From Chloroflexus sp. Y-396-1 (GTDB lineage Bacteria > Chloroflexota > Chloroflexia > Chloroflexales > Chloroflexaceae): a DNA stretch of 64,000 nt. The notes under the pieces were generated by a model. That model saw only the letters and a program-made list of their open reading frames with translations. It was not told where the DNA came from and made no database searches. The stretch spans positions 2,202,881 through 2,266,880 of the forward strand of contig NZ_KI911784.1 of assembly GCF_000516515.1 (NCBI RefSeq), given 5' to 3'. Positions 1 through 64,000 of this stretch are shown here, in pieces (position 1 is the first letter of the stretch; every line of letters starts with the position of its first letter). The translations under genes were made by a program, and so were the position numbers.

Positions 1-1
1 C

Positions 2-460
2 TTCTTGCTAGAATTGCTTTCCGACTGGCAAATCTCGATCCCAGAAATCGGAACTATTCGGGCCGAGGTACCGCCGACCGTGATCATTACCTCGAACCGT
101 ACACGCGAAGTGCACGATGCGTTGAAGCGTCGCTGTCTCTTCTACTGGGTAGATTATCCGACCCTAGATAAAGAGATTCAAATCGTCAAGGCGCGGGTTC
201 CCGGCGCCAGTGAGCGGTTGGCGCGCCAGGTGGTATTGGTCGTCCAGGAGCTGCGGCGCATGGATCTTTACAAACTGCCTGGCGTGGCCGAGACGCTCGA
301 TTGGGTGACGGCGCTGGTTGCGCTTGACCAAACTGAGTTGACACCGCAGGCAGTGGAGGATACACTAGGCGCCATCTTGAAGTATCAAGATGACATTGCC
401 CAGGTGCGGGGTCAACGTCTGAATGAATTGCTCAAACGGGCCAGTGTGGGTGTTTCATGA
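2..460 (+). CDS. MoxR-family AAA+ ATPase, C-terminal part (5' end outside window)
   Basis: The reading frame is open at the left edge, so only about the last 150 residues are visible. They contain the segment PPTVIITSNRTREVHDALKRR (sensor 1 and arginine finger region) and FYWVDYP, both typical of MoxR/CbbQ-type AAA+ ATPases, followed by the C-terminal helical lid. The Walker A and B motifs lie outside the window. Proteins of this family remodel or load metals and cofactors into client enzymes, usually with a VWA-domain partner. No VWA gene follows here. The stop codon overlaps the next start by four bases (ATGA), so the three genes at this end are probably translationally coupled. Confidence 0.85.
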   Translation, partial: FLLELLSDWQISIPEIGTIRAEVPPTVIITSNRTREVHDALKRRCLFYWVDYPTLDKEIQIVKARVPGASERLARQVVLVVQELRRMDLYKLPGVAETLDWVTALVALDQTELTPQAVEDTLGAILKYQDDIAQVRGQRLNELLKRASVGVS

Positions 461-840
461 ATAACGAGATTGATGTCGCCGCAACTCTCGCTGCGTTGCG
501 GGCTGAAGTTCGTGCCCGCCGGGCGGCATTGCCAGTTGCCGAACCAACTCCGGCTGAGCGTGAATTGCAGCGGGTGGTTGAAGAGCTAGAATATACGCGG
601 GTGGTTAGTGCACATTGGCCACTTGAAGGTCGCAATGTGTTCGAGCAGGTCGTGGCCTTTGTGAACAAGGTCGTGCGGCGCTATTTACGCTGGTATATTA
701 ACCCGATTGTTGAGCAACAGAACGCCTTTAACGACACTGCCGCACGCGCCATTCGCTTGCTGGTAGCCGAGAATGCGGCTCTGCGCGCCGAGTTGGCTGC
801 TTTGCGTGCACAGATACAGCAATCTTCCTCTTCATCATGA
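457..840 (+). CDS. Small coiled-coil protein of unknown function
   Basis: A 127-residue protein I cannot assign to a named family. It has an Ala/Arg/Glu-rich helical N-terminus, a central segment with WYINPIVEQQNAFN, and a C-terminal heptad-like helix (AENAALRAELAALRAQ) ending in a serine run. I associate a similar segment with the N-termini of some bacterial sugar-biosynthesis methyltransferases and glycosyltransferases, which fits the glycosyltransferase that follows; this is recollection, not a search. It overlaps both neighbours by ATGA, which supports it as a real gene in one transcript. No signal peptide is visible. Confidence 0.7.
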   Translation: MNNEIDVAATLAALRAEVRARRAALPVAEPTPAERELQRVVEELEYTRVVSAHWPLEGRNVFEQVVAFVNKVVRRYLRWYINPIVEQQNAFNDTAARAIRLLVAENAALRAELAALRAQIQQSSSSS

Positions 841-1874
841 GCCGTATTCTTATTTGTGCAACGCAGGTGCCCTTTGTACGGGGTGGCGCCGAATATCTGG
901 TTGAAAGTCTGCGCGATGAATTGCGGCAGCGTGGGCATACGGTAGATGTTGTTGCGCTCCCTTTTCAGTGGCATCCGGTTGAACGTATCATCGATAGTGC
1001 ACTTGCCTGGCGTTTACTCGATGTCAGTCATGTCAATGGCGAAGCGGTGGATCTGGTAATCGCCACGAAGTTCCCTTCGTACCTGATCCGCCACCCGCGT
1101 AAGGTGCTCTGGCTAGTACATCAGCATCGGCAGGCTTACGATTGGTACGGTACGCCGTTGAGCGATTTTGATGGTTCGCCCTCCCATCGCGCTATCCGCG
1201 AACAAATTTTTCGGATTGATGAACGCGCTTTGGGTGAATGTCGGGTACGCTACACGATTTCGCGCAATGTGAGTCGACGGCTCGAACGGTTTAACGGCCT
1301 GAGCAGTACACCTCTCTACCCACCAAGTCGCTATGCCGGACGTCTGTGGGCAGGGCCGTATGGTGATTATGTTCTTTCACCGGCCCGACTTGATCGAGCT
1401 AAGCGAATTGATTTGTTATTGGCAGCATTGGCTCAGACTTCTACGCCAGTACGAGCAATCATTGTTGGTACTGGTCCTGATCGTGATCGTCTGCAACGTC
1501 TTGCTGCCGACTATGGATTGAGTGAACGGGTCTGCTTCCGTGGTTTCGTATCTGATGATGAGTTGATCGACCTTTACGCTCGTGCCCGTGCCGTTTACTA
1601 CGCACCGGTTGATGAAGATTACGGCTTTGCAACAGTTGAGGCCTTTGGCGCCGGTCGTCCGGTTATTACGACAGACGATGCAGGTGGAGTGTTAGAATTT
1701 GTGCGCCACCTCGAAAATGGTCTCATTTCTCCTCCCGATCCTGGGGCAATTGCTGCTCATCTCGACCTGCTAGCCAGCGATCCGGACACTGCGGCGCGGC
1801 TTGGTACTGCCGGAAAGCCTCTAGTCGGTGACATTACGTGGGATCGGGTGGTCAGGGCCTTGCTGGCGGAATAA
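837..1874 (+). CDS. Glycosyltransferase family 4 protein
   Basis: A 345-residue GT-B fold glycosyltransferase, probably using a nucleotide sugar to extend a cell-surface or exopolysaccharide glycan at the cytoplasmic face. The N-terminal domain begins with ILICATQVPFVRGGAEYLVE, the acceptor-side Rossmann motif with the GGAE loop. The C-terminal half has SPARLDRAKRIDLLLAAL and IVGTGPDRDRL. The E-x7-E signature lies at about residues 261-276 (PVDEDYGFATVEAFGAGRP), with GRPVITTDDAGG after it. The start overlaps the previous gene by ATGA. The acceptor cannot be read from the sequence. Confidence 0.88.
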   Translation: MSRILICATQVPFVRGGAEYLVESLRDELRQRGHTVDVVALPFQWHPVERIIDSALAWRLLDVSHVNGEAVDLVIATKFPSYLIRHPRKVLWLVHQHRQAYDWYGTPLSDFDGSPSHRAIREQIFRIDERALGECRVRYTISRNVSRRLERFNGLSSTPLYPPSRYAGRLWAGPYGDYVLSPARLDRAKRIDLLLAALAQTSTPVRAIIVGTGPDRDRLQRLAADYGLSERVCFRGFVSDDELIDLYARARAVYYAPVDEDYGFATVEAFGAGRPVITTDDAGGVLEFVRHLENGLISPPDPGAIAAHLDLLASDPDTAARLGTAGKPLVGDITWDRVVRALLAE

Positions 1875-2035
1875 CGGCCAGTTGTTTCTGAACATCGCTG
1901 TGTCCTGCGGTAAGCGACCATCCTCTCTCACGAACCGCTTTCGCATCTGTAGCGGTTTGGCAACCGTTCGCCACCTCTTGTTTTCACACCTTCCTCCGTC
2001 CGCTGTGTTGCATCCCTCTGAAGGCATGACCAACG

Positions 2036-2044
2036 TGCTATACT
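2036..2044 (+). promoter_or_regulatory. Extended -10 promoter of the lytic transglycosylase gene
   Basis: TGCTATACT gives an extended -10 (TGn then TATACT at 2039-2044). No good -35 is seen at normal spacing, which is usual for extended -10 promoters. It lies 25 bases upstream of the ATG, with an AAGGAAAGG ribosome binding site in between. Confidence 0.5.
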
Positions 2045-2068
2045 GCCTTCAGACAGAAGGAAAGGGGT

Positions 2069-4405
2069 ATGGTACAGATACGACTCTATCGTTGTTTTAC
2101 CACATTTCTCGCGATCTGCTTATGCTGTTATACGCTCGTGGCTTGCGTTGCACCAACAGCCCAACCATCACCGACGGCCACGCCTGTTGACCTACCGGCA
2201 ACACCGATTCCAACACCGGTAACTGCCGCTACCTTGCTGCAAGATGCGTTGGCTGCGGTTGAAATTGGTGATGACGAGACGGCTGCCAACCTGTTAAGTC
2301 AGGTGGTACAACTTTTTCCGGGTTCACCTGAAACGAATACTGCTCGTTTGCTCCTAGCCCGTTCATTTGCTGATCGAGGTCGCTGGACATCGACCGTGGA
2401 AGTGTTACGACCGTTGTTACAAAACCCAGCCACGCCAGCGTATGCACCAGCCCTGTTTCTGACGGCGCGTGCCCATGAGGCTGCCGGGATGCATGAGGCG
2501 GCAGTTGCGACCTATGCTCAATACGAAGCGTTGAACACACCGCTAGCGCCGTATGCAGCGATGCGTGCAGCCGCGCAGTTGCAAGTGTTGAATCGTCTTG
2601 CTGAAGCTGAAACGAGTTATGTACGAGCAGCTAACAGTGAGTTGGCTGCTGGGCAGCGAGCTGCTGCTTACGAGCAGGCAATGGCGCTAGCTGTAGCGCA
2701 GGGTCGATCAGAGACGGCCCTAACGTATGCGCAGGCCATCCTCGCCTTCGCCAGCCAGTCTGATTACCGGGCACGTATTCTCGTGCGGGCTGCCGATCTG
2801 TATGCTGCCGCCGGTGATGTGACCAGAGCCAATGCGCTCCGCCGTGAGGCACTGGCTGCTTTTGCCGGTCCGGTAACGGTGGCGGCAGTCGATGCACTTC
2901 GGGCAACCGGTGATACGTTGCTTGATCCCTTCGCTGCTGCGCAGGCGTACCGTTCCGTAGAGCGATGGAATGATGTGATTGCTATGCTCGATCTGGCTAT
3001 CGCAAACGCGCAAAATCCGGCTGAAGCGCTTCGTCAGCGTGGGCTAGCTCGGCGGGCGATGGGTGATTTCAGTGGCGCCTTGAGCGATCTGGCAAGAGCC
3101 CGTGATCAGGCGCCGGATAGCGATACCGGTCGACAGGCAGCGCTAGACTGGATTCAGACGTATGGTCAAAGCGGTGCAGTGGCAGAAGCAGCCGCTCTCT
3201 ACCAGCAATATGCTGCTGAGCAACCAGATGATCCACGGGCACCGGTTGCGCTCGACCGGGCTGCTCAGTTGTACGACCGGCTAGGAGAAAGCACAGCCGC
3301 TACGACAATTCGTCTCACATTAGGTCAGCAGTATCCAACGACTAGCCTTGGCATTGCAGCGTTACATCGGGTCGCTTTGCAGCGCTTCGACAACGGCGAT
3401 CTTGCTGGTGCTGGTGATCTGTGGCGTATGCTGGCTGAACGAGGACAGGGGATCGGTCAGGCGTTAGGTGCTTTCTGGGCCGGTCGGGTAGCCCAACAAC
3501 TGGGAGAAGAAGGGGCAACTGCTCTCTTTCAACAGGTTTTGCAGGCAGCTCCGGAGAGCTACTACGCAGCGCGTGCGGCGGAGGAGCTGAACGAAGTACC
3601 GGTGGGCACGATACCCATCGATGCACCGATCAGCGATGATGACTGGAGTGCTGCTATTGCCTGGATACAGCGCTGGTCAGACGATGAAGCCGACCCGACG
3701 CTGGCCGGTGTGGCCGAACGAGCACAGTTATTGCGTGAGGTGGGATTGTACAGCGAAGCACAGGGCGAATGGCTCGATGGTCTGCGGCGGGCAGGCGAAA
3801 CACCTATTAGTCTGTTGGAGCTGGCACGCTATGCTTATCAGGCTGGGGTTACCTATCCTGCGTTACTGGCCGCCGAACGAATTGCCAAACTGGCGCCTAC
3901 GGATGCCGCTCCCTTACCACTCGCCCTGCAACGACTCCGTTTTCCAACCCCGTATGCTGTCATCGTACAACGAGAGGCCAGCCGTTTCGGTGTCGATCCA
4001 CTGCTCCTGTACGCGCTCATCCGGCAGGAGAGTCTGTTTAACCCACGGGCAACATCGTGGGTAGGTGCACGTGGGTTGACGCAGGTCATGCCTGATACCG
4101 GTCGCGGCATTGCTCAGAATCTCGGTATCAATGAGTTTAACCTCGATGATCTCTACCGCCCATACCTCAGTATTCGCTTTGGCGCCTTCTACCTTGGGCG
4201 GCGAATCGGTGACATGCGCGGGAGCCTACACGGCGCGCTGGCTGCATACAATGGCGGTTTGGGGAATGCACAGCGCTGGGCTGGTGGCAATCTGGTTTCC
4301 GACCCGGATCGGTTTGTGGAAACAATTGATTTTAGCGAGACACGCCATTATGTATGGGCGGTCTATGCGTTCTACGGTGTGTATCGGGGATTATACGCTT
4401 CATGA
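2069..4405 (+). CDS. Lipoprotein lytic murein transglycosylase with TPR-like repeats
   Basis: A 778-residue exported enzyme predicted to cleave the MurNAc-GlcNAc bond of peptidoglycan non-hydrolytically. The N-terminus is a type II signal peptide with lipobox LVAC, so it should be anchored to the outer face of the membrane. A Pro/Thr linker follows, then about 500 residues of Ala-rich helical TPR-like repeats. The SLT domain occupies about 620-775: ALIRQESLFNPRA with the catalytic Glu near residue 653, GLTQVMPDTG, and AAYNGGLGNAQRW. This architecture matches Slt70-type soluble lytic transglycosylases. It has its own promoter and is directly followed by a repeat element. Confidence 0.92.
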   Translation: MVQIRLYRCFTTFLAICLCCYTLVACVAPTAQPSPTATPVDLPATPIPTPVTAATLLQDALAAVEIGDDETAANLLSQVVQLFPGSPETNTARLLLARSFADRGRWTSTVEVLRPLLQNPATPAYAPALFLTARAHEAAGMHEAAVATYAQYEALNTPLAPYAAMRAAAQLQVLNRLAEAETSYVRAANSELAAGQRAAAYEQAMALAVAQGRSETALTYAQAILAFASQSDYRARILVRAADLYAAAGDVTRANALRREALAAFAGPVTVAAVDALRATGDTLLDPFAAAQAYRSVERWNDVIAMLDLAIANAQNPAEALRQRGLARRAMGDFSGALSDLARARDQAPDSDTGRQAALDWIQTYGQSGAVAEAAALYQQYAAEQPDDPRAPVALDRAAQLYDRLGESTAATTIRLTLGQQYPTTSLGIAALHRVALQRFDNGDLAGAGDLWRMLAERGQGIGQALGAFWAGRVAQQLGEEGATALFQQVLQAAPESYYAARAAEELNEVPVGTIPIDAPISDDDWSAAIAWIQRWSDDEADPTLAGVAERAQLLREVGLYSEAQGEWLDGLRRAGETPISLLELARYAYQAGVTYPALLAAERIAKLAPTDAAPLPLALQRLRFPTPYAVIVQREASRFGVDPLLLYALIRQESLFNPRATSWVGARGLTQVMPDTGRGIAQNLGINEFNLDDLYRPYLSIRFGAFYLGRRIGDMRGSLHGALAAYNGGLGNAQRWAGGNLVSDPDRFVETIDFSETRHYVWAVYAFYGVYRGLYAS

Positions 4406-4407
4406 TC

Positions 4408-4630
4408 TCAGAGCATGGTCAAACACCCGGGCCTGTGATGAGGCTCAACCATGGCCTCTCCAGAATGGTGCGGGGAATGGTGGCGGGCAACTGGCTCCTC
4501 ACTTTCCCCCATGGAGCGAGGCAAGGGACAGAGCGTGGTGTGCGAAAGCATGGTGGGACCCCTCATGCAATGGTCGCACGGGTATGGTACGTGCCCAATG
4601 AGACATCTGGGTTTGTTGATCAGGCTCTCA
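4408..4630. mobile_element. MITE-like terminal-inverted-repeat element, copy 1
   Basis: One end reads GAGCATGGTCAAACACCCGG (4411-4430) and the other, in reverse complement, GAGAGCCTGATCAACAAACC. These ends are imperfect inverted repeats of each other. The same ends bound a longer copy at 48252-48647, where AACCATGGCxTCTCCAxAATGG-like and GTACGTxCCCAATxAGA-like subterminal stretches are also conserved. No transposase is encoded, so this is a non-autonomous element. It begins three bases after the transglycosylase stop codon. Short ORFs inside it are not credible genes. Confidence 0.6.
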
Positions 4631-4697
4631 GGACGGGTTTGCGATAGTGCATTGTTCTTCGTGTGCCATTGTGACGGAATGGAGCTAACTCACGGTT

Positions 4698-4706
4698 TGG
4701 TATAAT
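4698..4706 (+). promoter_or_regulatory. Extended -10 promoter of the UvrD-type helicase gene
   Basis: TGGTATAAT at 4698-4706 has a perfect TATAAT preceded by TGn. Transcription would begin near 4713. That leaves the GTG at 4716 almost at the transcript end and favours the ATG at 4752. Confidence 0.6.
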
Positions 4707-4751
4707 TCCAGCCCGGTGGGAGGGATGGCCTGCCCGTATCGAGGATCAGCG

Positions 4752-6692
4752 ATGGAATTATTGAACCACCTTAATCCGGCGCAGCGATTAGCCGTGACTG
4801 CGCCTATCGGGCCGGTATTGGTCAAAGCGGGCGCCGGTAGTGGCAAGACACGGGTGCTCACATTGCGAATTGCGTATTTGATCACGCATTATGGTGTGGC
4901 GCCGCAACAGATTTTGGCAGTTACATTCACCAACAAAGCGGCGCGAGAAATGCGCGAACGGTTACGCCATTTACTCGGCGCGCGGATTCGTGGTTTGACG
5001 AGTGGCACGTTTCACGCCGTCTGCACTCGTATTCTGCGTGAGTCGATTGAAGGTCGTTTGAAAGGATACACTGCCTCATTTTCAATTTATTCCGGCGACG
5101 AGCAGTTGCAACTGGCGGCAGAAGCACTGGCCGCAGTTACCGAGACCCCACCGCGTTCGATTGAAGCTGATGAAGTGCTACGCCTGATTTCACGGGCCAA
5201 AAGCCGTATGCTCACCCCTCGGCTGATGGCACGATTTGCAGTCGATCCGCTGGATCGCTTTATTGCCGCATGTTACCGGCGTTATCAGCGCGCACTTGAA
5301 CAGGCGAATGCACTCGATTTTGATGACCTGATCCTGAATACCTACCGTTTGTTAAGTGATGATCCCGATTTACTGGCAACGTATCAGCAACGCTGGCGCC
5401 ATGTTTTGGTTGATGAATATCAGGATACCGATCCGAGTCAGCACGCTCTGATTGAGTTGCTTACTAGGCCAACGGCTCAACACCCTCGTTCACTCTTCGT
5501 GGTGGGTGATGCAATGCAAAGCATCTACGGGTTCCGCAACGCAGATCACAGCATCATCAGCCGGTTTGCAACCGATTTTCCTGATGCCCAGGTCATCGAG
5601 CTAACGACCAATTACCGTTCGCGACAGCCAATTCTCGATGCGGCCTATGCGATCATCCGGCACAGTCGGAGTGTTGCGCCGATGGAGTTGCGGGCTGCTG
5701 CACAGATTAGTAGTGAACGCTGTGTCTTGATCAGTGAGGCGAAGGATAGCCGTGATGAGGCTGAACAAGTAGCGCGCATGATCGCCGATCTTCAGCGACA
5801 GGGACGACAATTGCGTGAGATTGCCGTCCTCTATCGGACTCGACATATGAGTCGACCGTTCGAGCAGGCATTTCGTCACGCACGTATTCCCTATCTGGTA
5901 CGCGGCGGTGTAAGTTTCTTTGATCGGGCAGTGGTACGCGATGCACTGGCTTATCTGCGCTGCATCGCGAATCCCGCCGATCATCTAAGCCTGACACGGA
6001 TTGCCAATGTGCCGGCCCGTGGTTTGGGCGGACAGGCGTTGGCAACCATCGCCGCTTATGCTGCGTCTCAGTCTCTATCTCTCAGTGCGGCACTTGGTCA
6101 TGCAAGTGTCATTCCCGGTCTGAGTCCACGTGCAGTTGAAGGGGCACGTCGGCTCTTTGCATTGTTACAGCGCTGGTGGCGGTTAGCCGAAAGCACGATG
6201 CCGCCCGATCACCTGTTAGCCGACGTGTTAGAACAGAGTGGCTACATGGCTGCCTTGGCTGAACGTTTCGATGCAGAGGAATTGGCCGAAGCCCGTGCGC
6301 ATTTGCAAGAGTTGATCCGGGCGGCTGAAGAGCACACCGAACTACGTTCGTTTTTGCAAGAAGTAGCTCTTCTGACCAATGCTGATGATGAAGACGATGA
6401 ACGCGACCGCGTTCAGCTCTTAACGATTCACGCTGCAAAAGGTCTGGAATGGCCCTTTGTGTTCGTGGTCGGTCTCGAAGAGGGTACGCTGCCGCACGAG
6501 CGAAGTATAGGCGATCCTGCGGCATTGGAAGAGGAGCGACGATTGTGCTACGTTGCGCTCACCCGTGCTGGCGAGCGGCTCTATCTCTCGTGGACGGCGA
6601 GCCGTAACCGGGGGCAGCGGCTGAAACCATCACGATTCCTTGATGAAATCATTGCGTTTGGCCGAGAACGAAGTCGACGTGAGCAGGGCTGA
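4752..6692 (+). CDS. UvrD/PcrA-type superfamily IA DNA helicase
   Basis: A 646-residue 3'-5' DNA helicase of the UvrD/Rep/PcrA family, expected to act in repair or in clearing replication forks. The Q motif (LNPAQRLAV) and Walker A (AGAGSGKT, residues 26-33) open the protein. VTFTNKAAREM is motif Ia, VLVDEYQDTDPSQ is motif II, VGDAMQSIYGFRNAD is motif III, LTTNYRS is motif IV, LLTIHAAKGLEW is motif V and YVALTRAGERLYLS is motif VI. In-frame GTG 4716 and ATG 4725 lie upstream, but the ATG at 4752 has GAGGA at 4741-4745 and suits the promoter. It is somewhat shorter than PcrA (about 720 residues) and lacks the long PcrA C-terminal tail. Confidence 0.92.
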   Translation: MELLNHLNPAQRLAVTAPIGPVLVKAGAGSGKTRVLTLRIAYLITHYGVAPQQILAVTFTNKAAREMRERLRHLLGARIRGLTSGTFHAVCTRILRESIEGRLKGYTASFSIYSGDEQLQLAAEALAAVTETPPRSIEADEVLRLISRAKSRMLTPRLMARFAVDPLDRFIAACYRRYQRALEQANALDFDDLILNTYRLLSDDPDLLATYQQRWRHVLVDEYQDTDPSQHALIELLTRPTAQHPRSLFVVGDAMQSIYGFRNADHSIISRFATDFPDAQVIELTTNYRSRQPILDAAYAIIRHSRSVAPMELRAAAQISSERCVLISEAKDSRDEAEQVARMIADLQRQGRQLREIAVLYRTRHMSRPFEQAFRHARIPYLVRGGVSFFDRAVVRDALAYLRCIANPADHLSLTRIANVPARGLGGQALATIAAYAASQSLSLSAALGHASVIPGLSPRAVEGARRLFALLQRWWRLAESTMPPDHLLADVLEQSGYMAALAERFDAEELAEARAHLQELIRAAEEHTELRSFLQEVALLTNADDEDDERDRVQLLTIHAAKGLEWPFVFVVGLEEGTLPHERSIGDPAALEEERRLCYVALTRAGERLYLSWTASRNRGQRLKPSRFLDEIIAFGRERSRREQG

Positions 6693-7069
6693 TGTCAACC
6701 ACCTAGGTGCGCGGGTCTCTGGCCCGCGTAATGTGGTGTGTGGCTGAAACCCATCAGTTGGTGCATCCAGTACACCTCATCCCCAAGCCCCCGCAGGCGG
6801 GGGCGGAGGATCGATCCCATCTCTCCTGATGCGGTGACGCGCATGATCGGCGAGTCAACAGAAGGTCGGTTAGCGTACCTTGGAGGGGAAGCTGTAGGCC
6901 TTTACACGCGGCGGACGGCTTGGGAAGCTATCTGTCCCTCTCGCTCCTCACACCACTCATTTCTCACTTCCATCCCCTACCGGATAGGGTGAAAATGTTG
7001 AAAAGTCCTAAGATTCAGACGTTCGACGCAGTAACAATGACAGCATACGATCAGGTAAGGATCGGGCTG
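6693..7069. other. Intergenic region carrying several dispersed repeats
   Basis: No gene is supported here. 6706-6733 carries one copy of the GTGCGCGGGTCTCTGGCCCGC palindrome that forms the array at 59462-60315. 6746-6850 shares GTTGGTGCATCCAGTACACC-like and GCGGTGACGCGCATGATCG stretches with 60506-60562. 6971-7004, on the minus strand, matches 16422-16452. A CCCCCGCAGGCGGGGG hairpin lies at about 6787-6802. The region separates convergent genes. Confidence 0.6.
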
Positions 7070-8962
7070 TCACAACAAGATGAAAATGATCACTATGACC
7101 AATATCAAAAGAAGACCTGCCAACCCGACTAGCGCAATCCGTTCGAGATTCCAGAGGGGTACCGTGCTTTCAAGCGTATCATCTGGCCCGATCAGATACA
7201 GCTCGCACTCTTGATCGTCGAGAATGCCATTAATTTGGGTCATGGTCACGCCTTTTATCCGCAACATAGCCCGTAACGGTCGGGTATCTTTACCGGCTTT
7301 GGTAATAGCCTGATCGATCAAGGCACTCAATGACCTCACACTACGCCACTGACTGTCGTAGAGATCAATCTCTGCTTCATAGACCTGCTGCGCACGCTGA
7401 CGGAGGAGCGCACGGACGTTGCTGGGTAACCCTTCGCTGTCATCATCATTGCTGTACTCGATCGCACGTCGTGACCAGCGGAACACCTTTTCTTCAGCCA
7501 GATTCCCATTCCCTTGACATTTCTCACAGCGAATCTTCTGATACCCTTTGCAGGTGGGACAGGTTTGTTCAATTGGATCGGCCTCATCACTGCGTCGTTT
7601 GCGTGGTTTAACGATCCCTTTGCCCTGGCACTGTGGACACATCACCTGCCCTGCTCCTTTGCATTCTGGGCAGGTAAAGAAGCGGCGCGAACCCGGCAAT
7701 ACGACTTCACCACCTGCTTCCGAGTTAAAATCTTGCGGAGCCGGTAGCGGAACGTTCCAGAGTTCTAGGACTGGTTCGGCTTGTGGCCGTTCATCGAGAC
7801 GCATTGGTCTCGTTCGGATGGTTGGTTCAGTACGAGTTTCGTAGAGTACCTGCACCTCGTAGAAATAAATGTTAAAGCTGGCAATCGACTCGAACTCGAT
7901 CAGTTGTCCTAACGCAGCACGACGGAAGTAGCCCTTCCGGCTCCAGTTATTAAGCCACTGCCGGACATAGTTACGGCGATGCCACTTATCGGCGCGCTTC
8001 CGTGCTTCGCTGAGAAAATCGTGAAACTGGCTGGCCAGATCGGCCAGTTCCGCACTCAGTGCCAGTTCGAGCGGATTCTCGAACCACTCAGCGCATGTTT
8101 CCCAGCGTGACTCCTCCATATCGGTGGTGGTCTGATCAAGCAGGGTGCGGAGTGCCAGCCGTAATGCGTTCGCAGCAGCACCGGCAGTCGTGAAACGCAC
8201 GTTCGGATGGGGTGATAACATCCGCAACAGAACCCGTTCGGCCATAGCTAGCGCCTCTGGTTTTCCGGCGAGGTCTAGCTCGACAATCAGGCCGGTGGGT
8301 GGGAGTTCACCACTGAGGAGATGATACGCGACAGCGCCGAGACTATAAATATCAAGGGCTGGACTGGCTTTATGCTCGGCCAGCCGCAATTCTGGGGCCG
8401 AATAGGGTGTCACATAATCTGCCTCATCGATCTGGCTCAAATCGGGTGCGTCGGGAGCAGCAGCCAGGCTGAGATTGGTGAGATAGGCATTGCCCTGCGG
8501 TGTCACCAGAATGTTAGCCGGTTGTACGTCACGATGGACGACCTGCTGTTCGTGAAGATAATCAAGGACATCGGCAATCTGGTTAATAATCCGCATTGTC
8601 AATGCCAGGTCAAGCGGACCTTCGTTCAGCAGGTCGCTCAGTGGGCGGGCATCGATATACGGCGTCACCATATAATCGCCATAGCGATCATCGTGACCGG
8701 CATCGATCACCGGTAACAGATGAGGATGGCTCAGGCTGGCGGCAAGGCGCGCTGCTAATTGAAACCGGCTGCTGGAAATCCAGTCGTGACGACGCAACAA
8801 CGAAATAAAGACCGGTCGGTTGAGTGTCTGATGAACTGCTCGATAGATGATCGATAACTCATCCTGTCCAAGCCGTTCAAGCAGCAGGTATTCACGTAGT
8901 TCAGTGTTTTGCCCGTCTTTCAATCGTGGTTCAGGACGGATAAAAGGGCGTGGATTATTCAT
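7070..8962 (-). CDS. Pseudokinase-like protein with DnaJ-type zinc finger and C-terminal membrane anchor
   Basis: A 630-residue protein. Residues about 25-280 follow the Ser/Thr kinase fold of PknB-like enzymes (YLLLERLGQDELSIIYRAVH, VHRDVQPANILV, YTPYSAPE-like APE region, DIYSLGAVAYHLLSGELPP). Key catalytic residues are altered. The glycine loop is degenerate, the VAIK lysine position reads VFISLL, HRDxK reads HRDVQ near 140-145, and the DFG position reads LTNLSL. Residues about 429-482 carry four CxxC units (CPECKGAG, CPQCQGKG, CPTCKGYQ, CEKCQGNG) like the DnaJ zinc-binding domain. The last 20 residues form a membrane helix. It is probably a membrane-tethered scaffold or sensor. ATG 8962 is chosen over GTG 8968 because GAGG lies 5 bases upstream. 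Confidence 0.75.
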   Translation of the reverse strand: MNNPRPFIRPEPRLKDGQNTELREYLLLERLGQDELSIIYRAVHQTLNRPVFISLLRRHDWISSSRFQLAARLAASLSHPHLLPVIDAGHDDRYGDYMVTPYIDARPLSDLLNEGPLDLALTMRIINQIADVLDYLHEQQVVHRDVQPANILVTPQGNAYLTNLSLAAAPDAPDLSQIDEADYVTPYSAPELRLAEHKASPALDIYSLGAVAYHLLSGELPPTGLIVELDLAGKPEALAMAERVLLRMLSPHPNVRFTTAGAAANALRLALRTLLDQTTTDMEESRWETCAEWFENPLELALSAELADLASQFHDFLSEARKRADKWHRRNYVRQWLNNWSRKGYFRRAALGQLIEFESIASFNIYFYEVQVLYETRTEPTIRTRPMRLDERPQAEPVLELWNVPLPAPQDFNSEAGGEVVLPGSRRFFTCPECKGAGQVMCPQCQGKGIVKPRKRRSDEADPIEQTCPTCKGYQKIRCEKCQGNGNLAEEKVFRWSRRAIEYSNDDDSEGLPSNVRALLRQRAQQVYEAEIDLYDSQWRSVRSLSALIDQAITKAGKDTRPLRAMLRIKGVTMTQINGILDDQECELYLIGPDDTLESTVPLWNLERIALVGLAGLLLILVIVIIFILL

Positions 8963-9356
8963 GACCACCTCAGACCACCCCCATTGATTAGATCACTTGT
9001 TCGTATTATATCTTATCTGTCAACGAGGCAGGTATCGTAACGGTTCCATCGTCTCAATGTGCTGCCTAGTTATCATATCCTGGCTATCATAGCATAAGGT
9101 GCTCTTTCATCTGACGATAGTAAGGAAATTGTTACCCGTGGTAGCTACCCGTTCTCTTTTTTTGATACCGGCTCACTGCTATACTGAAGTTGTGCCAGGT
9201 GGCAGTGGGTCGTCACGAGATTGGACACGCGATGATTTTCATCCGTGTCATCCCTGCCAGTCAGGATCTCTGCCTCCCCAATCTCTGCCTCACGCGGTGG
9301 TTGCCACCGCTTCCTCGCGCTTGCCCCTTGGCCCACTGCCTGGTTAACGGCCTCCA
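8963..9356. other. Intergenic region between ctpA end and pseudokinase start
   Basis: No supported gene. It holds the pseudokinase promoter at its right-reading end. It also has two small perfect hairpins: GCGGTGG/CCACCGC at 9294-9310 and TAACGGCC/GGCCGTTA at 9345-9370. The second overlaps the ctpA stop codon and could act in 3'-end formation, though neither has a T tract. Confidence 0.4.
9005..9010 (-). promoter_or_regulatory. -10 element upstream of the pseudokinase gene
   Basis: On the minus strand GATATAATACG contains a perfect TATAAT about 43 bases before the ATG. A TTGACA lies at 9023-9018 but is only 7 bases away, too close to be its -35. Confidence 0.35.
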
Positions 9357-10694
9357 TCAGGGGGCCGTTACAGTTTCAGTTGGTGGTGGCGGTGGTGCGG
9401 TTCCTTCTCGCAAGAGCCGAAGTGCCCAGTAGAGTTGCGCATCGGCGCAGTTCTGTTCTTCAATGCGATCAGGGACACATGGTGCTGCGTATTCGGGATC
9501 GTTGGAGGCCGGTACAACGTGTTGGGGAGTAATCCCAACGCCATTGATAGCTTCTCCACTTGGTGTTAACCAGCGGGCAATCGTGATTCGCACGCTACTA
9601 CCATCACGGAGTGTATAAATATTTTGCACTGACCCCTTGCCGAAAGTTCGTTCGCCGAGCAAGACCGTATCTAGACGTTGATCGCGTAAGGCCACGGCTA
9701 CGACTTCGGCGGCACTGGCTGAGCCACCATTAACCAGGACAACCATCGGAATATCGAAGAGACGACGATCAGGAGCAGCGGTAATAGTACGTAACTCTTT
9801 CTGCACACCGCCACGTTCCTCTTCGTATAGCGCTATGCCATCGTAGAACCGACCTAGTACCTCTTGCGCAGTTGTTAAGAAGCCGCCGGAATTGTTCCTT
9901 AAATCGAGCACAATTGCTCGTGGTCGTTGCGGACGTAATTCAGCAATTGCATTATCCAGCAGCTCGGTCGTGGTCGCCTTAAATTCCGTGATTTGGATAT
10001 AAGCGATTCCATCGGCCAGGAGAGCGCTGTTTACGGTGATGATCGGAATTGCGGCGCGCGTGATTGCCACTGTAAAGACGCGATCCTCGGCTGGGCGACG
10101 TATAGTCAGGCGGACAACAGTGCCAGCCGGGCCACGAATCAGGCTGATTGCACGGGAACTGGCGTCTCGCTCGTTTAGACCGGCAATTAGCTCGGCAAGT
10201 GGTTGATCATCGACCGCTAGAATAATGTCGCCCGACTGAAGACCGGCCTGCATCGCTGGCGAATTGGGGATGGGGCGGTCAATCATTATCATGCCATTCT
10301 CGACGCGCAGATACGCACCTATCCCTTCATACCGTCCTTCCATCGACTCGCGATTCTGCTGCGCTTCTTCCGGTTCCTGAAAAAAGGTATAGGGATCGTC
10401 GAGGGTCGCCAGCATTCCTCGGATTGCCCCGTAGATCATGCGCTTGCGGTCGATAATTTCTGGGCGGTAGAAGTTGCCTTCGACCAGATCCCACACATCC
10501 CAGAAGATAGCAGCCTGTTGGCGTCGTTCGCCAGGCGTAAGCAGCCGTGCATCGGCGTTAGAAACGCCGGAAATAAACACATCGATCGGTGAGACGCCAA
10601 CAATTCGACCGGTAATCCAACCACCGAGAAAAGCGATAGCGATCACTGCCAGCCATTGGGTTATTTTGCCAATAATTGCCCACACCCGTTTCAT
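9357..10694 (-). CDS. ctpA: S41-family C-terminal processing peptidase
   Basis: A 445-residue membrane-anchored carboxyl-terminal protease. An N-terminal transmembrane segment (WLAVIAIAFLGGWITG) is followed by a helical region and a PDZ domain at about 95-185 (GIGAYLRVENGMIMIDRPIPNSPA region). The S41 domain contains VLDLRNNSGGFL, NGGSASAAEVVA with the nucleophile Ser, and ERTFGKGSVQN with the catalytic Lys. It would degrade or mature exported proteins by their C-termini. It ends in a Pro/Thr tail. It lies 13 bases after rsmE on the same strand, at the end of the cysE-cysS-prmA-manA-rsmE-ctpA cluster. Confidence 0.9.
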   Translation of the reverse strand: MKRVWAIIGKITQWLAVIAIAFLGGWITGRIVGVSPIDVFISGVSNADARLLTPGERRQQAAIFWDVWDLVEGNFYRPEIIDRKRMIYGAIRGMLATLDDPYTFFQEPEEAQQNRESMEGRYEGIGAYLRVENGMIMIDRPIPNSPAMQAGLQSGDIILAVDDQPLAELIAGLNERDASSRAISLIRGPAGTVVRLTIRRPAEDRVFTVAITRAAIPIITVNSALLADGIAYIQITEFKATTTELLDNAIAELRPQRPRAIVLDLRNNSGGFLTTAQEVLGRFYDGIALYEEERGGVQKELRTITAAPDRRLFDIPMVVLVNGGSASAAEVVAVALRDQRLDTVLLGERTFGKGSVQNIYTLRDGSSVRITIARWLTPSGEAINGVGITPQHVVPASNDPEYAAPCVPDRIEEQNCADAQLYWALRLLREGTAPPPPPTETVTAP

Positions 10695-10707
10695 GGCTCT
10701 ATCTTTT

Positions 10708-11466
10708 CTAGGTATGAAGTGCGTATTGAAGCATAGCTAGTGCCGCCATCGGCGCAGTTTCTGCCCGCAAGATGCGTGGCCCTAACGATACTGCCTGAAT
10801 ACCGTGATCGCTGGCAGCAGCCCGTTCGTATGGTTCGATGCCGCCCTCTGGACCAGAGTAGATTGCAATCTGGCGCAGCAATGGTTGCTGCTGCAACACG
10901 GCACGCAAATGTGTTGTGGCTTGTTCATCGAGGAGTATTGCCAGATCTGCACTGTGCGCAGCGCCGATGGCTGTCAAAAAGGGTTGGGGCTGGCAGACCA
11001 AAGGTAACCGTCCCCGCCCCGATTGCTCGGCTGCTTCGGTGACAATCCGTTGCCAGCGGGCCAGCCGATGTGCATCAACCCGATCACCAGTGAGTGAGCG
11101 GGCGAATACAACCGGTACGATCCGATGTACCCCCAACTCAACGGCTTTCTGCAACGCCCATTCAAACCGCTCATGACGAATCAAGGCCAGATAGAGATCA
11201 AAGATTACCGCTGGCTCACCGGTTGCCTGACAGCGGGCAATGATCTGTCCGTGGGCCAGCCGACGATCAAGGTGAGTAATTTCGGCCACCGCCGCCATTC
11301 CCTGCCCGTCGAGTAACATGACCCGATCACCGGTCCGCAGGCGCAAGACCCGTACCCATTGATGAATGAGTGCCGGATCATCAATCTCGATCTGATCGGT
11401 AGATAGCCAGGATGGATTGACAAAGAAGCGGCGCGTGTTTGGAATAGTGAATGTCTCGTCTGTCAT
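10708..11466 (-). CDS. rsmE: 16S rRNA (uracil1498-N3)-methyltransferase RsmE
   Basis: A 252-residue SPOUT-class methyltransferase that methylates N3 of U1498 in 16S rRNA. It begins with the PUA-like RNA-binding region (RRFFVNPSWL...HQWVRVLRLRTGDRVMLLDGQG). The knot region contains ALQKAVELGVHRIVPV, the family signature for the helix before the cofactor site, then YSGPEGGIEPYE and SLGPRILRAETAPMAAL, the S-adenosylmethionine-binding loop. Length is normal. It starts 5 bases downstream of the manA stop on the same strand. Confidence 0.92.
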   Translation of the reverse strand: MTDETFTIPNTRRFFVNPSWLSTDQIEIDDPALIHQWVRVLRLRTGDRVMLLDGQGMAAVAEITHLDRRLAHGQIIARCQATGEPAVIFDLYLALIRHERFEWALQKAVELGVHRIVPVVFARSLTGDRVDAHRLARWQRIVTEAAEQSGRGRLPLVCQPQPFLTAIGAAHSADLAILLDEQATTHLRAVLQQQPLLRQIAIYSGPEGGIEPYERAAASDHGIQAVSLGPRILRAETAPMAALAMLQYALHT

Positions 11467-11470
11467 TAGC

Positions 11471-12505
11471 TCACAGGAAGATTGGGCCAGCGCCTAGCTC
11501 GACGCCAACCGAGGTTATCAACGCTGGTACGTCAGGGATGTACGATCGAAGTAAGGTTCCATCATTGCTCACGATCTGGTACTCTCCAAGCGTTGCCGGT
11601 AACAAAACTGCCATTCCCTGTCGCAGTTCGAGGATTGTCTGTTGCCAGATCAGTTTCGCTGTACCGGCAATGACCGTCAGGATTTCGAGCGAAGCCGGAT
11701 CGGTGGTGGTCGTCAATTGTCCCCGAATCTGCCAGCGTTCAAGCGCGAACGATGGACACGCCACCAAGAGTTCGCGCTGCTCATCCAGGACGAGCGGGCG
11801 CAAACGGGCGGTGTGAGCCGGTTCCAGGCGGCTCACTGCCAGCGCCTGTTCGATATGTAAAGGGCGAAGCTGGCCGGTACGAGCATCACGTCGGTTGTAG
11901 TCGTACAACCGGTAAGTGAGGTCCGATTTCTGCTGAATTTCAAATAACATAATGCCAGCATTAATGGCGTGAATTGTACCGGCAGGAACGAAGATCATGT
12001 CGCCGGCCTGCACCGGTTGCTCGGCCAGTAATTCTTCAACTGTACCATCATTGATCGCCGTTGCCAGGGCTTCTCGTTCAATGCGGGTACGAGTACCGAG
12101 GGTCACAGTTGCGTTTGGCTCGGCAGCGAGGATATACCAGGCTTCGGTTTTGCCGTGGAAGCCGGTATGTGCTTCATACGTATGAGCATACTCGTCGTCA
12201 GGATGCACCTGCACCGAGAGCCGGTCGGCAGCGTCGATAAATTTTGCCAACAGTGGCAAATCGGCGCCGTAGCGGGCAAATGGGCGTGTGCCAACCAGGG
12301 CCGGACCATACACACGGGCCAGGTCAGCAATTGTCATACCGGCCAATACACCGTTGCTTACCCGGTTGCTATCGAAAATCAGCCAGATTTCGCCTAGTCG
12401 TTCGGGATGAGGAGGGGGCAGATCAAGCCATGACGCCAGTCGCTGACCACCCCAAAGTGGCTCGACTAGTCGCGGTTCACAGAGAATTGGGTAGAGCTGC
12501 TGCAT
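11471..12505 (-). CDS. manA: Class I mannose-6-phosphate isomerase
   Basis: A 344-residue zinc enzyme that interconverts mannose 6-phosphate and fructose 6-phosphate, supplying mannose for glycans. The cupin-type metal site is seen in LSVQVHPDDEYA (His ligand) and FHGKTEAWYIL (Glu ligand), with GTIHAINAGIMLFEIQQKSD supplying the second His. YDYNRRDARTGQLRPLHIEQAL is the typical later segment. It starts with YPILCEPRLVEPLWGGQRLA, as in Firmicutes-type ManA. It is part of the housekeeping cluster on this strand. Confidence 0.9.
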   Translation of the reverse strand: MQQLYPILCEPRLVEPLWGGQRLASWLDLPPPHPERLGEIWLIFDSNRVSNGVLAGMTIADLARVYGPALVGTRPFARYGADLPLLAKFIDAADRLSVQVHPDDEYAHTYEAHTGFHGKTEAWYILAAEPNATVTLGTRTRIEREALATAINDGTVEELLAEQPVQAGDMIFVPAGTIHAINAGIMLFEIQQKSDLTYRLYDYNRRDARTGQLRPLHIEQALAVSRLEPAHTARLRPLVLDEQRELLVACPSFALERWQIRGQLTTTTDPASLEILTVIAGTAKLIWQQTILELRQGMAVLLPATLGEYQIVSNDGTLLRSYIPDVPALITSVGVELGAGPIFL

Positions 12506-12534
12506 AGCATGTATCCTCGTTGTTGATCATCCCG

Positions 12535-13518
12535 TTATATTCGGCGATGTACCAGTGCCACCCATTCACCTTCAACATGGCGTGCAATCGGTTGGAGGCC
12601 AACTGCGGTAAAGGCGGCTGCTACCTCTTCTTCTTTAACATCGATGATCCCACTACTAATGAGCAGACCCCCAGGCTTGAGTGCGGTTGCCAGGTCGGGT
12701 GCAAGCGTGATCAGTACTCTGGCAATGAGGTTGGCCGCTATCAGATCGAACATGGCTTGCAGGCCGTGTTCGTGCAGGGCCGGGTCTGGTTCTGGCGGGC
12801 CAAAATCACCGGAGAGCCAGTGTCCCATTACTTGCCCAACCCCAAGACTTCCCTCAGCGACAGTTACCGTATGCCCGACCTGATTGCGGTCAACATTTTC
12901 CTGCGCAACCCGTACTGCAATCGGATCGTTATCGAGGGCCAGTACCCGACCGGCGCCGAGTTTAGCGGCTGCAATGGCGAGAATCCCGGAACCGGTACCG
13001 AGATCAAGCACGTCTTGCCCTGGTCGTACCAGTTGTTCGAGCAAGTTTAGGCAGAGACGGGTCGTTGGATGCAGACCCGTACCGAAAGCCATCCCTGGAT
13101 CGAGTAACAGAACAATATCGTCGGCTTGTGGTTGATATTCCAGCCAAGAGGGTACGATGATCGTGCGTGTTCCTACCCGCATGACCGAATAAAATTGTTT
13201 CCAGGCGTTGGCCCAATCCTCTTCGGCCAGAGTACGGGTCTGGATCGGCCCCAACGGACGGATCTGATGAACATGCCAGAGCGCATGCTCAATCTGCTGG
13301 CGCGTCTCTTCAACCTGCGCATCGAGTGGCAGATAGGTACGCAGCCAGACCGGACGATGAGGGTCATACCGAAACTCTGGCCCCTCGTCACCGGCGATCC
13401 AGCCTGGTTCGATCACCACCCCACCGTTGTAGCCGTAGCGGGCCAATATCTCGGCAACAGTCTCAACCGATTCTGGATCGACCTCTACCGCAATTTCAAG
13501 CCATGAGGTTGTCTGCAT
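12535..13518 (-). CDS. prmA: Ribosomal protein L11 methyltransferase
   Basis: A 327-residue class I methyltransferase that trimethylates ribosomal protein L11. The N-terminal substrate-binding domain ([20 protein letters not shown]) and linker end near residue 130. The catalytic domain carries [19 protein letters not shown], then motif [40 protein letters not shown], and [15 protein letters not shown], the PrmA NLI loop. There is an insertion around the [19 protein letters not shown] segment, slightly lengthening the protein over E. coli PrmA (293). It lies between cysS and manA. Confidence 0.92.
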
Positions 13519-13550
13519 ACGAGTGTTGTTCCCTCTTGGACATCAACGCT

Positions 13551-14969
13551 TTACCGATCCCACTTCCAGCGCGTTCCCTGTGGCCCATCTTCCAAGATTA
13601 CTCCCAGTTCACCTAACCGGTTACGCACCAGATCGGCCAATGTGAACTGTTTCGCTTTCCGTAATTCGCTGCGCACCTCAACCAGCAGATCGATAAATGG
13701 CGTTACTTCGGCGTTTGTTGTTTGTTGACGTAATTGTAGTCGCAGACCGAGGACACCAGCCAGTTCGCGCAAGGTCTGCTGCCCGATTGCCAAGATGTCA
13801 TCTGCCAGACCGGCATCGCGTGCGGCATTGATTGCCCGTACTAGATCGAACAGTGCTGCCGGTGCCGCCGGGCTGTTGAAGTCGTTATCCATTGCCGTTA
13901 TAAAACGCTGGCGGGCAAGTGTCGCTGCCTCTTGGAGGGCAGTTACCGCCGGGCCTTCGCGGATCGTGCCGCTTGCCGGTGCCAGTGCTGAGAGCAGTCG
14001 TTCGAGTTTGCGCTGATTATCAGCCGCAATCTCGTCGTTGTACGTTAGTGGACTGCGGTACGAACTGCTCAAGACGATGAGTCGAAAGACATCGGCATCG
14101 TAACGGCTAAGAAAATCAGCAATGGTCACGACATTACCCAGCGACTTCGACATCTTTTCAACCTGCCGGGTTTGGGGGTTGACCAGTTGCAACATCCCAT
14201 TGTGAACCCAGTAGCGGGCAAAGCATTGACCGGTCAGACTCTCACTCTGGGCAATCTCGTTTTCGTGATGGGGGAAGATCAGGTCAGTGCCGCCACCATG
14301 AATATCGATCTGCGGGCCAAGATATTCCATCGCCATTGCCGAGCATTCGATATGCCATCCGGGCCGGCCTGGTCCCCATGGGCTATCCCAGGCGGGTTCA
14401 CCAGGCCGGGCTGCTTTCCAAAGGGCAAAGTCAGCCGGTGATTCTTTGCGTGGATCGACTTCAAAGCGTGTACCGCTCAACATCTCATCGAGTGAACGGC
14501 CAGAGAGCTTCCCGTAGTCTTCATCACGTCGAACCCGAAAATAAACATCACCGTCGACCAAGTAAGCATAGCCGCGTTCGATCAATCCCTGCACGAAGGC
14601 AATGATAGCCGGCATTGTTGTAGAGACGCGGGGATATGCCGTCGCCGGTAAGACATTCATTGCCTGCAACTGGGTCAGAAACTCGGCTGCATACTGACCC
14701 GACAGTGTTAGTGGGTCTTGCCCCAGGGCATTGGCACGGGCGATAACCTTGTCATCAATATCGGTGAAGTTTACAATATGCCGAACCTGATACCCACGAA
14801 ACTCGAGGTAGCGGCGGATAACATCGAAGACGATGGCCGACATCGCGTGACCAATATGCGCTTCATCGTAAGGGGTCACGCCACACACATACATCCGCAC
14901 TACACCGGGTTCAATCGTCTCGAGTGGTTCGAGCCGACGGGTCAGAGTGTTGTAGAGTTGAATAGTCAT
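13551..14969 (-). CDS. cysS: Cysteinyl-tRNA synthetase
   Basis: A 472-residue class I aminoacyl-tRNA synthetase charging tRNA-Cys. The HIGH motif is EAHIGHAMS near residue 39, and the KMSKS motif is [11 protein letters not shown] near 273. Zinc ligands for cysteine discrimination are visible in [19 protein letters not shown] and [10 protein letters not shown]. The C-terminal DALR-like domain follows and the end is compact (GTRWKWDR). It lies 41 bases downstream of cysE on the same strand, the conserved cysE-cysS pairing. Confidence 0.96.
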
Positions 14970-15010
14970 ACGAACTCGCTACATTACATAAGTTGCCGAC
15001 GGCCGGCCTT

Positions 15011-15781
15011 TCAAATCCCGGCACCTTGATTATACTCTTCTTCGAGAGGGGCCGCGTCATTCAAGAGTGTTTGCCAAAGTTGATCAGGTAACGCATTGTA
15101 TTTTAACCGATGCTCCTCGTGGTGAACATGCGTAGCTGCTTCGAGATCGGCGATCCGCAGCTCAAGTTCCAACACCTTATCGTGCAGCCCGCGGAGCATC
15201 TCGCCTTCTGGGTCAGGCAACGGTTCAACCCGCCGTGACTGACCGGTTATCGGATCACGTCGAGCAACAATCCGGGCCGGCACACCAACCGCAGTACAAT
15301 GGGGTGGGACATCCTTGACAACAACCGCACCACCACCAATGCGTGCTCCTTTGCCGATGGTGATAGCACCGAGCACAATGGCTCCGACACCGATTACCAC
15401 CTCATCTTCTACCGTTGGATGGCGTTTCCCGGTTTGTTTGCCGGTGCCGCCTAAGGTAACTCCCTGGTACAACATCACCCAATCACCGATCTCGGCAGTT
15501 TCCCCGATCACGACACCCATCCCGTGATCGATGAAAAAACCGCGCCCGATCCGGGCGCCGGGATGAATTTCGATACCGGTGAGGAAGCGACTGATCTGTG
15601 AAATCAGTCGTGGAATAAAAGGGATGTTCCGACGGTAGAGCGCATGGGCGAGGCGATGCAGAATAATAGCGTGTAAACCGGGGTAAAGCAACACCTCGGC
15701 CAGATTACGCGCCGCCGGATCATTCTTAAAAATAGCGCGAATATCGTCGCGCAAGACGCACAGTGCATGTGAAAGACCCAT
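15011..15781 (-). CDS. cysE: Serine O-acetyltransferase
   Basis: A 256-residue acetyltransferase making O-acetylserine from serine and acetyl-CoA, the first committed step to cysteine. It has the short N-terminal helical domain ([20 protein letters not shown]), then left-handed beta-helix hexapeptide repeats ([33 protein letters not shown]) with the active-site His in [11 protein letters not shown], and [12 protein letters not shown]. An added C-terminal helical tail of about 60 residues follows [12 protein letters not shown] ribosome binding site precedes the ATG. It opens the cluster and pairs with cysS. Confidence 0.94.
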
Positions 15782-15889
15782 CGGATTACTCCGCTGAAGC
15801 GATAAATGCGAATAACCAACGTACTCATAGACAAACGCGAGAGGAACCGGATATACGCAGCAGTGCGTAAACCGGTGTATACATAGGTC

Positions 15890-15917
15890 GGGGCGCCGCC
15901 AATTAAGACAGCGCCCC
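15890..15917 (-). terminator. Possible hairpin downstream of the FmdB-type gene
   Basis: GGGGCGC at 15890-15896 pairs with GCGCCCC at 15911-15917. It lies between the small zinc-ribbon gene and cysE, both on the minus strand. The loop is long (14 bases) and there is no clear T tract, so terminator function is only possible. Confidence 0.25.
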
Positions 15918-16058
15918 TAACGACAGTAACACCCGCAGAGGGATGGGGGGAGAGCAGAGAGTGATTGCGCGATAACATGAGTAACCGCACCTTGCACCCC
16001 ATGAGAGTGATGCCAATCGGTGCGGTATAGGAGGGCGCTACCTTGCGCAGATGGATAG

Positions 16059-16319
16059 CTAGTCGTCGCCAGTGTCGCTCTTGGTATCACTCGTATCACC
16101 TTTGGTTGCATTGCTGCCGGTAACCGAACCACTGCTCGAGTTACGGCTATCGGTGATATACCATCCCGAACCTTTGAAGACAATGCCTGCCGGTTGAATC
16201 ACCCGACGTACCCGACCGGCCTGACCACAGAGACACACGGTCAGTGGCTCGTCTTTAAAGCTCTGGAATTGTTCAAATTGCTTACCACAGGCATCACAGG
16301 CGTACACGTAGGTTGGCAT
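16059..16319 (-). CDS. FmdB-type zinc ribbon protein
   Basis: An 86-residue protein with the FmdB/CxxC_CxxC_SSSS architecture: MPTYVYACDACGKQFE, then VCLCGQAGRVRRVIQPAGIV and FKGSGWYITD. The first CxxC is intact (CDAC). The second pair is reduced to CLC-G, so zinc binding may be altered. The tail is rich in Ser, Thr, Gly and Asp. The family is widespread, and its function is not settled; one member was linked to regulation of formamidase and amidase genes. It appears to be transcribed on its own. Confidence 0.88.
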   Translation of the reverse strand: MPTYVYACDACGKQFEQFQSFKDEPLTVCLCGQAGRVRRVIQPAGIVFKGSGWYITDSRNSSSGSVTGSNATKGDTSDTKSDTGDD

Positions 16320-16895
16320 AGCGCTGTTTCAACCTCCCTTGATCGTTGTTTGACATATCACACACTGTATTGTACCCCAGAGTATCGAGATGCGCAATAA
16401 GAGGAATGTTAAAACCAGGGGGTTCAACGTTTTCACCCTACCTGGTAGAGGTGCGGAGAGAAAGGGAGAGAAAGAGAAACGAGCGTAGCAGCGTGAAGAA
16501 GATGTGGGTTGCTTTTTCCGTAGCGCATGGAGACGCACGGCTTCTCGTTCCAACCATGCGTTGCCCATCCCCTGCTTGTCGCGCCGATGACGCCTGTCCC
16601 TGCCTGGTTGGGGCAGGTTCTCAACCTACCCGTCGTCTCCAGCATGCCTGCCCAACGCGGGCCGCTGACCCGCATTGCCTAGGAGCGTGGGTCAGCGGCC
16701 ATATCATCCGCGAGGTAGCGGGGGTAGCTGGCCTCTTCACCTTTCTCCCAGTCTCTTCCTCTCCTACACGCCCTCCCTCGCTTCTCTTCTGATGACAGGG
16801 GCTTTTCCTGAAATGAATAACGGTCATCATCTGAAGGTTAGGGTAGAATACGTAACGTTCTGGATTTTACATCGCTATCGCTTAGGAGGAATACA
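16320..16895. other. Intergenic region with repeats and the lysZ promoter
   Basis: No gene is supported. 16422-16452 (TTCAACGTTTTCACCCTACC and following) matches 6971-7004 in inverse orientation. A 12-bp perfect inverted repeat GGCCGCTGACCC/GGGTCAGCGGCC with a 17-base loop lies at 16660-16700. GGCAGGTTCTCAACCTACC at about 16613-16631 belongs to a palindrome family also seen near 17918, 22027 and 22938. TAGAAT at 16844-16849 may be the -10 for the kinase gene downstream. Confidence 0.5.
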
Positions 16896-17699
16896 ATGCT
16901 TGTGGTGAAGGTCGGTGGTAGCGCTGGCAACAACTACGATGCTCTCTGTGATGATATTGCCGGACGCTGGCAGCACGGCGAGCGACTGATTCTTGTCCAT
17001 GGAGGTTCGGATCAGACAAATCGTCTGGGTGAAGCACTGGGTCATCCGCCGCGATTCGTGACGTCGCCGAGTGGTCACACTAGTCGCTATACCGACCGAC
17101 AAACGCTCGAGATTTTTATGATGGCGACTGCTGGCCTGATCAATAAGCAACTGGTTGAACGCTTGCAGATGCGTGGAGTAATGGCCCTCGGCCTCAGTGG
17201 GCTTGATGGTCGCATTCTATCTGGAAAGCGAAAGTCGACCATCAGGGTGATCGAACAGGGGCGGCAGATGATTTTGCGTGACGACTGGACCGGCACCATC
17301 GAGCAAGTGAACAGCACATTGTTACAATCGCTTCTCGATGCTGGGTATTTGCCGGTGATTGCTCCGCTGGCCTGCTCAACTGCCGGTGAAGCGTTGAATG
17401 TCGATGGTGACCGCGCTGCTGCTGCTATTGCCACGGCATTACAGGCCCAGACGTTGCTCCTGCTCTCGAATGTACCAGGCTTGTTGCGCAATTTTCCCGA
17501 TGAGTCATCGCTGATTGTTCATATTCCGCGCACTGAAATCGATGCTTACATGTCGTATGCCGCCGGTCGGATGAAAAAGAAACTTCTCGGCGCTCAAGAA
17601 GCACTGGTTGGCGGTGTGCAGCGTGTCATTCTGGCCGATGCTCGCATACCAGGCTGTATCAGTCAGGCTCTGAATGGTGGTGGTACCCACATTGTTTGA
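16896..17699 (+). CDS. lysZ: [LysW]-aminoadipate/glutamate kinase (LysZ/ArgB-type)
   Basis: A 267-residue amino-acid kinase. It starts MLVVKVGGSAGNN and has ILVHGGSDQTNRLGE, YTDRQTLEIFMMATAGLINK and GRMKKKLLGAQEAL. The YTDRQTLEIFMM segment is what I associate with LysZ rather than N-acetylglutamate kinase ArgB, because LysZ acts on substrate attached to the carrier LysW. It would phosphorylate the side-chain carboxylate of LysW-linked 2-aminoadipate in lysine synthesis, or glutamate in ornithine synthesis. A strong AGGAGG lies at 16884-16889. No lysW, lysX or lysY is adjacent; the likely partner hydrolase lysK is about 30 kb away at 47041. Confidence 0.82.
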   Translation: MLVVKVGGSAGNNYDALCDDIAGRWQHGERLILVHGGSDQTNRLGEALGHPPRFVTSPSGHTSRYTDRQTLEIFMMATAGLINKQLVERLQMRGVMALGLSGLDGRILSGKRKSTIRVIEQGRQMILRDDWTGTIEQVNSTLLQSLLDAGYLPVIAPLACSTAGEALNVDGDRAAAAIATALQAQTLLLLSNVPGLLRNFPDESSLIVHIPRTEIDAYMSYAAGRMKKKLLGAQEALVGGVQRVILADARIPGCISQALNGGGTHIV

Positions 17700-17951
17700 G
17701 CTGGTCATTTGCTCATACGGCGCCCATGGTGATGTATGCGTCATCCCGTTACCTCCGTTCGGTTCACGGTGCATTGCCGCGTCATACCGCCGATGGTCAT
17801 ACCCAAGCAGCGACCACATGTGGATATGCCGATAAACGTTACGCCAACCATGTGGTGTCGTGTCCCGGATGGGGGGCGGGTGCGATGGCAGGGTGGGCGA
17901 TGCGCGATGGCGGGGTGGGTTCTCAACCTACCGTGATCGCCTTACCCGCTA

Positions 17952-19340
17952 TTATCTACCAACAAACGCCCGTACCACAGCGGCTATTGCACTGGGTCGC
18001 GGGGTTAGGGCATACGGATCGTCGGCTATCAAACCCTCGATTACTTCGTCTGGCCCAATCGCAAAGCGCTCTACTGCATTCAAGTCGAGGTCACGTAGTG
18101 ACCAGGCCAGCCCCAACAGATCGTCGGCACTAAGATCGGTACGGATATGCGGGCGAAGGGCCGAAGTAACCAATGCTGCCAGTTCGACCTGACGCACCGC
18201 ATCGTGTTCACGGATGCGTTGAGCAATCGCCATCACGATCATTTGTTGACGGGCTTCACGGGCGTATGCACTGTCGGCATGGCGAGTGCGACTCAATATT
18301 AATGCTTGATCGCCGTTGAGCCACTGTTTGCCGGCGGGAAAGTAGACGGTTGTTATCCCATAATCCATTGTCGGGTAGGCAGGATCGTAGATCGGCTGTG
18401 GCAGTTCGACTTCAATACCCCCAATCGCATCGACTGCCGCCGCAAAGCCGGCAAAATCGGCCCATACAATGTAGTTGATCGGTACTCCCAAGAGGTTCGA
18501 CACAGTACGACGCGCCAGCTCAGCTCCACCGAGAGTCGGATTCTGTTCACCGTAGACTGTTGCGCTGTTAATTCTCCCGTAGCCGTAGCCGGGAATCTCA
18601 ACCACCAGGTCGCGCGGTATCGACAGCAATGCAACGCGGCGGTTGGCCGGTTCGATCCGCACAACCATTAGTGCATCTGTGCGAGTAGCCCAACTCTCGC
18701 CCGGCCGCCGATCACTCCCCAGTAGCAGAATATGGATTGCCTCGTTTGTCGGTATGTTTACCCCAACAGTTGGCATCAATGTCGGTACTGGTACCCGACC
18801 ATCAATACCCGGCAAACGGATCGGGGTTAGCGAGGGAGCCACTGCTACATCACGCACAGACGAGGTCGGGGTAAATGTCGCGGTCTCGTCCGTTGGATCA
18901 GCCGGTCGATGAATCGCGGGCTGAGGTTGTACGGTTACCGATGGGGTGGGCAGAGATACCGGTGTGGTCGTGAATGCAACAATCGACATTGCCGGCGTTG
19001 GGGTAGCAACGGTCGTCGGTAGTTGCATCGCCACTAGGCTCTGCCGGATGGTCATTGCTGCCAGTACGATGCGACCGGTCTGAAAACCCAGCCAACCGGC
19101 CAACAGCGCTAACAGTACCAGCAGAATCATACGTCCTGGCCGACGAAGTTTAGATGATCGCTCAGGTGGAACCGGACTGGTCGTTAGTAAGTGGAGCAGC
19201 AGCTCCTGATCGGTCTGTTCGCGAATTGCGCGACAGGTCGGACAATGGTTAAGGTGAATCTGTAAACGGAGTCTGGTACTAGACTCAGCGCCTGGACGAA
19301 TACCGGCGGCCAGAAGTGCACGTGCTTCATTACAGTTCAT
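17952..19340 (-). CDS. LytR-CpsA-Psr protein with N-terminal anti-sigma-type zinc finger
   Basis: A 462-residue membrane protein. The first 45 residues form a zf-HC2 anti-sigma-type zinc finger (MNCNEARALLAAG, then HLNHCPTCRAI with the H-x3-C-x2-C signature). A membrane helix (MILLVLLALLAGWLGFQTG) follows. After a Ser/Thr/Pro linker, residues about 200-400 are an LCP domain: ILLLGSDRRPGESWATRTD, VALLSIPRDLVVEIPG and LSRTRHADSAYAREARQQ. LCP enzymes transfer undecaprenyl-linked glycopolymers to the cell wall or to proteins. The cytoplasmic zinc finger suggests it may also sense or bind a sigma factor. It diverges from the S9 peptidase gene. Confidence 0.85.
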   Translation of the reverse strand: MNCNEARALLAAGIRPGAESSTRLRLQIHLNHCPTCRAIREQTDQELLLHLLTTSPVPPERSSKLRRPGRMILLVLLALLAGWLGFQTGRIVLAAMTIRQSLVAMQLPTTVATPTPAMSIVAFTTTPVSLPTPSVTVQPQPAIHRPADPTDETATFTPTSSVRDVAVAPSLTPIRLPGIDGRVPVPTLMPTVGVNIPTNEAIHILLLGSDRRPGESWATRTDALMVVRIEPANRRVALLSIPRDLVVEIPGYGYGRINSATVYGEQNPTLGGAELARRTVSNLLGVPINYIVWADFAGFAAAVDAIGGIEVELPQPIYDPAYPTMDYGITTVYFPAGKQWLNGDQALILSRTRHADSAYAREARQQMIVMAIAQRIREHDAVRQVELAALVTSALRPHIRTDLSADDLLGLAWSLRDLDLNAVERFAIGPDEVIEGLIADDPYALTPRPSAIAAVVRAFVGR

Positions 19341-19451
19341 ACGAATGCCATGAATGTATCAATAGTACGTCCATAATATACCATTGTGCTGATCGATATG
19401 CTATGATACAAAACGTGGCGTTATACACTTTTTTAGATTAAGGAGAAATAA
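19341..19451. promoter_or_regulatory. Divergent promoter region, LCP gene and S9 peptidase
   Basis: An AT-rich 111-base gap between divergent starts. On the plus strand TATGAT (about 19402) is a -10 candidate, with AAGGAGA before the ATG at 19452. On the minus strand TATATTATGG near 19375-19384 could serve the LCP gene. No convincing -35 boxes are seen. Confidence 0.35.
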
Positions 19452-21836
19452 ATGCGACACTCTCGCCGAGTGTGGTGGATCGGATTGATAGTCGCTCTCG
19501 TCGGGCTGGTTTCACCCGTCTTTGCTGCGCCAATTCGCAACAATATCGTAAATGTTGACCAATTTGGTGATGAAAAAGACCTGCCCCCGAACCTGCTCAG
19601 TGATGAAGAAATTGAGCGTATTGATCGTCTGCAAAACGATGCAAAGTATCCGAGTGCGTTAAGTGAGATCAGTCCTGACGATGGTGCAGTGTTGTTCAGT
19701 TCGGCAGACGGTATCGCCTTTCTTGAGATCGAAACCGGTGATACCGTTGCGGTTGATACTACCGTGTTTGACTTCTTTGTCCCGTTGCCATTCTTTGGCT
19801 TTGGTCGTTTTAGCTGGCAAGATGAGCGTACTCTGGGTGTATTGGCGGTAAACTTCTTCGCGACCGGTAATGAAGACGCTTTTGCTGCACTTGCCATTGA
19901 TCGATATAGCGGAACGATCACGGCGCAACCGGTTGGTATTCCTGACGAAAATATCGGGATTGTCTCCGTTGCCCCAAACCTGACCAGTTGGCTCATTGTG
20001 CGTGAGCCACCTTCTGAGGATGATGTTGATGAAACTGAGGCATTCAAGCCATTTACCGTTCGGCATACTCTTGGTCTCCCTTCACCGATTGCGCTGCGCG
20101 TCAATCGCATTGAACTGCCAGCACGAGTTCAGCGGCGTGTCGATTTGTTGCGTCAACGGCGTTCCGATCTCTTGAATCGATTTCTCTTCCAGCAGCAGGC
20201 TGAAGATAATGTGGTTGAAGTGACCCGTGCTCCGTATGACCTCTTCCTCTATGATGCGACTACTAGGAGCGAACGGTATATCACCAGTATTCCTTACGCT
20301 TCCGCATTACTCGGTGAAACCTGGACAAGCGACTCCACATATCTCGCCGTCTCGTTTATCGGTGTCCCCGATGCCGAAGGACGTGGATTTTATGTTGGTT
20401 CGCTCTTTTCAGAGGAGATTTATCGTGATGTGACCGGTAATCTGCCTCCGGCCCAGAACCCGATCATTCAGAACAATAACACGTATGTTGTTGATGCGGT
20501 CAGCGGCCAAACTCAGGTGATCCGACCCGATCCGACCCTTGGTGCACCCATTCTTGAAGCGCACGATTGGGCGCCTGGCGGTCAGTCATTGTTGATCAAG
20601 GCCCACCATCCGGCGTATCTGCAAGGACGTACTCATCCGGTGTACTACCCGCGCTTTGCTTCGCGCACCAGTTTCCGCTTCTACGACCGGGGAAGTAACG
20701 GTCAACTCCGTCAAACCGGTACATTTACTCATCCGATGCTCTCTGGTGGTGATGTTTCATTCGCGTTCAGCATTGCCGATTTTGTCAGCCCTGATGAGAT
20801 CATTGTGCGGGGAGTGGTTGGCAGCAACCGTCATCCCTATTACTACAATCGCGTGTCAGGCGAATTGCGTAATCTCGCCGATCGTGCCGGTGTTTACTAC
20901 AATGTTGTTGCCACCAGCAGCCGCACCCGCCAGATTGTCTTTACCTACACCTCATACACCGATCCGCCGGATATCTACCGTCTGCGTTGGGATGGCAGTG
21001 CCCTATTCCGGCTAACCTGGTATAACGAAGAGCTGCGCCGTGAGGCTAATCTCCGCCAAGACCCGGTGACCTTTACCCTACGGAACGGTCAGGTGCGGGT
21101 TGGTACCTTGATCCAATCGGCTGACGCTCCTTTCCCACCGCGTAATGTTCCTCTGATCGTCTGGCAGGAGGGTGGGCCAAATGTGCCAATGATTAATCAG
21201 TGGCAGGCCAATGTCGAAAATCCGTATGCCTTACTCCCTTCTTTCGGATTTGCGCTGCTGATAACGCCGCTTGCTGGTCGTCACGGTTACACTCCAGAAG
21301 TCTTTAACTCGCTGGTTGATCGAAATAATTTCGGGCAGATCGATATTGACGAACAGGCCGAGATTGTGCAACAGGCGATTGCTCGTGGTTGGACATCACG
21401 GGGCAAAGTTGGCATTACCGGGTGTTCGTATGGAGGCTACTTCGTGCTGCAAAGCATTGTGCGCTATCCCGATCTGTATACAGCGGCTAATCCGCAGTGT
21501 GCGTTCATCGATCTCATCAGTGATTGGACATTAGGTGGTGGCCCACTGGTGCCGTATATGGAGGGATTGCCACCGTATAAAGCTATTCGTGAATACGTCA
21601 ACGACTCGCCGAGTTACGGTGTTGATCGGGTGAAAGCGGCTGTGCTAACCTTCCACGGTACCGAGGATTTCTTGCCGATCGTGCAGAACGAGAACTTCCA
21701 TCTGCAACTGGTCAATCGTGGCGTTCCAGCACGAATGGTGCGCTTTATCTACGAAGGGCATGGTCTGTCAATGGCAGAAAACCAGCTTTATGCTGCTCAG
21801 GAGCAGATCGCTTGGTTCCGGACTCATCTGAAGTAG
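19452..21836 (+). CDS. Exported S9-family prolyl oligopeptidase-like peptidase
   Basis: A 794-residue protein with a Sec signal peptide (IGLIVALVGLVSPVFAAP). The N-terminal 500 residues have beta-propeller-like repeats of the S9 family (FLYDATTRSERYITSIP, PPDIYRLRWDGSALFRLT). The C-terminal alpha/beta-hydrolase domain carries the nucleophile in GITGCSYGGYF (Ser near 658), Asp in FHGTEDFLPI (near 736) and His in YEGHGLSMA (near 769). GCSYGG replaces the more usual GxSxGG with Cys. The role is probably digestion of exported or external peptides. AAGGAGA gives a strong ribosome binding site. Confidence 0.88.
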   Translation: MRHSRRVWWIGLIVALVGLVSPVFAAPIRNNIVNVDQFGDEKDLPPNLLSDEEIERIDRLQNDAKYPSALSEISPDDGAVLFSSADGIAFLEIETGDTVAVDTTVFDFFVPLPFFGFGRFSWQDERTLGVLAVNFFATGNEDAFAALAIDRYSGTITAQPVGIPDENIGIVSVAPNLTSWLIVREPPSEDDVDETEAFKPFTVRHTLGLPSPIALRVNRIELPARVQRRVDLLRQRRSDLLNRFLFQQQAEDNVVEVTRAPYDLFLYDATTRSERYITSIPYASALLGETWTSDSTYLAVSFIGVPDAEGRGFYVGSLFSEEIYRDVTGNLPPAQNPIIQNNNTYVVDAVSGQTQVIRPDPTLGAPILEAHDWAPGGQSLLIKAHHPAYLQGRTHPVYYPRFASRTSFRFYDRGSNGQLRQTGTFTHPMLSGGDVSFAFSIADFVSPDEIIVRGVVGSNRHPYYYNRVSGELRNLADRAGVYYNVVATSSRTRQIVFTYTSYTDPPDIYRLRWDGSALFRLTWYNEELRREANLRQDPVTFTLRNGQVRVGTLIQSADAPFPPRNVPLIVWQEGGPNVPMINQWQANVENPYALLPSFGFALLITPLAGRHGYTPEVFNSLVDRNNFGQIDIDEQAEIVQQAIARGWTSRGKVGITGCSYGGYFVLQSIVRYPDLYTAANPQCAFIDLISDWTLGGGPLVPYMEGLPPYKAIREYVNDSPSYGVDRVKAAVLTFHGTEDFLPIVQNENFHLQLVNRGVPARMVRFIYEGHGLSMAENQLYAAQEQIAWFRTHLK

Positions 21837-22181
21837 GCAAAGCGATCCGTATGTTCAGATGATCGCGATCGGGTAGCATGCCTTCTGTTACGGCAGGGGT
21901 GGGTCCGCGACCTGCCCTGAACCTGCAATAATGTGGCCAACCGTATGGTGTACCCGCTCCCAGAGGTTTACAACGTGTCTTCCCGACCCGGCAGTGTTAA
22001 CGGAGAAGATATTGAAATAGGAGTGAGCGGTAGGGGTGGGTTTCACCCGCAGCTTGCAAGCAGAGAACCCGGGTATGCAATGGTTATACCTGCTCATGAC
22101 GTGATGCGGGTTGGCGGTCCGCGCTCCCAGATAATCTGGTAATTGAAGGGAAATAGCTCATCTGTTTCGGAATGACTGACA
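21837..22181. other. Intergenic region with palindromic repeat remnants
   Basis: No gene is supported. CAGGGGTGGGTCCGCGACCTGCCCTG (about 21893-21918) and GGTAGGGGTGGGTTTCACCC (about 22029-22048) are imperfect palindromes of the GGGGTGGGTT family found elsewhere in the window. CCAACCGTATGGTGT near 21936 resembles CCAACCATGTGGTGT near 17847. Confidence 0.4.
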
Positions 22182-22601
22182 ATGATACGACGACCATTCT
22201 ATTATCGTCTGAGTGAAGGAATGCGCATTAGTGTCCGCCCGTATTACCTGCCGGGGCACTCGTTTCCGCCGTTGCAGCGCTACGTCTTTGCTTACGAGGT
22301 GCGGATCGAAAACATTAGCCGACGTACCGCGCAGTTGATGCGTCGGCGCTGGTTGATCTATGACTCCATAGGTGAAGAACAAGAAGTTGTTGGTGATGGC
22401 GTTGTCGGTTTACAACCAACACTCGGCCCTGGTGATGTGCATGAATACCAAAGCTTCTGTGTGCTTAAGTCACCACGAGGATGGATGGAGGGAGAATACT
22501 TCTTTCGCACCCCCGACAACCAAACCTTTGCTGCCAGTATTCCGCGCTTTGATCTGATCGCTGATGTTGAGATGATTGACGACGATGACCTATTACGATA
22601 A
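22182..22601 (+). CDS. apaG: ApaG-domain protein
   Basis: A 139-residue protein of the ApaG family, a fibronectin-type beta fold. The signature runs through PPLQRYVFAYEVRIENISR, VQLMRRRWLIYDSIGEE-like, VVGLQPTLGPGDVHEYQSFC and MEGEYFF. ApaG proteins are named for Co2+/Mg2+ resistance phenotypes in enteric bacteria, but the molecular function is unclear; the related domain in eukaryotes sits in F-box and PDIP38 proteins. The last 9 bases overlap the convergent gene on the other strand. Confidence 0.88.
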   Translation: MIRRPFYYRLSEGMRISVRPYYLPGHSFPPLQRYVFAYEVRIENISRRTAQLMRRRWLIYDSIGEEQEVVGDGVVGLQPTLGPGDVHEYQSFCVLKSPRGWMEGEYFFRTPDNQTFAASIPRFDLIADVEMIDDDDLLR

Positions 22602-22892
22602 ACGTCGTCGTGCTCGTTCACGTCGATACGTGCTCACGAAAATAACGGCCAGCAATGGCAGCAGCCATGGCCAGTCGCGTCGCTCCTCGCGGAGCAGTCG
22701 CCAAGTAGCACGGAGCTGAATAATCCAGGGGAAGCGGGCCAGTTGTACTTCTAGCAGTACCTGGAGGCGACGCTGCCAGGTCGATGAATTGTCTTGGTTC
22801 ATAGGAGATGGCTTTCTGGTCAAGAAGGGCAGCGATAACCTCCATTTGCGAACCAAACCAGGATTGGTCGCAGTAGATGTTGTGTTTCTCAT
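22593..22892 (-). CDS. Small hypothetical protein with C-terminal membrane helix
   Basis: A 99-residue ORF starting at an ATG with GGAGGGAAAGG just upstream. It is rich in Arg and Trp, with a short hydrophobic segment near the C-terminus (WPWLLPLLAVIFVSTY) followed by an Arg-rich tail (RRERARRRLS). I recognise no family. The tail-anchor-like layout and the good ribosome binding site support it. The 9-base convergent overlap with apaG is a mild point against. An in-frame ATG at 22802 would give a 69-residue version. Confidence 0.4.
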   Translation of the reverse strand: MRNTTSTATNPGLVRKWRLSLPFLTRKPSPMNQDNSSTWQRRLQVLLEVQLARFPWIIQLRATWRLLREERRDWPWLLPLLAVIFVSTYRRERARRRLS

Positions 22893-22937
22893 CGCTACCT
22901 TTCCCTCCAATCATGCAAATGGTATTTCCGCAGGGCA

Positions 22938-22972
22938 TTCGTAGGGGTAGGTTGAGAACCCACCCCTACGAA
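22938..22972. repeat. Inverted repeat of the GGGGTGGGTT palindrome family
   Basis: TTCGTAGGGGTAGGTT (22938-22953) pairs with AACCCACCCCTACGAA (22957-22972) with one G-T position and a 3-base loop. It lies 11 bases past the ferredoxin stop, so it may also form the transcript end. No T tract follows. Related palindromes occur near 16613, 17918, 21893, 22029 and 60606. Confidence 0.6.
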
Positions 22973-22983
22973 GTCCTGACCAT

Positions 22984-23220
22984 TTATCCCTCAAAGAACT
23001 TGCGATTCTTCTCGATGTAGCTCTTCCACTGCTCTGGCACGGCGTCATCGGCGAAGATGGCCTCGACCGGGCATTCTGGTTCGCACGCGCCACAATCAAT
23101 GCATTCGTCGGGGTTGATGTAATACTGGTCGTCACCCTCATAAATGCAATCCACCGGACAGACCGCCACGCACGAGGCGTCTTTCGTGCCGATGCACGGC
23201 TCAGTAATAACGTATGGCAC
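22984..23220 (-). CDS. Seven-iron ferredoxin ([3Fe-4S][4Fe-4S])
   Basis: A 78-residue bacterial ferredoxin, a small soluble electron carrier. The first cluster motif is C-x7-C-x3-CP ([17 protein letters not shown]), which lacks the cysteine at the usual second position and so matches the [3Fe-4S] site of seven-iron ferredoxins. The second is [12 protein letters not shown], a normal [4Fe-4S] site. The GTG at 23220 is chosen because GGAAGGAGA lies just upstream and VPYVITEPC is the usual N-terminus; the ORF could be read further upstream but that segment has no ferredoxin character. Confidence 0.92.
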
Positions 23221-23302
23221 AGATGTCTCCTTCCTATTGACGCTTCGATCACCCGTACAATGGTTGTTTGGTTCCAGACTACTACAGGCGGAATTGGCCC
23301 GT

Positions 23303-25048
23303 CTACCACTTTTGTACCACTTCGCCACAAAGTTGTGGTTTAACGCGCAAGGTACGTTCAGGATGGTAACTGACCAACCCTGGCGGACCGCCGGGTATCT
23401 TACGAACTGATCGACGCCGACAGAGATCAACCTCTACTGCCGCGTCATGCCGTGCCTGACTATAGTAAGCGGCCAGTGCTGCTGCTTCGGTAATCGTCTG
23501 TTGCGGCGGATTATCGGCGCGAATAATGACATGCGCGCCGTGAATATGGCGGGCGTGTAACCACAAGTCGGTTGGGCGAGCGATGCGAAAGGTTACTTCT
23601 TCGTTCTGCCGGGCAGTGCGGCCAATATAGATCGGCAGGCCATCACTCGAGCGTATCTGTAATGGCCGTGACCGCAAAGAAGGACGGCGCGTTGTTGAAG
23701 GACGGAGATAACCGGCCTCTTCCGCTTCGGTTGCAATCAGATCGATCTGATGCGATTCATCGGCAATTTCTAGCAAGGCGAGCAACTGATCGAGACCGGC
23801 CAGGCGCTGTTCGGCCTCTGCCAATCGTTCGGGCAGAATACTACGAGCGCTCTTTGCTTTTTCATACGCCTTGAAACGCTCTTGGGCTTGTTCAATAAGT
23901 GACCGGTTTGGGTCGAGAACAATGCGCTCTCCCTCTACGATCAATTCGCTGGCTCGTGGAGGTAATTGATGGAGGAACGCGAAGATCATCTCGCCTTCCC
24001 AGCGTAAGCGATCCAGCTCGGCGGCACGCTTCAGCTCAGCAGCAATCTGAGCACGCTGGCGCTCGATATGTTCACGGCTGGCAAGGAGCCGTTCCCGCAA
24101 CTCTTCACGTCGCCGATCACGTCCTAACGGTTGCTGTCGGGCAGAATAAAAGGCTTCAAGCGCGGCGCTCATGCCTGGCATGGGGATTGCATTGGGGAGA
24201 TGGAGGGGATGATATGGCGCAAACCCGACAGGACCTTGCTCGTCGTTGATCAGATGCGGTGCCGGTGGTTCAGCAAATATCTCGCGTAAACGGGCAGCCA
24301 CAGTGTAGGCCGGTAATCCCTGGGTTGATTGCGGAATTGAACCACAGGCCCGGGTTAATACTTCACGGGCAACTTGTGGCGAGACACCCCGATACGCTCC
24401 GACCAGGGCTTTTACCGGATCATTACCTGTTAACGCTGCAATCTCGGCTGCGGTAGCTCGTAACGGATCACGTTTGTCGGGAGCTGGCGGTAGCGTATAC
24501 ACATGCCGTGGCAAGATCACTCGACTACTCATGCGAGGTGAAACCCGCTTGATCGCATCGAGAATGGTGTTATTATCATCAACTAAGATGATGTTACTCC
24601 GCCGGTCTTGTGGTTCCACCACAAGATCACAATGTAATAAGTTATCGGCAGTCAGTGTCGCGTCATCGTCGTCAACATCGTCAACCAACTCGTCGCGATC
24701 GTTTGTCGGTTTGCGCGACTCCATCGGTTTCGCTATACTGAACAAAACGACTCGCTCGTAGGGAGGCTGTTCAATATTAATGATGCGACCACCGAGCACG
24801 TATTTGCGTAACAATAAGAGAAAGGGCGTTTCACCGTCAACGCCACGTGTTGGCCGCTGACCGATCAGATGAATCCGTGCAGTCTGCGCATCGGCTGAAG
24901 CCAGCAAATAATGGCGCCGACCGTCTCGGTATACCTCTAATCCAATCGTTAGAGGTCCAACAAGGACAACGCGCTGAATCCGTCCGTAGAGCACCGTAGT
25001 GCGTAATTCTTCCACGACGGCAGTTAATGTAAGAGCATCAAAGTACAT
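23303..25048 (-). CDS. NFACT-family ribosome quality-control protein (RqcH/FbpA-like)
   Basis: A 581-residue protein of the Rqc2/RqcH/FbpA family, which binds stalled large ribosomal subunits with peptidyl-tRNA and directs alanine tailing in bacteria. It begins with the NFACT-N domain ([54 protein letters not shown]). A central HhH and coiled-coil region spans about 170-430. The C-terminal NFACT-R domain has [34 protein letters not shown] and [20 protein letters not shown]. The length is typical. It stands alone upstream of the ferredoxin gene. Confidence 0.9.
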
Positions 25049-25109
25049 ACGGTTGCAACGTTAAGGTATAAGCGATACCATCAGCAGGATACCACAAGCA
25101 GGCGCGGGC

Positions 25110-25739
25110 ATGGAACAGTTGCTTAATCCAGTGTTACAGGGTAAACCACCACAACCACTCCTCGTCGTCATTTCAGGGCCGTCTGGAGTAGGTAAAGACT
25201 CGGTCTTAATGCGGATGCGTGAGTTGGGTTTTCCGTTTCACTTCGTCGTGACGGCGAACAGTCGTCCGCAACGTCCGGGTGAGATCGACGGGGTAGACTA
25301 TCATTTTGTGACGACTGAGCGCTTTCGTGAGATGATCCAGAACGACGAATTACTGGAATGGGCTGAGGTATACGGTCAGTATAAAGGCATTCCTAAGTTT
25401 GAGATTCGCCAGGCGATTGCGAGTGGGCGGGATGTGATCCTGCGGATCAATGTTGACGGTGCGGCAACCATTAAGCGGTTGGCGCCAGAGGCGGTCTTCA
25501 TCTTTCTGGCGCCAGCCTCGATTGATGAGCTGCGTCACCGTCTGTTATTGCGACGTACTGAGTCGCCAGATGAAATCGAACGTCGCCTGGCGATGGTCAA
25601 CGATGAAATGGCTCAGTTACCTAACTTCGATTACGTGGTTATCAATCATGCTGACCGCCTTGATGAAACGGTTGGTCAGATTCGTGCAATTATCAGTGCC
25701 GAGAAAGCGCGCGTTTATCCACGGCGGATTTCTCTCTAG
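25110..25739 (+). CDS. gmk: Guanylate kinase
   Basis: A 209-residue nucleoside monophosphate kinase converting GMP to GDP with ATP. The P-loop is ISGPSGVGKDSVL, where Asp takes the position usually held by Gly or Ser. The GMP-binding region has TANSRPQRPGEIDGVDYHFVT, LEWAEVYGQYKG and RINVDGAATIKRL. The lid (LLRRTESPDEIERRLAM) and final helix are intact. It begins a plus-strand run with yqeY and the 7TM-HD gene, spaced 24 and 7 bases apart, and diverges from the NFACT gene. Confidence 0.94.
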   Translation: MEQLLNPVLQGKPPQPLLVVISGPSGVGKDSVLMRMRELGFPFHFVVTANSRPQRPGEIDGVDYHFVTTERFREMIQNDELLEWAEVYGQYKGIPKFEIRQAIASGRDVILRINVDGAATIKRLAPEAVFIFLAPASIDELRHRLLLRRTESPDEIERRLAMVNDEMAQLPNFDYVVINHADRLDETVGQIRAIISAEKARVYPRRISL

Positions 25740-25763
25740 TGTGATCGTACAAGGAGTCAGCGA

Positions 25764-26315
25764 ATGAATATCCAGGAACGTTTGGCAAACGATCTGAAAG
25801 ATGCGATGCGTGCCGGTGATAAGATGCGCGTGAATGCGATTCGCGCGGCGCGGGCTGCACTTCAGGCTGCGCAACTCGACGCTGCCAAACAGCGCTTTGA
25901 TGCCGCAGTTGCCGAAATTGAGGCCAGATATGCAGGTGATCCGGCGGCAATTGAAGCGGCCAAAGCGAATATTTCGATAGATAGCCACGCTGCTCTGAGC
26001 GAGGCTGAACAAGAGGCGGTGATTGCACGCGAGATTAAGCGTCGGCGTGATGCAGTAGAAATCTATCAGAAAGCCGGGCGTACCGATCTGGCCGCTGCTG
26101 AAGAGGCTGAGATCGCCGTCTTGAGCGAATATCTGCCCAAGATGCTCAGCCCTGAAGAATTACGACCATTAGTGGCGGCAGTGATTGCTGAACTAGGGGT
26201 CAGTGGCCCATCAGCAATGGGTAAGGTCATGCCGGTACTCCTCGAACGGTTTAAGGGTCGAGCCGAGAACCGCATTCTGAGTCAGGTGGCCCGTGAACTG
26301 CTGAGTACCGGGTAA
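25764..26315 (+). CDS. yqeY: GatB/YqeY-domain protein
   Basis: A 183-residue protein of the YqeY family, related to the tail domain of the amidotransferase subunit GatB. It starts MNIQERLANDLKDAMRAGDK, and the second half has EIKRRRDAVEIYQKAGRTDL, AVLSEYLPKMLSPEELRPLV and AMGKVMPVLLERFKGRA. About 35 extra residues (KQRFDAAVAEIEARYAGDPA region) lengthen it beyond the common 150. It is thought to interact with tRNA or the translation apparatus; the exact role is not known. An AAGGAG-like site precedes the ATG. Confidence 0.9.
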   Translation: MNIQERLANDLKDAMRAGDKMRVNAIRAARAALQAAQLDAAKQRFDAAVAEIEARYAGDPAAIEAAKANISIDSHAALSEAEQEAVIAREIKRRRDAVEIYQKAGRTDLAAAEEAEIAVLSEYLPKMLSPEELRPLVAAVIAELGVSGPSAMGKVMPVLLERFKGRAENRILSQVARELLSTG

Positions 26316-26322
26316 GGCTACA

Positions 26323-28515
26323 GTGTTGAGTACGCCTATGAAAGCTCTTTCCTACCGCCGGTTATCCCGTTGGTTTGTACCTCCACAATGGTTGTCGCTT
26401 TCACGTCGACAGATACGGCTCCTTCTGGCGGCGCTTTTACTCTGGGCGGGAATCTGGGCAGTCCTGTCGTTCAGACTGCCCGGCGCCGGTGGTTTACAGG
26501 TCGGTCAGCCCAGTCCACTGAGTATTTCTTCGCCTACCGAGGTCATCTACACCAGTGAGGTGCTCACTGCTGAACGTCGCGCACAGGCTGCCAACAACCC
26601 CGATAATCTGGTTTACTTCAACGATCCTCAAATCCCGATAGAGCAACGCCAACAACTTTTTAGCCTTCTTGAAACCATTGGTCGGATTCGCACCGATCCG
26701 ACGCTTTCAGCAGCCGAACGCATCCGCGCACTGAGCAAGCTGCCGAGTGCTAATGTCCAGCTCACGAACGAACAGGCACGCTTGATTCTAGAACTCGACG
26801 ATGAAGCATGGTCATTACTACGCACGACAATCCTTAATCTGTACGACCGAGCCATCGAACGGTACGATTACGCCATTGATGAACGAGCGCTCAACCAGCT
26901 CCGCGAGCGCTGGCTGAGTTTTTGGCTGGCAACGACTTCGCTTGATGATGCTCAGCGCGAGCTGGCCCAAACAATGACGGCAGCGTTTCTTCGGGTTAAT
27001 CGAACTCTGGATACCGCAGCTACCGAAGAGCGTCGGGCAAACGCTCAAGCTCAGGTAGCGCCGGTTGAAGTCAAAGTGCTGGCAGGAGAGATGATCATCC
27101 GTGCCGGAGAGATTGTCACTCCCGCCCATATCGAAAAACTTCAGGCTACTGGGGCAATGCCACGACCGTTAGGATGGTCTGAATTGCTTGGCGATGCTTT
27201 GCTAGCAGCAATGCTTGTCGCTGGGATTATTGGCTATCTCTGTGTGTTCCAGTCCAAAATTGCTGCTCATCCCCGCTCTCTCTTCGTCCTGATGACTAGT
27301 ATCATCATAACGCTGGCATTTGCACGTCTGGTGTTGCTCATCTACGATGCACGGCCAATTTTCTTTCCGCTGGCTATGCTGGCGGTAGTGACCACGGTTG
27401 TCTTTTGCGGTCAGATTGGTTTTGCCACCAGTTTGCTAACCGCGATTGTGGTAGGTGTACTGGAAGGTAATGATTTGACCCTGACTGCGACGCTCTTTGC
27501 CAGTTGTACCAGCGCTATTCTCCTGACCCGCAGTGCTGATCGCTTGCGTTCGTTTCTCATTGCCGGTCTAGGTGTGACCGCAACGGTGATCGGGCTTGAG
27601 GTTACGTTCTGGCTGAGTCAACAGGCTATCTTTACCATTACCGGTTTTGGCGGCTGGATGCTCCCAACCCTCCTAGCCGCCCTCGTCAATGGCGGGTTGA
27701 CCACTATTCTCTCGTTTGGCCTGTTTAACGTTGTCGGGCGGATGGCCGGGCAGGTCACAGCGTTGCAGTTAATGGAGCTAGCGCATCCATCGCGACCGTT
27801 GCTGCGGAAACTGATCCGTGAAGCACCGGGTACCTATTACCATAGCGTTGCGGTGGGGAATCTGGCCGAGGCTGCGGCTGAGGCGATTGGAGCCGATGCG
27901 CTCTTGCTCCGCGTGGCGGCTTACTACCACGATATTGGTAAGACGATACGTCCGGCTTTTTTTACCGATAACCAGATGGGCCGCGAAAACGTCCACGATG
28001 ATCTTGATCCTTATACCAGTGCACAGATCATCATCGACCACGTCCGTGAGGGGATCAAAATAGCGCGCGCTGCCGGACTGCCGGAACAGATTATCGATTT
28101 TATCGCAACGCACCATGGCACCGGTCTGGTACGCCATTTTTATCAACTGGCCTTGCAGCGGTACGATCACGTTGATGAACGTGATTTTCGTTATCCAGGA
28201 CCACGCCCCCAAACTCGTGAACAAGCCATCTTGATGTTAGCCGACTCGGTGGAGGCTACGGTGCGGGCGAAGGCCCAGCATGGTAAACTCGTTGCTAGAC
28301 GGAACAACGAATCTGCCGAACGTACACCCAATGGGACAGTTACCCTTGATGAGCTGGTTCAGTCGATTATTGATGCCCGTGTGCGTGAGGGTGAACTCAG
28401 TGATGCCCCACTGACTATGCGTGAGTTGCGGCAGATCAAGGACGTTTTCGTCAATAATTTGCAATCGATTTATCATCCGCGTGTTGATTATGCACCATCG
28501 CTTATCCGAAGCTGA
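26323..28515 (+). CDS. 7TM-HD (PgpH-type) phosphohydrolase
   Basis: A 730-residue membrane protein. An N-terminal helix (LLLAALLLWAGIWAVLSF) leads into an extracytoplasmic 7TMR-HDED domain. About seven membrane helices follow between residues 290 and 480. The cytoplasmic HD domain shows APGTYYHSVAVGNLAEAAAE, AAYYHDIGKTIRPAFF (HD pair near 535), FIATHHGTGLVRHFY and MLADSVEATVRA. PgpH of Listeria, the characterised member, hydrolyses cyclic di-AMP. A role in c-di-AMP control of wall and osmotic state is therefore likely. GTG 26323 has GGTAAGG 5 bases upstream; ATG 26338 is an alternative. Confidence 0.88.
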   Translation: MLSTPMKALSYRRLSRWFVPPQWLSLSRRQIRLLLAALLLWAGIWAVLSFRLPGAGGLQVGQPSPLSISSPTEVIYTSEVLTAERRAQAANNPDNLVYFNDPQIPIEQRQQLFSLLETIGRIRTDPTLSAAERIRALSKLPSANVQLTNEQARLILELDDEAWSLLRTTILNLYDRAIERYDYAIDERALNQLRERWLSFWLATTSLDDAQRELAQTMTAAFLRVNRTLDTAATEERRANAQAQVAPVEVKVLAGEMIIRAGEIVTPAHIEKLQATGAMPRPLGWSELLGDALLAAMLVAGIIGYLCVFQSKIAAHPRSLFVLMTSIIITLAFARLVLLIYDARPIFFPLAMLAVVTTVVFCGQIGFATSLLTAIVVGVLEGNDLTLTATLFASCTSAILLTRSADRLRSFLIAGLGVTATVIGLEVTFWLSQQAIFTITGFGGWMLPTLLAALVNGGLTTILSFGLFNVVGRMAGQVTALQLMELAHPSRPLLRKLIREAPGTYYHSVAVGNLAEAAAEAIGADALLLRVAAYYHDIGKTIRPAFFTDNQMGRENVHDDLDPYTSAQIIIDHVREGIKIARAAGLPEQIIDFIATHHGTGLVRHFYQLALQRYDHVDERDFRYPGPRPQTREQAILMLADSVEATVRAKAQHGKLVARRNNESAERTPNGTVTLDELVQSIIDARVREGELSDAPLTMRELRQIKDVFVNNLQSIYHPRVDYAPSLIRS

Positions 28516-28532
28516 GCAGGAGCAAGCCTGTG

Positions 28533-29165
28533 ATGTACACTGCTGATAGCCCAATTCTTGGCCCGCAAACCGCTGCAATGGATCAGATGAGTCGTTATAT
28601 CCTCAGCCGACCTCACGGTGAATATACCGAAAAGGATATTGCTGATGTGATAATTCCCGCATACGTGCAGGTATGTTTACCGGTAGGAGTTGATCCACTG
28701 ATCGCTGTTGCTCAGATGATCCACGAGACCGGCAATTTAACCAGTTTCTGGAGCCAGCGACCACGACGCAACCCGGCCGGAATTGGGGTTACCGGTCAGT
28801 GGCAAACTCATCAACCGGCCGATCTGCGTGGATGGGCATACAACACGCAACGCCAGCGTTGGGAAGCCGGGCTAAGCTTTGCGACCTGGGCCGACGATGC
28901 CATTCCGGCACAGGTGGGTCGTTTGTTAGCGTATGCCTTGCCAGAAGGAAGTGAAACACCACCGCAACGTTCCTTAATTGCCAAAGCGCTCAGCTATCGC
29001 CCATTCCCACGGGCTTTCCGGGGAAGCGCACGCACGATCAAGCAATTGGGGCGTGCCCATAATCCACTCGGTGCGCAGGGCGCTGGATGGGCCAGCCCCG
29101 GCCATAACTACGGTGAAGCAATTGCGCGGATTGCCAATCAAATTCTGGCGATTCCCCTTACGTAG
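28533..29165 (+). CDS. Glucosaminidase-like peptidoglycan hydrolase
   Basis: A protein of about 210 residues. The core IIPAYVQVCLPVGVDPLIAV, AQMIHETGNLTSFWS and RNPAGIGVTG resembles the GH73 endo-beta-N-acetylglucosaminidase fold, with the Glu of IHETG as the probable acid. It would cut GlcNAc-MurNAc bonds of peptidoglycan. No signal peptide is visible, so export would need another route or the enzyme may be an endolysin-like protein. AGGAG at 28518-28522 serves either GTG 28530 or ATG 28533. It lies 17 bases after the 7TM-HD gene and may be cotranscribed. Confidence 0.7.
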   Translation: MYTADSPILGPQTAAMDQMSRYILSRPHGEYTEKDIADVIIPAYVQVCLPVGVDPLIAVAQMIHETGNLTSFWSQRPRRNPAGIGVTGQWQTHQPADLRGWAYNTQRQRWEAGLSFATWADDAIPAQVGRLLAYALPEGSETPPQRSLIAKALSYRPFPRAFRGSARTIKQLGRAHNPLGAQGAGWASPGHNYGEAIARIANQILAIPLT

Positions 29166-29195
29166 AGCCTGATCAAAAAACCGGATTGCTGCCCA
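29166..29195. mobile_element. Solo end of the MITE-like element
   Basis: GAGCCTGATCAAAAAACCGG (about 29165-29184) matches the terminal repeat of the elements at 4408-4630 and 48252-48647. No opposite end was found within the next 400 bases, so this is a remnant. As in copy 1, it directly abuts the stop codon of a peptidoglycan-hydrolase gene. Confidence 0.45.
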
Positions 29196-29551
29196 TACCG
29201 CACGCATAGTGCCTTCGCTATGTGTCGTTGTGCCAAAGATAGTGTTTTCCTTGCAGCGTTCGCCTTTGAGAATGGTGGGATATTACGCCATCTATGTGGT
29301 GTCGGATCGGGGTAATTTGGAATAGCATCGGTAGTACCGAGATTGGAGATGAACGGGAGGACGAAAGATTGTTGTGCACCCGCCTTTGGTAATACCCATA
29401 CCGTCGGCATCCTTTGTGATTAGGTCGTAGATGGCAAACACCTACGTTCTTGTTCGACCCAGGTATGTCTGTAACCTGAACGTTTCGACTTATCTGTTCG
29501 TTCATTGGGCTTATCACCCTTTTCTGTAGTTATGTTATACTAGCGACAAGT
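29196..29551. other. Intergenic region upstream of the PAS/STAS gene
   Basis: No supported gene. The right end carries TTATCA at 29511-29516 and TATACT at 29536-29541 (19-base spacing), a weak promoter for the PAS/STAS gene. Its start would lie near 29548, so the GTG at 29552 would be almost leaderless. Confidence 0.4.
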
Positions 29552-31162
29552 GTGACACGCAAGTATTCAGCCATCGACAGAAGCGTACCTGCCATGACAT
29601 CACCTCTTGCCATTGCCGACATGCTGCGCGCACGTAGCGCTTCGTCCCCATCTGCCGACCGACCACTGCTCGTTGCACTGGCCGATTCGCTCAGTACCGG
29701 CCATCCTTCTCATCTCCTGACGATTGTTCAATCAAATGACTCGATCAGCGCCAGTTTTCGCCGCCTCGATACCGTTCGTCGTCAGGCCATAACGCTTTTG
29801 GCCGATCACCCTGATGCCGCCGGGCCTATTGCAGATATTGTCGCTCAGGCGCAGGAGAAATTAATTCTTGAAGAAGAGAACCTCCTACGTCGCGAGCATC
29901 TGCTCAATCAGCGCCTTGAACAGAGTTTTCTCACTTCACCGCTGGCAACGCTAGAAGCAGACGAGCATGGGATTATCACGCGCTGGAACCCGGCAGCCGA
30001 ACGGATCTTTGGCTGGAGTGCGGCTGAAGCAATTGGCAAGAATGCAATCGAACTACTGGTGCCGAACATCGCTCGCGAACAGGTTGAAGAAGTGGTCAGC
30101 ACCTTGCTAAGCGGCCAGGCAAAGAATAGTCGCAATGCCAATATTACGAAAGATGGCCGGATTATTATCTGTCAGTGGTACAACGCTGTCCTATACCACT
30201 CTGACGGACGGGTCGCCGGTTGGCTTTCACAAACCGAGGACATAACTGAACAAATTCGCGCTGAAGAGGCGTTACGCGAAAGTCAGCAACGACTTGCCAG
30301 GCTGATGCGTAATTTACCGGGTATTGCCTATCGGGTCTACAAAAAGGATCGTTGGGTTGCTGAGTTTATGAGTGAAGGGGTGCTTGCTGTCACCGGTTAC
30401 CCGGCGAGTGATTTTATCGCTGTTGGCAATCAGCCACCGCGTCGCTATTTTGGTGATTTGATCCTCCCTGAAGATCGCGACATCGTGCGGGAAAGTGTCA
30501 AAACGGCCATTGCGCAGCAACGCCAGTTTGAGGTTATGTATCGAATTCGGCATGCCGATGGCAGTATACGCTGGTTGTGGGAACGCGGGACGGGCGTCTT
30601 CAATGATGACGGTCAACTAGAGGCTGTAGAAGGGTTTATCAGTGATGTCACCGCCGAACGCCAGGCCGCCGAAGAACGGCAGGCGATGAGCGAACGGATT
30701 ATTGCTGCCCAACAGGCTGCCCTCCGCGAATTGAGTACCCCGATTGTGCCGATTATGCAGGGGGTAATTGCAATGCCTCTCATCGGGAGTATCGACAGCT
30801 ACCGTGCGCAACAAGTCATTGAAACCTTACTGGAAGGGGTCAATACAACTGGCGCTCAGATAGTGATCCTCGATGTCACCGGTGTACCGGTCGTTGATAC
30901 CCAGGTTGCCAATACACTCTTACGCTCGGCTCAGGCGGTGCGTCTGTTGGGGGCAGAAGTTTTGTTGACCGGTATCCGCCCTGAGGTGGCCCAAACTATC
31001 GTTGGATTAGGCCTCGATTTGAGTCATATTCGTACACTGGCAACCTTGCAAGATGGTGTTATGTATGCACTTGGCCGTCAATCTCGTGAGCGTGCCACAG
31101 TGCAGCGTATCAGACAAGGAGATCACTATGATGCTCGAGCGAGCACAGGCTCTCGCAGATGA
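29552..31162 (+). CDS. RsbR-like PAS-PAS-STAS regulator
   Basis: A 536-residue signalling protein. Residues about 130-240 (LATLEADEHGIITRWNPAAE, IFGWSAAEAIGKN) and 260-375 (RVYKKDRWVAEFMSEG, EVMYRIRHADGSIRWLWERG) are PAS domains. The C-terminal STAS domain, about 395-515, has STPIVPIMQGVIAMPLIGSI and LDVTGVPVVDTQVANTL, the RsbR-type phosphorylatable Thr region. Such proteins form stressosome-like complexes controlling partner switching with an RsbT or RsbW kinase. An RsbW-like gene lies at 49271, not adjacent. ATG 29594 is an alternative start. Its end overlaps the M20 gene by 35 bases. Confidence 0.82.
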   Translation: MTRKYSAIDRSVPAMTSPLAIADMLRARSASSPSADRPLLVALADSLSTGHPSHLLTIVQSNDSISASFRRLDTVRRQAITLLADHPDAAGPIADIVAQAQEKLILEEENLLRREHLLNQRLEQSFLTSPLATLEADEHGIITRWNPAAERIFGWSAAEAIGKNAIELLVPNIAREQVEEVVSTLLSGQAKNSRNANITKDGRIIICQWYNAVLYHSDGRVAGWLSQTEDITEQIRAEEALRESQQRLARLMRNLPGIAYRVYKKDRWVAEFMSEGVLAVTGYPASDFIAVGNQPPRRYFGDLILPEDRDIVRESVKTAIAQQRQFEVMYRIRHADGSIRWLWERGTGVFNDDGQLEAVEGFISDVTAERQAAEERQAMSERIIAAQQAALRELSTPIVPIMQGVIAMPLIGSIDSYRAQQVIETLLEGVNTTGAQIVILDVTGVPVVDTQVANTLLRSAQAVRLLGAEVLLTGIRPEVAQTIVGLGLDLSHIRTLATLQDGVMYALGRQSRERATVQRIRQGDHYDARASTGSRR

Positions 31163-32318
31163 GATCATTCGGATTCGCCGCGACATTCACGCCCATCCCG
31201 AACTCGGCTTTCAGGAACATCGCACGGCAGCGTTAGTTGCCGATATACTCCACGAAATTGGCGGGATTACTGTCAAAACCGGTGTTGCTAAGACCGGTGT
31301 CATCGGTGAGCTGGGTGATGGCGACGGTCCGGTGATTGCAATCCGGGCCGATATGGATGCATTGCCGATCCAGGAAGAGAATCAGGTTGCTTATGCGTCC
31401 ACGAATCCGGGCGTGATGCACGCCTGCGGTCATGATGCACACACTGCGATGTTGCTTGGCGCTGCCCATCTCTTGCGTGAACGCTTTGCGGCGGAACATC
31501 TGCGTGGTCGGGTGCGTTTCCTTTTCCAACCATCTGAAGAGAGTTGGGACGACGAGGTGAAGAGTGGCGGTCTCCGGATGGTCGAGGAGGGTGCGTTAGA
31601 AGGAGTTGATGCCGTCATTGCACTGCACGTTGACTCCACGCTGCCGGTTGGTCAGGTGACCATTCGGGGAGGCTGGACATCAGCCGCAGTTGATGATTTT
31701 AAGGGTTATATCCGTGGTAGCGGGGGTCATGGTGCATACCCGCATCTTGGTACCGATCCGGTCTTTATGTTGTCGCACGTTTTGAATGCCCTGTTTGGAA
31801 TTCGCGCACGTTTGATCAATCCGATGGAACCGGCCATTTTGAGTGTTGGTACGGTACGCGGTGGTCATGCCTCAAATGTGATACCGAGTGAAATTTTTGT
31901 GCAAGGGACACTCCGCAGTTTCAGTGAAGAGGTGCGGGCGAAACTGGCACGTGAAGTTGAGCGGGCGTTTGCCGTGGCTGAAGCGTTTGGTGGCAGTGCT
32001 GAAGTGACCATTACCCGTGGGTATCCTGCTGGCTGGAATGATGAGCGCGTTGCGGAGTGGATGAGCATCGTGGCCAGTGATTTTCTCGGCCCTGAGGCGA
32101 TTGACCGCTCGCGCACCGGCATGGGGGCAGAAGATTTTGCTTACATGACCAGGCAGGCACCCGGTGCGATGTTGATGTTAGGTGCGGCTATTGATGATGG
32201 GATTGTGCGTGGCCACCATACCCCGATCTTCGACATAGATGAACGCGCATTGCCGATTGGAACTGCGATCCTGGCCGAAACGGCACTACGTTTCTTGCGT
32301 GGTGAGGTGAAGCTATAG
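31128..32318 (+). CDS. M20-family amidohydrolase
   Basis: A 396-residue metal-dependent amidohydrolase of the IAA-amino acid/hippurate hydrolase type. It has RDIHAHPELGFQEHRTA, IAIRADMDALPIQEENQ, NPGVMHACGHDAHTAMLLG, LFQPSEE, and MGAEDFAYMTRQAPGAM. The Cys and His of ACGHDAH and the Glu of PSEE are the metal and catalytic residues. It removes acyl or amide groups from amino acids; the substrate cannot be told. AAGGAG at 31116-31121 fixes the start at ATG 31128 (or 31131), inside the end of the PAS/STAS gene, so the two are likely coupled. Confidence 0.9.
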   Translation: MMLERAQALADEIIRIRRDIHAHPELGFQEHRTAALVADILHEIGGITVKTGVAKTGVIGELGDGDGPVIAIRADMDALPIQEENQVAYASTNPGVMHACGHDAHTAMLLGAAHLLRERFAAEHLRGRVRFLFQPSEESWDDEVKSGGLRMVEEGALEGVDAVIALHVDSTLPVGQVTIRGGWTSAAVDDFKGYIRGSGGHGAYPHLGTDPVFMLSHVLNALFGIRARLINPMEPAILSVGTVRGGHASNVIPSEIFVQGTLRSFSEEVRAKLAREVERAFAVAEAFGGSAEVTITRGYPAGWNDERVAEWMSIVASDFLGPEAIDRSRTGMGAEDFAYMTRQAPGAMLMLGAAIDDGIVRGHHTPIFDIDERALPIGTAILAETALRFLRGEVKL

Positions 32319-32331
32319 CGTGGTAATATAC

Positions 32332-32354
32332 GCCCGCAGGCATCGCCTGCGGGC
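32332..32354. terminator. Perfect hairpin between convergent genes
   Basis: GCCCGCAGGC and GCCTGCGGGC form a 10-bp perfect stem with a 3-base loop, 14 bases after the M20 stop and 18 bases before the end of the convergent MBL gene. It could end transcription both ways, although no T tract follows. Confidence 0.5.
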
Positions 32355-32372
32355 AAGATACTGTTACAATTG

Positions 32373-33317
32373 TCAGTTCTGCGTAACACGCCCGTTCACC
32401 AATGCACCAGATTTTTGCCAGTACCTGGCTAATCCCCGCCAACTCAAGATCAGCGGCCCAGTCTGCTGAAGGATTGCCGTCTGCTCAGAGGGCGACAGGG
32501 TAGCTGCCTCAAGGGCCAGTGCTTTTTCCAGCGCAGCCACGCCGGTTGCTTCATCGTGGCCGGCCAGCAGACTCTGGCGGACGATTTCGGCCCATTGACG
32601 TAACCGCAAACGAGCGTCGGTCAGATGAAAGGCAACATCATCGTACGCGCCAAAGTGAGTCAGACACAACCATTGTGGCCGTAACTGTTCCAGGAGATCG
32701 TGTGTCTGTGCCCAGGCATCGAGGTCAACATCGGGTGGCGGAGTGGCCGGTCGGGTCATCCGTACTCCTGGCAATCGAACACCGGTATTATCACCAACAA
32801 ATGCTGCACCGTTTGCTTCGTCGAGCCAGATGAGATGATGCTTGGCGTGACCAGGAGCATCAAAAGCACGGAGTGGATGTCCTCTAAGCGATAATGTCTC
32901 GCCGCCGGTATAGGTGCGGATCCGCTCAGCGGCAACCGGGCGCACGTCACCCCACAGCGTTGCCATCTGATCACCGTACAGTTGCGCTGCGCTATGGAGT
33001 AACCGTGACGGATCGATCAGGTGAGGGGCGCCCCGTTCGTGGACGTGCACGACCAGATGCGGATTCTCGGCGACCAATAAACCGGTTGCTCCTGCGTGAT
33101 CAAGATGAATGTGGGTCAACACAATGGCACGCAAGTCGGCAACGGTTAAACCATAGCTACTTAATCCTGCCCGCAGCGCAGGGATTGTACTGGCCGGTCC
33201 CGGATCGACCAACGCTGGTTCATCGCCGAGTAATAAGAAGGTACCAATGACATGTGAACGGCCAAGATGACGCACATCGATCAACGCGACGTTATGCGGA
33301 GTAGGGTAAATTTCCAT
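32373..33317 (-). CDS. MBL-fold metallo-hydrolase
   Basis: A 314-residue metallo-beta-lactamase fold protein. The metal motif is VLTHIHLDHAGATG (HxHxDH), with HERGAPHLIDPSR, FDAPGHAKHHLIWLD and VFVGDNTG as further metal-site segments. It is probably a glyoxalase II-like or esterase-like hydrolase with an unknown substrate. ATG 33317 (MEIYPTPHNVALID) is preferred because family members begin near this strand; an upstream GTG at 33344 would add nine residues. It is convergent with the M20 gene. Confidence 0.85.
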   Translation of the reverse strand: MEIYPTPHNVALIDVRHLGRSHVIGTFLLLGDEPALVDPGPASTIPALRAGLSSYGLTVADLRAIVLTHIHLDHAGATGLLVAENPHLVVHVHERGAPHLIDPSRLLHSAAQLYGDQMATLWGDVRPVAAERIRTYTGGETLSLRGHPLRAFDAPGHAKHHLIWLDEANGAAFVGDNTGVRLPGVRMTRPATPPPDVDLDAWAQTHDLLEQLRPQWLCLTHFGAYDDVAFHLTDARLRLRQWAEIVRQSLLAGHDEATGVAALEKALALEAATLSPSEQTAILQQTGPLILSWRGLARYWQKSGALVNGRVTQN

Positions 33318-33754
33318 ACCTGTATCGATCAGCCTTTCAATCACGTGTCCGGCAAATAGCAGTGGGTGTCATTGTAACATACGGTAAGTGATCGTCTGAC
33401 AAATCTGACGTAGTTCTCGGTGAACGTCTGCACATTCCCTGACATCTGCATTATGATGATGCCCCGTCCTACCCCCATTCCCCCGAGAGCACGGGCCGCT
33501 GGCTCGCTGAGCGGCACAAGAAATGAGAAGAGAACGGGAGAAATGCTTTCACAGCACCCTCCCTCGTCGTCTGCTGTGGAACAGCGGTGAATTCCCTTTG
33601 CACCCATCCTTGCCTCTCAGGCGAATAGAAGGAAGGTGAGAGGGCAAGGAGTGTAAGCCACCTTTTCGCACGATAGTGGGCATGATCGGTTCTCCTCAAC
33701 GACTTTGAGCGCCTGAGACGTGAGGCGCTCGCGCCCTCACGTCTCTCTTAACGT
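33318..33754. other. Intergenic region between the MBL and aldehyde dehydrogenase genes
   Basis: No supported gene. A hairpin at 33715-33745 (GAGACGTGAGGCGC pairing with GCGCCCTCACGTCTC, one bulge) lies 10 bases beyond the aldehyde dehydrogenase stop on the minus strand and may end its transcript. CGGGCCGCTGGCTCGCTGAGCGG near 33490 is a weak palindrome. Confidence 0.4.
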
Positions 33755-35227
33755 TTATGATTGCTTCCCTTTGCCATACGGATACCACCACGGTTTCCGC
33801 ACCATTGTGAAATCCCAGTGAACGTGCTTTGTTTCGAGAAACTCCTCTAGTCCCTCTTCACCCAGTTCACGAGCACCACCGCTAAACTTCATTCCGCCAA
33901 ATGGACCGGCATCGTTGTCGGTAAGCGGATCATTGACCCAACACGTACCGGCTTTGACTTCCTCATAGTATTGCTTGACCTTACGGGGGTCGTTGGTATA
34001 GAGGTTTGCGCCTAACCCGTAATCACAATCGTTAACCAGCTCGATGGCCTCATCAAAGGTGCGATATGTCATGATCGGAATCGTTGGTCCGAACGTCTCT
34101 TCACGCATAATACGGAAACTGTGATCAACATTGGTCAGGACGGTTGGTTCGTAGAAGAAGCCTCGTGTGAACTGTGGTGGTCGTCGCCCGCCGGTCAGGA
34201 TCGTCGCACCACGTGCTCGTGCCTCCTCTACGTGATCTTCAACCTTCGCTCGGTACTTCTCGCCGATCAGTGGACCAATATCAGTATCGGGGTCCATTCC
34301 TGGGCCAAGACGCAATGAGCGTACAAACTCCACCAGACGCTCGGTAAAGGGGCGGGCAATCGACTCATGGACGTACACCCGTTCAGTGCTGGTACACACC
34401 TGACCTGCATTCAGGAGCGCTGCCCAAGCCACACCGGGTACCGCGACATCGAGATCGGCATCTTCGGCAACAATGAACGCATCTTTACCGCCTAATTCAA
34501 GATGAGTCTTCTTAACGCGCTCGGCGGCCAGACGGGCAATCTCGCGTCCGGTAGCGAAACTACCGGTGAAAGCAATCATTTGTGTGCGTGGGCTAACGAC
34601 CAGCTCACGGCCAACATCACCAAAACCGGTAATGATATTGAGCACGCCAGGCGGTACATGGTCACAACACAACTCGGCAAAACGTAATGTTGCCAGCGGG
34701 GTCATTTCGCTCGGCTTAAGTACGACGGTATTCCCTGCTGCTAGTGCAGGCGCAACCTTCCACGACATCAACAACAATGGATAGTTCCACGGGACAATTG
34801 CGGCTACAACGCCGTATGGCTCTTTCAACACCATGGCCAGTTGGCTCGGCTCAACCGATGGGATCACCCGGCCACGAGTATTGCGCTGTAATTCTGCGTA
34901 GTAGTCGAAACAGGCTGCACACCAGCCAATTTCGTCGCGATTTTCGACCAACGGCTTCCCGCCCTCAAGGGTCAGCAGCGTAGCCAGTTCTTCGGCGTGC
35001 GCACGCATCTTATGCGCAATCTCGTGCAGGATGTGCGCCTTGTCGTGGGCAGTAACTTTTCGCCACTCACGAAATGCTCGTTCAGCAGCAATCATTGCCT
35101 GCTCGGCATCGGCCGCAGTTGCCCGTGGTACATAATCGATCACCTCTTCCGTCGCCGGATTGTGTACCGGAAAGACCTCTCCCTGCGTTGCAGCCTGCCA
35201 TTGACCGTTAATGAGCATTGATGGCAT
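33755..35227 (-). CDS. NAD(P)-dependent aldehyde dehydrogenase
   Basis: A 490-residue enzyme of the ALDH superfamily oxidising an aldehyde to its acid. IVPWNYPLLLMSWKVAPALA and GNTVVLKPSEMTPL form the cofactor site. FTGSFATGREI is the Rossmann loop, LELGGKDAFIV carries the general-base Glu, and NAGQVCTSTERVYV carries the nucleophile Cys. The sequence style is close to betaine aldehyde or gamma-aminobutyraldehyde dehydrogenases, but the substrate cannot be fixed. A near-perfect AAGGAGGTCCT ribosome binding site lies just upstream of ATG 35227. Confidence 0.92.
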   Translation of the reverse strand: MPSMLINGQWQAATQGEVFPVHNPATEEVIDYVPRATAADAEQAMIAAERAFREWRKVTAHDKAHILHEIAHKMRAHAEELATLLTLEGGKPLVENRDEIGWCAACFDYYAELQRNTRGRVIPSVEPSQLAMVLKEPYGVVAAIVPWNYPLLLMSWKVAPALAAGNTVVLKPSEMTPLATLRFAELCCDHVPPGVLNIITGFGDVGRELVVSPRTQMIAFTGSFATGREIARLAAERVKKTHLELGGKDAFIVAEDADLDVAVPGVAWAALLNAGQVCTSTERVYVHESIARPFTERLVEFVRSLRLGPGMDPDTDIGPLIGEKYRAKVEDHVEEARARGATILTGGRRPPQFTRGFFYEPTVLTNVDHSFRIMREETFGPTIPIMTYRTFDEAIELVNDCDYGLGANLYTNDPRKVKQYYEEVKAGTCWVNDPLTDNDAGPFGGMKFSGGARELGEEGLEEFLETKHVHWDFTMVRKPWWYPYGKGKQS

Positions 35228-35300
35228 AGGACCTCCTTGTCACTCTTCTGTGTTTAGGATATTGACAATCATTGCACAGGAAATTTCCGTCATAATCGAC

Positions 35301-35329
35301 TTGACGAGGCGTACAGTCATTCCTATAGT
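35301..35329 (+). promoter_or_regulatory. Sigma-70-type promoter of the 66-residue gene
   Basis: TTGACG (35301-35306), a 17-base spacer and TATAGT (35324-35329) form a near-consensus promoter reading away from the aldehyde dehydrogenase gene. It lies about 45 bases upstream of the small ORF. Confidence 0.55.
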
Positions 35330-35373
35330 AATGGTAAGATTGTGAGCTAGTGCACAAATGATGGAGATGTCAA

Positions 35374-35574
35374 ATGATCATCCGCCTCTTTTCCGATGAA
35401 CAAATACACACGCTCACAACCGGTTACGGGCGTCGTCGGCGTTGCCGATTGGCTCCGTCTTCACCGCATGTCTACCGTCGTGCATTACTCTACCGTCTCG
35501 GTATTGCCGATGGTCGCCGACCGGCGGTGGTCTTCAACACCATTGCCCAGGCCCTGCGCAGTGCGCGGGTTTAA
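35374..35574 (+). CDS. Small basic hypothetical protein
   Basis: A 66-residue ORF, rich in Arg (RRRRCR, YRRALLYRLG), with no recognised domain. It is supported by a good sigma-70 promoter 45 bases upstream and a GGAGAT site before the ATG. Its last 4 bases overlap the convergent sufE stop. The AALLYRLGIADGRRPAVVF-like region has plausible secondary structure. It could also be a spurious ORF over a regulatory RNA. Confidence 0.45.
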   Translation: MIIRLFSDEQIHTLTTGYGRRRRCRLAPSSPHVYRRALLYRLGIADGRRPAVVFNTIAQALRSARV

Positions 35575-36026
35575 TGCTTGCCCGTCTCCGCTTGCTCGAT
35601 CAGGCGCAGCGCCTGACGTTTCAGATAGACAAGAAGTGCGCTGATGCCGTTGAGCCGTTGCGGGCTGAGAACCTGGTGCAGCCCCATCTGTTGGATGAAA
35701 TCACCTGATACCGCCAGTACCTGGGCAGGTGTTAATCCTTCCAGTCCTGTTCGTAAGATAGCGGCAAAACCGCGGATAGTTGGCGCTTCGGGCGGTACGT
35801 CAATGTGATAGACGATTCGTTCACCCTCTCGCTGTGCGACAACAAAGACCGGGGACATACATTCGTGAACCTGTTCCATACCCTGATGGTCTTTCAGGTC
35901 GGGAGGTAAGGGCGGAAGCTGCTCAGAAAATTCCAATAATAATTCTAGTTTCTCTTCACGACCGGCAGTGCGAAATTCAGCAACGATTTCGGCCAATCTT
36001 GGCGGAATGAAGGGGCTATCATTCAT
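35571..36026 (-). CDS. sufE: SufE-family cysteine desulfurase sulfur acceptor
   Basis: A 151-residue protein that accepts persulfide sulfur from the cysteine desulfurase SufS and passes it to the SufBCD scaffold for Fe-S cluster building. The family signature is seen in RLAEIVAEFRTAGREEKLELL, the QVHECMSPVFV region with the acceptor Cys in ECMSPV, and TIRGFAAILRTGLEGLTPAQVL. No suf genes flank it. Fe-S proteins in the window (ferredoxin, AioA, AioB, the nuclease-helicase) are possible clients. Confidence 0.9.
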   Translation of the reverse strand: MNDSPFIPPRLAEIVAEFRTAGREEKLELLLEFSEQLPPLPPDLKDHQGMEQVHECMSPVFVVAQREGERIVYHIDVPPEAPTIRGFAAILRTGLEGLTPAQVLAVSGDFIQQMGLHQVLSPQRLNGISALLVYLKRQALRLIEQAETGKH

Positions 36027-36103
36027 AAAACTACCTCAGCGATACCAAAGTAACAACAGTTGTTGCCAATACGTTAGCACGATTGAGCACTATCTCGCAT
36101 CGA

Positions 36104-36427
36104 TTACCTGCGTTGCAAAAGTCCAATTAATGCTGCCAGCACGCGCGCCCGATATTCGGTGGCAGTCGCCACATTTGCCTGATGAATCTCGAACAGACCA
36201 CTGTCAACTTCCAACATCCCTCCTGGCCCCTCGCGCATTGGTACCGTTGTGTGGCAATCGCCATCGAGCCGAATGATTGTTTTGGCCGCTGGTCGTTCTT
36301 CTTCAGCAGTAGCGGTTGGGCCAACAACCTTGTAGGAGGTTGTTACTTCCATTACCGCAGCATCGGCAACATAAGCAGCAACTCTCGCCGCTGCACTACG
36401 GATCGAGTTCTCCAATTCGCCTGCCAT
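36104..36427 (-). CDS. Small protein homologous to the C-terminal domain of the caspase-like peptidase
   Basis: A 107-residue protein. Its layout (SIRSAAARVAAYVADAAVME, TIIRLDGDCHTTVPMREG, then FEIHQANVATATEYRARVLA and ALIGLLQRR) parallels the last 110 residues of the peptidase encoded at 37204-39249 (QQVIADAAHLEVETY, SLDGDTQVLVPTNAEGI, IHVSMVQQAQTNRAEMVRAI). The shared core is a LDGDxxxxVP strand and a final V..A..xR..M/V helix. I know no family name. It is the last gene of a three-gene operon, 30 bases after the preceding stop. It may bind or regulate the peptidase. Confidence 0.7.
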   Translation of the reverse strand: MAGELENSIRSAAARVAAYVADAAVMEVTTSYKVVGPTATAEEERPAAKTIIRLDGDCHTTVPMREGPGGMLEVDSGLFEIHQANVATATEYRARVLAALIGLLQRR

Positions 36428-36457
36428 GCAAGTTCTCCTCTGTTCGGCGTGAGAGTG

Positions 36458-37207
36458 TCATGTGGATGATACCATTGATTGCCGAACTTCGGCCAGTACC
36501 TCTTGGACAAATTGCCAGGACGCCGGTAATGCCATGAGCGCACTGATCGGTGACGCAATCATGGTAGCTATCAGCGCCGCCCCGCGTCCAACCAGGCCAA
36601 TGATGCGCAAAAGGGCAGCTCGTGAGCGCAGGGCGAGGGTCAAGGTCTGGTGATGGAGGGTAGCCTGTACTGGAGTGATGTCGGTGACCAACCAAGATTG
36701 TACGTCACCGAACCAGTTGACTCTGGTACGAGCGATCAGACGCGATCCGTGAACAGTTTCGACGGTTGCATACGATTTGAGCGCTTCACATACCTGAGTA
36801 TTCAGGGTGATGAACTGTTCTTGCGCTGCCTGCCAGCGCTCTTGCGCTTCATCGCGCAGACCAAAACTTGCCCCACCGGCCGATTGCTCTGCCATTGACA
36901 CCCAACCAAGCAGGTGTTGTTCAGCAGCAGGCAACGTCGTTCCAAAGCTGACCGCTCCATCAACAACTTGCCGTAAACGGTGCTCGACGGTCGCCAATGC
37001 CTGTTCCTGGGCATCGAGCTGGCTCATTGCCGAGCGTATTGCGTCCTGCGCTGCCAACGCATCGTCTGGTAATCGTGCCTGCCAGACGACATCAGGCTGA
37101 TCACCCGTTGAAAACGCACTGCCGATGACCAGGGGTTGCCAGGGGCCGGGAGGCGTGACAACGGTTGGTGATGATGATGATTCGATCACGACAAAAACAG
37201 CGTTCAT
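36458..37207 (-). CDS. Hypothetical protein with C-terminal membrane segment, caspase-like operon
   Basis: A 249-residue protein of unknown family. After a short beta-strand-rich start (NAVFVVIESSSSPTVV), a long helical region (QDAIRSAMSQLDAQEQALAT, EHRLRQVV) may form a coiled coil. The C-terminal 60 residues contain a hydrophobic stretch (LLRIIGLVGRGAALIATMIA SPISALMALP). The ATG at 37207 overlaps the stop of the peptidase gene as ATGA, which fixes the start; the longer upstream reading has no support. It is likely a membrane-associated partner of the peptidase. Confidence 0.75.
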   Translation of the reverse strand: MNAVFVVIESSSSPTVVTPPGPWQPLVIGSAFSTGDQPDVVWQARLPDDALAAQDAIRSAMSQLDAQEQALATVEHRLRQVVDGAVSFGTTLPAAEQHLLGWVSMAEQSAGGASFGLRDEAQERWQAAQEQFITLNTQVCEALKSYATVETVHGSRLIARTRVNWFGDVQSWLVTDITPVQATLHHQTLTLALRSRAALLRIIGLVGRGAALIATMIASPISALMALPASWQFVQEVLAEVRQSMVSST

Positions 37208-39249
37208 TTGCCTTGCAAGACGCTCAAGAGACCGGCTGCGGCTGTAGCAATGGCCCGTACCATCTCGGCCCGATTCGTCTGTGCCTGTTGCACCATACTG
37301 ACGTGGATAGCCCACAGACGCTCATCAATTCCTTCGGCGTTGGTTGGTACCAATACTTGAGTGTCGCCATCGAGACTCATACGGGTTACGGCGCGTAAGC
37401 TGGCACCGCGAAAATCGCCCTGTCGATAGTTAATCGTTTCAGGGGCGTCAGTCGTGTACGTCTCAACTTCCAAATGAGCGGCATCGGCGATGACCTGTTG
37501 GAGGGTCATTGCCAGGCGTTCCCCAAACTCCTGTAGGGCAGTTGAGAGTTTTTGCATCGTTTCGGCCGGTTTATTCCCAAACAGACCAAAACTGGCTCCG
37601 ACTTCGGGCAATGCCACCGGGATAACCGGGGTTTCAGGTGGCAGGCTCCCGGCCGGTACTGGCGCCACTGGCTGACCGCTAGGAGAAGGTGGTATTGTCG
37701 TGACCGGTTCAGCAGCAGTTGGTGATGGTGCAGCAATTGGGGGTCTTTCTGTTGATGAAGATTGTATCGTCAGTCGTGGTGGTGAATCCGCTGTGTCAGC
37801 CGCCGGTTGCCGGCATAGGCGGGTCGCCGGATCGCCAAGAATTATATAGCTCCGCGCATCGTTATGTTCCGTCCAGCGCGTCGAAAGTTCTATCGGATCG
37901 ATCACTTGGCCCCAACGCGCATTCTCCATATCTTCGGTCAAGACTGTTGCCAGTTCCGCATACCGCTCATTGAAAAACTCAAGTGCATAGCCGATCGGGG
38001 CGCCAGCAAACAGCAGCCGACGCAACGTACTGCTGAAGGTCTCGATTTGGCGACCTCCACGGGTATCATTGAACGAGAACGTCCATGCTCGTTCGACGTG
38101 ACCAATGTACGCCAGCGCACCACCACGCGGTAAGCTGAGCAAACGTCTTGGTAATGCAGAAACGAATGGTTTAGTCGCGATCACCGACCGGGTTCCTCGT
38201 AAATGAGGAAAATCGTCTTCCCGCGGGCACCCAGCGCCGAAGCATGCAAACTGAAACACAAAAGCGCCATGAATTGAGGTATTATTGGCAATATCATCGG
38301 CAGCAAGATAGAACGCTGGCGGAATCGGACGCTGTCGCCAGGCTTGTGGCCCCGGCCAGTCGGCGCAAAGGATTGCGCCCTGATGGGCTACCTGGCGCGG
38401 ATCGTTCGCTTCAAATTCAACTCCGTGACCGGCGGTGAAGAGCAATGTCGGCGGTTCATTATGGAGAAGCTGACTGAGCCGCTCTTTTGTGACGTCGCTG
38501 CTGCTAAGGGTACTAATCTCCCACTCACCACGTTGCGGATGACCAACTAACTCAGTAGCGAGCGGCTGTACCAATCCTTGTAAGCTACGACTGGTTGCCA
38601 CATCATCGGGGTGTTGCACGCCGGCAAACACGATCCGTCGAGGGAGCGTAATACCGTTCCGTTCTGCCGCCACGACGCTGCGGGCATACGCTGCATATTC
38701 GTCAAGAGTTGCAAAATGGATACGCCCGACCGCATATTGCACATCGAGCTGATACTGGAAGCGGAAAGGTATCTCTTCAGGTGAGCCAACCAGCAAGAGA
38801 TAGTAGGGAAACCGCTCAGGATCAACCGGACCACTGGTTGCTGCCCCTTGCCGTCGTAGAAACGCGGCTTTACTTTCGCCGGGCCGATACCCCCGTTCAC
38901 GGCTACATTCGCGATAACGTGACCCGGCCTGGGCACGGCGCCAGTTCAGCAATGCACTCAATGCCTCGCGGATCGGTGCAGGATCGACTGTTGCCGAAAA
39001 GATGATTCCCCATCCAGCTTGAGCCAGATCGGTGGGGTCAACGCCCTCTTTGACCCGAAACGCGCCACTCGTGTCAGCCAGATACCGTTCACGTAGTGCT
39101 GCCCGCTGTTCGGGGTCGGGATCGATCTGATCAGGTGATGGTCGTTCGCCGAGTATCAAACGGGCCAGTTCACGCACAGGAATCGGTTCGTGGGCATACT
39201 CGCCCCGGCTTGCGTTCACACCGTTGAAGTAGAGCCAATCTTCGGCCAT
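37204..39249 (-). CDS. Caspase-like (C25 gingipain-type) peptidase with C-terminal shared domain
   Basis: A 681-residue protein without a signal peptide. Residues about 140-480 look like a clan CD cysteine peptidase. LLFTAGHGVEFEAND supplies the catalytic His. GAFVFQFACFGAGCPRED supplies the Cys, in the ACFGAGC style of C25 peptidases. The end of the domain is ARSYIILGDPATRL. A Pro/Thr/Ser linker (about 485-560) precedes a 110-residue domain shared with the protein at 36104-36427. It heads a three-gene operon (39249 to 36104). Caspase-like enzymes in such operons often act in stress or defence; that role here is inference. Confidence 0.8.
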   Translation of the reverse strand: MAEDWLYFNGVNASRGEYAHEPIPVRELARLILGERPSPDQIDPDPEQRAALRERYLADTSGAFRVKEGVDPTDLAQAGWGIIFSATVDPAPIREALSALLNWRRAQAGSRYRECSRERGYRPGESKAAFLRRQGAATSGPVDPERFPYYLLLVGSPEEIPFRFQYQLDVQYAVGRIHFATLDEYAAYARSVVAAERNGITLPRRIVFAGVQHPDDVATSRSLQGLVQPLATELVGHPQRGEWEISTLSSSDVTKERLSQLLHNEPPTLLFTAGHGVEFEANDPRQVAHQGAILCADWPGPQAWRQRPIPPAFYLAADDIANNTSIHGAFVFQFACFGAGCPREDDFPHLRGTRSVIATKPFVSALPRRLLSLPRGGALAYIGHVERAWTFSFNDTRGGRQIETFSSTLRRLLFAGAPIGYALEFFNERYAELATVLTEDMENARWGQVIDPIELSTRWTEHNDARSYIILGDPATRLCRQPAADTADSPPRLTIQSSSTERPPIAAPSPTAAEPVTTIPPSPSGQPVAPVPAGSLPPETPVIPVALPEVGASFGLFGNKPAETMQKLSTALQEFGERLAMTLQQVIADAAHLEVETYTTDAPETINYRQGDFRGASLRAVTRMSLDGDTQVLVPTNAEGIDERLWAIHVSMVQQAQTNRAEMVRAIATAAAGLLSVLQGK

Positions 39250-39423
39250 GTTGATGTCCTGTTAGCGATGACCACTGACAGTCGGCGATTGTAGGAGATG
39301 TATAATCCGCTGACCTGAGATGCGGGTCAGCATCCCGCATCTGATGTGCAGGCCAGACGATGATGCCGAATTGGATAGGGTACGATCCTACAGAAATACG
39401 AATGATATTGCGTCAGCGACCGG

Positions 39424-40245
39424 TTAAATCTGCAAGATATACCCCTTACCGCGCACATTCAGCAAATAGCGCGGCGCGCTTGGTTCGGGTTCGATCTTCT
39501 GCCGTAGGTGGTGGATATGCGGTTTGATCAACTCACCCGCCTCAAGATCGGTTGTTTCGTAACCTTGTGCACAACGTACCAACTGCGTATACGACAACAT
39601 CTGTCCGGCATGCTCGGCCAGGCATAGGAGTAGGCGAAACTCTGTTGGCGTCAGGTTAAGCGAACGACCGTTCAGTGTCGCTGTCTGATGCCACGTATCA
39701 AGGGTTAACGGGCCGATGGTCAGGATACGTCCGGCTGGTTCGGGCGCTGGGGTAGGTGGTGAAGGAGTTGTCGAGGGATGAATCGGCGCCACAGACGATG
39801 CCACTTTCCCGCCGGTTAATTCTTGTACCGCCGCACCAATGGTATCGAGCAAATCACTCTGGCGGCGTCGTGCCGCACGTTCTTCAAGCCCGGCAGCCAC
39901 TCGAGCCAGGATTTGATTCGGATCGCTGGTCTTGAGTAGATAGTCAAAGATACCAAACCGAATACCTTCAATGGCCGAATCGAGCGAGCCATGGCCGGTT
40001 AAGACAATGATGATGGCGTCGTGGCCGGCTTCCCGCACCTTTGCTACTACTTCCATCCCTTTCATGCCGGGCATTTGTAGATCGACCAGCATGAGATCAA
40101 ATGGTTCACGTTCAAATAGTGCTACTGCCTCTTCACCGGTTGCAGCCGTCGTGACGGCATAACCAGCCCGGCTGAGTAATGCCTGTAAGGTCAGGCGAAT
40201 ATTTTGCTCATCATCAACTACCAACACACGCGGCTGGGTAGTCAT
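39424..40245 (-). CDS. Response regulator with REC and winged-helix domains
   Basis: A 273-residue OmpR/PhoB-type regulator. The receiver domain has VLVVDDEQNIRLTL, LMLVDLQMPG with the phospho-acceptor Asp, VLTGHGSLDSAIEG and YLLKTSDP. A 60-residue Pro/Thr linker leads to a winged helix with LNLTPTEFRLLLCLAEHAG and VRGKGYILQI. The receiver resembles NtrC-type more than OmpR-type ones (GHGSLDSAIEGIR). ATG 40245 is chosen; a GTG at 40257 is in frame. It diverges from a sensor kinase at 40781, the probable partner, with a 17-bp tandem repeat between them. Confidence 0.88.
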   Translation of the reverse strand: MTTQPRVLVVDDEQNIRLTLQALLSRAGYAVTTAATGEEAVALFEREPFDLMLVDLQMPGMKGMEVVAKVREAGHDAIIIVLTGHGSLDSAIEGIRFGIFDYLLKTSDPNQILARVAAGLEERAARRRQSDLLDTIGAAVQELTGGKVASSVAPIHPSTTPSPPTPAPEPAGRILTIGPLTLDTWHQTATLNGRSLNLTPTEFRLLLCLAEHAGQMLSYTQLVRCAQGYETTDLEAGELIKPHIHHLRQKIEPEPSAPRYLLNVRGKGYILQI

Positions 40246-40780
40246 ATCAACTTGCACTCCATCTTGATTATGCTTATAGTTGGAATTATATAATTATTGG
40301 CATATCATAACATGAGCTGATAGCATGGTCAACGGTATCGGCTCCGTGTTTAGAGGTTTTCGGCGTTCTCAATTTCGAGTCACCTTCAGACCGGACGATG
40401 AAACCGTAGCGGGACACCGACGAAGAACCGGATGCGCGGACATCCTGGGTGCGCGGACATCCTGGGTGCGCGGACATCCTGGGTGCGCGGACATCTTGGG
40501 AGCGCGGACATCCTGGGAGCGCGGACATCCTGGGAGCGCGGACATCCTGGGTGCGCAGGCCTCTGGCCCGCAATTAGAAGCATCCTCACCCTTCCTCGCC
40601 CCTGGTGGGAGCTTGAAGGGGGCTAAGGGGAGGGTATGGAGATGACTGGAACCTGCCTCAGACGGCAATCGACGCAGCGGAGCGACGCTTCTTACGCCGA
40701 CCGCATGACGCGGGTTAGCAGCAGGAGATTGCGGCCCTAGTGTATCATAGTGGCAGGATGACCGGCACAGGAGCTTAAAC
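40246..40780. other. Divergent intergenic region with tandem repeat between regulator and sensor kinase
   Basis: No gene is supported. On the minus strand TATAAT near 40285-40295 is a -10 candidate for the regulator. On the plus strand TATCAT at 40743-40748 and AGGAG before ATG 40781 serve the kinase. The tandem repeat at 40434-40552 is described separately. Open frames crossing it are artefacts of its period. Confidence 0.5.
40434..40571. repeat. Seven 17-bp tandem repeats ending in a palindrome unit
   Basis: Seven units of GCGCGGACATCCTGGGT (last base A or T; one C-to-T change in unit 4) run from 40434 to 40552. The next bases, GCGCAGGCCTCTGGCCCGC (40553-40571), match the palindromic core of the 37-bp array at 59462-60315. 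Both arrays share the CCTGGGTGCGC junction. They appear to be expansions of the same seed. Confidence 0.9.
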
Positions 40781-42196
40781 ATGATCGAGCGTGAAGATAC
40801 CACAGCCTATATTGCCAGGCTAGAGCAGGAATTACAGGCAGCGCAACAGCGTATTGCTGCTCTCGAACGTGAAGCTGAGCTTCATGCCCGTTATGCCCGT
40901 GATCTTGATCGACGGCTGGCCGCGCTGCTCTCCGTCTCGGCTGCGCTGCTGATCAGTCATGATGTCGATAAGATTGTGCAATTGGTCGTGCAGCAAGCAA
41001 CCAACCTCTTTCCAGGCACGGCGGCTGCGTACCTCTATCTGCTTGACGATGAGACAGAGGGTGGATTACATCTGCGCGCCTCCCTGCCGGCAGATACGCC
41101 CCCTCCTGCAATTGAAATCCTGGCTGATATAGCCGTGAAAGCACCACGCTCGATTTTGTTAACCGGCCCGCAAATTGAGCACCTCCTGCAACAACAGCAT
41201 CTATCCCTCGATAGAACTGATGGACATTGTACGTTGCCCCAAAGTGTATTACTGGCGCCCCTGCGGATCGAAAGTCAACGGAGTGGGGCACTTATCGTAT
41301 GTAGCGACCAAATCTGGCACCTGTACCATCCGCGTGATTTGCCTTTTGTGCAGGCCCTAGCCGATCTAACCATGATTGCAATTGATGAAGTTCGGCAGCG
41401 GCAACGAGCTGCTGCGTTACAGAACGATCTGGTACTAACTCAATCGCTACGTGCTGAGGCTGAAGCACGTTTGAACGCAGCACAGGCACAGTTATTGCAG
41501 AGTGCGAAATTGGCTGCGGTCGGTGAATTGTCTGCTTCAGTGGCTCACGAGATCAACAATCCACTCTACGCAGCGCGCAATAGTCTCTATCTAGTTGAGC
41601 AGGATTTACCGCCCGATGCTCCACAGCGCACGTTCCTCACCATTGCTCAGCAAGAGTTAGGACGGATTGCACGCATTATCACCCGGATGCGTGATTTTTA
41701 CCGCCCTTCACGTGGCGAGCTGACCAGTGCCAACATCAATGCCTTGCTTCGTGAAACGCTTGAGTTGGTCACCACTCATCTGCGCCACAATCACGTCACT
41801 GTCCGCACTCAGCTCGCCAATGATCTGCCACCAATTGTTGCCCATGCTGATCAGTTACGACAAGTGTTTTTGAATATTATTCTCAACGCTTGCGATGCAA
41901 TGCCTCATGGTGGTGAATTGACCGTCAGTACCAGTCTGATCGCTGCCCGACCAGAGGCTCCACCGACTCTCTCAATCGCGATTAGTGATACTGGAGTAGG
42001 GATTGCTTCTGAACACATTCCGCATCTCTTTGAGCCATTTTATACCACCAAACCGCATGGCACTGGTCTTGGATTGGCGATCAGTGCGCATATTATTACG
42101 CAACATGGTGGGCGTATTCTTGTCGATAGCGAACCTGGCGTTGGTACAACGTTCACTATTTTGCTGCCGCTTGAAGCGCCGATGGCAACGGGGTGA
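40781..42196 (+). CDS. GAF-domain sensor histidine kinase
   Basis: A 471-residue soluble histidine kinase. An N-terminal coiled coil (IARLEQELQAAQQRIAALER) is followed by a GAF domain at about 45-210 and a second coiled coil. The HisKA region is GELSASVAHEINNPLYAARN, phospho-acceptor His near residue 256. The HATPase domain shows VFLNIILNACDAMPHGGELT (N box), ISDTGVGIASEHI (G1) and PHGTGLGLAISAHII (G2). This NtrB-like core matches the NtrC-like receiver of the divergent regulator. No membrane helices are seen, so the signal is cytoplasmic. Confidence 0.9.
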   Translation: MIEREDTTAYIARLEQELQAAQQRIAALEREAELHARYARDLDRRLAALLSVSAALLISHDVDKIVQLVVQQATNLFPGTAAAYLYLLDDETEGGLHLRASLPADTPPPAIEILADIAVKAPRSILLTGPQIEHLLQQQHLSLDRTDGHCTLPQSVLLAPLRIESQRSGALIVCSDQIWHLYHPRDLPFVQALADLTMIAIDEVRQRQRAAALQNDLVLTQSLRAEAEARLNAAQAQLLQSAKLAAVGELSASVAHEINNPLYAARNSLYLVEQDLPPDAPQRTFLTIAQQELGRIARIITRMRDFYRPSRGELTSANINALLRETLELVTTHLRHNHVTVRTQLANDLPPIVAHADQLRQVFLNIILNACDAMPHGGELTVSTSLIAARPEAPPTLSIAISDTGVGIASEHIPHLFEPFYTTKPHGTGLGLAISAHIITQHGGRILVDSEPGVGTTFTILLPLEAPMATG

Positions 42197-42261
42197 ACTG
42201 ATGGTTCATGTGCGGAAGTTTCCAATAGATTTCTCCTGCGCAACTGCTTCAGCCATGCACG

Positions 42262-43401
42262 TTAATCGGAAGCGCTTACCCGCAACGGGTGTTGGGACGT
42301 AGCCGCACGGCGTGCGGTCCGGCGGTCGGCGTTCAGACGGTGTGCACGGCGTGCTGTGGCTGATGGGAGTGGTAGGGCAGGTACGGCCAGCGCCAAAATC
42401 GCCACGCCAATGCGAAGATCAAAACCAGGCGCCGTGATAACCGGAAATGGATAGTAGACCAGAACAGTGGGTTCAATTAGGCGTATCGTCGCGACTACGC
42501 CAACCGCACTTACCGCAGCGATCCAGGTAAGCGTATCCTGACGATGCCAGCGTTCGCGCCGATAGGTTGTGCGTGGCACACATCGGCTTAATTGGTGGGC
42601 AGCCCAACCGGTGAGGAGAAGACCACCACCGCCAAGTGGGGCGACGAGTGGGAAGCTGGAAGGACCAACCCACAGCCAGCCGATGACCGCAGCCGTCAGG
42701 CTTACCAGACCGAAGACCAGTCCTAGTGTGCGGCCGGTTGCTGGTGTCGTTGATACCGTGCGTCCATAGCCACGTGCTTCGAGTGCTTCGGCCAGTTGGA
42801 GGGCACGCTCAAGACTACCGGCCAGGAGTGGGCTAATCAAAGCTCCCCAACTGCGTATCCCGCCGAACCGATGACCACGGGCACGCTGGGAGTCTGTGAT
42901 GTCCTGGACAGTGCGTACTAATCCTGGGGCAAAAGCAATCGCTATCGTCACGGCAAGACCGGCGTGGAAGAGTGAGCGTGGGGTCAACCGGAGCAGCCGA
43001 TGATGATCGACGAGCGCGTTAAAGGTGCCGAAAATGAGCAGGAGTGTCCACAATCCCAAACCACGAGTGGCGCCCCAGGCCAGGGCTTCGGCCGTGATTG
43101 ATCCGCCAAGGACAATACCACCTGACCATGCCGGTAGCTGGATGGCAGGTAACCGGAAGATCACGGTTGTCCCGCGTGCTCCGCCAACCGTCACGATGGC
43201 AAAGAGAACGTATCCGCACCAGATGAAGGCGCCAACACGAGCAAAGAGGGTAAAACTCCGTGCCAGCAGACGATCATCGCGCCGATTCACGAAGATGTAC
43301 GTCACCACCAGCATCAGCAGGATGTGGTAGAGCGGATGCGGTGTGAGCATTGCGATGGTCACCGTTGCTATCAGCCAGCAGAGCCATGTACGTGTATGCA
43401 T
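42262..43401 (-). CDS. EcfT-type energy-coupling factor transmembrane protein
   Basis: A 379-residue membrane protein with several hydrophobic helices. Two Ala-Arg-Gly signatures, SQRARGHRFGG near 172 and LEARGYGRTV near 205, mark the coupling helices of the EcfT/CbiQ family that contact the ATPases. The N-terminal half gives the core membrane fold, and a C-terminal extension of about 150 residues adds further helices. It is the last gene of the cobalamin-riboswitch operon. No EcfA ATPase or S component is encoded in the window. The ATG shares one base with the cobS stop (TAATG). Confidence 0.82.
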   Translation of the reverse strand: MHTRTWLCWLIATVTIAMLTPHPLYHILLMLVVTYIFVNRRDDRLLARSFTLFARVGAFIWCGYVLFAIVTVGGARGTTVIFRLPAIQLPAWSGGIVLGGSITAEALAWGATRGLGLWTLLLIFGTFNALVDHHRLLRLTPRSLFHAGLAVTIAIAFAPGLVRTVQDITDSQRARGHRFGGIRSWGALISPLLAGSLERALQLAEALEARGYGRTVSTTPATGRTLGLVFGLVSLTAAVIGWLWVGPSSFPLVAPLGGGGLLLTGWAAHQLSRCVPRTTYRRERWHRQDTLTWIAAVSAVGVVATIRLIEPTVLVYYPFPVITAPGFDLRIGVAILALAVPALPLPSATARRAHRLNADRRTARRAATSQHPLRVSASD

Positions 43402-44162
43402 TAGCCATTCCCCAGGCGTACTGTCAACGTAGCCAGTACCACCACTTCGCTGATCTCACAAAGGGCGCCGTAGGTGTCGCCGGTCAAGCCACCGAAGTCA
43501 CGAACCCACCAGCGCGCCAACAGATACGCCAACCCTAGCACCAAACCGAGGGCGATCAACCCGTTAAGGTCGGCGATAAGCCAGGTTACCCCAACTGTGA
43601 GCAATGATGCTAGCCAGAAGTCGCGCTGGCGTACCTGGGAATTAAACATGCGTCCCAGGCCCCCTTCACGTGCAGCAGGAAACCAATAAATACCGAAACA
43701 ATCGGCCCAACGCCCCAGGATCGGCGCCAGCAGGAGGGCAGGCCAGGCGCTTGGCGCGTCGGCAATCAGAGCTACTTTCAGGAAGAGGATCATGATCAGC
43801 GCCGAGGCGCCCATGACCCCGATCCGACTATCTTTCATGATTTCGAGTTTGCGCTCGCGTGATCGCCAGCTCAATGCGGCATCGAACGTATCGCTCAGGC
43901 CGTCAAGGTGCATTCCCCCGGTAATGATGCCCCACACTGCCACTACCAATACGGCAGCGCTGAGGTCACCCCACAACGGTCGGGCCAGCAGGTCAACCGC
44001 AGTTAACACACCGCCGATGACCAGGCCGGCCATCGGAAACCAGGGGATTGCCCGCACAACGCTCTGCTCGTTCATTGGTGGCAGGCCGGGAAGGGGAATG
44101 ATGGTGAGAAAGCGTAGGGCCTCTACCAGACCAATAGGAGAACGGATTGATGATTCGCTCAT
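43401..44162 (-). CDS. cobS: Adenosylcobinamide-GDP ribazoletransferase
   Basis: A 253-residue integral membrane enzyme joining adenosylcobinamide-GDP with alpha-ribazole in the last steps of cobalamin assembly. The family signature is clear: VEALRFLTIIPLPGL, AIPWFPMAGLVIGG, GGMHLDGLSDTFDAAL and MKDSRIGVMGASALI, with acidic residues for metal and nucleotide. ATG 44162 overlaps the CobC stop as ATGA, so a longer upstream reading is rejected. It sits in the riboswitch operon with CobC and EcfT, which supports salvage of corrinoids rather than complete synthesis from this locus alone. Confidence 0.93.
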   Translation of the reverse strand: MSESSIRSPIGLVEALRFLTIIPLPGLPPMNEQSVVRAIPWFPMAGLVIGGVLTAVDLLARPLWGDLSAAVLVVAVWGIITGGMHLDGLSDTFDAALSWRSRERKLEIMKDSRIGVMGASALIMILFLKVALIADAPSAWPALLLAPILGRWADCFGIYWFPAAREGGLGRMFNSQVRQRDFWLASLLTVGVTWLIADLNGLIALGLVLGLAYLLARWWVRDFGGLTGDTYGALCEISEVVVLATLTVRLGNG

Positions 44163-44803
44163 ACATTTTCCGCCGTTGCCGCCAACAACCGTGGTACGTT
44201 GTTGATCGTGCGCATAATGATTGTTGATCCGTATACATCGAGTGCAGTGATACTGCCCAGGTCGATGCGCCAGCGCCAGTATTCGGCTATCGGAAGCTGA
44301 CAACACCAACAGAGTACCAGTTGAATGGGGGTAGTGTGAGTGACGATCAGCACTCGTTGACCCACTGCTCCGGCGAGCAATTCTTGCCATGCCTCATTCA
44401 CCCGGTTTGCTACTTCAGCCAGACTTTCACCCCCTGTGGCCCGACCATCAATGCCGTTTGCCCAGCGTTGCTCAGCTTCATCAGGAAAACGTTGCAGCAC
44501 CTCGCGGTACGTTAGTCCTTCCCAACGTCCGTGATCGATCTCCAACCACCGCGGATCTTCGTGTACCGGGATCGTCGGGTGCCGATTCAAAATCGCCATT
44601 GCCAGAGAGCGGGTTCGCTCTGTTGGGCTAACAATGATGTTGGTAAAGGGTAGCACTTGTAGACGATGGGCAAGAGCCAGGTGCTGGCGCCGACCGTAAT
44701 CGGTCAGGGGGCTATCATGGTGGCCGAGATACCGCCGACTCCGGTTAGCTTCGGTTTGACCGTGACGAATAAGCCAGATACTGGTGTGGCGTGAACTGCC
44801 CAC
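44159..44803 (-). CDS. cobC: Histidine phosphatase, CobC (alpha-ribazole phosphatase) type
   Basis: A 214-residue member of the histidine phosphatase superfamily. WLIRHGQTEANRSRRYLGH carries the catalytic RHG, LTDYGRRQ and SPTERTRSLA the phosphate pocket, WLEIDHGRWEGLTYREV the acid region and VTHTTPIQLVLC the second His. It removes the phosphate of alpha-ribazole 5'-phosphate. The general family is broad, so the CobC call rests on the adjacent cobS with ATGA overlap and the upstream B12 riboswitch. Confidence 0.85.
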   Translation of the reverse strand: MGSSRHTSIWLIRHGQTEANRSRRYLGHHDSPLTDYGRRQHLALAHRLQVLPFTNIIVSPTERTRSLAMAILNRHPTIPVHEDPRWLEIDHGRWEGLTYREVLQRFPDEAEQRWANGIDGRATGGESLAEVANRVNEAWQELLAGAVGQRVLIVTHTTPIQLVLCWCCQLPIAEYWRWRIDLGSITALDVYGSTIIMRTINNVPRLLAATAENV

Positions 44804-44815
44804 TGTGAAACTCCT

Positions 44816-45652
44816 TTATCCCTTGTTACGCCGTCTCAACGTGACCACGATGCCCATAATCAACAGTGCTGCCAGGGCGAGAAAGCCGAGCCATTGCCCA
44901 TTTCCATCCCTTGCCGTGGTTGGCGTAGCCGTTTCGGTTATCGTCGGCAGTGTTGGTGAAGGTGATGTTGGTGACGGCAGTGGGCTGGAGATAGGGGTGA
45001 TGGGTGGCGCTGTTGGTGCTTCTGCGGTTGGTGAAGAAGGGCGGGGAACCGTTGCAGGTGCTGTTGGTCGTGTCGTAGTGATGGTCGGGGCTTCCATCAC
45101 CGTAGGGGTGATAGTTGCAGTGGGTTTGGGGGCAACTGTTGGAATGGTAGCAGTGGGGACGGTTGTGGGTAGCGGTGCTGTCTGACCGCACACATCATTC
45201 AGTTCGAGATCTGGTGGTACCGCGCCACCGCTTGCATCACCCGGCCCCCAGGCCCATCCGTGAAGGTCGCCGTCATTCACCAGAACATTGCTGGCACCCA
45301 AATTGGAATAGCGCCACGCACCGTTCTCACGGCGGTAGAAGGCCCAGTAAACCACTCGACCCTGATCGCGAGCGCAGAAGCAACTAGTCGCCGGATAGTC
45401 GCAACCGTCGCGACCGATTTTACACACTGCGGCGCCGATACTGCTCTGCTGGCTGATCACCGGTAACCCGCTCCGTTCGAGCAGATCAAGTCCACTTATC
45501 GTTGGTTCGTTAAAGGTAATGCATGCCGTCACCACTTCACCATTACCGAAACGTACAACGACACCAGCACGGTTGACCGGTGATTGTGCATTGACCGCAC
45601 CCGAAAGCAGGGTCATCACCAGCAAGATCAGTATCGTGCGCCACGGTTTCAT
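44816..45652 (-). CDS. Surface-anchored DUF4430-like protein (transcobalamin beta-domain-like)
   Basis: A 278-residue exported protein: signal peptide (ILILLVMTLLSGAVNAQS), a domain of about 140 residues, a long Pro/Thr stalk and a C-terminal anchor (LGFLALAALLIMGIVVTLRR RNKG). The domain has VVVRFGNGEVVTACITF, GLDLLERSGLPVI, CDYPATSCFC, YWAFYRRENGAWRY and GDLHGWAWGPGD. The LDLL, YW-x-FY and DGD...W.W pattern is that of DUF4430, the family that, to my knowledge, contains the beta domain of transcobalamin and intrinsic factor. Four or five extra Cys may form disulfides. It lies 4 bases after the alpha-toroid gene. Corrinoid binding is inference. Confidence 0.78.
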   Translation of the reverse strand: MKPWRTILILLVMTLLSGAVNAQSPVNRAGVVVRFGNGEVVTACITFNEPTISGLDLLERSGLPVISQQSSIGAAVCKIGRDGCDYPATSCFCARDQGRVVYWAFYRRENGAWRYSNLGASNVLVNDGDLHGWAWGPGDASGGAVPPDLELNDVCGQTAPLPTTVPTATIPTVAPKPTATITPTVMEAPTITTTRPTAPATVPRPSSPTAEAPTAPPITPISSPLPSPTSPSPTLPTITETATPTTARDGNGQWLGFLALAALLIMGIVVTLRRRNKG

Positions 45653-45656
45653 CGTA

Positions 45657-46721
45657 CTACCCTTGTCTTACCGACGAACGACGTAGCCGGAGGCCAAAGA
45701 CCAGCAGTGTCATCCCAAAGATTGCAACCAGGGCCAGGGCCGGCACGGTTTCGCCACCGGTTGTTGGCAGATTGACGACTGGCGCGATCAACGTTTGTGC
45801 TGCCGGGATCGTGGTGGTCCGTACCGGCAGCGTTCTGCCGGCGACAGCCGGAATCGCCTGATAAGTTGCCAGGGCGTTATCGTCGGGCATTGCGTTTTGA
45901 TAGCGAAAGGCGCCACTTTGATTCTGGAATGCGATCAAGGCCTTCAGCGGTGTTGCTTCACCCTGTCGCCATGGATTGTTGTTGGGATCTTCACCGAGCG
46001 CCAGAATCGCCTGAATCACTGCTGCGGTGGAGTTAGCGTCACTGGCGTTGCCGAATGGTGATGTTTGCGAGTAGGGAAAACCGCCATCGGGATTCTGTTG
46101 ACCACGGAGATAGTTACGGGCGGCGGTTAACGCATCGCCGGCACGAGCATAGCCACTCAAAGCCATCACCGCCAGACTGGTCGTATTGGTATCACTACCG
46201 GTTGCTGCTGCGCCATCAAAACTCCATCCGCCATCGCGTAACTGCACCGCAATCAGACGTTCGATAGCAGGCGCTGGCGGTTGAACTCCCATCGCCTTGA
46301 TGGCCAGGAGGGCCAGGGCATGGCCGTACACATCGGCGCCGTACTGACCGGTGGCCGGGTCGTAGGTTGTACCGAGCTGGCGGGCTAGATTAACTCCACC
46401 GAAATTGAGCGGATCGCGTCCGGCGGCGACGACGGCCAAGATCACCTTGGCTGTTGCGCCAGCCGATGAGGTTCCGTAGCTAGCGGCTTGTCCGGCCAGA
46501 TAGTTGAGTGCGCTAGCAGGTGGTTGTTCACCACCGGCCACGAGCGCCACGATGGCATCAGCAGTATCGCCAGGACCAAAACCGGCAAAACTCCCATCGG
46601 CCTGTTGCTGGCCGAGTATCCACTTCAGCCCGACAGCAACCACATCACTCTGTGCAGCCACCGGTTGCGATACGATCATACTCAAAACCAACGTAAGGAC
46701 AAGGAAAATTGTGCGACGCAT
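45657..46721 (-). CDS. Alpha-toroid repeat protein with LPXTG-type anchor (transcobalamin alpha-domain-like)
   Basis: A 354-residue exported protein: signal peptide (TIFLVLTLVLSMIVSQPVAAQ), then repeats of the terpenoid-cyclase/prenyltransferase alpha-alpha toroid (KWILGQQQADGSFAGFGPGD, LIAVQLRDGGWSF, NYLRGQQNPDGGFPY, LKALIAFQNQSGAFRY). The C-terminus is LPTTGGE, a membrane helix and RLRRSSVRQG, a sortase-type anchor. The toroid lacks the catalytic DxDD and zinc site of squalene or prenyl enzymes that I can see. Transcobalamin and intrinsic factor use this fold as their alpha domain. It is first in the B12-riboswitch operon and is followed by the beta-domain-like gene. Confidence 0.8.
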   Translation of the reverse strand: MRRTIFLVLTLVLSMIVSQPVAAQSDVVAVGLKWILGQQQADGSFAGFGPGDTADAIVALVAGGEQPPASALNYLAGQAASYGTSSAGATAKVILAVVAAGRDPLNFGGVNLARQLGTTYDPATGQYGADVYGHALALLAIKAMGVQPPAPAIERLIAVQLRDGGWSFDGAAATGSDTNTTSLAVMALSGYARAGDALTAARNYLRGQQNPDGGFPYSQTSPFGNASDANSTAAVIQAILALGEDPNNNPWRQGEATPLKALIAFQNQSGAFRYQNAMPDDNALATYQAIPAVAGRTLPVRTTTIPAAQTLIAPVVNLPTTGGETVPALALVAIFGMTLLVFGLRLRRSSVRQG

Positions 46722-46761
46722 GAGACGATCCTTTCGTTCTCATCAGCAAACCCTGGACAGA

Positions 46762-46793
46762 CAACAAAAATCCCTCCACCGGCGGTGGAGGGG
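46762..46793 (-). terminator. Intrinsic terminator of the cobalamin riboswitch
   Basis: Read on the minus strand, CCCTCCACC and GGTGGAGGG form a strong GC stem (about 46772-46792) with a short CGCCG-type loop, directly followed by ATTTTTGTTG (T tract). It lies between the aptamer and the start codon at 46721, the expected position of an expression-platform terminator. Forming it when cobalamin binds would shut the five-gene operon off. Confidence 0.85.
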
Positions 46794-46845
46794 TGAACTG
46801 ATGAAGCAAAAAGAAGGTATTGCCTCACCCCCTTTCCAGCGCGGG

Positions 46846-47009
46846 CGTGACAGCAGACGAGTAGGGACGGGCATTCTGGCTCGTCGCCAATGGCGACATA
46901 CAGTAGCGTGGACTGCGCCGGCCTTGCACCGGACTTCCCCCAATTAAGCCCTTCGCTTCCTCCGGGCTCCCTACCGGTGGGTAAAACCCCACGTTGCTTA
47001 TATTCAATC
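46846..47009 (-). promoter_or_regulatory. Cobalamin riboswitch aptamer
   Basis: On the minus strand the conserved core runs GGGGGAAGTCCGGTGCAAGG, then CCGGCGCAGTCCACGCTACTG and the B12-box-like GAGCCAGAATGCCC. These match the GGGAA-x-GGTGxAAxxCC, CxGxxCCxGCxACTGT and GCCAG-AxxGCC consensus of class I cobalamin riboswitches in order and spacing. A 5' stem (ACGTGGGGTTTTACCCACCGGTAGGG) precedes the core. The exact ends are approximate. The element controls the operon through the intrinsic terminator at 46762-46793. Confidence 0.9.
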
Positions 47010-47015
47010 AGGCTG

Positions 47016-47044
47016 ATGTTAACACAACCCTTGTCAATCGTCAA
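47016..47044 (-). promoter_or_regulatory. Promoter of the cobalamin operon, inside the lysK 3' end
   Basis: On the minus strand TTGACG (47044-47039), a 17-base spacer and TAACAT (47021-47016) form a sigma-70-type promoter. The -35 overlaps the stop codon of lysK (47043-47041). Transcription would start near 47009, just before the riboswitch. A second TTGACA at 47037-47032 has no matching -10. Confidence 0.55.
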
Positions 47045-48087
47045 CGTAATTGTGCCAACACATCGGCTAACACCGCAATCGCTTGTTCGTATTCGTGCAG
47101 CACAATGTGTTCGTCAGGCGTATGATCGAGCCGCGAATCACCTGGCCCGTAAGCGACGATGGGGCACTGCCACACCGGGCCTACAACATTCATATCTGCC
47201 GTACCGGTCTTGTGGAGAAACGCCGGTTGACCACCATGTTGACGAATCGCCCGGACAAATGCGCTTGCCAGCGGTGTCGTGCGTGAACTCTGGAAGGCCG
47301 GGCAGGCTCCGTCAAAAGAGAGATGGGCAGCACCGGCTAAGCTCTGGAGCGTATCGGCCAGGGTTGATGGTTCAACGCCGGGTGGCAGACGAAAGCCAAT
47401 CGTTGCTTCGACCCATTCGTTGATGCCGTCGCTATCGCTATGAACACGCCGGAGTGAAGGGATGAGCTGCTCAAACAGACGGGTTCGTCCGGCATTGAGG
47501 TGCTGGCAGTACTGTTCAACTGCTCGCCAGAAGTCAACCATCTGTTCAGGTGCAGCTCGTTGTTCTCCAGCACTATGGGCAACTGGTTGTTGATAACGAT
47601 AGTGGACGAGCAGCCGTCCCTTATAACCGAGCGTAATCCGATCCCAGCCGCTCGGTTCTCCGATCACGCAAAAATCAGGGCGGTAGCGATCACGGGCAGC
47701 GTGAGCGCCACGTGAGCTGGCGGCTTCCTCTTCGGTGGCCCCGATAATCACCAGTCGGCAACCTAGTGTGCCTTCCTGCTCGGCACGACGGGCTGCCCAT
47801 ACAAAGGTCGCCAGGGGGCCTTTGGCATCAACAGCACCACGCCCGTAGAGTTTGCCGTCTTCGATCCGTACCGGTATCTCGCCGGGCACAGTATCGATGT
47901 GACCGAGCAACACAACCAGTGGCCCATCCGTGCCTACCTGACCAACCGCACTGCCCGCCTCATCAACGAACGCTTCCCAGCCGAACGCAGCCATTTGCTC
48001 GACCATCACCTGTACCGCTGCTGCTTCCTGTCCAGAGAGCGATGGCGTGCGGAGCAGACGAATAAGAAACTCAACAGCGTCGTTCAT
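47041..48087 (-). CDS. lysK: [LysW]-lysine/ornithine hydrolase (LysK-type M20 peptidase)
   Basis: A 348-residue M20 metallopeptidase. [48 protein letters not shown] and [19 protein letters not shown] carry the metal and catalytic residues. [34 protein letters not shown] is the pattern I associate with LysK, which frees lysine (or ornithine) from the C-terminal Glu of the carrier LysW. Its pathway partner lysZ is at 16896. ATG 48087 is chosen as the family start; no strong ribosome binding site is seen. Its stop codon overlaps the promoter of the B12 operon. Confidence 0.85.
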
Positions 48088-48251
48088 AAGCCTGTTGCGC
48101 AAGAGGTTGCGACTTCGGGGTCGCAGCGCAATGCGCGTCTCCTTTCTTGACCGGTGCAAATGATGAGACTCTTCACTACTACAGAGATTATATGATAGCG
48201 GACGACTACCAGTTGCGTTTTTACTACATGATCGAAAACCTGAGATTTTGA
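48088..48251. other. Upstream region of lysK
   Basis: AT-richer intergenic sequence between lysK and the TIR element. On the minus strand TATAAT-like ATATAATCTCTG near 48185-48195 could serve lysK. Nothing else is seen. Confidence 0.3.
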
Positions 48252-48647
48252 GGCTCTAAGAGGGTGATCAAAAACCCGGATTTCTTATTGGGAACGTACC
48301 GTGCCTGTGCAACCACTGCGTTGGGGGCCAACGTTTTGTTCCTCCATCCGCCGCACGTTCCCTCTGCTGAGTAGGCAGCGCCAGGCGCTGCGCGTGACAG
48401 GTTGGGGGAGCGACGTTCACCCCGCACTCCACGTTCCCCTTCTTCTCGCCGTGGGGAGAGGAAGGGGGCCAGGGGGAAGGTGAGGTCCGCCAGGCGTGCG
48501 CCACAGCACCAGCGCTGAAACTGTTGCAACTCTGTTCCAGCGCGTCGTGGAGACACATGCGTCGTCCGCCAATATTCCTCTGACCATTATGGAGATGCTA
48601 TGGTCGAGCTGCATCAAAAGGCCAGGTTTTTTGATCATGCTCTAAGG
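48252..48647. mobile_element. MITE-like terminal-inverted-repeat element, copy 2
   Basis: The ends CTCTAAGAGGGTGATCAAAA ACCCGGATTT and, in reverse complement, CTTAGAGCATGATCAAAA AACCTGG are imperfect inverted repeats of about 25 bp. The same ends and subterminal blocks (TGGTCGAGCTGCATCAAAAG side and CTTATTGGGAACGTACC side) occur at 4408-4630 in opposite orientation. The middle carries about 170 extra GC-rich bases relative to copy 1. No transposase is encoded, and open frames within it are not supported. Confidence 0.65.
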
Positions 48648-48660
48648 GTGTGTCTGCGTA

Positions 48661-48695
48661 TATAGGCTGCTGAAGTCATGCTTCAGCAGTCTATA
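48661..48695. repeat. Near-perfect 15-bp inverted repeat
   Basis: TATAGGCTGCTGAAG and CTTCAGCAGTCTATA pair with one mismatch around the loop TCATG. It is flanked by AGGGTGTGTCTGC (about 48645) and AGGGTCGTGTCTGC (about 48735), an imperfect direct repeat. It lies just outside MITE copy 2 and may be a palindromic element or terminator-like structure. Confidence 0.7.
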
Positions 48696-48859
48696 TCATT
48701 CCGATGCAGCTCAGATAATGAGGCAGATACGCTCTAGGGTCGTGTCTGCACGAGCACCTTGCACAATCCGTTTCTTTTAGTCATCTTCGGCTACATCCCT
48801 GCTGTCTTGCTGATATACCTGTCGTCGTACTAATCGGGGCGCCAACCGTTTCAACCGCT

Positions 48860-48968
48860 CTCTTGTGGTGACTCTCGGCCTCTCCTCGTAAGAGAAACTG
48901 ATCGTCGGTACCAGCCAGTCACCCTTCCCGCTCTTGTGGTGACTCTCGGCCTCTCCTCGTAAGAGAAA
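48860..48968. CRISPR. Two identical 38-bp repeats around a 33-bp segment (CRISPR-like remnant)
   Basis: CTCTTGTGGTGACTCTCGGC and the next 18 bases, ending AAGAGAAA, occur identically at 48860-48897 and 48931-48968. The 33 bases between them (48898-48930) are unique. Repeat length, spacer length and identity fit a minimal CRISPR array. In reverse complement the repeat begins TTTCTCTTACGAGG, and its ends CTCTT/AAGAG are complementary. No cas gene is in the window, and there are only two repeats, so a simple direct duplication is not excluded. Confidence 0.4.
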
Positions 48969-49270
48969 GGCAGGAGTCTGGAGGAAAGTAAGGATGTCGG
49001 GTGCACTCCAATACAGCGTATGGCAGCTTCTGCTTGCTCGCCGCACGATCATTGATGTTGACCAGAAGCCTACCCTCTTAGGAAAGCGGAGCCGGACCGG
49101 AGATCGCTGTAAACCGGTGGATGGAATGACGTTTCTTGGTATATCCAGCACGACCGAACATCGGAACTTTGAAACCTTCTAGTTTTAGGAACGTTTCATT
49201 CAAACTCTCTCAACCGCATGGTATCATAATATGCGTATTCGCCGAAATCACAATCGCAACTGGAGACAGT
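48969..49270. other. Intergenic region upstream of the RsbW-like gene
   Basis: No supported gene. GTATCATAATATGCG near 49217-49231 holds CATAAT and TATCAT as -10 candidates for the kinase gene. The ORF reading leftward across 48777-49151 runs through the 38-bp repeats and is rejected. Confidence 0.35.
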
Positions 49271-49684
49271 ATGCCCGCATCACTAACCTTCAACGCCGAC
49301 CTGCGCAGCCTCAAACAGATTCGGCGTTCAATCATTGATGCGGCAAGTTGTATTGGGGCGCGTCGTGATTGTATCGATGATATTGTCTATGCAGCCAACG
49401 AATTGATTACCAACACCATTACCTATGGCTACAGTGGGCAGGTTGGCCCAATATGGATTGAAGTTTGGAATGAAGGTGATACGCTTTTGGTATCGATCCG
49501 TGATGCAGCACCGGCATTTAATCCACTCAGTGTCCCTTTACCACGTCATCTATTCGCGCATGGACAGCAACGAGCAGGTGGTTTAGGGCTGTTCTTATCG
49601 CGTAGTTTGCTGGATGATCTACAATATCGCACACTACCACACGGCGGTAATGAACTGATCTTAATCAAGCGGCATGCATTTTAA
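49271..49684 (+). CDS. RsbW/SpoIIAB-type serine kinase (anti-sigma factor-like)
   Basis: A 137-residue HATPase_c_2 protein. The N box is DDIVYAANELITNTITYGYS, the G1 box is VSIRDAAPAFNPL and the G2 region is QRAGGLGLFLSRSLLDDLQY. Such kinases bind and inhibit a sigma factor and phosphorylate a STAS-domain antagonist. No sigma factor or antagonist gene is adjacent; the STAS protein at 29552 could be a distant partner, as inference. GGAG six bases before the ATG decides the start at 49271; the longer upstream reading has no support. Confidence 0.85.
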   Translation: MPASLTFNADLRSLKQIRRSIIDAASCIGARRDCIDDIVYAANELITNTITYGYSGQVGPIWIEVWNEGDTLLVSIRDAAPAFNPLSVPLPRHLFAHGQQRAGGLGLFLSRSLLDDLQYRTLPHGGNELILIKRHAF

Positions 49685-49696
49685 TGTTGACAAACT

Positions 49697-50200
49697 ATGA
49701 TTATCGAGAGTGTCATTAGCCAGAAAGAGTTTACCCGTCACGCCCTCAGTCGCTATTTTCGTCGTCCTATTTTCTACGTCTTTGCATTTGTGGCGGCAGT
49801 GCTGACAGCGTTCGTTATCTACGATCCCTCCGTTCCCCAGGTGCCTGCATTGGTGGGCGGCTGGCTTCCCTTTCTGGTCTACAGTATTGTGGGCTGGATC
49901 ATGATTCATCGCCAGAGCCGAAAGCGCGATCTACCTGTTTACCAGCCGATGCGTTACGAATTAGGGCGCGATACGTTAATTGTTAAAGCTCAGACCGGAC
50001 GTAGCGAGATTCCATGGTCACAGGTGCGCGGTTGGCGTAAGCTGTTTGGGGTCTATGAGCTACAGCTCATCAACGGCCAGGTGTTGTTGATTTCAGGGCG
50101 AGCAATTGGCCCGCGCCAAGTAGGGGCTTTTGAGCGCATCCTGCGGAATCGGATTGATCCGAAGCCTGAGCCGGGTGTATTCGATGAACCAGCAGCGTAA
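49697..50200 (+). CDS. YcxB-like membrane protein
   Basis: A 167-residue protein with two adjacent membrane helices (FYVFAFVAAVLTAFVIYD and ALVGGWLPFLVYSIVGWIMI) and a C-terminal YcxB-like PH-fold domain (YELGRDTLIVKAQTGRSEIP WSQVRGWRKLFGVYELQLIN). It follows the RsbW-like gene by 12 bases and is probably cotranscribed. The YcxB-like family has no established function. Confidence 0.8.
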   Translation: MIIESVISQKEFTRHALSRYFRRPIFYVFAFVAAVLTAFVIYDPSVPQVPALVGGWLPFLVYSIVGWIMIHRQSRKRDLPVYQPMRYELGRDTLIVKAQTGRSEIPWSQVRGWRKLFGVYELQLINGQVLLISGRAIGPRQVGAFERILRNRIDPKPEPGVFDEPAA

Positions 50201-50399
50201 TACCGATCCTGTTTGCGAAAACCGTGTATCAGGTTCTTGAACTGATGTTCTCTGTAGAGGGATAGCAGCGGTACGACAATTGTATCGGAGATCAATCATT
50301 GCATAATTTAGCAGTGCACCGTGAACAATTAAACGCTTCACAAGGAGCGTGGATTCGCGAAGCGCTCGCTCAGTTCCAAGTCTCGAAAACAGTTTTGTG

Positions 50400-50606
50400 A
50401 TGAGTGATTGGTATAAGACCTTGCCGGCAGAGGGCGAACCTCTTATAGCGACTCGGCACCCAGATATTGTTCGCTATTTTCAAGACTATTACGATGCTAT
50501 TTGGCAAGGAGCTGCGATAATAAAAGATGCCGGAAAGCCGGCCGACCATCAGATGTTGGCAAGGATAAGGAAACACCTCCTTGCGAACGAACAAAGCGCT
50601 GCCTAA
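50400..50606 (+). CDS. Small hypothetical protein, cassette-like
   Basis: A 68-residue ORF starting MSDWYKTLPAEGEPLI, with HPDIVRYFQDYYDAIWQGAA and a Lys/Arg-rich helix at the end. I do not recognise the family. A HPxIVxYFxxYYxxxW segment suggests a helical domain, possibly a fragment of a larger regulator. The stop codon falls within the left core of the attC-like site at 50601-50669, as is common for integron cassette genes. An in-frame ATG-like start at 50349 would add 17 residues. Confidence 0.5.
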   Translation: MSDWYKTLPAEGEPLIATRHPDIVRYFQDYYDAIWQGAAIIKDAGKPADHQMLARIRKHLLANEQSAA

Positions 50607-50669
50607 ATCGCGCTTTGCGCTGACAGACTACCCTTTGTTCAGCCTGCGGCTCAGTGCAAATCGTTAGGC
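50601..50669 (+). repeat. Integron attC-like recombination site
   Basis: The 69-bp segment begins GCCTAAATCGCGCTTTGCGC TGA and ends TCAGTGCAAATCGTTAGGC. The right core GTTAGGC fits GTTRRRY, and the left GCCTAAA is one base off the inverse core RYYYAAC. The two arms are imperfect inverted repeats (GCCTAA..CG.TTTGC.CTGA on both strands) with a central unpaired region, as in attC sites. No integrase gene is present. It lies between a small ORF and the restriction-modification pair. Confidence 0.5.
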
Positions 50670-50690
50670 GGCAAATTGTGAGGTCAAGTA

Positions 50691-51344
50691 ATGAAACCGA
50701 GGCTGACACTTGAAATTCTTCAGGTAGAAGCGCAGACGTTTGCCGGTATCGAGTCAGCACACCGAGAGCCGTCATTGTATGGTGTTACGGATGGGAAGGC
50801 TGTTGGCACATACTTCGAGCACAAGTTTCGGTCTTACCTCCGCGAAAAGTACGACTTTGAGGAAGGAAGCTCTGCAAGCGGGATCGACTTTCCTGAACTT
50901 GAAGTTGACATGAAGGTAACAAGCATAAGGCAACCGCAATCATCGTGTCCTTTTAAATCTGCTCGGCAGAAAATCTACGGCTTGGGCTATTCGTTGCTTG
51001 TGTTCGTATACGAAAAAACAGATGATCCCCAAACATCCACAGGAAATCTAAATGTTCTGCACACGATCTTTGTCAGTAAAGAGCGGACGGCAGACTTTCA
51101 AACGACCACAGGTCTTCGCCGAATTCTTGAGAATGAGGGGAACAAGGATGACATTATGGCTCTCATCGAAGAACGCAGACTGCCGGTAGACGAGATCGAG
51201 GCATCAGCGATAGCTGACGAAATCCTTTCCGATCCTCCTGAGGTAGGCTATCTTACCATCTCGAATGCCCTTCAATGGAGACTTCAATATGGTCGCGTCA
51301 TCGAGAAGGCTGGCCTCGTTACAGGTGTTGAAAGGCTGAGATAG
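50691..51344 (+). CDS. Type II restriction endonuclease (PD-(D/E)xK-like)
   Basis: A 217-residue protein directly upstream of a DNA methyltransferase gene (2-base gap). GTYFEHKFRSYLREKYDFEE followed by SGIDFPELEVDMKVTSIRQ gives a Glu in the first helix and the catalytic GID-x8-DMK, a PD-(D/E)xK nuclease core. The rest has no named domain I recognise. It would cleave unmodified DNA at the site protected by the methyltransferase. Codon style is AT-richer than the neighbouring Chloroflexus genes, in line with transfer. The recognition sequence cannot be told. Confidence 0.8.
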   Translation: MKPRLTLEILQVEAQTFAGIESAHREPSLYGVTDGKAVGTYFEHKFRSYLREKYDFEEGSSASGIDFPELEVDMKVTSIRQPQSSCPFKSARQKIYGLGYSLLVFVYEKTDDPQTSTGNLNVLHTIFVSKERTADFQTTTGLRRILENEGNKDDIMALIEERRLPVDEIEASAIADEILSDPPEVGYLTISNALQWRLQYGRVIEKAGLVTGVERLR

Positions 51345-51346
51345 CG

Positions 51347-52882
51347 ATGCGTAATCAAACACAGCGCAAAGTCGAATTCGGGGATTTTCAAACGCCCATC
51401 AGCCTGGCCAGGGAAATTTGTTCCCTTATCGCTCGGACTGGATTTCGCCCTGCTTCTATTCTTGAGCCGACTTGCGGAACGGGTTCATTTCTCAAAGCAT
51501 CTTTAGAAACATTTCCAAACGTGTCACGTGTTCTTGGCTTTGAGATCAATCCGCAATACGTAGCAGAGGCAAAGCAGGCTGTTGCACGCGGGTTCCCTCA
51601 TGCGTCCATTGAAGTTTATCAATCTGATTTCTTCTTCACGAATTGGTCTGAGATTGTTGAAGCGTTGCCTGAGCCCCTCCTTGTTATCGGCAATCCACCT
51701 TGGGTCACAAATACAGCGTTAAGCATGCTGGGCAGTAGCAATGTTCCGACGAAGTCAAATCTGGACAATCTCCGCGGTATTGATGCGCTCACCGGTAAAA
51801 GCAATTTCGACATTTCGGAATGGATGGTTAGAAAGAACATCGAATGGCTCAATGGTAAAAACGGCATGCTTGCGATGCTGTGTAAGACAACAGTGGCACG
51901 GAAGATTCTTTTGTACGCTTGGCAGCACGGCCTACGAATTGAGTCGGCATCGCTGTATATGCTCGACGCGCAGGCATACTTTGGAGCATCGGTTGACGCC
52001 TGCCTTTTGTTCGTTCAGAGCGCTCCGAACGGTAATAGTAAGACCTGTCGGGTTTTTCATGCTCTTCATGCGCAACACCCTGATAGTGTGTTTGGTTGGC
52101 AGGATGGGATGCTTGTAGCCGATCTCAAGTCATACCAAACATGGAAAAACCTGTTAGGTAACGGGTTTCGGGGTTGGCGGTCAGGGATAAAGCACGATTG
52201 TAGCAAGGTCTTTGAACTGAACGTTGAGTCTGGGAAGTTTGTTAACGGGCTGGGAGAATTCGTTGAGCTTGAACCTGAAGTGCTCTTTCCGTTGCTCAAA
52301 AGCTCCGATCTTGCAGCGCACAGGAAGCCGCATCGTTGGATGATTGTTCCACAGCGGACGATGCACGACGATCCGAGTCGTCTCAGGATTGATGCTCCCA
52401 AGACGTGGAAGTACCTGAGCGAGCACGCTCATCTTCTAAATAAACGGAAAAGTTCCATATATAAGAACCGTCCATTCTTCTCGGTCTTTGGGGTTGGCCC
52501 CTATACATTTGCTCCCTGGAAGGTTGCTATCTCAGGGTTATACAAGAAGCTCGAATTTGTCCAAGTGCCACCTTTTCGGGGACGCCCAGTGGTTCTGGAC
52601 GACACCTGTTATTTTTTTCCCTGTAAATCTGAAGAAGAGTGCGATCTCCTGTACGAACTGGTGATGTCCGACCCTGCCAGAGAGTTTTGGTCAGCCTTCA
52701 TTTTCTGGGACGCAAAGCGGCCAATTACGGCACAACTGCTTAACTCGCTTGATCTGATGGTTCTGGCGCGAATGTTGGGGAAAGAGGAAAAGGTTGCGCA
52801 AGCTCTGGCGGAACGGCAGTTGGTAGCGTACACGGAAGGAGCTTACCAGAGGCTCCTTTTTAGAGAAGAAGCTGCTGAATAG
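51347..52882 (+). CDS. Type II N6-adenine DNA methyltransferase
   Basis: A 511-residue class I methyltransferase. ILEPTCGTGSFLKASLETF is the S-adenosylmethionine motif I, VLGFEINPQYVAEAKQAV is motif II, and PLLVIGNPPWVTNTAL carries the catalytic NPPW (motif IV). FGDFQTPISLAREICSLIAR is the usual TaqI-like N-terminus. The C-terminal half is the target recognition domain. It protects host DNA from the endonuclease encoded two bases upstream. The window contains no specificity subunit, so the system is type II rather than type I. Confidence 0.9.
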   Translation: MRNQTQRKVEFGDFQTPISLAREICSLIARTGFRPASILEPTCGTGSFLKASLETFPNVSRVLGFEINPQYVAEAKQAVARGFPHASIEVYQSDFFFTNWSEIVEALPEPLLVIGNPPWVTNTALSMLGSSNVPTKSNLDNLRGIDALTGKSNFDISEWMVRKNIEWLNGKNGMLAMLCKTTVARKILLYAWQHGLRIESASLYMLDAQAYFGASVDACLLFVQSAPNGNSKTCRVFHALHAQHPDSVFGWQDGMLVADLKSYQTWKNLLGNGFRGWRSGIKHDCSKVFELNVESGKFVNGLGEFVELEPEVLFPLLKSSDLAAHRKPHRWMIVPQRTMHDDPSRLRIDAPKTWKYLSEHAHLLNKRKSSIYKNRPFFSVFGVGPYTFAPWKVAISGLYKKLEFVQVPPFRGRPVVLDDTCYFFPCKSEEECDLLYELVMSDPAREFWSAFIFWDAKRPITAQLLNSLDLMVLARMLGKEEKVAQALAERQLVAYTEGAYQRLLFREEAAE

Positions 52883-52956
52883 TGAGCTGGTTGCAAACGA
52901 ATTGATCTACCAGCCGCTCAACAATCGCTTGCCCCTAATGCCACCTCTGCGTTTCT

Positions 52957-53307
52957 GTGGCACAGATGAAACCAGGTGTTAACCTGCTCGTTATCTCGTT
53001 ACAGAAGAAAGGTGTTGTCAACGATGATCCAGACAGAATACCGGTAACTGTTCATCATTGGGCGAAAGACTGTGATATTACTGTTACTGCGCTTGACGGC
53101 TACGAACGGGTATTGGACGAAGGGGTTAAACCGGTCGATGTACAACCGCGTCTGAGAATACTTGACCTTAGTACTAGTACAGGTAATCTGACTGAACGTT
53201 TTATTCATAAAGGCTGTAAAATATTAGGTATAGATTTCTCGGCTAACATACGGACAAACGCATGCACGCAGGTGCCACAAGCTACATGGTATGAGTTATA
53301 TGGATGA
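52957..53307 (+). pseudogene. Truncated SAM-dependent methyltransferase remnant
   Basis: The 116-residue ORF contains RILDLSTSTGNLTERFIHKG and ILGIDFSANI, which closely resemble motif I and II of a class I methyltransferase (LDxGCGTGNLTExFIxKG...GIDFSA). The GCG of motif I reads STS. The protein ends just after motif II, about a third of the normal length, and the N-terminus shows no methyltransferase features. I read it as a decayed gene between the transferred restriction pair and the chromosome proper. It overlaps the start of the next gene. Confidence 0.5.
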
Positions 53308-56300
53308 ACACTTTCCCCCGCTGCCAAACGATCCGAATCGGCCTCGTTCGATTTCACCGACCGATCTGGCTCAGTATCTGCGCCTCGATCAGTGTCGGCG
53401 CTACTTACGCCTGCGCCTCCACGAGCGACGGAAAGAGTTAACCTGGCTACCTAAGTACCGCATGTCGCTGCAACCGATCCCGCCGATGTTGACCATCGCC
53501 GGTCGGGAGTTTGAACAGTCTATTGAAGCTCAGGTACGGCAACACTTTCCTGATGCCGTTCATTGTGCACAGCGTCAGCGCGCAGGCGATCAACGGTTTA
53601 TGACCTCCGATCACAATCACATCGTGCTCGACCAAATCCAGCAGCTCACGCCTAATAAGAAGCAGGTTCTCTTTCAACCGCGGTTGGCCGCTCATTTGTA
53701 CGGGTGGTCGATCAGCGGTGATATTGATCTGTTGTTGTTAGCGCGCACTGGCGATGGTAAGCTGGAACTCCTGATCGTTGATACCAAAAGTTCGGCAACG
53801 GCGAAAATTGAGCATCGTCTGCAACTGGCCTGCTATCAGCGGCTCGCCGAGCAAATTTGCAAAGATGCGAACGTAGACCTATCAACCATTCGGCTCGGTG
53901 TTCTTTACCGCGGTGAACCTGCCTCAACGATCCAGATACCGGCTGAGCGGCGACGGATTGAAATTGAGCAACAGCAGGCGCATGACTGGCTAGGGGTAAC
54001 TACCGGTTACCTCGAAATCATTGCCGATCCAACCCCCTATCTGGCCGAGATCGAAACGTTGCTGAATGGCCCATCGGCAATCTTATCCACCATCGCAACT
54101 GCACCATTTGCCGAATTACCCTTTCACCTGACGGCAAAATGCGATGGATGTCTGTACAATGAGATTTGTATGCGTTGGGCGGCTCTACATGATGACCTTT
54201 CTCTCATACCGACCCTGACCGAGGCAGAGAAGTCGGCGCTTCACACTCATCAGATCACGACGACCCAACAGCTTGCATTGCTGAAAGAGGTCGCAACCGA
54301 TAGTGAGACCCTGGCAACACCGTCAGGCTGTCGCCAGAAGGTTAGCGAGCTGCTCCGTCATCCGGTGCTGGCACCGCGTCTCGATGAACTGATCCTGCGC
54401 GCACGTGCGTTTCGCCGTTGGCGGGGGGACCATCTCTCAACTCCGAGACGGTTGCCATACCGTGGGTATGGAACGATGCCTGCCATTGGTCCCGATCTCC
54501 ACCCTAATCTCGTTGCTATCTATCTCGATACTCTCTACGACCATACTAAGGGGATGCTGGTAATGCTCGGTGCATTAGTCACCGGTTACGATAATGGGCA
54601 ACTGACCGACGAACGGAAACGGTTCGTAGTGAAGCTTCTCGATAGCCCACCGCAAACCCTAGCTGACGAAGCGATGTTGCTGGAAGGATGGGTCGGTGAA
54701 TTATTGCAGGCTGTGGTCGAAGTAGCGACACCTGATGCAGATGGGAAATTTCGGGCTCCTATTCACTTAATTGTGCCCGATTCGTTTTGTTTGCAAACAC
54801 TTCTTGACGGACTGGCCCGTCATCCGCAGATCATGGGTACTACGCCGCTCTATGATCTGGCGGCCCAGAGTGCCGGTTTCGAGGCGCCAGTGGTAACAGT
54901 GGTGGTAAGTGAGCGGCGCCGTTTTCACAACGATCCACTGGTCTACGATTCACTCGTGCGATTGGCTCAGATGCAGGGTTTCGATTGGGGAGAGTATCGG
55001 CGACTCTTCTACCGACGGGTTTTCGACGATCTGAGTAACGATAAAGAGATTGGATGGTATACGCGCCGGATTCGTTTTAACAACCAAATACCGCTCGAAT
55101 ATGCTTACGCCGCCTGGAATGCGCTACCGCCGCCACCTGATCGTGGTGATGATGAACTGGTTGACTATCGTGCGGTGAAGTCTAACCATCTGATTGGGTT
55201 CATGGAAAAGCGGTTGAAAGCCTGCCAATTACTGGCGTTGCAATTGCCGGCTAATCAGCGTACAACCAAACCAACCTTTGATCTGAGCAGTATCACGACG
55301 TATTCCCGTCGTTCGCACACGCTGGCCGATGCGTTGGCCGAGTTTTTGCTGATCGAACGCTATATCGCGCTGGTGACCTGGGAACAGCAACACCTGCCCC
55401 CACCTGAACAGCGGGTGTTGGCCGGGGTAAGCCTGATTGTGCGCTATGAACCGGAAGATCAAGACCCAACCTTGATCGAAGTTCTGGCCGAAAATGAACG
55501 ACGACAGGCGTTAAAGGCCGCACAGAGTGGAAATCGCAAGCGTGTGCGGTTGACCGAAGAGCAAAAACAGGCAGTTGAGCCTCTGCCACTGCCCGATGTG
55601 CCGTTGCGGTTACGTATCGATCTGAATGGTGTCGAGTGTGATCTGGATACGGCCTTACGGTTGACCAGCTTGTCACCCGGTGATAAAGTTATCCTGGCCC
55701 CACGCTGGAGCGTCGATGAGCGTTTACCGTCCGATCAACAGCAGCCATTCACGACAACTGCCCGCCAATTGCTGTATCAGTCGCGGGCAACGCTAATAGC
55801 CATCGAAACCATCGACAAGAATCATGGATTTGTTCTTCTCAAACCTCATTTGCAGTACAGTAGCGGTGATCGGCGCTTTACGTTTCCATCTTCCTGGCGT
55901 TGGCCGCAGCCTGGTGCATTGTACACCATTGAAGCCGATCCAAACGACATATACGCTCAACGTTGTATGGAGGTGGTTGATGAGCTGCGTCAGGAGGCAC
56001 GTAATGCACTTTACGATCGGCTTGCGGCACCGTTAAGCGTTAACTGCTCTATCTCAACACCGGCTCTCGAAGGCCAGCAACGCTTTGCCGAGGGATTACG
56101 GGCACTGGCCGACGCCGGCGAACTCCATTCATTTGACGAGCATCAGATGAACTACATCGCCTCGTATGGCGATTCCCCAACCCTGCTCGTGCAGGGGCCG
56201 CCTGGCACCGGCAAGAGCTATATATCGGCGTTTGCCCTACTGGCCCGCATGCAGGGTCTGCTCCAGGCCGGGCAACCGTGTCGGGTATTGCTGAGTTGCA

Positions 56301-57523
56301 AGACCCATGCGGCAACCGATGTGTTGTTGCGAAAGATTGCTGACGTTCAGCGAATTCTGGCTGAGCAGCAGCAACGCCAACCGGAATTATTTGCAACATA
56401 CTTCGATGACCGACTACTCGACGTTCCTCTCTTTCGAGTGCGCCCCAAAGCCGATAGCGATCTGCCGACGACCGCAAGGGTCATAAATGACGTGAGCGAC
56501 ATCAATAACGTCGTAACCTGCTTCGTCGCTGCCACACCGTTTGCCGTCAGTTCTCTTCTCAAACGGAACCAACGCTACCACACCGATGCCTTTGCCGATT
56601 TGCTGGTGCTCGATGAGGCGTCACAGATGAATCTAGCCGAAGCCTGTATGGCTGCTATTGCCCTGCATCAACACGGACGCCTGATTGTCGTCGGTGATCA
56701 CCGTCAGATGCCGCCGATTGTGCAACATGAATGGCAGAACGAGCGACAGCGCACGTTTCAGGCGTACCGGGTCTACGCTTCACTTTTCGAGACGCTGTTG
56801 CACCTCGATCCGCCACCGCCGGTTATACGGCTGGCTGAAAGTTTCCGGCTCCATCGCGATCTCGCCGACTTCCTGCGCCGTGCGATCTACGAGCAGGATG
56901 GCATTCATTACTTCTCTCGTCGCGTTACCCGACTCGATCCGGGCAAGATTGACGACCCATTCGTCGCGGCAGCCCTCGATCCCCAGCATCCGCTGATCGT
57001 CATCGTTCACGAGGAGGCGCAGAGTCAGGATATCAATCCGTTTGAAATCAGTCTGATCCGACCGATCATCGAAACGCTGGTGATGCAGCTTAATCTAAAT
57101 CCCGGCAGTGGGGTTGGGGTTGTCGTTCCCCATCGTGCCCAGCGCCTAGCATTGCGTGACCAGCTTCCCTCGCTGATGAAAGAGCTACTCATCGAACACG
57201 AGGGTGCGACTGTCGATACAGTAGAGCGCTTTCAAGGTGATGAGCGCGATGTGATCATTGTTTCGGCGACTGAGAGCGATCCTAACTACCTGCGCACGAC
57301 CAGCGGGTTTCTGCTCGATCCACGGCGCCTGAACGTCGCGCTAAGTCGGGCCCGTCACAAACTGATCTTAATCGCCGCCCGCACCGTCTTTCAACTCTTC
57401 GCTACCGATGAAGAGGTCTTCCATCATGCACAACTCTGGAAACGGTTGCTTCGTGACACCTGCCGCACCAGGTTGTGGAGTGGTGAACGCGATGGTATCG
57501 CCGTGGAAGTGTGGGGAAATTAA
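53291..57523 (+). CDS. Cas4/RecB-type nuclease fused to UPF1-like SF1 helicase (TM0106-type)
   Basis: A 1410-residue protein. The first 300 residues form a RecB/Cas4-like nuclease: PTDLAQYLRLDQCRRYLRLR, ISGDIDLLLLARTG with ELLIVDTKSSATA (D..DxK), and KCDGCLYNEICMRW, which with Cys 36 suggests a [4Fe-4S] cluster. A long middle region follows. The helicase has LLVQGPPGTGKSYISAF (Walker A near 970), LLVLDEASQMNLAEA (Walker B near 1107), VVGDHRQMPPIVQ, RFQGDERDVIIVSATES and LNVALSRARHKLILI. It should resect or unwind DNA in repair or defence. ATG 53300 is an alternative start. Confidence 0.9.
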   Translation: MSYMDEHFPPLPNDPNRPRSISPTDLAQYLRLDQCRRYLRLRLHERRKELTWLPKYRMSLQPIPPMLTIAGREFEQSIEAQVRQHFPDAVHCAQRQRAGDQRFMTSDHNHIVLDQIQQLTPNKKQVLFQPRLAAHLYGWSISGDIDLLLLARTGDGKLELLIVDTKSSATAKIEHRLQLACYQRLAEQICKDANVDLSTIRLGVLYRGEPASTIQIPAERRRIEIEQQQAHDWLGVTTGYLEIIADPTPYLAEIETLLNGPSAILSTIATAPFAELPFHLTAKCDGCLYNEICMRWAALHDDLSLIPTLTEAEKSALHTHQITTTQQLALLKEVATDSETLATPSGCRQKVSELLRHPVLAPRLDELILRARAFRRWRGDHLSTPRRLPYRGYGTMPAIGPDLHPNLVAIYLDTLYDHTKGMLVMLGALVTGYDNGQLTDERKRFVVKLLDSPPQTLADEAMLLEGWVGELLQAVVEVATPDADGKFRAPIHLIVPDSFCLQTLLDGLARHPQIMGTTPLYDLAAQSAGFEAPVVTVVVSERRRFHNDPLVYDSLVRLAQMQGFDWGEYRRLFYRRVFDDLSNDKEIGWYTRRIRFNNQIPLEYAYAAWNALPPPPDRGDDELVDYRAVKSNHLIGFMEKRLKACQLLALQLPANQRTTKPTFDLSSITTYSRRSHTLADALAEFLLIERYIALVTWEQQHLPPPEQRVLAGVSLIVRYEPEDQDPTLIEVLAENERRQALKAAQSGNRKRVRLTEEQKQAVEPLPLPDVPLRLRIDLNGVECDLDTALRLTSLSPGDKVILAPRWSVDERLPSDQQQPFTTTARQLLYQSRATLIAIETIDKNHGFVLLKPHLQYSSGDRRFTFPSSWRWPQPGALYTIEADPNDIYAQRCMEVVDELRQEARNALYDRLAAPLSVNCSISTPALEGQQRFAEGLRALADAGELHSFDEHQMNYIASYGDSPTLLVQGPPGTGKSYISAFALLARMQGLLQAGQPCRVLLSCKTHAATDVLLRKIADVQRILAEQQQRQPELFATYFDDRLLDVPLFRVRPKADSDLPTTARVINDVSDINNVVTCFVAATPFAVSSLLKRNQRYHTDAFADLLVLDEASQMNLAEACMAAIALHQHGRLIVVGDHRQMPPIVQHEWQNERQRTFQAYRVYASLFETLLHLDPPPPVIRLAESFRLHRDLADFLRRAIYEQDGIHYFSRRVTRLDPGKIDDPFVAAALDPQHPLIVIVHEEAQSQDINPFEISLIRPIIETLVMQLNLNPGSGVGVVVPHRAQRLALRDQLPSLMKELLIEHEGATVDTVERFQGDERDVIIVSATESDPNYLRTTSGFLLDPRRLNVALSRARHKLILIAARTVFQLFATDEEVFHHAQLWKRLLRDTCRTRLWSGERDGIAVEVWGN

Positions 57524-57559
57524 AACAGAGTGTGTAACGTTGGGCGAATCATCGCAATT

Positions 57560-58846
57560 TCAGGCTGCTGCTTCTTGCTGACAATCGCCTGTACATGTAT
57601 GAATCGCTGCTGTCTCACGTTTGAATGGCAACGTCACAACAATGCGGGTTCCCTGGCCGACCGGTGATTCAAGATGAAAATCGGCGCCGATAGCGTAGGC
57701 GCGCTGCGCTATACTTAACAGACCGATACCGCCACCGCGCAGTGATGCGCCGCCACGGCCATTATCGGCGATGGTAAGGACGAGCTGGTCTGCATCGTAT
57801 ACCAGACTCATTGTCACCTGCGAGGCCTGCGCATGACGGTGACAGTTTGCCAGCGCTTCTTGCACGATACGGTACAGGGCAACAAGTTGGTTGGTAGCCA
57901 GTGTCGGCAAATCTGGTGAAGCGGTGAAGTGTAGGTGCGTCTTTGTGACAGCCGACCAACGCTTGCCCAACTCGGTCAGGATGGTTGGGAAATCGGCCTC
58001 GCCTAATTGGGGCGGATATAGATCACGCACGATGTGAGCCAGCTCCTGCTCGGTGATGTTGAGAGCGGTTTGCGTGCGGGCCAGGTACTCCTGGGCCGTC
58101 TGGTGATCGCCTTGTACCAGCGCTGCACGCATTGCTTCGAGGTATAACTGAATACCCAGCAGCGCTGAACGTCCGCCATCATGCAGATCACGGGCAATTC
58201 TGGCCCGCTCTGCCTCGCTGGCGGCCAGGGCCAGTGAGACTCCCGACTTAAACGAGTATTCATGCATGAATGGTGAACGGGCAGTCTGGTTCGTCTGTTG
58301 CTCAGCAGGATGATGGTAATGCCAATGTTGAACCAGCGCTAATGCAGCCAGCTCAGCATATTCGTAGATCATTCCCAGCATGTGGTTCTGGTTAACCGAT
58401 GCGTTGGGATTATACGACAATTGTACAACGGCGATATTCTGTCCTTCCCATTGCAAAGGAATACTCAACGTAAGCCAGCAATCACCACCATGACAGTAGT
58501 GGAACCGCGCTTCGCTATCGTGGTCACAATCAACAAGTTGGGGAAGGAAATCGTGTAGTGTCTGCCAGGATAGTCGTTCTTCATCGAGCGCATCAGACGA
58601 CAGATCATCGCTATGGGTGGGATACTGAGCGATCAACGTAACCTTCTGCTGTTGATCGAGCAGGTACAACGAACCGCGATCAGCGCCTAGCAGCTCACAG
58701 CCGAGCTGTACCACGTGTTGGGGCAAATCTGCATGACCGAGGTGAGTCAGTAACCGGCGGGCAATATCCAACGGAGAGTGTCGTGGTGCAGTAGCACGGT
58801 TCGTCGCTATCTGCTGCTCTTCTTGTACATTCGCTCGGACTTCCAT
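57560..58846 (-). CDS. NarL-family sensor histidine kinase with GAF domain
   Basis: A 428-residue soluble kinase of the HisKA_3 type. A GAF-like domain at about 25-190 is followed by ASEAERARIARDLHDGGRSA with the phospho-acceptor His near 219, then HIVRDLYPPQLGEADFPTIL, and an ATPase with ALANCHRHAQASQVTMSLVY, LTIADNGRGGASLRGGGIGL and GTRIVVTLPF. The GAF region holds three close Cys-His pairs (CDHDSEARFHYCHGGDC), perhaps a metal or heme site. No response regulator is adjacent. GGAG ahead of ATG 58846 decides that start over ATG 58867. Confidence 0.86.
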   Translation of the reverse strand: MEVRANVQEEQQIATNRATAPRHSPLDIARRLLTHLGHADLPQHVVQLGCELLGADRGSLYLLDQQQKVTLIAQYPTHSDDLSSDALDEERLSWQTLHDFLPQLVDCDHDSEARFHYCHGGDCWLTLSIPLQWEGQNIAVVQLSYNPNASVNQNHMLGMIYEYAELAALALVQHWHYHHPAEQQTNQTARSPFMHEYSFKSGVSLALAASEAERARIARDLHDGGRSALLGIQLYLEAMRAALVQGDHQTAQEYLARTQTALNITEQELAHIVRDLYPPQLGEADFPTILTELGKRWSAVTKTHLHFTASPDLPTLATNQLVALYRIVQEALANCHRHAQASQVTMSLVYDADQLVLTIADNGRGGASLRGGGIGLLSIAQRAYAIGADFHLESPVGQGTRIVVTLPFKRETAAIHTCTGDCQQEAAA

Positions 58847-58867
58847 AGTGCCGCTCCGTCCGATCAT

Positions 58868-59461
58868 TGAAATATCAGTTTTTGTACCCGCTGCGACTCA
58901 TGGTTAGCTGTTCTGAGTAGTATTGAATAATTGGCTATCTCACAAACTAGCTATCGATGATATGAATACTTCCACATCTTCAGCGTAATATGACTCTGTG
59001 AAATCACACGCATATAATACGAAAGCGCAAATGCCATCTCCTATCACCCAAGTTTATCGATCTCAAGGGTGGTTGATTTTTCGTATCCCAATCAGAGTTA
59101 AGCGGTTTTCTACTCACCCTCTGTTGGGTTCTATCTAAAGATTATTACAATCAGGAATATTTCTTATTCATCATGGTACCCACTTCTCGGTCATGTGTCA
59201 ATGTTGTGAACAAAAGAATTTGTTAGGTGATATGTTGTTGGCGGTTCTGAGCGATTGAACGAGTGCGCCGCCTAGCTTCGTCTCTCCGTTTAGATTACGA
59301 ATGAAATACGCCACCGAACATGTAGCGTTGACAAACAGCTAGAGCTTTTCAGCATCGGAGTTTTCAGCGTTGGATCACACGCGATGATCAGACTATTCAA
59401 AAGCGGAGTGACATCAGCGAACGTCACGCACCTGCTGCCGATATCTTCTCAACCCACGCGG
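58868..59461. other. AT-rich gene-free region
   Basis: About 590 bases with clearly lower GC than the surroundings and no ORF worth calling. ATAATA- and TATAAT-like stretches are present (for example CATATAATACG near 59010). It separates the sensor kinase from the repeat array. It could be a degraded insertion or a regulatory region. I see no transposase or RNA signature. Confidence 0.4.
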
Positions 59462-60315
59462 TCGCCTCGGTGCGCGGGCCTCCGGCCCGCGGTATGCCGT
59501 ACCTGGGTGCCTGGGTGCGCGGGTCTCCGGCCCGCATTATGCCGTACCTGGGTGCGCGGGCCTCCGGCCCGCGGTATGCCGTACCTGGGTGCCTGGGTGC
59601 GCGGGCCTCCGGCCCGCATTATGCCGTACCTGGGTGCGCGGGCCTCCGGCCCGCATTATGCCGTACCTGGGTGCGCGAGCCTCCGGCCCGCGTGATGCAG
59701 TACCTGGGTGTGCGGGCCTCCAGCCCGCGGTATGCCGTGCCTGGGTGCCTGGGTGCGCGGGCCTCCGGCCCGCGTGATGCAGTACCTCGGTACGCGGGTC
59801 TCCGGCCCGCGTGATGCAGTACCTCGGTGCGCGGGCCTCCGACTCGTAGAGTGCAGTACCTCGGTGCGCGGGCCTCCGACTCGTAGAGTGCAGTACCTCG
59901 GTGCGCGGGCCTCCGGCCCGCGTGATGCAGTACCTCGGTGCGCGGGCCTCCAGCCCGCGGTATGCCGTACCTGGGTGCCTGGGTGCGCGGGTCTCCGGCC
60001 CGCGGTATGCAGTGCCTCGGTGCACGGGCCTCCGACCCGTAGTGTGCAGTACCTCGGTGCACGGGCCTCCGACTCGCAGAGTGCAGTGCCTCGGTGCACG
60101 GGCCTCCGGCCCGTAGTGTGCAGTACCTCGGTGCGCATACCTCCGGCCCGCGGTATGCCGTACCTCGGTGCACGGGCCTCCGGCCCGCGGTATGCCGTAC
60201 CTCGGTGCACGGGCCTCCGGCCCGCGTTATGCAGTGCCTCGGTGCGCGGGCCTCCGGCCCGTAATGTGCAGTACCTCGGTGCGCGGGCCTCTGGCTCGCA
60301 GAGTGCAGTACCTGG
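59462..60315. repeat. 22-unit array of 37-bp palindromic tandem repeats
   Basis: Twenty-two units of GTGCGCGGGCCTCCGGCCCG CGGTATGCCGTACCTGG type, spaced 37 bp, or 45 bp where CCTGGGTG is duplicated (before units 2, 4, 8 and 14). Each unit carries the palindrome GCGGGCCTCCGGCCCGC. Units drift from left (TATGCCGTACCTGGG) to right (TGCAGTACCTCGG), with some palindromes decayed (GGCCTCCGACTCGTAGAG). The 111-base three-unit period keeps frames open on both strands, so the long ORFs here are artefacts. The palindrome occurs singly at 6706-6733 and at the end of the 17-bp array at 40553-40571. Confidence 0.9.
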
Positions 60316-60684
60316 TTGAGTTTGTCTTATTAAGAGTCATCGGGTCAGGTTCTCTCTCCAACTCCCCCTTCCTCTCCCCATGTGGAAGTGTCCATCATCA
60401 AGACAGGCAACGGTCGTGGCGGTCCCGCCCTGCGGGGCGGGTGAGGGGCGCCAAGCGTGCTGATAGAACGCACTAACTTCCACATGGTTACCTAGGAATG
60501 CGATGGGAACCCATCGGTTGGCGCATCAGTACACCATTCCCGCTGCGGTGACGCGCATGATCGAAGGTGCAGCTTGCCTCTCGTTCTTTACCGACGCACT
60601 TTAAAAGGGGTGGATTCCTAATCCACCCCTCTGTTCCACTCGTCATTGTTATAACCACACAACGACGGTACGCCGCCCAACCCG
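60316..60684. other. Intergenic region between the array and aioA
   Basis: No supported gene. 60506-60562 shares GAACCCATCGGTTGGCGCATC, AGTACACC and GCGGTGACGCGCATGATCG with 6746-6850, with a 50-base difference inside. GTCCCGCCCTGCGGGGCGGG near 60422 is a small hairpin. The aioA terminator is at 60602-60630. Confidence 0.45.
60602..60630 (-). terminator. Intrinsic terminator of aioBA
   Basis: AGGGGTGGATT (60606-60616) and AATCCACCCCT (60620-60630) form a perfect 11-bp stem with a CCT loop. On the minus strand it is followed by TTTTAA, a T tract, 55 bases past the aioA stop. It belongs to the GGGGTGGATT/GGGGTGGGTT palindrome family seen elsewhere. Confidence 0.7.
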
Positions 60685-63195
60685 TTACACTACCTTATCA
60701 AAATTGGTTGGCTTGTACGTCAGACGTGCATCCAAATCGGCGAGACGGCCAATGCGCTGTATGCCCACCGCACTTCCTTTATAGTACGGGATGATGACCG
60801 CCGGATCAACATACGGTGTGGTCAGACTATTCGTAGTCGCCCGCGGGTGAGCAAACAGCATAAAGATCACACCTGGCTTGACGCTTGTGCTCACGACAGT
60901 GTATGCCATCGTCTCGCCGTAGTCGTTAAACAAACGCACAACATCTCCTGGCTGGAGACCTTCCTTCTTTGCGTCCTCTGGACTGATTTCGATATAGGGC
61001 AAGGGTGTCCGTTCGGCAAAGAAGGGAATGTTCATGTCGTTGTAGAGAGTCTGCCAGTTATTGTTGCGCCCGTTAGTCAGGAAGTATGGATACTTGTTGA
61101 TCTGCTCCTGGACGATGGCCGGGAATCCGGGCCATGGCGTTGGCAGCATCTTGGCCTTGCCGCTCTCAGTATAGAAGGGTTCACCGTTCTCAAAGTAACG
61201 TACCCGCCCCTGCGGTTTGCCGTTCACAATTGTGACAGGTGTCTGAATACCGTTGTTACCGGCTGCCTTAAGGAAGGCATAATCGACGCCCTTATACCGC
61301 TCGGTGCTGGCCTTCACGCCATCGGCAAACGACTGACCACCTTCCAGGAAGACTTCTTCGGCCGTTTTCCACTCGAAACCGCTGAATCGTTGAGCGATGT
61401 CGGCATTACCGTCAGCTTGGGCCAGGGCTTTGATACGCTGAGCCAGCATCCCCAAAATCTTCCAGTCTGGCTCGGCGATACCTGGTGGGTCCATGAACTT
61501 CTCGTACAGCCGCAAACGACGTTCACCGTTGATTGACGTAATCGGACTTTCGCCCCAGGCTGCTGCCGGGAAGACCACGTGGGCATGCTTTGCCGTCTCG
61601 GTGAGATAAATATCCTGAACAATAATGAACAAACCGCCCTGTCTGACGGCATCGAGAATTGCCTGAGCCTTGGTGGCATTATCGGCGGCGAAGTTGGCAT
61701 CCAGCACATCTTTGACGAGTTTGCCGCGCGTTTGTAATGTCTCACGGATGCGCTGTGCATTGAGGGTAGTTACCGCTGGGTTGCACCCAACAACGTAGAA
61801 TACATTCCCTTGCCCTTGGCTTAGCAGATCGTCAATGTACGGTGCAGGACGTGGTCCCGGGTAACCAGGGCGCACATATCCTTCCTGATGACCGCCCAAT
61901 CGACCACAACCTGTCCCAGGTTTGCCAAAATTGCCGGTCAGGAGTGCCAGATTGACAATGCTGCCGATATTCTCGTAATTCTTCAATCCCCAGATGACAC
62001 CCTTCTCGTACAGGAAGATTGCCCGCGGTCGAGTCCCATCGCTCTTGGTCTCGGCAATCCAACTCGCAGCCTGCTCGATCTGAGCGCGTGACAGACCGGT
62101 GATCCGTTCGGCTTCGGCCAGTACCTCGTCGAGACTCTTACCAATCTGGAGGCTCTGCTCAAGGAAGGGCTGCACCGTTTCCGCTTCAACCCGGTTAGCG
62201 ACAAAATCTTTATCATGCCACTGTCGTTCATAAACGACTCGTGCGATGGCATTGGCCAGCGCAATATCGGTGCCAGGGTTAAGTTGCAGGTGCAATACCC
62301 GATCCTTTCCGGCAGCCTGCTCGCTGACGACCACTGTGGCCGTGCGTCGTGGATCGATAATGACAATCCGGCCTGGGCCAACCTGTTCGCCAGGACGCGC
62401 ATCCTTTTTGGCGTTTACCGTTGTTCCCTGGATGTTCGGGAGCATGTGTACTAGGTAGAAGTTTGACTGGGTTTCGTAAGAATTGGCGCCCCACAGCACG
62501 ATGGTATCGGCGAGTTCAGCATCGACGTAAGCGAAATTGAGTTCAGGAACTCCCATATCGCGCGAGGCATGCACCTCGGAATTGTACGCCGGACGATTGT
62601 GGATCGAGCAGTTGATTGTCTGGACTGCGTTGAAGAAGAATTTCCCAACCGCCCAGTTGTTCTCAAACCCACCACCGCCGCCACCGTGGTCAAAGATTTT
62701 CATAAAGATCGAATTGTTACCGTCGCGCTGTATACTGCCATAGATGACACGCGCTGTCAGATCGATCGCATCTTCCCACGTGGTGGGGACTTGCTCAGTA
62801 GCACGGTAGACGAGAGGATGGGTCAACCGAACATGCGTTGGGCCGTCTGGCCGGTAGAGGCTGCTGCCGAGTGTACCCCCACGAGCTGAGTGATGTCCCT
62901 TATTGACCACACACTCCTTATCGGGGACGATGGCAATGTGATAGCGACGACCATCACGCTCGGTAATGACCGAATGGTGGGCTGGTGCGATCCAATCACC
63001 GCTGAGCGGAGCGACCTGTTTGGTAAAATCTACTCCCAGCGCATTCTGATCGGGAAGCAGTCCTCCTGAACGTCCCTCTGGCCACTTATAAACGTGATAA
63101 CCGCAACCAACAATGCAGTAATGACATACCGTTTGATATTTTTCGGCATCGACTGGTGGTAACACCAGTCGATCAGATGGACGGTATACAGGCAT
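60685..63195 (-). CDS. aioA: Arsenite oxidase, molybdopterin subunit
   Basis: An 836-residue DMSO-reductase-family enzyme that oxidises arsenite to arsenate at a bis-molybdopterin centre. VCHYCIVGCGYHVY supplies Cys 24, 27 and 31 of the [3Fe-4S] cluster, and KGHHSARGG (Ser 103) takes the position of the fourth ligand, as in known AioA. FDHGGGGGGFENN, LWGANSYETQSNFY and GCGRLGGHQEGYVRPGYPG are AioA hallmarks; no molybdenum-coordinating Cys or Sec is present. Length fits the family. No signal peptide is expected; it exports with the Tat-dependent partner AioB. It follows aioB by 12 bases with AGGAGGAAAA upstream. Confidence 0.95.
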   Translation of the reverse strand: MPVYRPSDRLVLPPVDAEKYQTVCHYCIVGCGYHVYKWPEGRSGGLLPDQNALGVDFTKQVAPLSGDWIAPAHHSVITERDGRRYHIAIVPDKECVVNKGHHSARGGTLGSSLYRPDGPTHVRLTHPLVYRATEQVPTTWEDAIDLTARVIYGSIQRDGNNSIFMKIFDHGGGGGGFENNWAVGKFFFNAVQTINCSIHNRPAYNSEVHASRDMGVPELNFAYVDAELADTIVLWGANSYETQSNFYLVHMLPNIQGTTVNAKKDARPGEQVGPGRIVIIDPRRTATVVVSEQAAGKDRVLHLQLNPGTDIALANAIARVVYERQWHDKDFVANRVEAETVQPFLEQSLQIGKSLDEVLAEAERITGLSRAQIEQAASWIAETKSDGTRPRAIFLYEKGVIWGLKNYENIGSIVNLALLTGNFGKPGTGCGRLGGHQEGYVRPGYPGPRPAPYIDDLLSQGQGNVFYVVGCNPAVTTLNAQRIRETLQTRGKLVKDVLDANFAADNATKAQAILDAVRQGGLFIIVQDIYLTETAKHAHVVFPAAAWGESPITSINGERRLRLYEKFMDPPGIAEPDWKILGMLAQRIKALAQADGNADIAQRFSGFEWKTAEEVFLEGGQSFADGVKASTERYKGVDYAFLKAAGNNGIQTPVTIVNGKPQGRVRYFENGEPFYTESGKAKMLPTPWPGFPAIVQEQINKYPYFLTNGRNNNWQTLYNDMNIPFFAERTPLPYIEISPEDAKKEGLQPGDVVRLFNDYGETMAYTVVSTSVKPGVIFMLFAHPRATTNSLTTPYVDPAVIIPYYKGSAVGIQRIGRLADLDARLTYKPTNFDKVV

Positions 63196-63207
63196 AGTCT
63201 TTTCCTC

Positions 63208-63861
63208 CTATAGCTCAGTCAGGCTGAGATTATGCGGTCGTCCGTAGATCAATCCCTGCACCCCAACTGCGTAGATGTCCTGGCCCTCCACTTCCAGAAC
63301 GATCCGTGGCAGATTCTGAGTAGCCGGTCCATTGATAAGAATTGCATCGGCTTCGGCATCGAAGTGGCTGTAGTGGCATGGACACACAAAGATTTTGGTG
63401 GCAGGATCGTAATTCATCGGACATCCCATGTGGGTGCATAATCCGCTATACGCGACAATGTCTTCGTCTGGCCCCACGCCACCAGGGACTTTTTTCCCTA
63501 GCTTGAGTACCTGGATTGGTGAAAACTGATCAGGGTAAGTGGCGCCGAATACTCCATTTTTCAGATCGTTGAGAGTAGCGATCTTCAATCGTGGGTAGGG
63601 TAGAACCTCGCTGATCAGCGGGACTTCGACTTTCTCGGTAACGACAACCGGTGACGGGGCAGGAGCTGGTGTAGGAACCTGCGCTTGTGGAGCTGACGTT
63701 GGTGGAACAGCGGTTGGTGCGGGTGGCGGAGCAGCACACGCTGCCAGGATGGCAGCAGCGCCACTGACTGAGCCTAGTTTGAGAAAACTCCGTCGGTCGA
63801 GACGACCCTTCGTTGGGCGATCGGTCTCCTCTTCCGGGAGCCTGATCTCTTGATCTGACAT
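63208..63861 (-). CDS. aioB: Arsenite oxidase, Rieske subunit (Tat lipoprotein)
   Basis: A 217-residue Rieske protein that takes electrons from AioA. LDRRSFLKLGS (Arg 23-24) is a twin-arginine signal, and ILAAC at Cys 42 is a lipobox, so it is probably a Tat-exported lipoprotein with a Pro/Ala linker after it. The [2Fe-2S] ligands are CTHMGC near 141 and CPCHYSHF near 158, with the remaining two Cys placed to form the usual disulfide. ATG 63861 has AGGAGAG upstream; the longer ORF to 63957 has no support. The gene order aioB-aioA is standard. No aioXSR regulators or cytochrome lie in the visible part. Confidence 0.93.
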   Translation of the reverse strand: MSDQEIRLPEEETDRPTKGRLDRRSFLKLGSVSGAAAILAACAAPPPAPTAVPPTSAPQAQVPTPAPAPSPVVVTEKVEVPLISEVLPYPRLKIATLNDLKNGVFGATYPDQFSPIQVLKLGKKVPGGVGPDEDIVAYSGLCTHMGCPMNYDPATKIFVCPCHYSHFDAEADAILINGPATQNLPRIVLEVEGQDIYAVGVQGLIYGRPHNLSLTEL

Positions 63862-64000
63862 AGATCTCTCTCCTCGTCTATAAGGAATTCTGATAGCTTT
63901 AGGGTATTCGTAGTATAGACTACTGATCTCAAAGGGGTGAAGATCCGAACTGGTCAAATTAGCGATCCAAAGGGGTCAATGAGTAGGTGTGGTGGAGACT

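Follow-up and report, generated by a model that had tools for sequence, protein, structure and literature searches.

We found that two adjacent exported proteins of Chloroflexus sp. Y-396-1 together reproduce the two-domain anatomy of the animal cobalamin carriers, and that their genes stand first in an operon under a cobalamin riboswitch. The operon lies on the minus strand of the window, by which we mean the whole stretch of 64,000 nucleotides of contig NZ_KI911784.1 that was analyzed; positions without a locus label follow the numbering of this stretch. With a probability of roughly three in four, we consider the pair to serve outside the cell, tethered to the membrane, as the front end of an ECF-type corrinoid importer repressed by B12, in which the two halves would cover the corrinoid in turn.

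Organization of the operon

The operon leader contains a cobalamin riboswitch (RF00174; 46848-46988, minus strand), which scored 42.7 bits in cmscan against a gathering threshold of 31.5 and aligned with the full model (1-189). It is located approximately 127 nt upstream of the first ATG, on the same strand as the operon, and is one of two cobalamin riboswitches in the 4.89-Mb genome. The genes that follow, all on the minus strand, encode the toroid protein (45657-46721; 354 aa), the beta-domain protein (44816-45652; 278 aa), CobC, CobS and EcfT, in this order. The first two are separate ORFs, with a gap of 4 nt and a stop codon between them. The cobC gene (44159-44803) begins 12 nt after the beta-domain gene, and its product resembles alpha-ribazole phosphatase (PF00300, 9.1e-56; TIGR03162, 150.8 bits, which is below the cut-off of 162.9). 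It overlaps by 4 nt with cobS (43401-44162, ATG at 44162), which encodes an adenosylcobinamide-GDP ribazoletransferase (PF02654, 4.6e-56; TIGR00317, 145 against a cut-off of 110), and cobS in turn overlaps by 1 nt with ecfT (42262-43401). The ecfT product is a CbiQ-type transmembrane subunit of 379 aa (PF02361, 43.9 bits against a cut-off of 25), in which two ARG coupling motifs were recognized by eye. Because the next gene is on the opposite strand, we placed the end of the operon after ecfT. The earlier note on this DNA had put two adjacent exported ORFs at the head of a riboswitch-controlled operon with cobC, cobS and ecfT, and the ORF positions, the riboswitch score and the family models all agree with that description.

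Elsewhere in the window, two adjacent plus-strand ORFs of 217 and 511 aa were observed at 50691-52882. The second resembles an N6-adenine DNA methylase, and the two are possibly a restriction-modification system.

Structure of the beta-domain protein

The beta-domain protein consists of a signal peptide, a domain of 137 aa (45173-45583, minus strand), a Pro/Thr-rich stalk (44903-45172, minus strand) and a C-terminal transmembrane anchor (44831-44899, minus strand) followed by an RRR tail. The stalk and the anchor were read from the sequence, and both are also present in orthologues. Searches by sequence gave little. The Pfam family DUF4430 (PF14478) had no match in the window protein and a best E-value of 0.18 in one of 26 relatives, the PDB contained no meaningful match by sequence, and an hhalign comparison of the Cys-rich clade with a true DUF4430 protein reached a probability of 2.5%, over the last 40 columns only. 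The NCBIfam model SCO2322_fam matched at 1.4e-8 with 35.3 bits, below its cut-off of 85. Since the sequence-only routes failed, the kinship with DUF4430 and the transcobalamin beta domain was settled by structure. The AlphaFold (AF2) model of the domain had a mean pLDDT of 95.1 and showed a helix (31-37) followed by two strands (42-47 and 50-56), which constitute a beta-hairpin insert after the helix. When compared with the PDB, the model matched haptocorrin (4kki, Z 12.1), intrinsic factor (3kq4, Z 11.7), bovine transcobalamin (TC; 2bb6, Z 11.6) and the cobalamin (Cbl)-bound TC-beta (5np4, Z 11.1); the matches to these three carriers ranged from Z 10.9 to 12.1, at about 2.0 A over 97-100 residues. 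Only one other structure matched strongly, a putative metal-binding protein of bacterial origin (3u7z, Z 12.2); the next unrelated fold scored Z 5.6. Judged by the fold of this model, the protein is a member of the transcobalamin-like SLBB clade, and its domain is a beta-grasp domain of the corrinoid-binding type. The earlier note had called it DUF4430-like; this is correct by fold, where a structural match was found at Z 11-12, but not by Pfam score, where there were zero matches.

Six Cys residues (44, 77, 84, 91, 93 and 155 of the protein) are invariant in an alignment of 26 relatives, and there are invariant Trp residues as well. When fusions and single-domain proteins were aligned together over their full length, the last strand came out misplaced, and a smaller alignment was used instead. 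Among 44 sequences, Cys 21 and Cys 132 of the domain (C44 and C155 in the protein) were both present in 33, both absent in 10 and discordant in 1 (p = 4e-9, a value that is too optimistic since the rows are related). This joint retention or loss suggests a bond between the two. The other four conserved Cys residues lie in the post-helix region that contacts B12 in transcobalamin (contact according to PMC1796856).

A second beta-domain paralogue occurs in Anaerolineae operons. It carries a PEP-CTERM-like tail (PEPATLLLLGSG...RRR) and was found at L084:5214-5774, L085:5232-5804, L087:4279-4830, L090:5050-5610, L094:2748-3716, L097:5183-5851, L101:5308-5883 and L105:5280-5861; several of these paralogues are without the C21/C132 pair.

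Structure of the toroid protein

The toroid protein has a signal peptide at about residues 1-23 and a toroid at about residues 24-300. The Pfam model PF13243 (SQHop_cyclase_C) matched it with 28.7 bits against a cut-off of 26.1, which identifies it as an alpha-alpha toroid of the kind found in transcobalamin and intrinsic factor, and the same fold was also seen in the model of a natural fusion relative. The NCBIfam model SCO2321_fam matched at 7.5e-36, with 123.9 bits against a cut-off of 300. A profile built from 31 toroid relatives found squalene-hopene cyclase in the PDB (6e-47), and the nearest solved structures are terpene cyclases (Z 24) rather than TC; squalene-hopene and drimenyl diphosphate cyclases were the best matches by both sequence and fold. 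With the toroid recognized by PF13243 and the beta domain by its model at Z 11-12, the two-domain transcobalamin anatomy that had been read from the two ORFs is supported.

The C-terminus of the toroid protein (45660-45770, minus strand) is composed of LPTTGGE, a hydrophobic transmembrane stretch and RRSSVRQG. The sortase-signal model TIGR01167 matched this tail at 16.2, against a cut-off of 15.9, the genome has four sortases, and seven other toroids of the set carry LPXTG. However, five Chloroflexus relatives have LPRTAG in place of LPTTG. The LPTTG anchor proposed in the earlier note is consequently a possible sortase signal, and sortase anchoring is uncertain because of these genus mates.

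Several toroid and beta-domain proteins of Chloroflexota have no transmembrane anchor and show a short Y/F-L-P-L-V/I/A-type motif near the C-terminus (L101:4153-5256, L102:1194-3590, L103:3539-5848, L109:5905-6492, L111:5899-6501 and L112:682-2301), which is possibly an unrecognised sorting signal.

Conservation of toroid, beta domain and riboswitch

We scanned 84,980 species genomes with patterns made from the beta domain alone. Neighboring genes played no part in this retrieval, so that the neighbor counts are independent evidence. The scan identified 39 loci, nearly all in Chloroflexota, from Chloroflexales, Anaerolineae, Ardenticatenales, Caldilineales, Thermomicrobiaceae and one Dehalococcoidia MAG, together with MAGs whose labels are loose or unexpected. 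A toroid adjoins the beta domain in 34 of the 39 loci, a B12 riboswitch lies upstream on the same strand in 31, and both are present in 30. The genomes concerned mostly hold one to five B12 riboswitches each; given such small numbers and the frequencies of toroid and riboswitch, we rejected the possibility of chance neighbors, and the expectation that the pair would recur beside B12 riboswitches was borne out. ECF genes were also found among the 39 loci: EcfT in 23, an S component (PF12822) in 16, and ATPases in fused form in 15, and in many of the loci the row of genes extends to a full ECF transporter. The operons of most relatives lack cobC and cobS. In 36 of 61 genomes of near relatives we detected an SCO2322-type domain, and BLAST analysis of the loci in these 36 genomes showed the toroid, the beta domain and EcfT as neighbors in most. 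The beta domain was present in 100 of 400 sampled Chloroflexota genomes.

In four of the 39 loci the halves are fused in one chain. The order is toroid-toroid-beta in L099, and the beta domain comes first in L100, L103 and L112; owing to this order, sequential aligners cannot superpose both domains of the L112 fusion model on TC. The number of toroids per chain varies from one to three, and some loci have two beta-domain genes. Duplicated or triplicated toroids in one chain were observed at L098:2354-5080 and in L085, L099, L102 and L107. Five loci lack a toroid. Two of them (L086 and L104) have less than 100 nt of upstream sequence, and the other three (L109, L111 and L113) have a beta domain without a toroid despite available upstream sequence, which means that the pair is not obligatory. 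At L109:5905-8973 and L111:5899-8991, the beta-domain gene directly precedes cobC, a cobT-like gene and cobS, and these loci have no toroid and no riboswitch.

Probable corrinoid uptake and synthesis in the host genome

The window operon encodes the T subunit only; genes for S and the ATPase are absent from it. By comparison with the operon-borne subunits of relatives, we identified an S homologue at C1:2338367 (47% identical, 1e-63, the only match) and a fused ATPase homologue at C1:2587950 (61% identical, best by far), and by this similarity the two are clear candidates for partners of the window EcfT. The S proteins (PF12822) had no NCBIfam match to a B12 family. The link to ECF transport drawn in the earlier note thus holds for T in the operon and for S, T and ATPases in the loci of relatives, but in this genome the candidates for S and the ATPase are encoded at other loci.

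The second B12 riboswitch of the genome (G000:C1:3800439-3800583; L058 and L074) precedes a long corrin biosynthesis operon. Family models identified CbiC, D, ET, L, F, G/H, CobA, CbiA/CobB and CobQ in it, and adenosyltransferase-like and CobN-like proteins, CobT and the cobalt transporter CbiMQO were recognized by eye. Because these de novo pathway genes stand under the second riboswitch, the organism probably makes the corrin ring itself. This weakens the argument, also made in the earlier note, that the pair answers a need of Chloroflexus for cobalamin. In the stretch of the second operon that was read, neither cobS nor cobC was seen. For this reason, the cobC and cobS of the window are probably required for de novo synthesis as well and give no indication of salvage. 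The window operon would then be a B12-repressed site of nucleotide-loop assembly and, probably, of uptake.

Related loci in other phyla and with another transporter type

On a plasmid of Latilactobacillus curvatus (CP117684.1), an LPXTG toroid, a DUF4430 protein, EcfT, an ATPase and S are encoded in one row. This operon shares with the window the split pair, its order and the LPXTG-type motif, and its toroid matched the Chloroflexus toroid profile with a probability of 99.1. It differs from the window in that its DUF4430 is seen by Pfam (6.7e-17), its ECF set is complete, no B12 riboswitch was detected in it and cobC and cobS are lacking. In Streptomyces sp. SAT1, a B12 riboswitch is followed by a toroid chain that matches both SCO2321 and SCO2322; a hypothetical protein, EcfT and an ATPase come next. 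These two loci indicate one widespread system with split and fused forms. The window pair matches the SCO2321 and SCO2322 families (NF053823 and NF040672) distantly, with scores far below both curated cut-offs; the two are neighbors in Streptomyces coelicolor, judging by their locus-tag names, and the family names assign no function.

One Anaerolineae MAG (L113:1256-5091) has a B12 riboswitch, a FecCD permease, a fusion of the beta domain with a Peripla_BP_2 (BtuF-type) domain, and an ABC ATPase. As read from its genes, this single case ties the beta domain to BtuCDF-type B12 transport as well. We found no second full-length fusion of this kind at E 1e-55 among 400 Chloroflexota genomes, and a wide distribution of it is therefore not supported.

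Comparison with known systems

Burroughs, Balaji, Iyer and Aravind defined a transcobalamin-like SLBB clade in bacteria in 2007, with signal peptides, Gram-positive anchors, toroid fusions and CbiO/CbiQ neighbors, and predicted that such surface proteins scavenge B12 (PMC1796856). In Lactobacillus, one protein already carries an annotation as an extra lipoprotein part of a putative cobalamin ECF transporter (PMC9963975). The general idea of a bacterial B12 binder made of a toroid and a transcobalamin domain is therefore not new, and the bacterial counterpart of transcobalamin described in the earlier note, though upheld as a split pair, is not unprecedented. The present clade resembles the 2007 set in its surface exposure, toroid association, CbiQ/CbiO-type neighbors and predicted B12 scavenging. 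Unlike that set, in which toroid-SLBB fusions and hosts usually without key B12 biosynthesis enzymes were stressed, it is Cys-rich, below Pfam thresholds and mostly split, and its Chloroflexus host has a de novo pathway; Chloroflexus is not mentioned in the main text of that paper (PMC1796856). What appears to be new is the six-Cys clade missed by Pfam, the split as its usual state and its tie to B12 riboswitches, together with the dispersed Chloroflexus version, with candidate S and ATPase elsewhere, in a genome that probably provides for corrin synthesis. In the open literature, which leaves most subscription papers outside, we found no experimental study of a bacterial member.

ECF importers are usually taken to operate without an extracellular binding protein. 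The Bacteroides lipoproteins BtuG and BtuH have folds unrelated to those of the window pair and serve TonB-dependent import across the outer membrane. They are alike in their working, since they capture B12 at the surface ahead of an importer (PMC6143338, PMC8941943). The cobalamin transporter ECF-CbrT is likewise an ECF-type B12 uptake system, with S, T and two ATPases, but the main text of the paper on it mentions no lipoprotein, so no such extracellular capture protein is described there (PMC5997447).

The animal carriers transcobalamin, intrinsic factor and haptocorrin share with the window pair an alpha-alpha toroid and a beta-grasp domain with a hairpin insert. The window proteins differ from them in being bacterial and two chains, each membrane-tethered, with six conserved Cys residues in the beta domain; in several bacterial natural fusions the domain order is reversed, and the corrinoid ligand of the bacterial pair is predicted.

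Proposed mechanism and alternative explanations

We propose that the two polypeptides correspond to the two domains, the toroid protein to the alpha domain and the Cys-rich protein with its stalk to the beta domain. One half would catch a corrinoid, and the other half would then cover it; in the simplest case, the stalked beta-grasp domain would be the first to bind. When human TC-alpha and TC-beta are expressed apart, they need cobalamin in order to assemble, and the same holds for the halves of intrinsic factor (PMC5599065). The loaded complex would hand its ligand to the ECF S component and the T/ATPase unit, for which the window operon would supply T, and other loci of the genome S and the fused ATPases. 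The co-expressed CobC and CobS would complete the nucleotide loop of a salvaged or home-made corrinoid. There is good support for a role of the pair in capturing corrinoids as the front end of an ECF importer, with binding itself predicted from sequence and model. By analogy, it is plausible that the halves would clamp a single corrinoid between them, because natural fusions exist and the human TC halves assemble in a Cbl-dependent manner. As to the ligand, the pairing, the order of binding and the hand-over, we infer them. We also consider, tentatively and at somewhat less than even odds, a ligand-gated split receptor, the halves of which would meet only around a corrinoid, so that assembly would signal the loaded state to the S component and the beta half would be a portable module. 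The BtuF-type fusion (one case) and the cobC/cobT/cobS operons without a toroid speak for such portability.

The same solo beta domains (L109 and L111) and the BtuF-type fusion (L113) would also be expected if the beta-grasp protein alone bound the corrinoid and the toroid served as wall scaffolding, presented the binder or bound another ligand, without a two-halved clamp. TC-beta binds Cbl by itself (5np4; PMC5599065), and the variable toroid count also fits. We regard this as distinctly unlikely, however, given that the toroid is adjacent in 34 of the 39 loci, in four of them in one chain, and that both domains of TC and IF touch the ligand (PMC1796856). A ligand of the pair other than cobalamin, be it cobinamide or another incomplete corrinoid or a different cobamide, is on balance unlikely. 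The cobC and cobS genes directly downstream would fit cobinamide salvage, the organism probably makes its own corrin ring, and TC-beta and haptocorrin take cobinamide too (PMC5599065). However, these two genes probably serve de novo synthesis as well, since neither was seen in the stretch of the other B12 operon that was read, and they are missing from most relatives' operons. The cyclase matches of the toroid would suit a secreted terpene-cyclase-like enzyme beside an unrelated anchored protein with no corrinoid role. We rejected this highly improbable explanation on context and conservation: the proteins are exported and anchored, ECF genes are nearby, the riboswitch recurs in 31 of the 39 loci, and the partner matches TC, IF and haptocorrin at Z 11-12.

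Significance

The tethered front end of an ECF importer thus remains our preferred explanation. The proteins are small and come from a thermophilic genus, and they should be soluble once trimmed, so that binding and assembly are directly testable. A B12-controlled surface pair beside an ECF importer bears on how single-membrane bacteria capture corrinoids. The pair occurs as separate halves and as reversed fusions, in Bacillota and Actinomycetota also, and being built like an animal B12 carrier, it bears on the proposed acquisition of transcobalamin by animals from bacteria (PMC1796856).

Follow-up and report, generated by a model that had tools for sequence, protein, structure and literature searches.

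A compact cobalamin riboswitch with an intrinsic terminator precedes a predicted B12-uptake operon in Chloroflexus

Results

We identified a compact cobalamin riboswitch, complete with promoter and intrinsic terminator, directly upstream of a tightly packed five-gene operon in Chloroflexus sp. Y-396-1 (the window is the whole 64,000-nucleotide stretch of DNA analyzed). The riboswitch very probably terminates transcription, switching a B12-uptake and salvage operon off at high cobalamin; we extend this degree of confidence to the full model, in which membrane-anchored capture proteins would work with an ECF transporter. The leader, on the minus strand, contains the following elements:

47016-47044, minus strand: promoter, -35 TTGACG at 47044-47039, 17-nt spacer, -10 TAACAT at 47021-47016 (consensus scan)
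46848-46988, minus strand: cobalamin riboswitch aptamer, compact, 141 nt (RF00174 covariance match)
46907-46912, minus strand: L5 loop UCCACG (position from the Rfam structure line), with UCCA at 46912-46909 complementary to UGGA of L13 at 46838-46835 (complementarity read from sequence)
46825-46850, minus strand: P13 hairpin, UCAC-G-CCC (46850-46843) with GGG-G-GUGA (46832-46825), loop GCGCUGGAAA at 46842-46833 (drawn and energy-evaluated)
46789-46832, minus strand: antiterminator, GGGGGUG (46832-46826) with CACCCCU (46795-46789), inner helix GAGGCAA (46826-46820) with UUGCUUC (46809-46803); lowest-energy fold before the terminator 3' arm is made
46766-46792, minus strand: intrinsic terminator, RNA CCCUCCACC-GCC-GGUGGAGGG at 46792-46772 followed by AUUUUU at 46771-46766 (plain scan)

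A Compact Aptamer Behind a Conserved Promoter

The Rfam covariance search bore out the cobalamin aptamer core reported by the first-pass annotation: RF00174 matches 46988-46848 over its full model length (42.7 bits, gathering score 31.5, E = 2e-7), one of two such matches in the 4.89 Mb genome. The same annotation had called the aptamer class I, a label that has to be withdrawn, since class I cobalamin riboswitches are defined by a P8-P12 extension (PMC11260477; PMC5282855) and this extension is absent from the window aptamer. P6 is instead closed by a short 6-bp hairpin (GUCGCC-AUU-GGCGAC), so that 7 nt replace 62 Rfam consensus positions at the P6 extension; J3/4 is GGAA, and J6/3 is AUG. 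Of the two motifs that characterize class IIb, GGAA at J3/4 and UCU at J6/3, the window aptamer has the first and lacks the second. The lack of P8-P12, the GGAA at J3/4, and the lack of UCU at J6/3 are shared with the class IIb-like ppe2 variant of M. tuberculosis as described in the relevant part of PMC11260477; that variant is under translational control, whereas the window has an intrinsic terminator. A search of plasmid records with the leader gave no match. The second riboswitch of the genome (L003:9443-9585, C1 about 3800.4 kb) lies upstream of a 1421-aa ORF; a gene downstream of it is, judging by motif, presumably CobO-like, and CbiC and a second CbiQ sit 7-12 kb downstream.

The sigma-70-type promoter proposed earlier was recovered by a plain scan, with 9 of 12 consensus positions matched and a TG preceding the -10 box. 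The 601 bp scanned contain 2 promoter-like sites, versus 0.4 in shuffles, and the pattern TTGAC[AG]-N15-19-TA[AC]NAT is present in all ten homologous leaders examined. The lysK stop codon (TGA, 47043-47041) does fall within the -35 hexamer, as had been noticed, and this overlap is common to only four of the ten leaders (the window, L034, L041, and L042); in the remaining six the promoter begins about 70-460 nt past the lysK stop. The overlap is therefore incidental, a matter of packing, and we dismissed a functional role for it. The strong terminator with a T tract was likewise found as described, in DNA as CCCTCCACC-GCC-GGTGGAGGG followed by ATTTTT (46792-46766), its 9-bp stem having seven G-C pairs.

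A Switch That Would Turn the Operon Off

The direction of switching was read from the strands that the three downstream helices share: P13 and the antiterminator have one strand in common, the antiterminator and the terminator share CCCU (the terminator 5' arm, CCCUCCACC, is 46792-46784), and P13 and the terminator share none. We then compared fold energies, all computed without any contribution from the aptamer or the kissing loops. For transcripts ending before the terminator 3' arm, the antiterminator is more stable than P13 in eight of nine leaders (in the window, a computed -24.9 versus -16.2 kcal/mol); the exception is L038, where P13 is computed to be more stable by 1.3 kcal/mol. The lowest-energy fold of the full-length leader is the terminator form in eight of nine leaders and the antiterminator form in the window alone, and control would therefore be kinetic. 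CCA in L5 and UGG in L13 are present in all nine aligned leaders, with the complementarity taken from the sequence; the GGUGCAAGGCC loop, which we also considered as L5, was discarded because it corresponds to L4 in the scheme of PMC10653944.

In the mechanism we propose, transcription would begin just past lysK. With cobalamin bound, UCCA of L5 would kiss UGGA of L13 and hold P13 closed; the closed P13 would retain the GGGGGUGA strand and so block the antiterminator, allowing the terminator (46792-46772) to form and RNA polymerase to be released before gene 1. With cobalamin absent, GGGGGUG would pair with CACCCCU, which overlaps the terminator 5' arm, and the operon would be transcribed. The same P13/antiterminator/terminator logic is described for the repressing transcriptional metE switch of P. 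megaterium (RF00174; PMC10653944), with which the window shares the aptamer core, the L5-L13 complementarity, an intervening extra hairpin, and a P13 3' strand that pairs with the 5' side of the terminator as antiterminator. Unlike that switch, the window aptamer is compact, without P8-P12, and would control an uptake operon of Chloroflexota; its L5 is UCCACG, compared with the consensus UCCCG given in PMC10653944.

Two other readings of the leader deserve weighing. In an activating riboswitch such as that of A. halodurans cobT, the ligand-stabilized P13 would itself be the antiterminator, and B12 would turn the operon on; such switches exist (PMC10653944), and the GC-rich strands of the leader would permit alternative pairing schemes. 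However, P13 (46850-46825) and the terminator (46792-46772) have no base in common, so P13 is unable to exclude the terminator, and the two can coexist at a computed -29.7 kcal/mol; product repression is, moreover, what would be expected for uptake genes. We regard an activating switch as highly improbable. Slightly less remote, and still improbable, is an aptamer core whose switch is translational or inert, the downstream hairpin being an unregulated attenuator. The distance of about 45 nt from the T tract to the gene 1 ATG fits such an arrangement, as does the full-length terminator, whose stability in most leaders does not depend on the aptamer, but P13, L13, the antiterminator, and the terminator keep a constant order in 9 of 9 leaders of Chloroflexus and Oscillochloris (judged by eye), and no helix masking the start of gene 1 was seen in the folds made. 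Repression by premature termination remains our preferred reading of the leader.

The Riboswitch Is Conserved With the Operon

Relatives of gene 2 were found in 91 of 150 genomes of the class. The gene-2 alignment, run against a collection of 84,980 species, returned 104 relatives, and the best 80 of these, as named loci, were used below; they were selected only by the presence of a gene-2 relative, and nearly all are labeled as Chloroflexota lineages. Among these best 80 of 104 loci, a riboswitch lies just upstream in 72, every match being on the strand of the module (the riboswitch model was built from 14 aptamers, and 7 of the 72 riboswitch-bearing contigs also contributed rows to it). In five (L086, L089, L114, L127, and L135) of the loci without a match, the contig starts less than 1 kb from gene 2; the others are L087, L116, and L144. 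An intrinsic terminator is located between the aptamer and the first gene in 55 of the 72 leaders, compared with 2.6 expected from letter shuffles, and 17 have none by the rule used. With Rfam RF00174 at gathering score, the riboswitch is recovered in six of seven same-genus loci and in six of eight further loci; at that score there is none in L034, L044, or L047, and the L047 contig ends before gene 1.

The neighboring genes recur as well: of the best 80 of 104 loci, 68 have gene 1 on the strand of the module, 57 have the T component there, and 45 have a match to an ABC ATPase, which in some cases may be an unrelated ATPase. The complete order gene 1, gene 2, T component, ATPase is found in 37. 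An S-component relative occurs in 36 of these 80 loci and also in the genome of Y-396-1, and we abandoned the idea that Thermomicrobium-type operons lack one. Two operons of this order (L088:9435-9962 and L118:9444-9971) also hold a CobA/CobO-type corrinoid adenosyltransferase. In a Thermoflexus MAG, tandem cobalamin riboswitch matches precede the module (L139:1019-1187 and 1339-1474), the upstream one being weak (E = 0.011).

The same-genus leader L034 has kept the promoter and the T tract, and an aptamer was not found there; the operon of that strain should therefore no longer answer B12 through this switch. An insertion element with TnpB (PF07282, PF01385) and a resolvase-like gene lies between the operon promoter and a terminator remnant (L034:10430-12200, minus strand).

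The Five Genes and Their Transporter Partners

The operon encodes, in order, two unfamiliar exported proteins, two late corrinoid-assembly enzymes, and a transporter component:

45657-46721, minus strand: gene 1, an alpha/alpha toroid of 354 aa, secreted, whose C terminus carries an LPxTG-like motif plus a transmembrane helix; proposed half of a B12-capture pair (PF13243, LPXTG model, hydropathy, structure model)
44816-45652, minus strand: gene 2, a 278-aa protein, secreted and membrane-anchored, with a transcobalamin beta-domain-like (SLBB) domain at about 22-138 (predicted structure)
44159-44803, minus strand: gene 3, cobC-like histidine phosphatase (alpha-ribazole phosphatase; PF00300, 189 bits)
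43401-44162, minus strand: gene 4, cobS, adenosylcobinamide-GDP ribazoletransferase (PF02654, 190.7 bits; TIGR00317 above cut-off)
42262-43401, minus strand: gene 5, CbiQ-like T component of an ECF transporter, 379 aa (PF02361, 43.9 bits, cut-off 25)

Gene 3 scores 150.8 bits against TIGR03162, below the cut-off of 162.9. The longest ORF of cobS starts at 44390, and its likely start is 44162, overlapping the cobC stop (ATGA). CobC and CobS would finish the assembly of the lower ligand (nucleotide loop) on incompletely built or salvaged corrinoids. Elsewhere in the window, a 17-bp unit is repeated in 7.3 tandem copies at 40433-40556, between genes that look like a response regulator and a sensor kinase (labeled by eye).

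The first-pass annotation had predicted that cobalamin shuts off the whole operon. As a prediction for the five operon genes in the window this is supported by a terminator-type riboswitch before them, by the OFF logic deduced from the leader sequence, and by conservation of the switch with the operon across Chloroflexota. It would not cover the complete uptake system, whose likely S and ATPase partners are encoded outside the operon, with no cobalamin riboswitch found nearby. The genome has three T components. An S-component relative at about 2338.4 kb (G000:C1) shares about 47% identity with the S component in the L139 operon, and a double ATPase at 2587950 has as its best match the ATPase of a Thermomicrobium-type operon (43%); we infer that these two are the partners of gene 5. 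A PF07155 search of the genome found nothing. No cobalamin riboswitch was found near the S component or the double ATPase, so the Chloroflexus module appears dispersed, with only the capture proteins, the T component, and the late assembly enzymes apparently under the switch.

Gene 2 Has a Predicted Transcobalamin Beta-Domain Fold

The first-pass annotation had expected the riboswitch to give meaning to the first two genes, and structure prediction bears this out through the folds of gene 2 and gene 1. The gene 2 model was built with 60 sequences, and the domain has pLDDT mostly above 93. The first 17 rows of a Foldseek search consist of a Ruminococcus protein and entries for transcobalamin, intrinsic factor, and haptocorrin. 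VIA-align gave 15 rows with Z between 11.0 and 12.4 (96-102 residues, rmsd 1.8-2.9), all of them transcobalamin, intrinsic factor, haptocorrin, or the Ruminococcus gnavus protein of the same fold; the next row has Z 5.7. The model thus predicts that gene 2 has the fold of the transcobalamin beta domain (a beta-grasp of the SLBB transcobalamin clade). Four Cys are invariant in all 60 sequences.

No Pfam model matches gene 2, DUF4430 (PF14478) included, the DUF4430 HMM matches nothing in the genome, and in hhalign the gene 2 profile paired with L158, one DUF4430 protein of Chloroflexota, at a weak probability of 5.8; we therefore ruled out membership of gene 2 in DUF4430. Its profile matched PDB sequences mainly in the Pro/Thr-rich stalk, which leaves the fold comparison as its sole support at the PDB level. 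Against NCBIfam, gene 1 matches SCO2321 (E = 7.5e-36) and gene 2 matches SCO2322 (E = 1.4e-8), both under the curated cut-offs.

Gene 1 Is a Toroid With a Broken Cyclase Motif

Gene 1 matches PF13243 (SQHop_cyclase_C; 28.7 bits, cut-off 26.1) and the LPXTG model (16.2 bits, cut-off 15.9), and its structure model (45 sequences, pLDDT 94.5) is an alpha/alpha toroid with intrinsic factor among many matches. Terpene cyclases (Z 26.2) outscore intrinsic factor (Z 21.7), so the fold of gene 1 alone is not decisive. Over 325 aa, gene 1 is 28% identical to the toroid of the protein L160 (E = 2e-26), which has a Pfam DUF4430 domain as well, and genes 1 and 2 are naturally fused in one frame in L119 (7601-10381, 927 aa).

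The catalytic motif of squalene-hopene cyclase is DXDD; the cyclase sequence D-V-D-D-T (1gsz) corresponds to D-T-N-T-T in gene 1 of the window. In the gene-1 alignment the central motif residue is Asn in 32 of 45 sequences and Asp in 13, and the next Asp is replaced by Thr or Ser in all 45. By the DXDD motif, which is broken and lacks its last Asp in 45 of 45, gene 1 would not be a squalene-hopene cyclase. At residue 179, Asn in the window, the Asp of those 13 relatives gives a DxDTT-like reading.

Could genes 1 and 2 be unrelated to B12 capture, gene 1 acting as an enzyme of the terpene-cyclase kind and gene 2 as a beta-grasp protein for another ligand, such as a lipid or metal, both merely co-regulated? 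The nearest solved sequences and folds of gene 1, squalene-hopene cyclase and drimenyl diphosphate synthase, speak for this, as does the best Foldseek chain of gene 2 (3u7z), whose sole annotation is that of a putative metal-binding protein. Export and anchoring are predicted for gene 1, however, its sequences have a broken DXDD motif, and in the best 80 of 104 loci the two genes co-occur with each other, with ECF genes, and with a cobalamin riboswitch. We consider such a role unlikely, if somewhat less so than either alternative for the leader, and favor a function in B12 capture.

Discussion

In the full model, the toroid of gene 1 and the beta domain of gene 2, both membrane-anchored, would jointly capture a corrinoid outside the cell, like the two domains of intrinsic factor, and pass it to an ECF transporter made of the gene 5 T component and of an S component and double ATPase encoded elsewhere. 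A more specific reading, which we hold tentatively and rate a little below an even chance, makes this pair a two-chain bacterial counterpart of intrinsic factor: the anchored toroid and the transcobalamin domain would close on the extracellular corrinoid and deliver it to the ECF transporter, under a terminator-type cobalamin riboswitch found across the phylum. On that reading, since the Chloroflexus operon adds cobC and cobS, captured incomplete corrinoids would be completed inside the cell.

Such a system had been anticipated in a 2007 proposal by Burroughs and colleagues on SLBB and transcobalamin-like proteins. It predicted a scavenging system of toroid, transcobalamin domain, and ECF components, based on a bacterial transcobalamin-like SLBB clade, toroid fusions, and operons with CbiO and CbiQ (PMC1796856). 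Chloroflexus shares with those operons a secreted transcobalamin-type beta domain, an alpha/alpha toroid, a T component, and an ATPase; it differs in having two separate membrane-anchored chains, cobC and cobS, the riboswitch, a gene 2 outside Pfam DUF4430 with four invariant Cys, and an ATPase and S component encoded elsewhere (PMC1796856). The 2007 proposal tied such proteins mostly to bacteria without key B12 enzymes (PMC1796856), whereas the genome of Y-396-1 has the B12-biosynthesis gene CbiC, which counts against the full uptake model. "Chloroflex" has no occurrence in the main text of PMC1796856, and the available part of that paper contains no mention of a riboswitch. Our literature search on this operon in Chloroflexus found nothing, and the single paper found for transcobalamin with DUF4430 deals, in its accessible part, with gnathostome B12 binders.

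The animal carriers intrinsic factor, transcobalamin, and haptocorrin share with Chloroflexus the predicted beta-domain fold of gene 2 and a toroid partner like gene 1, but they are one chain where Chloroflexus has two, gene 2 is only 11-18% identical to them, and its B12 binding is putative. The B12 transporter ECF-CbrT shares the ECF-type architecture and, as portrayed in the accessible part of PMC5997447, includes no extracellular capture proteins, unlike the system proposed here. What we add to the known picture is a diverged two-chain version in Chloroflexota that is tightly linked to a terminator-type cobalamin riboswitch and that, in Chloroflexus, is accompanied by cobC and cobS; we also add candidates for its S and ATPase partners.

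The riboswitch connects to B12 two protein families, SCO2321 and SCO2322, that have only locus-tag names in NCBIfam, and the predicted structure gives the second of them (gene 2) the fold of an animal B12 carrier. For the regulation, a natural test case exists in L034, the Chloroflexus strain whose aptamer was lost to an insertion element. Should the two chains jointly bind B12, a phylum of phototrophs and mat bacteria would have a relative of intrinsic factor, and an ECF transporter would be preceded by a capture step outside the cell.
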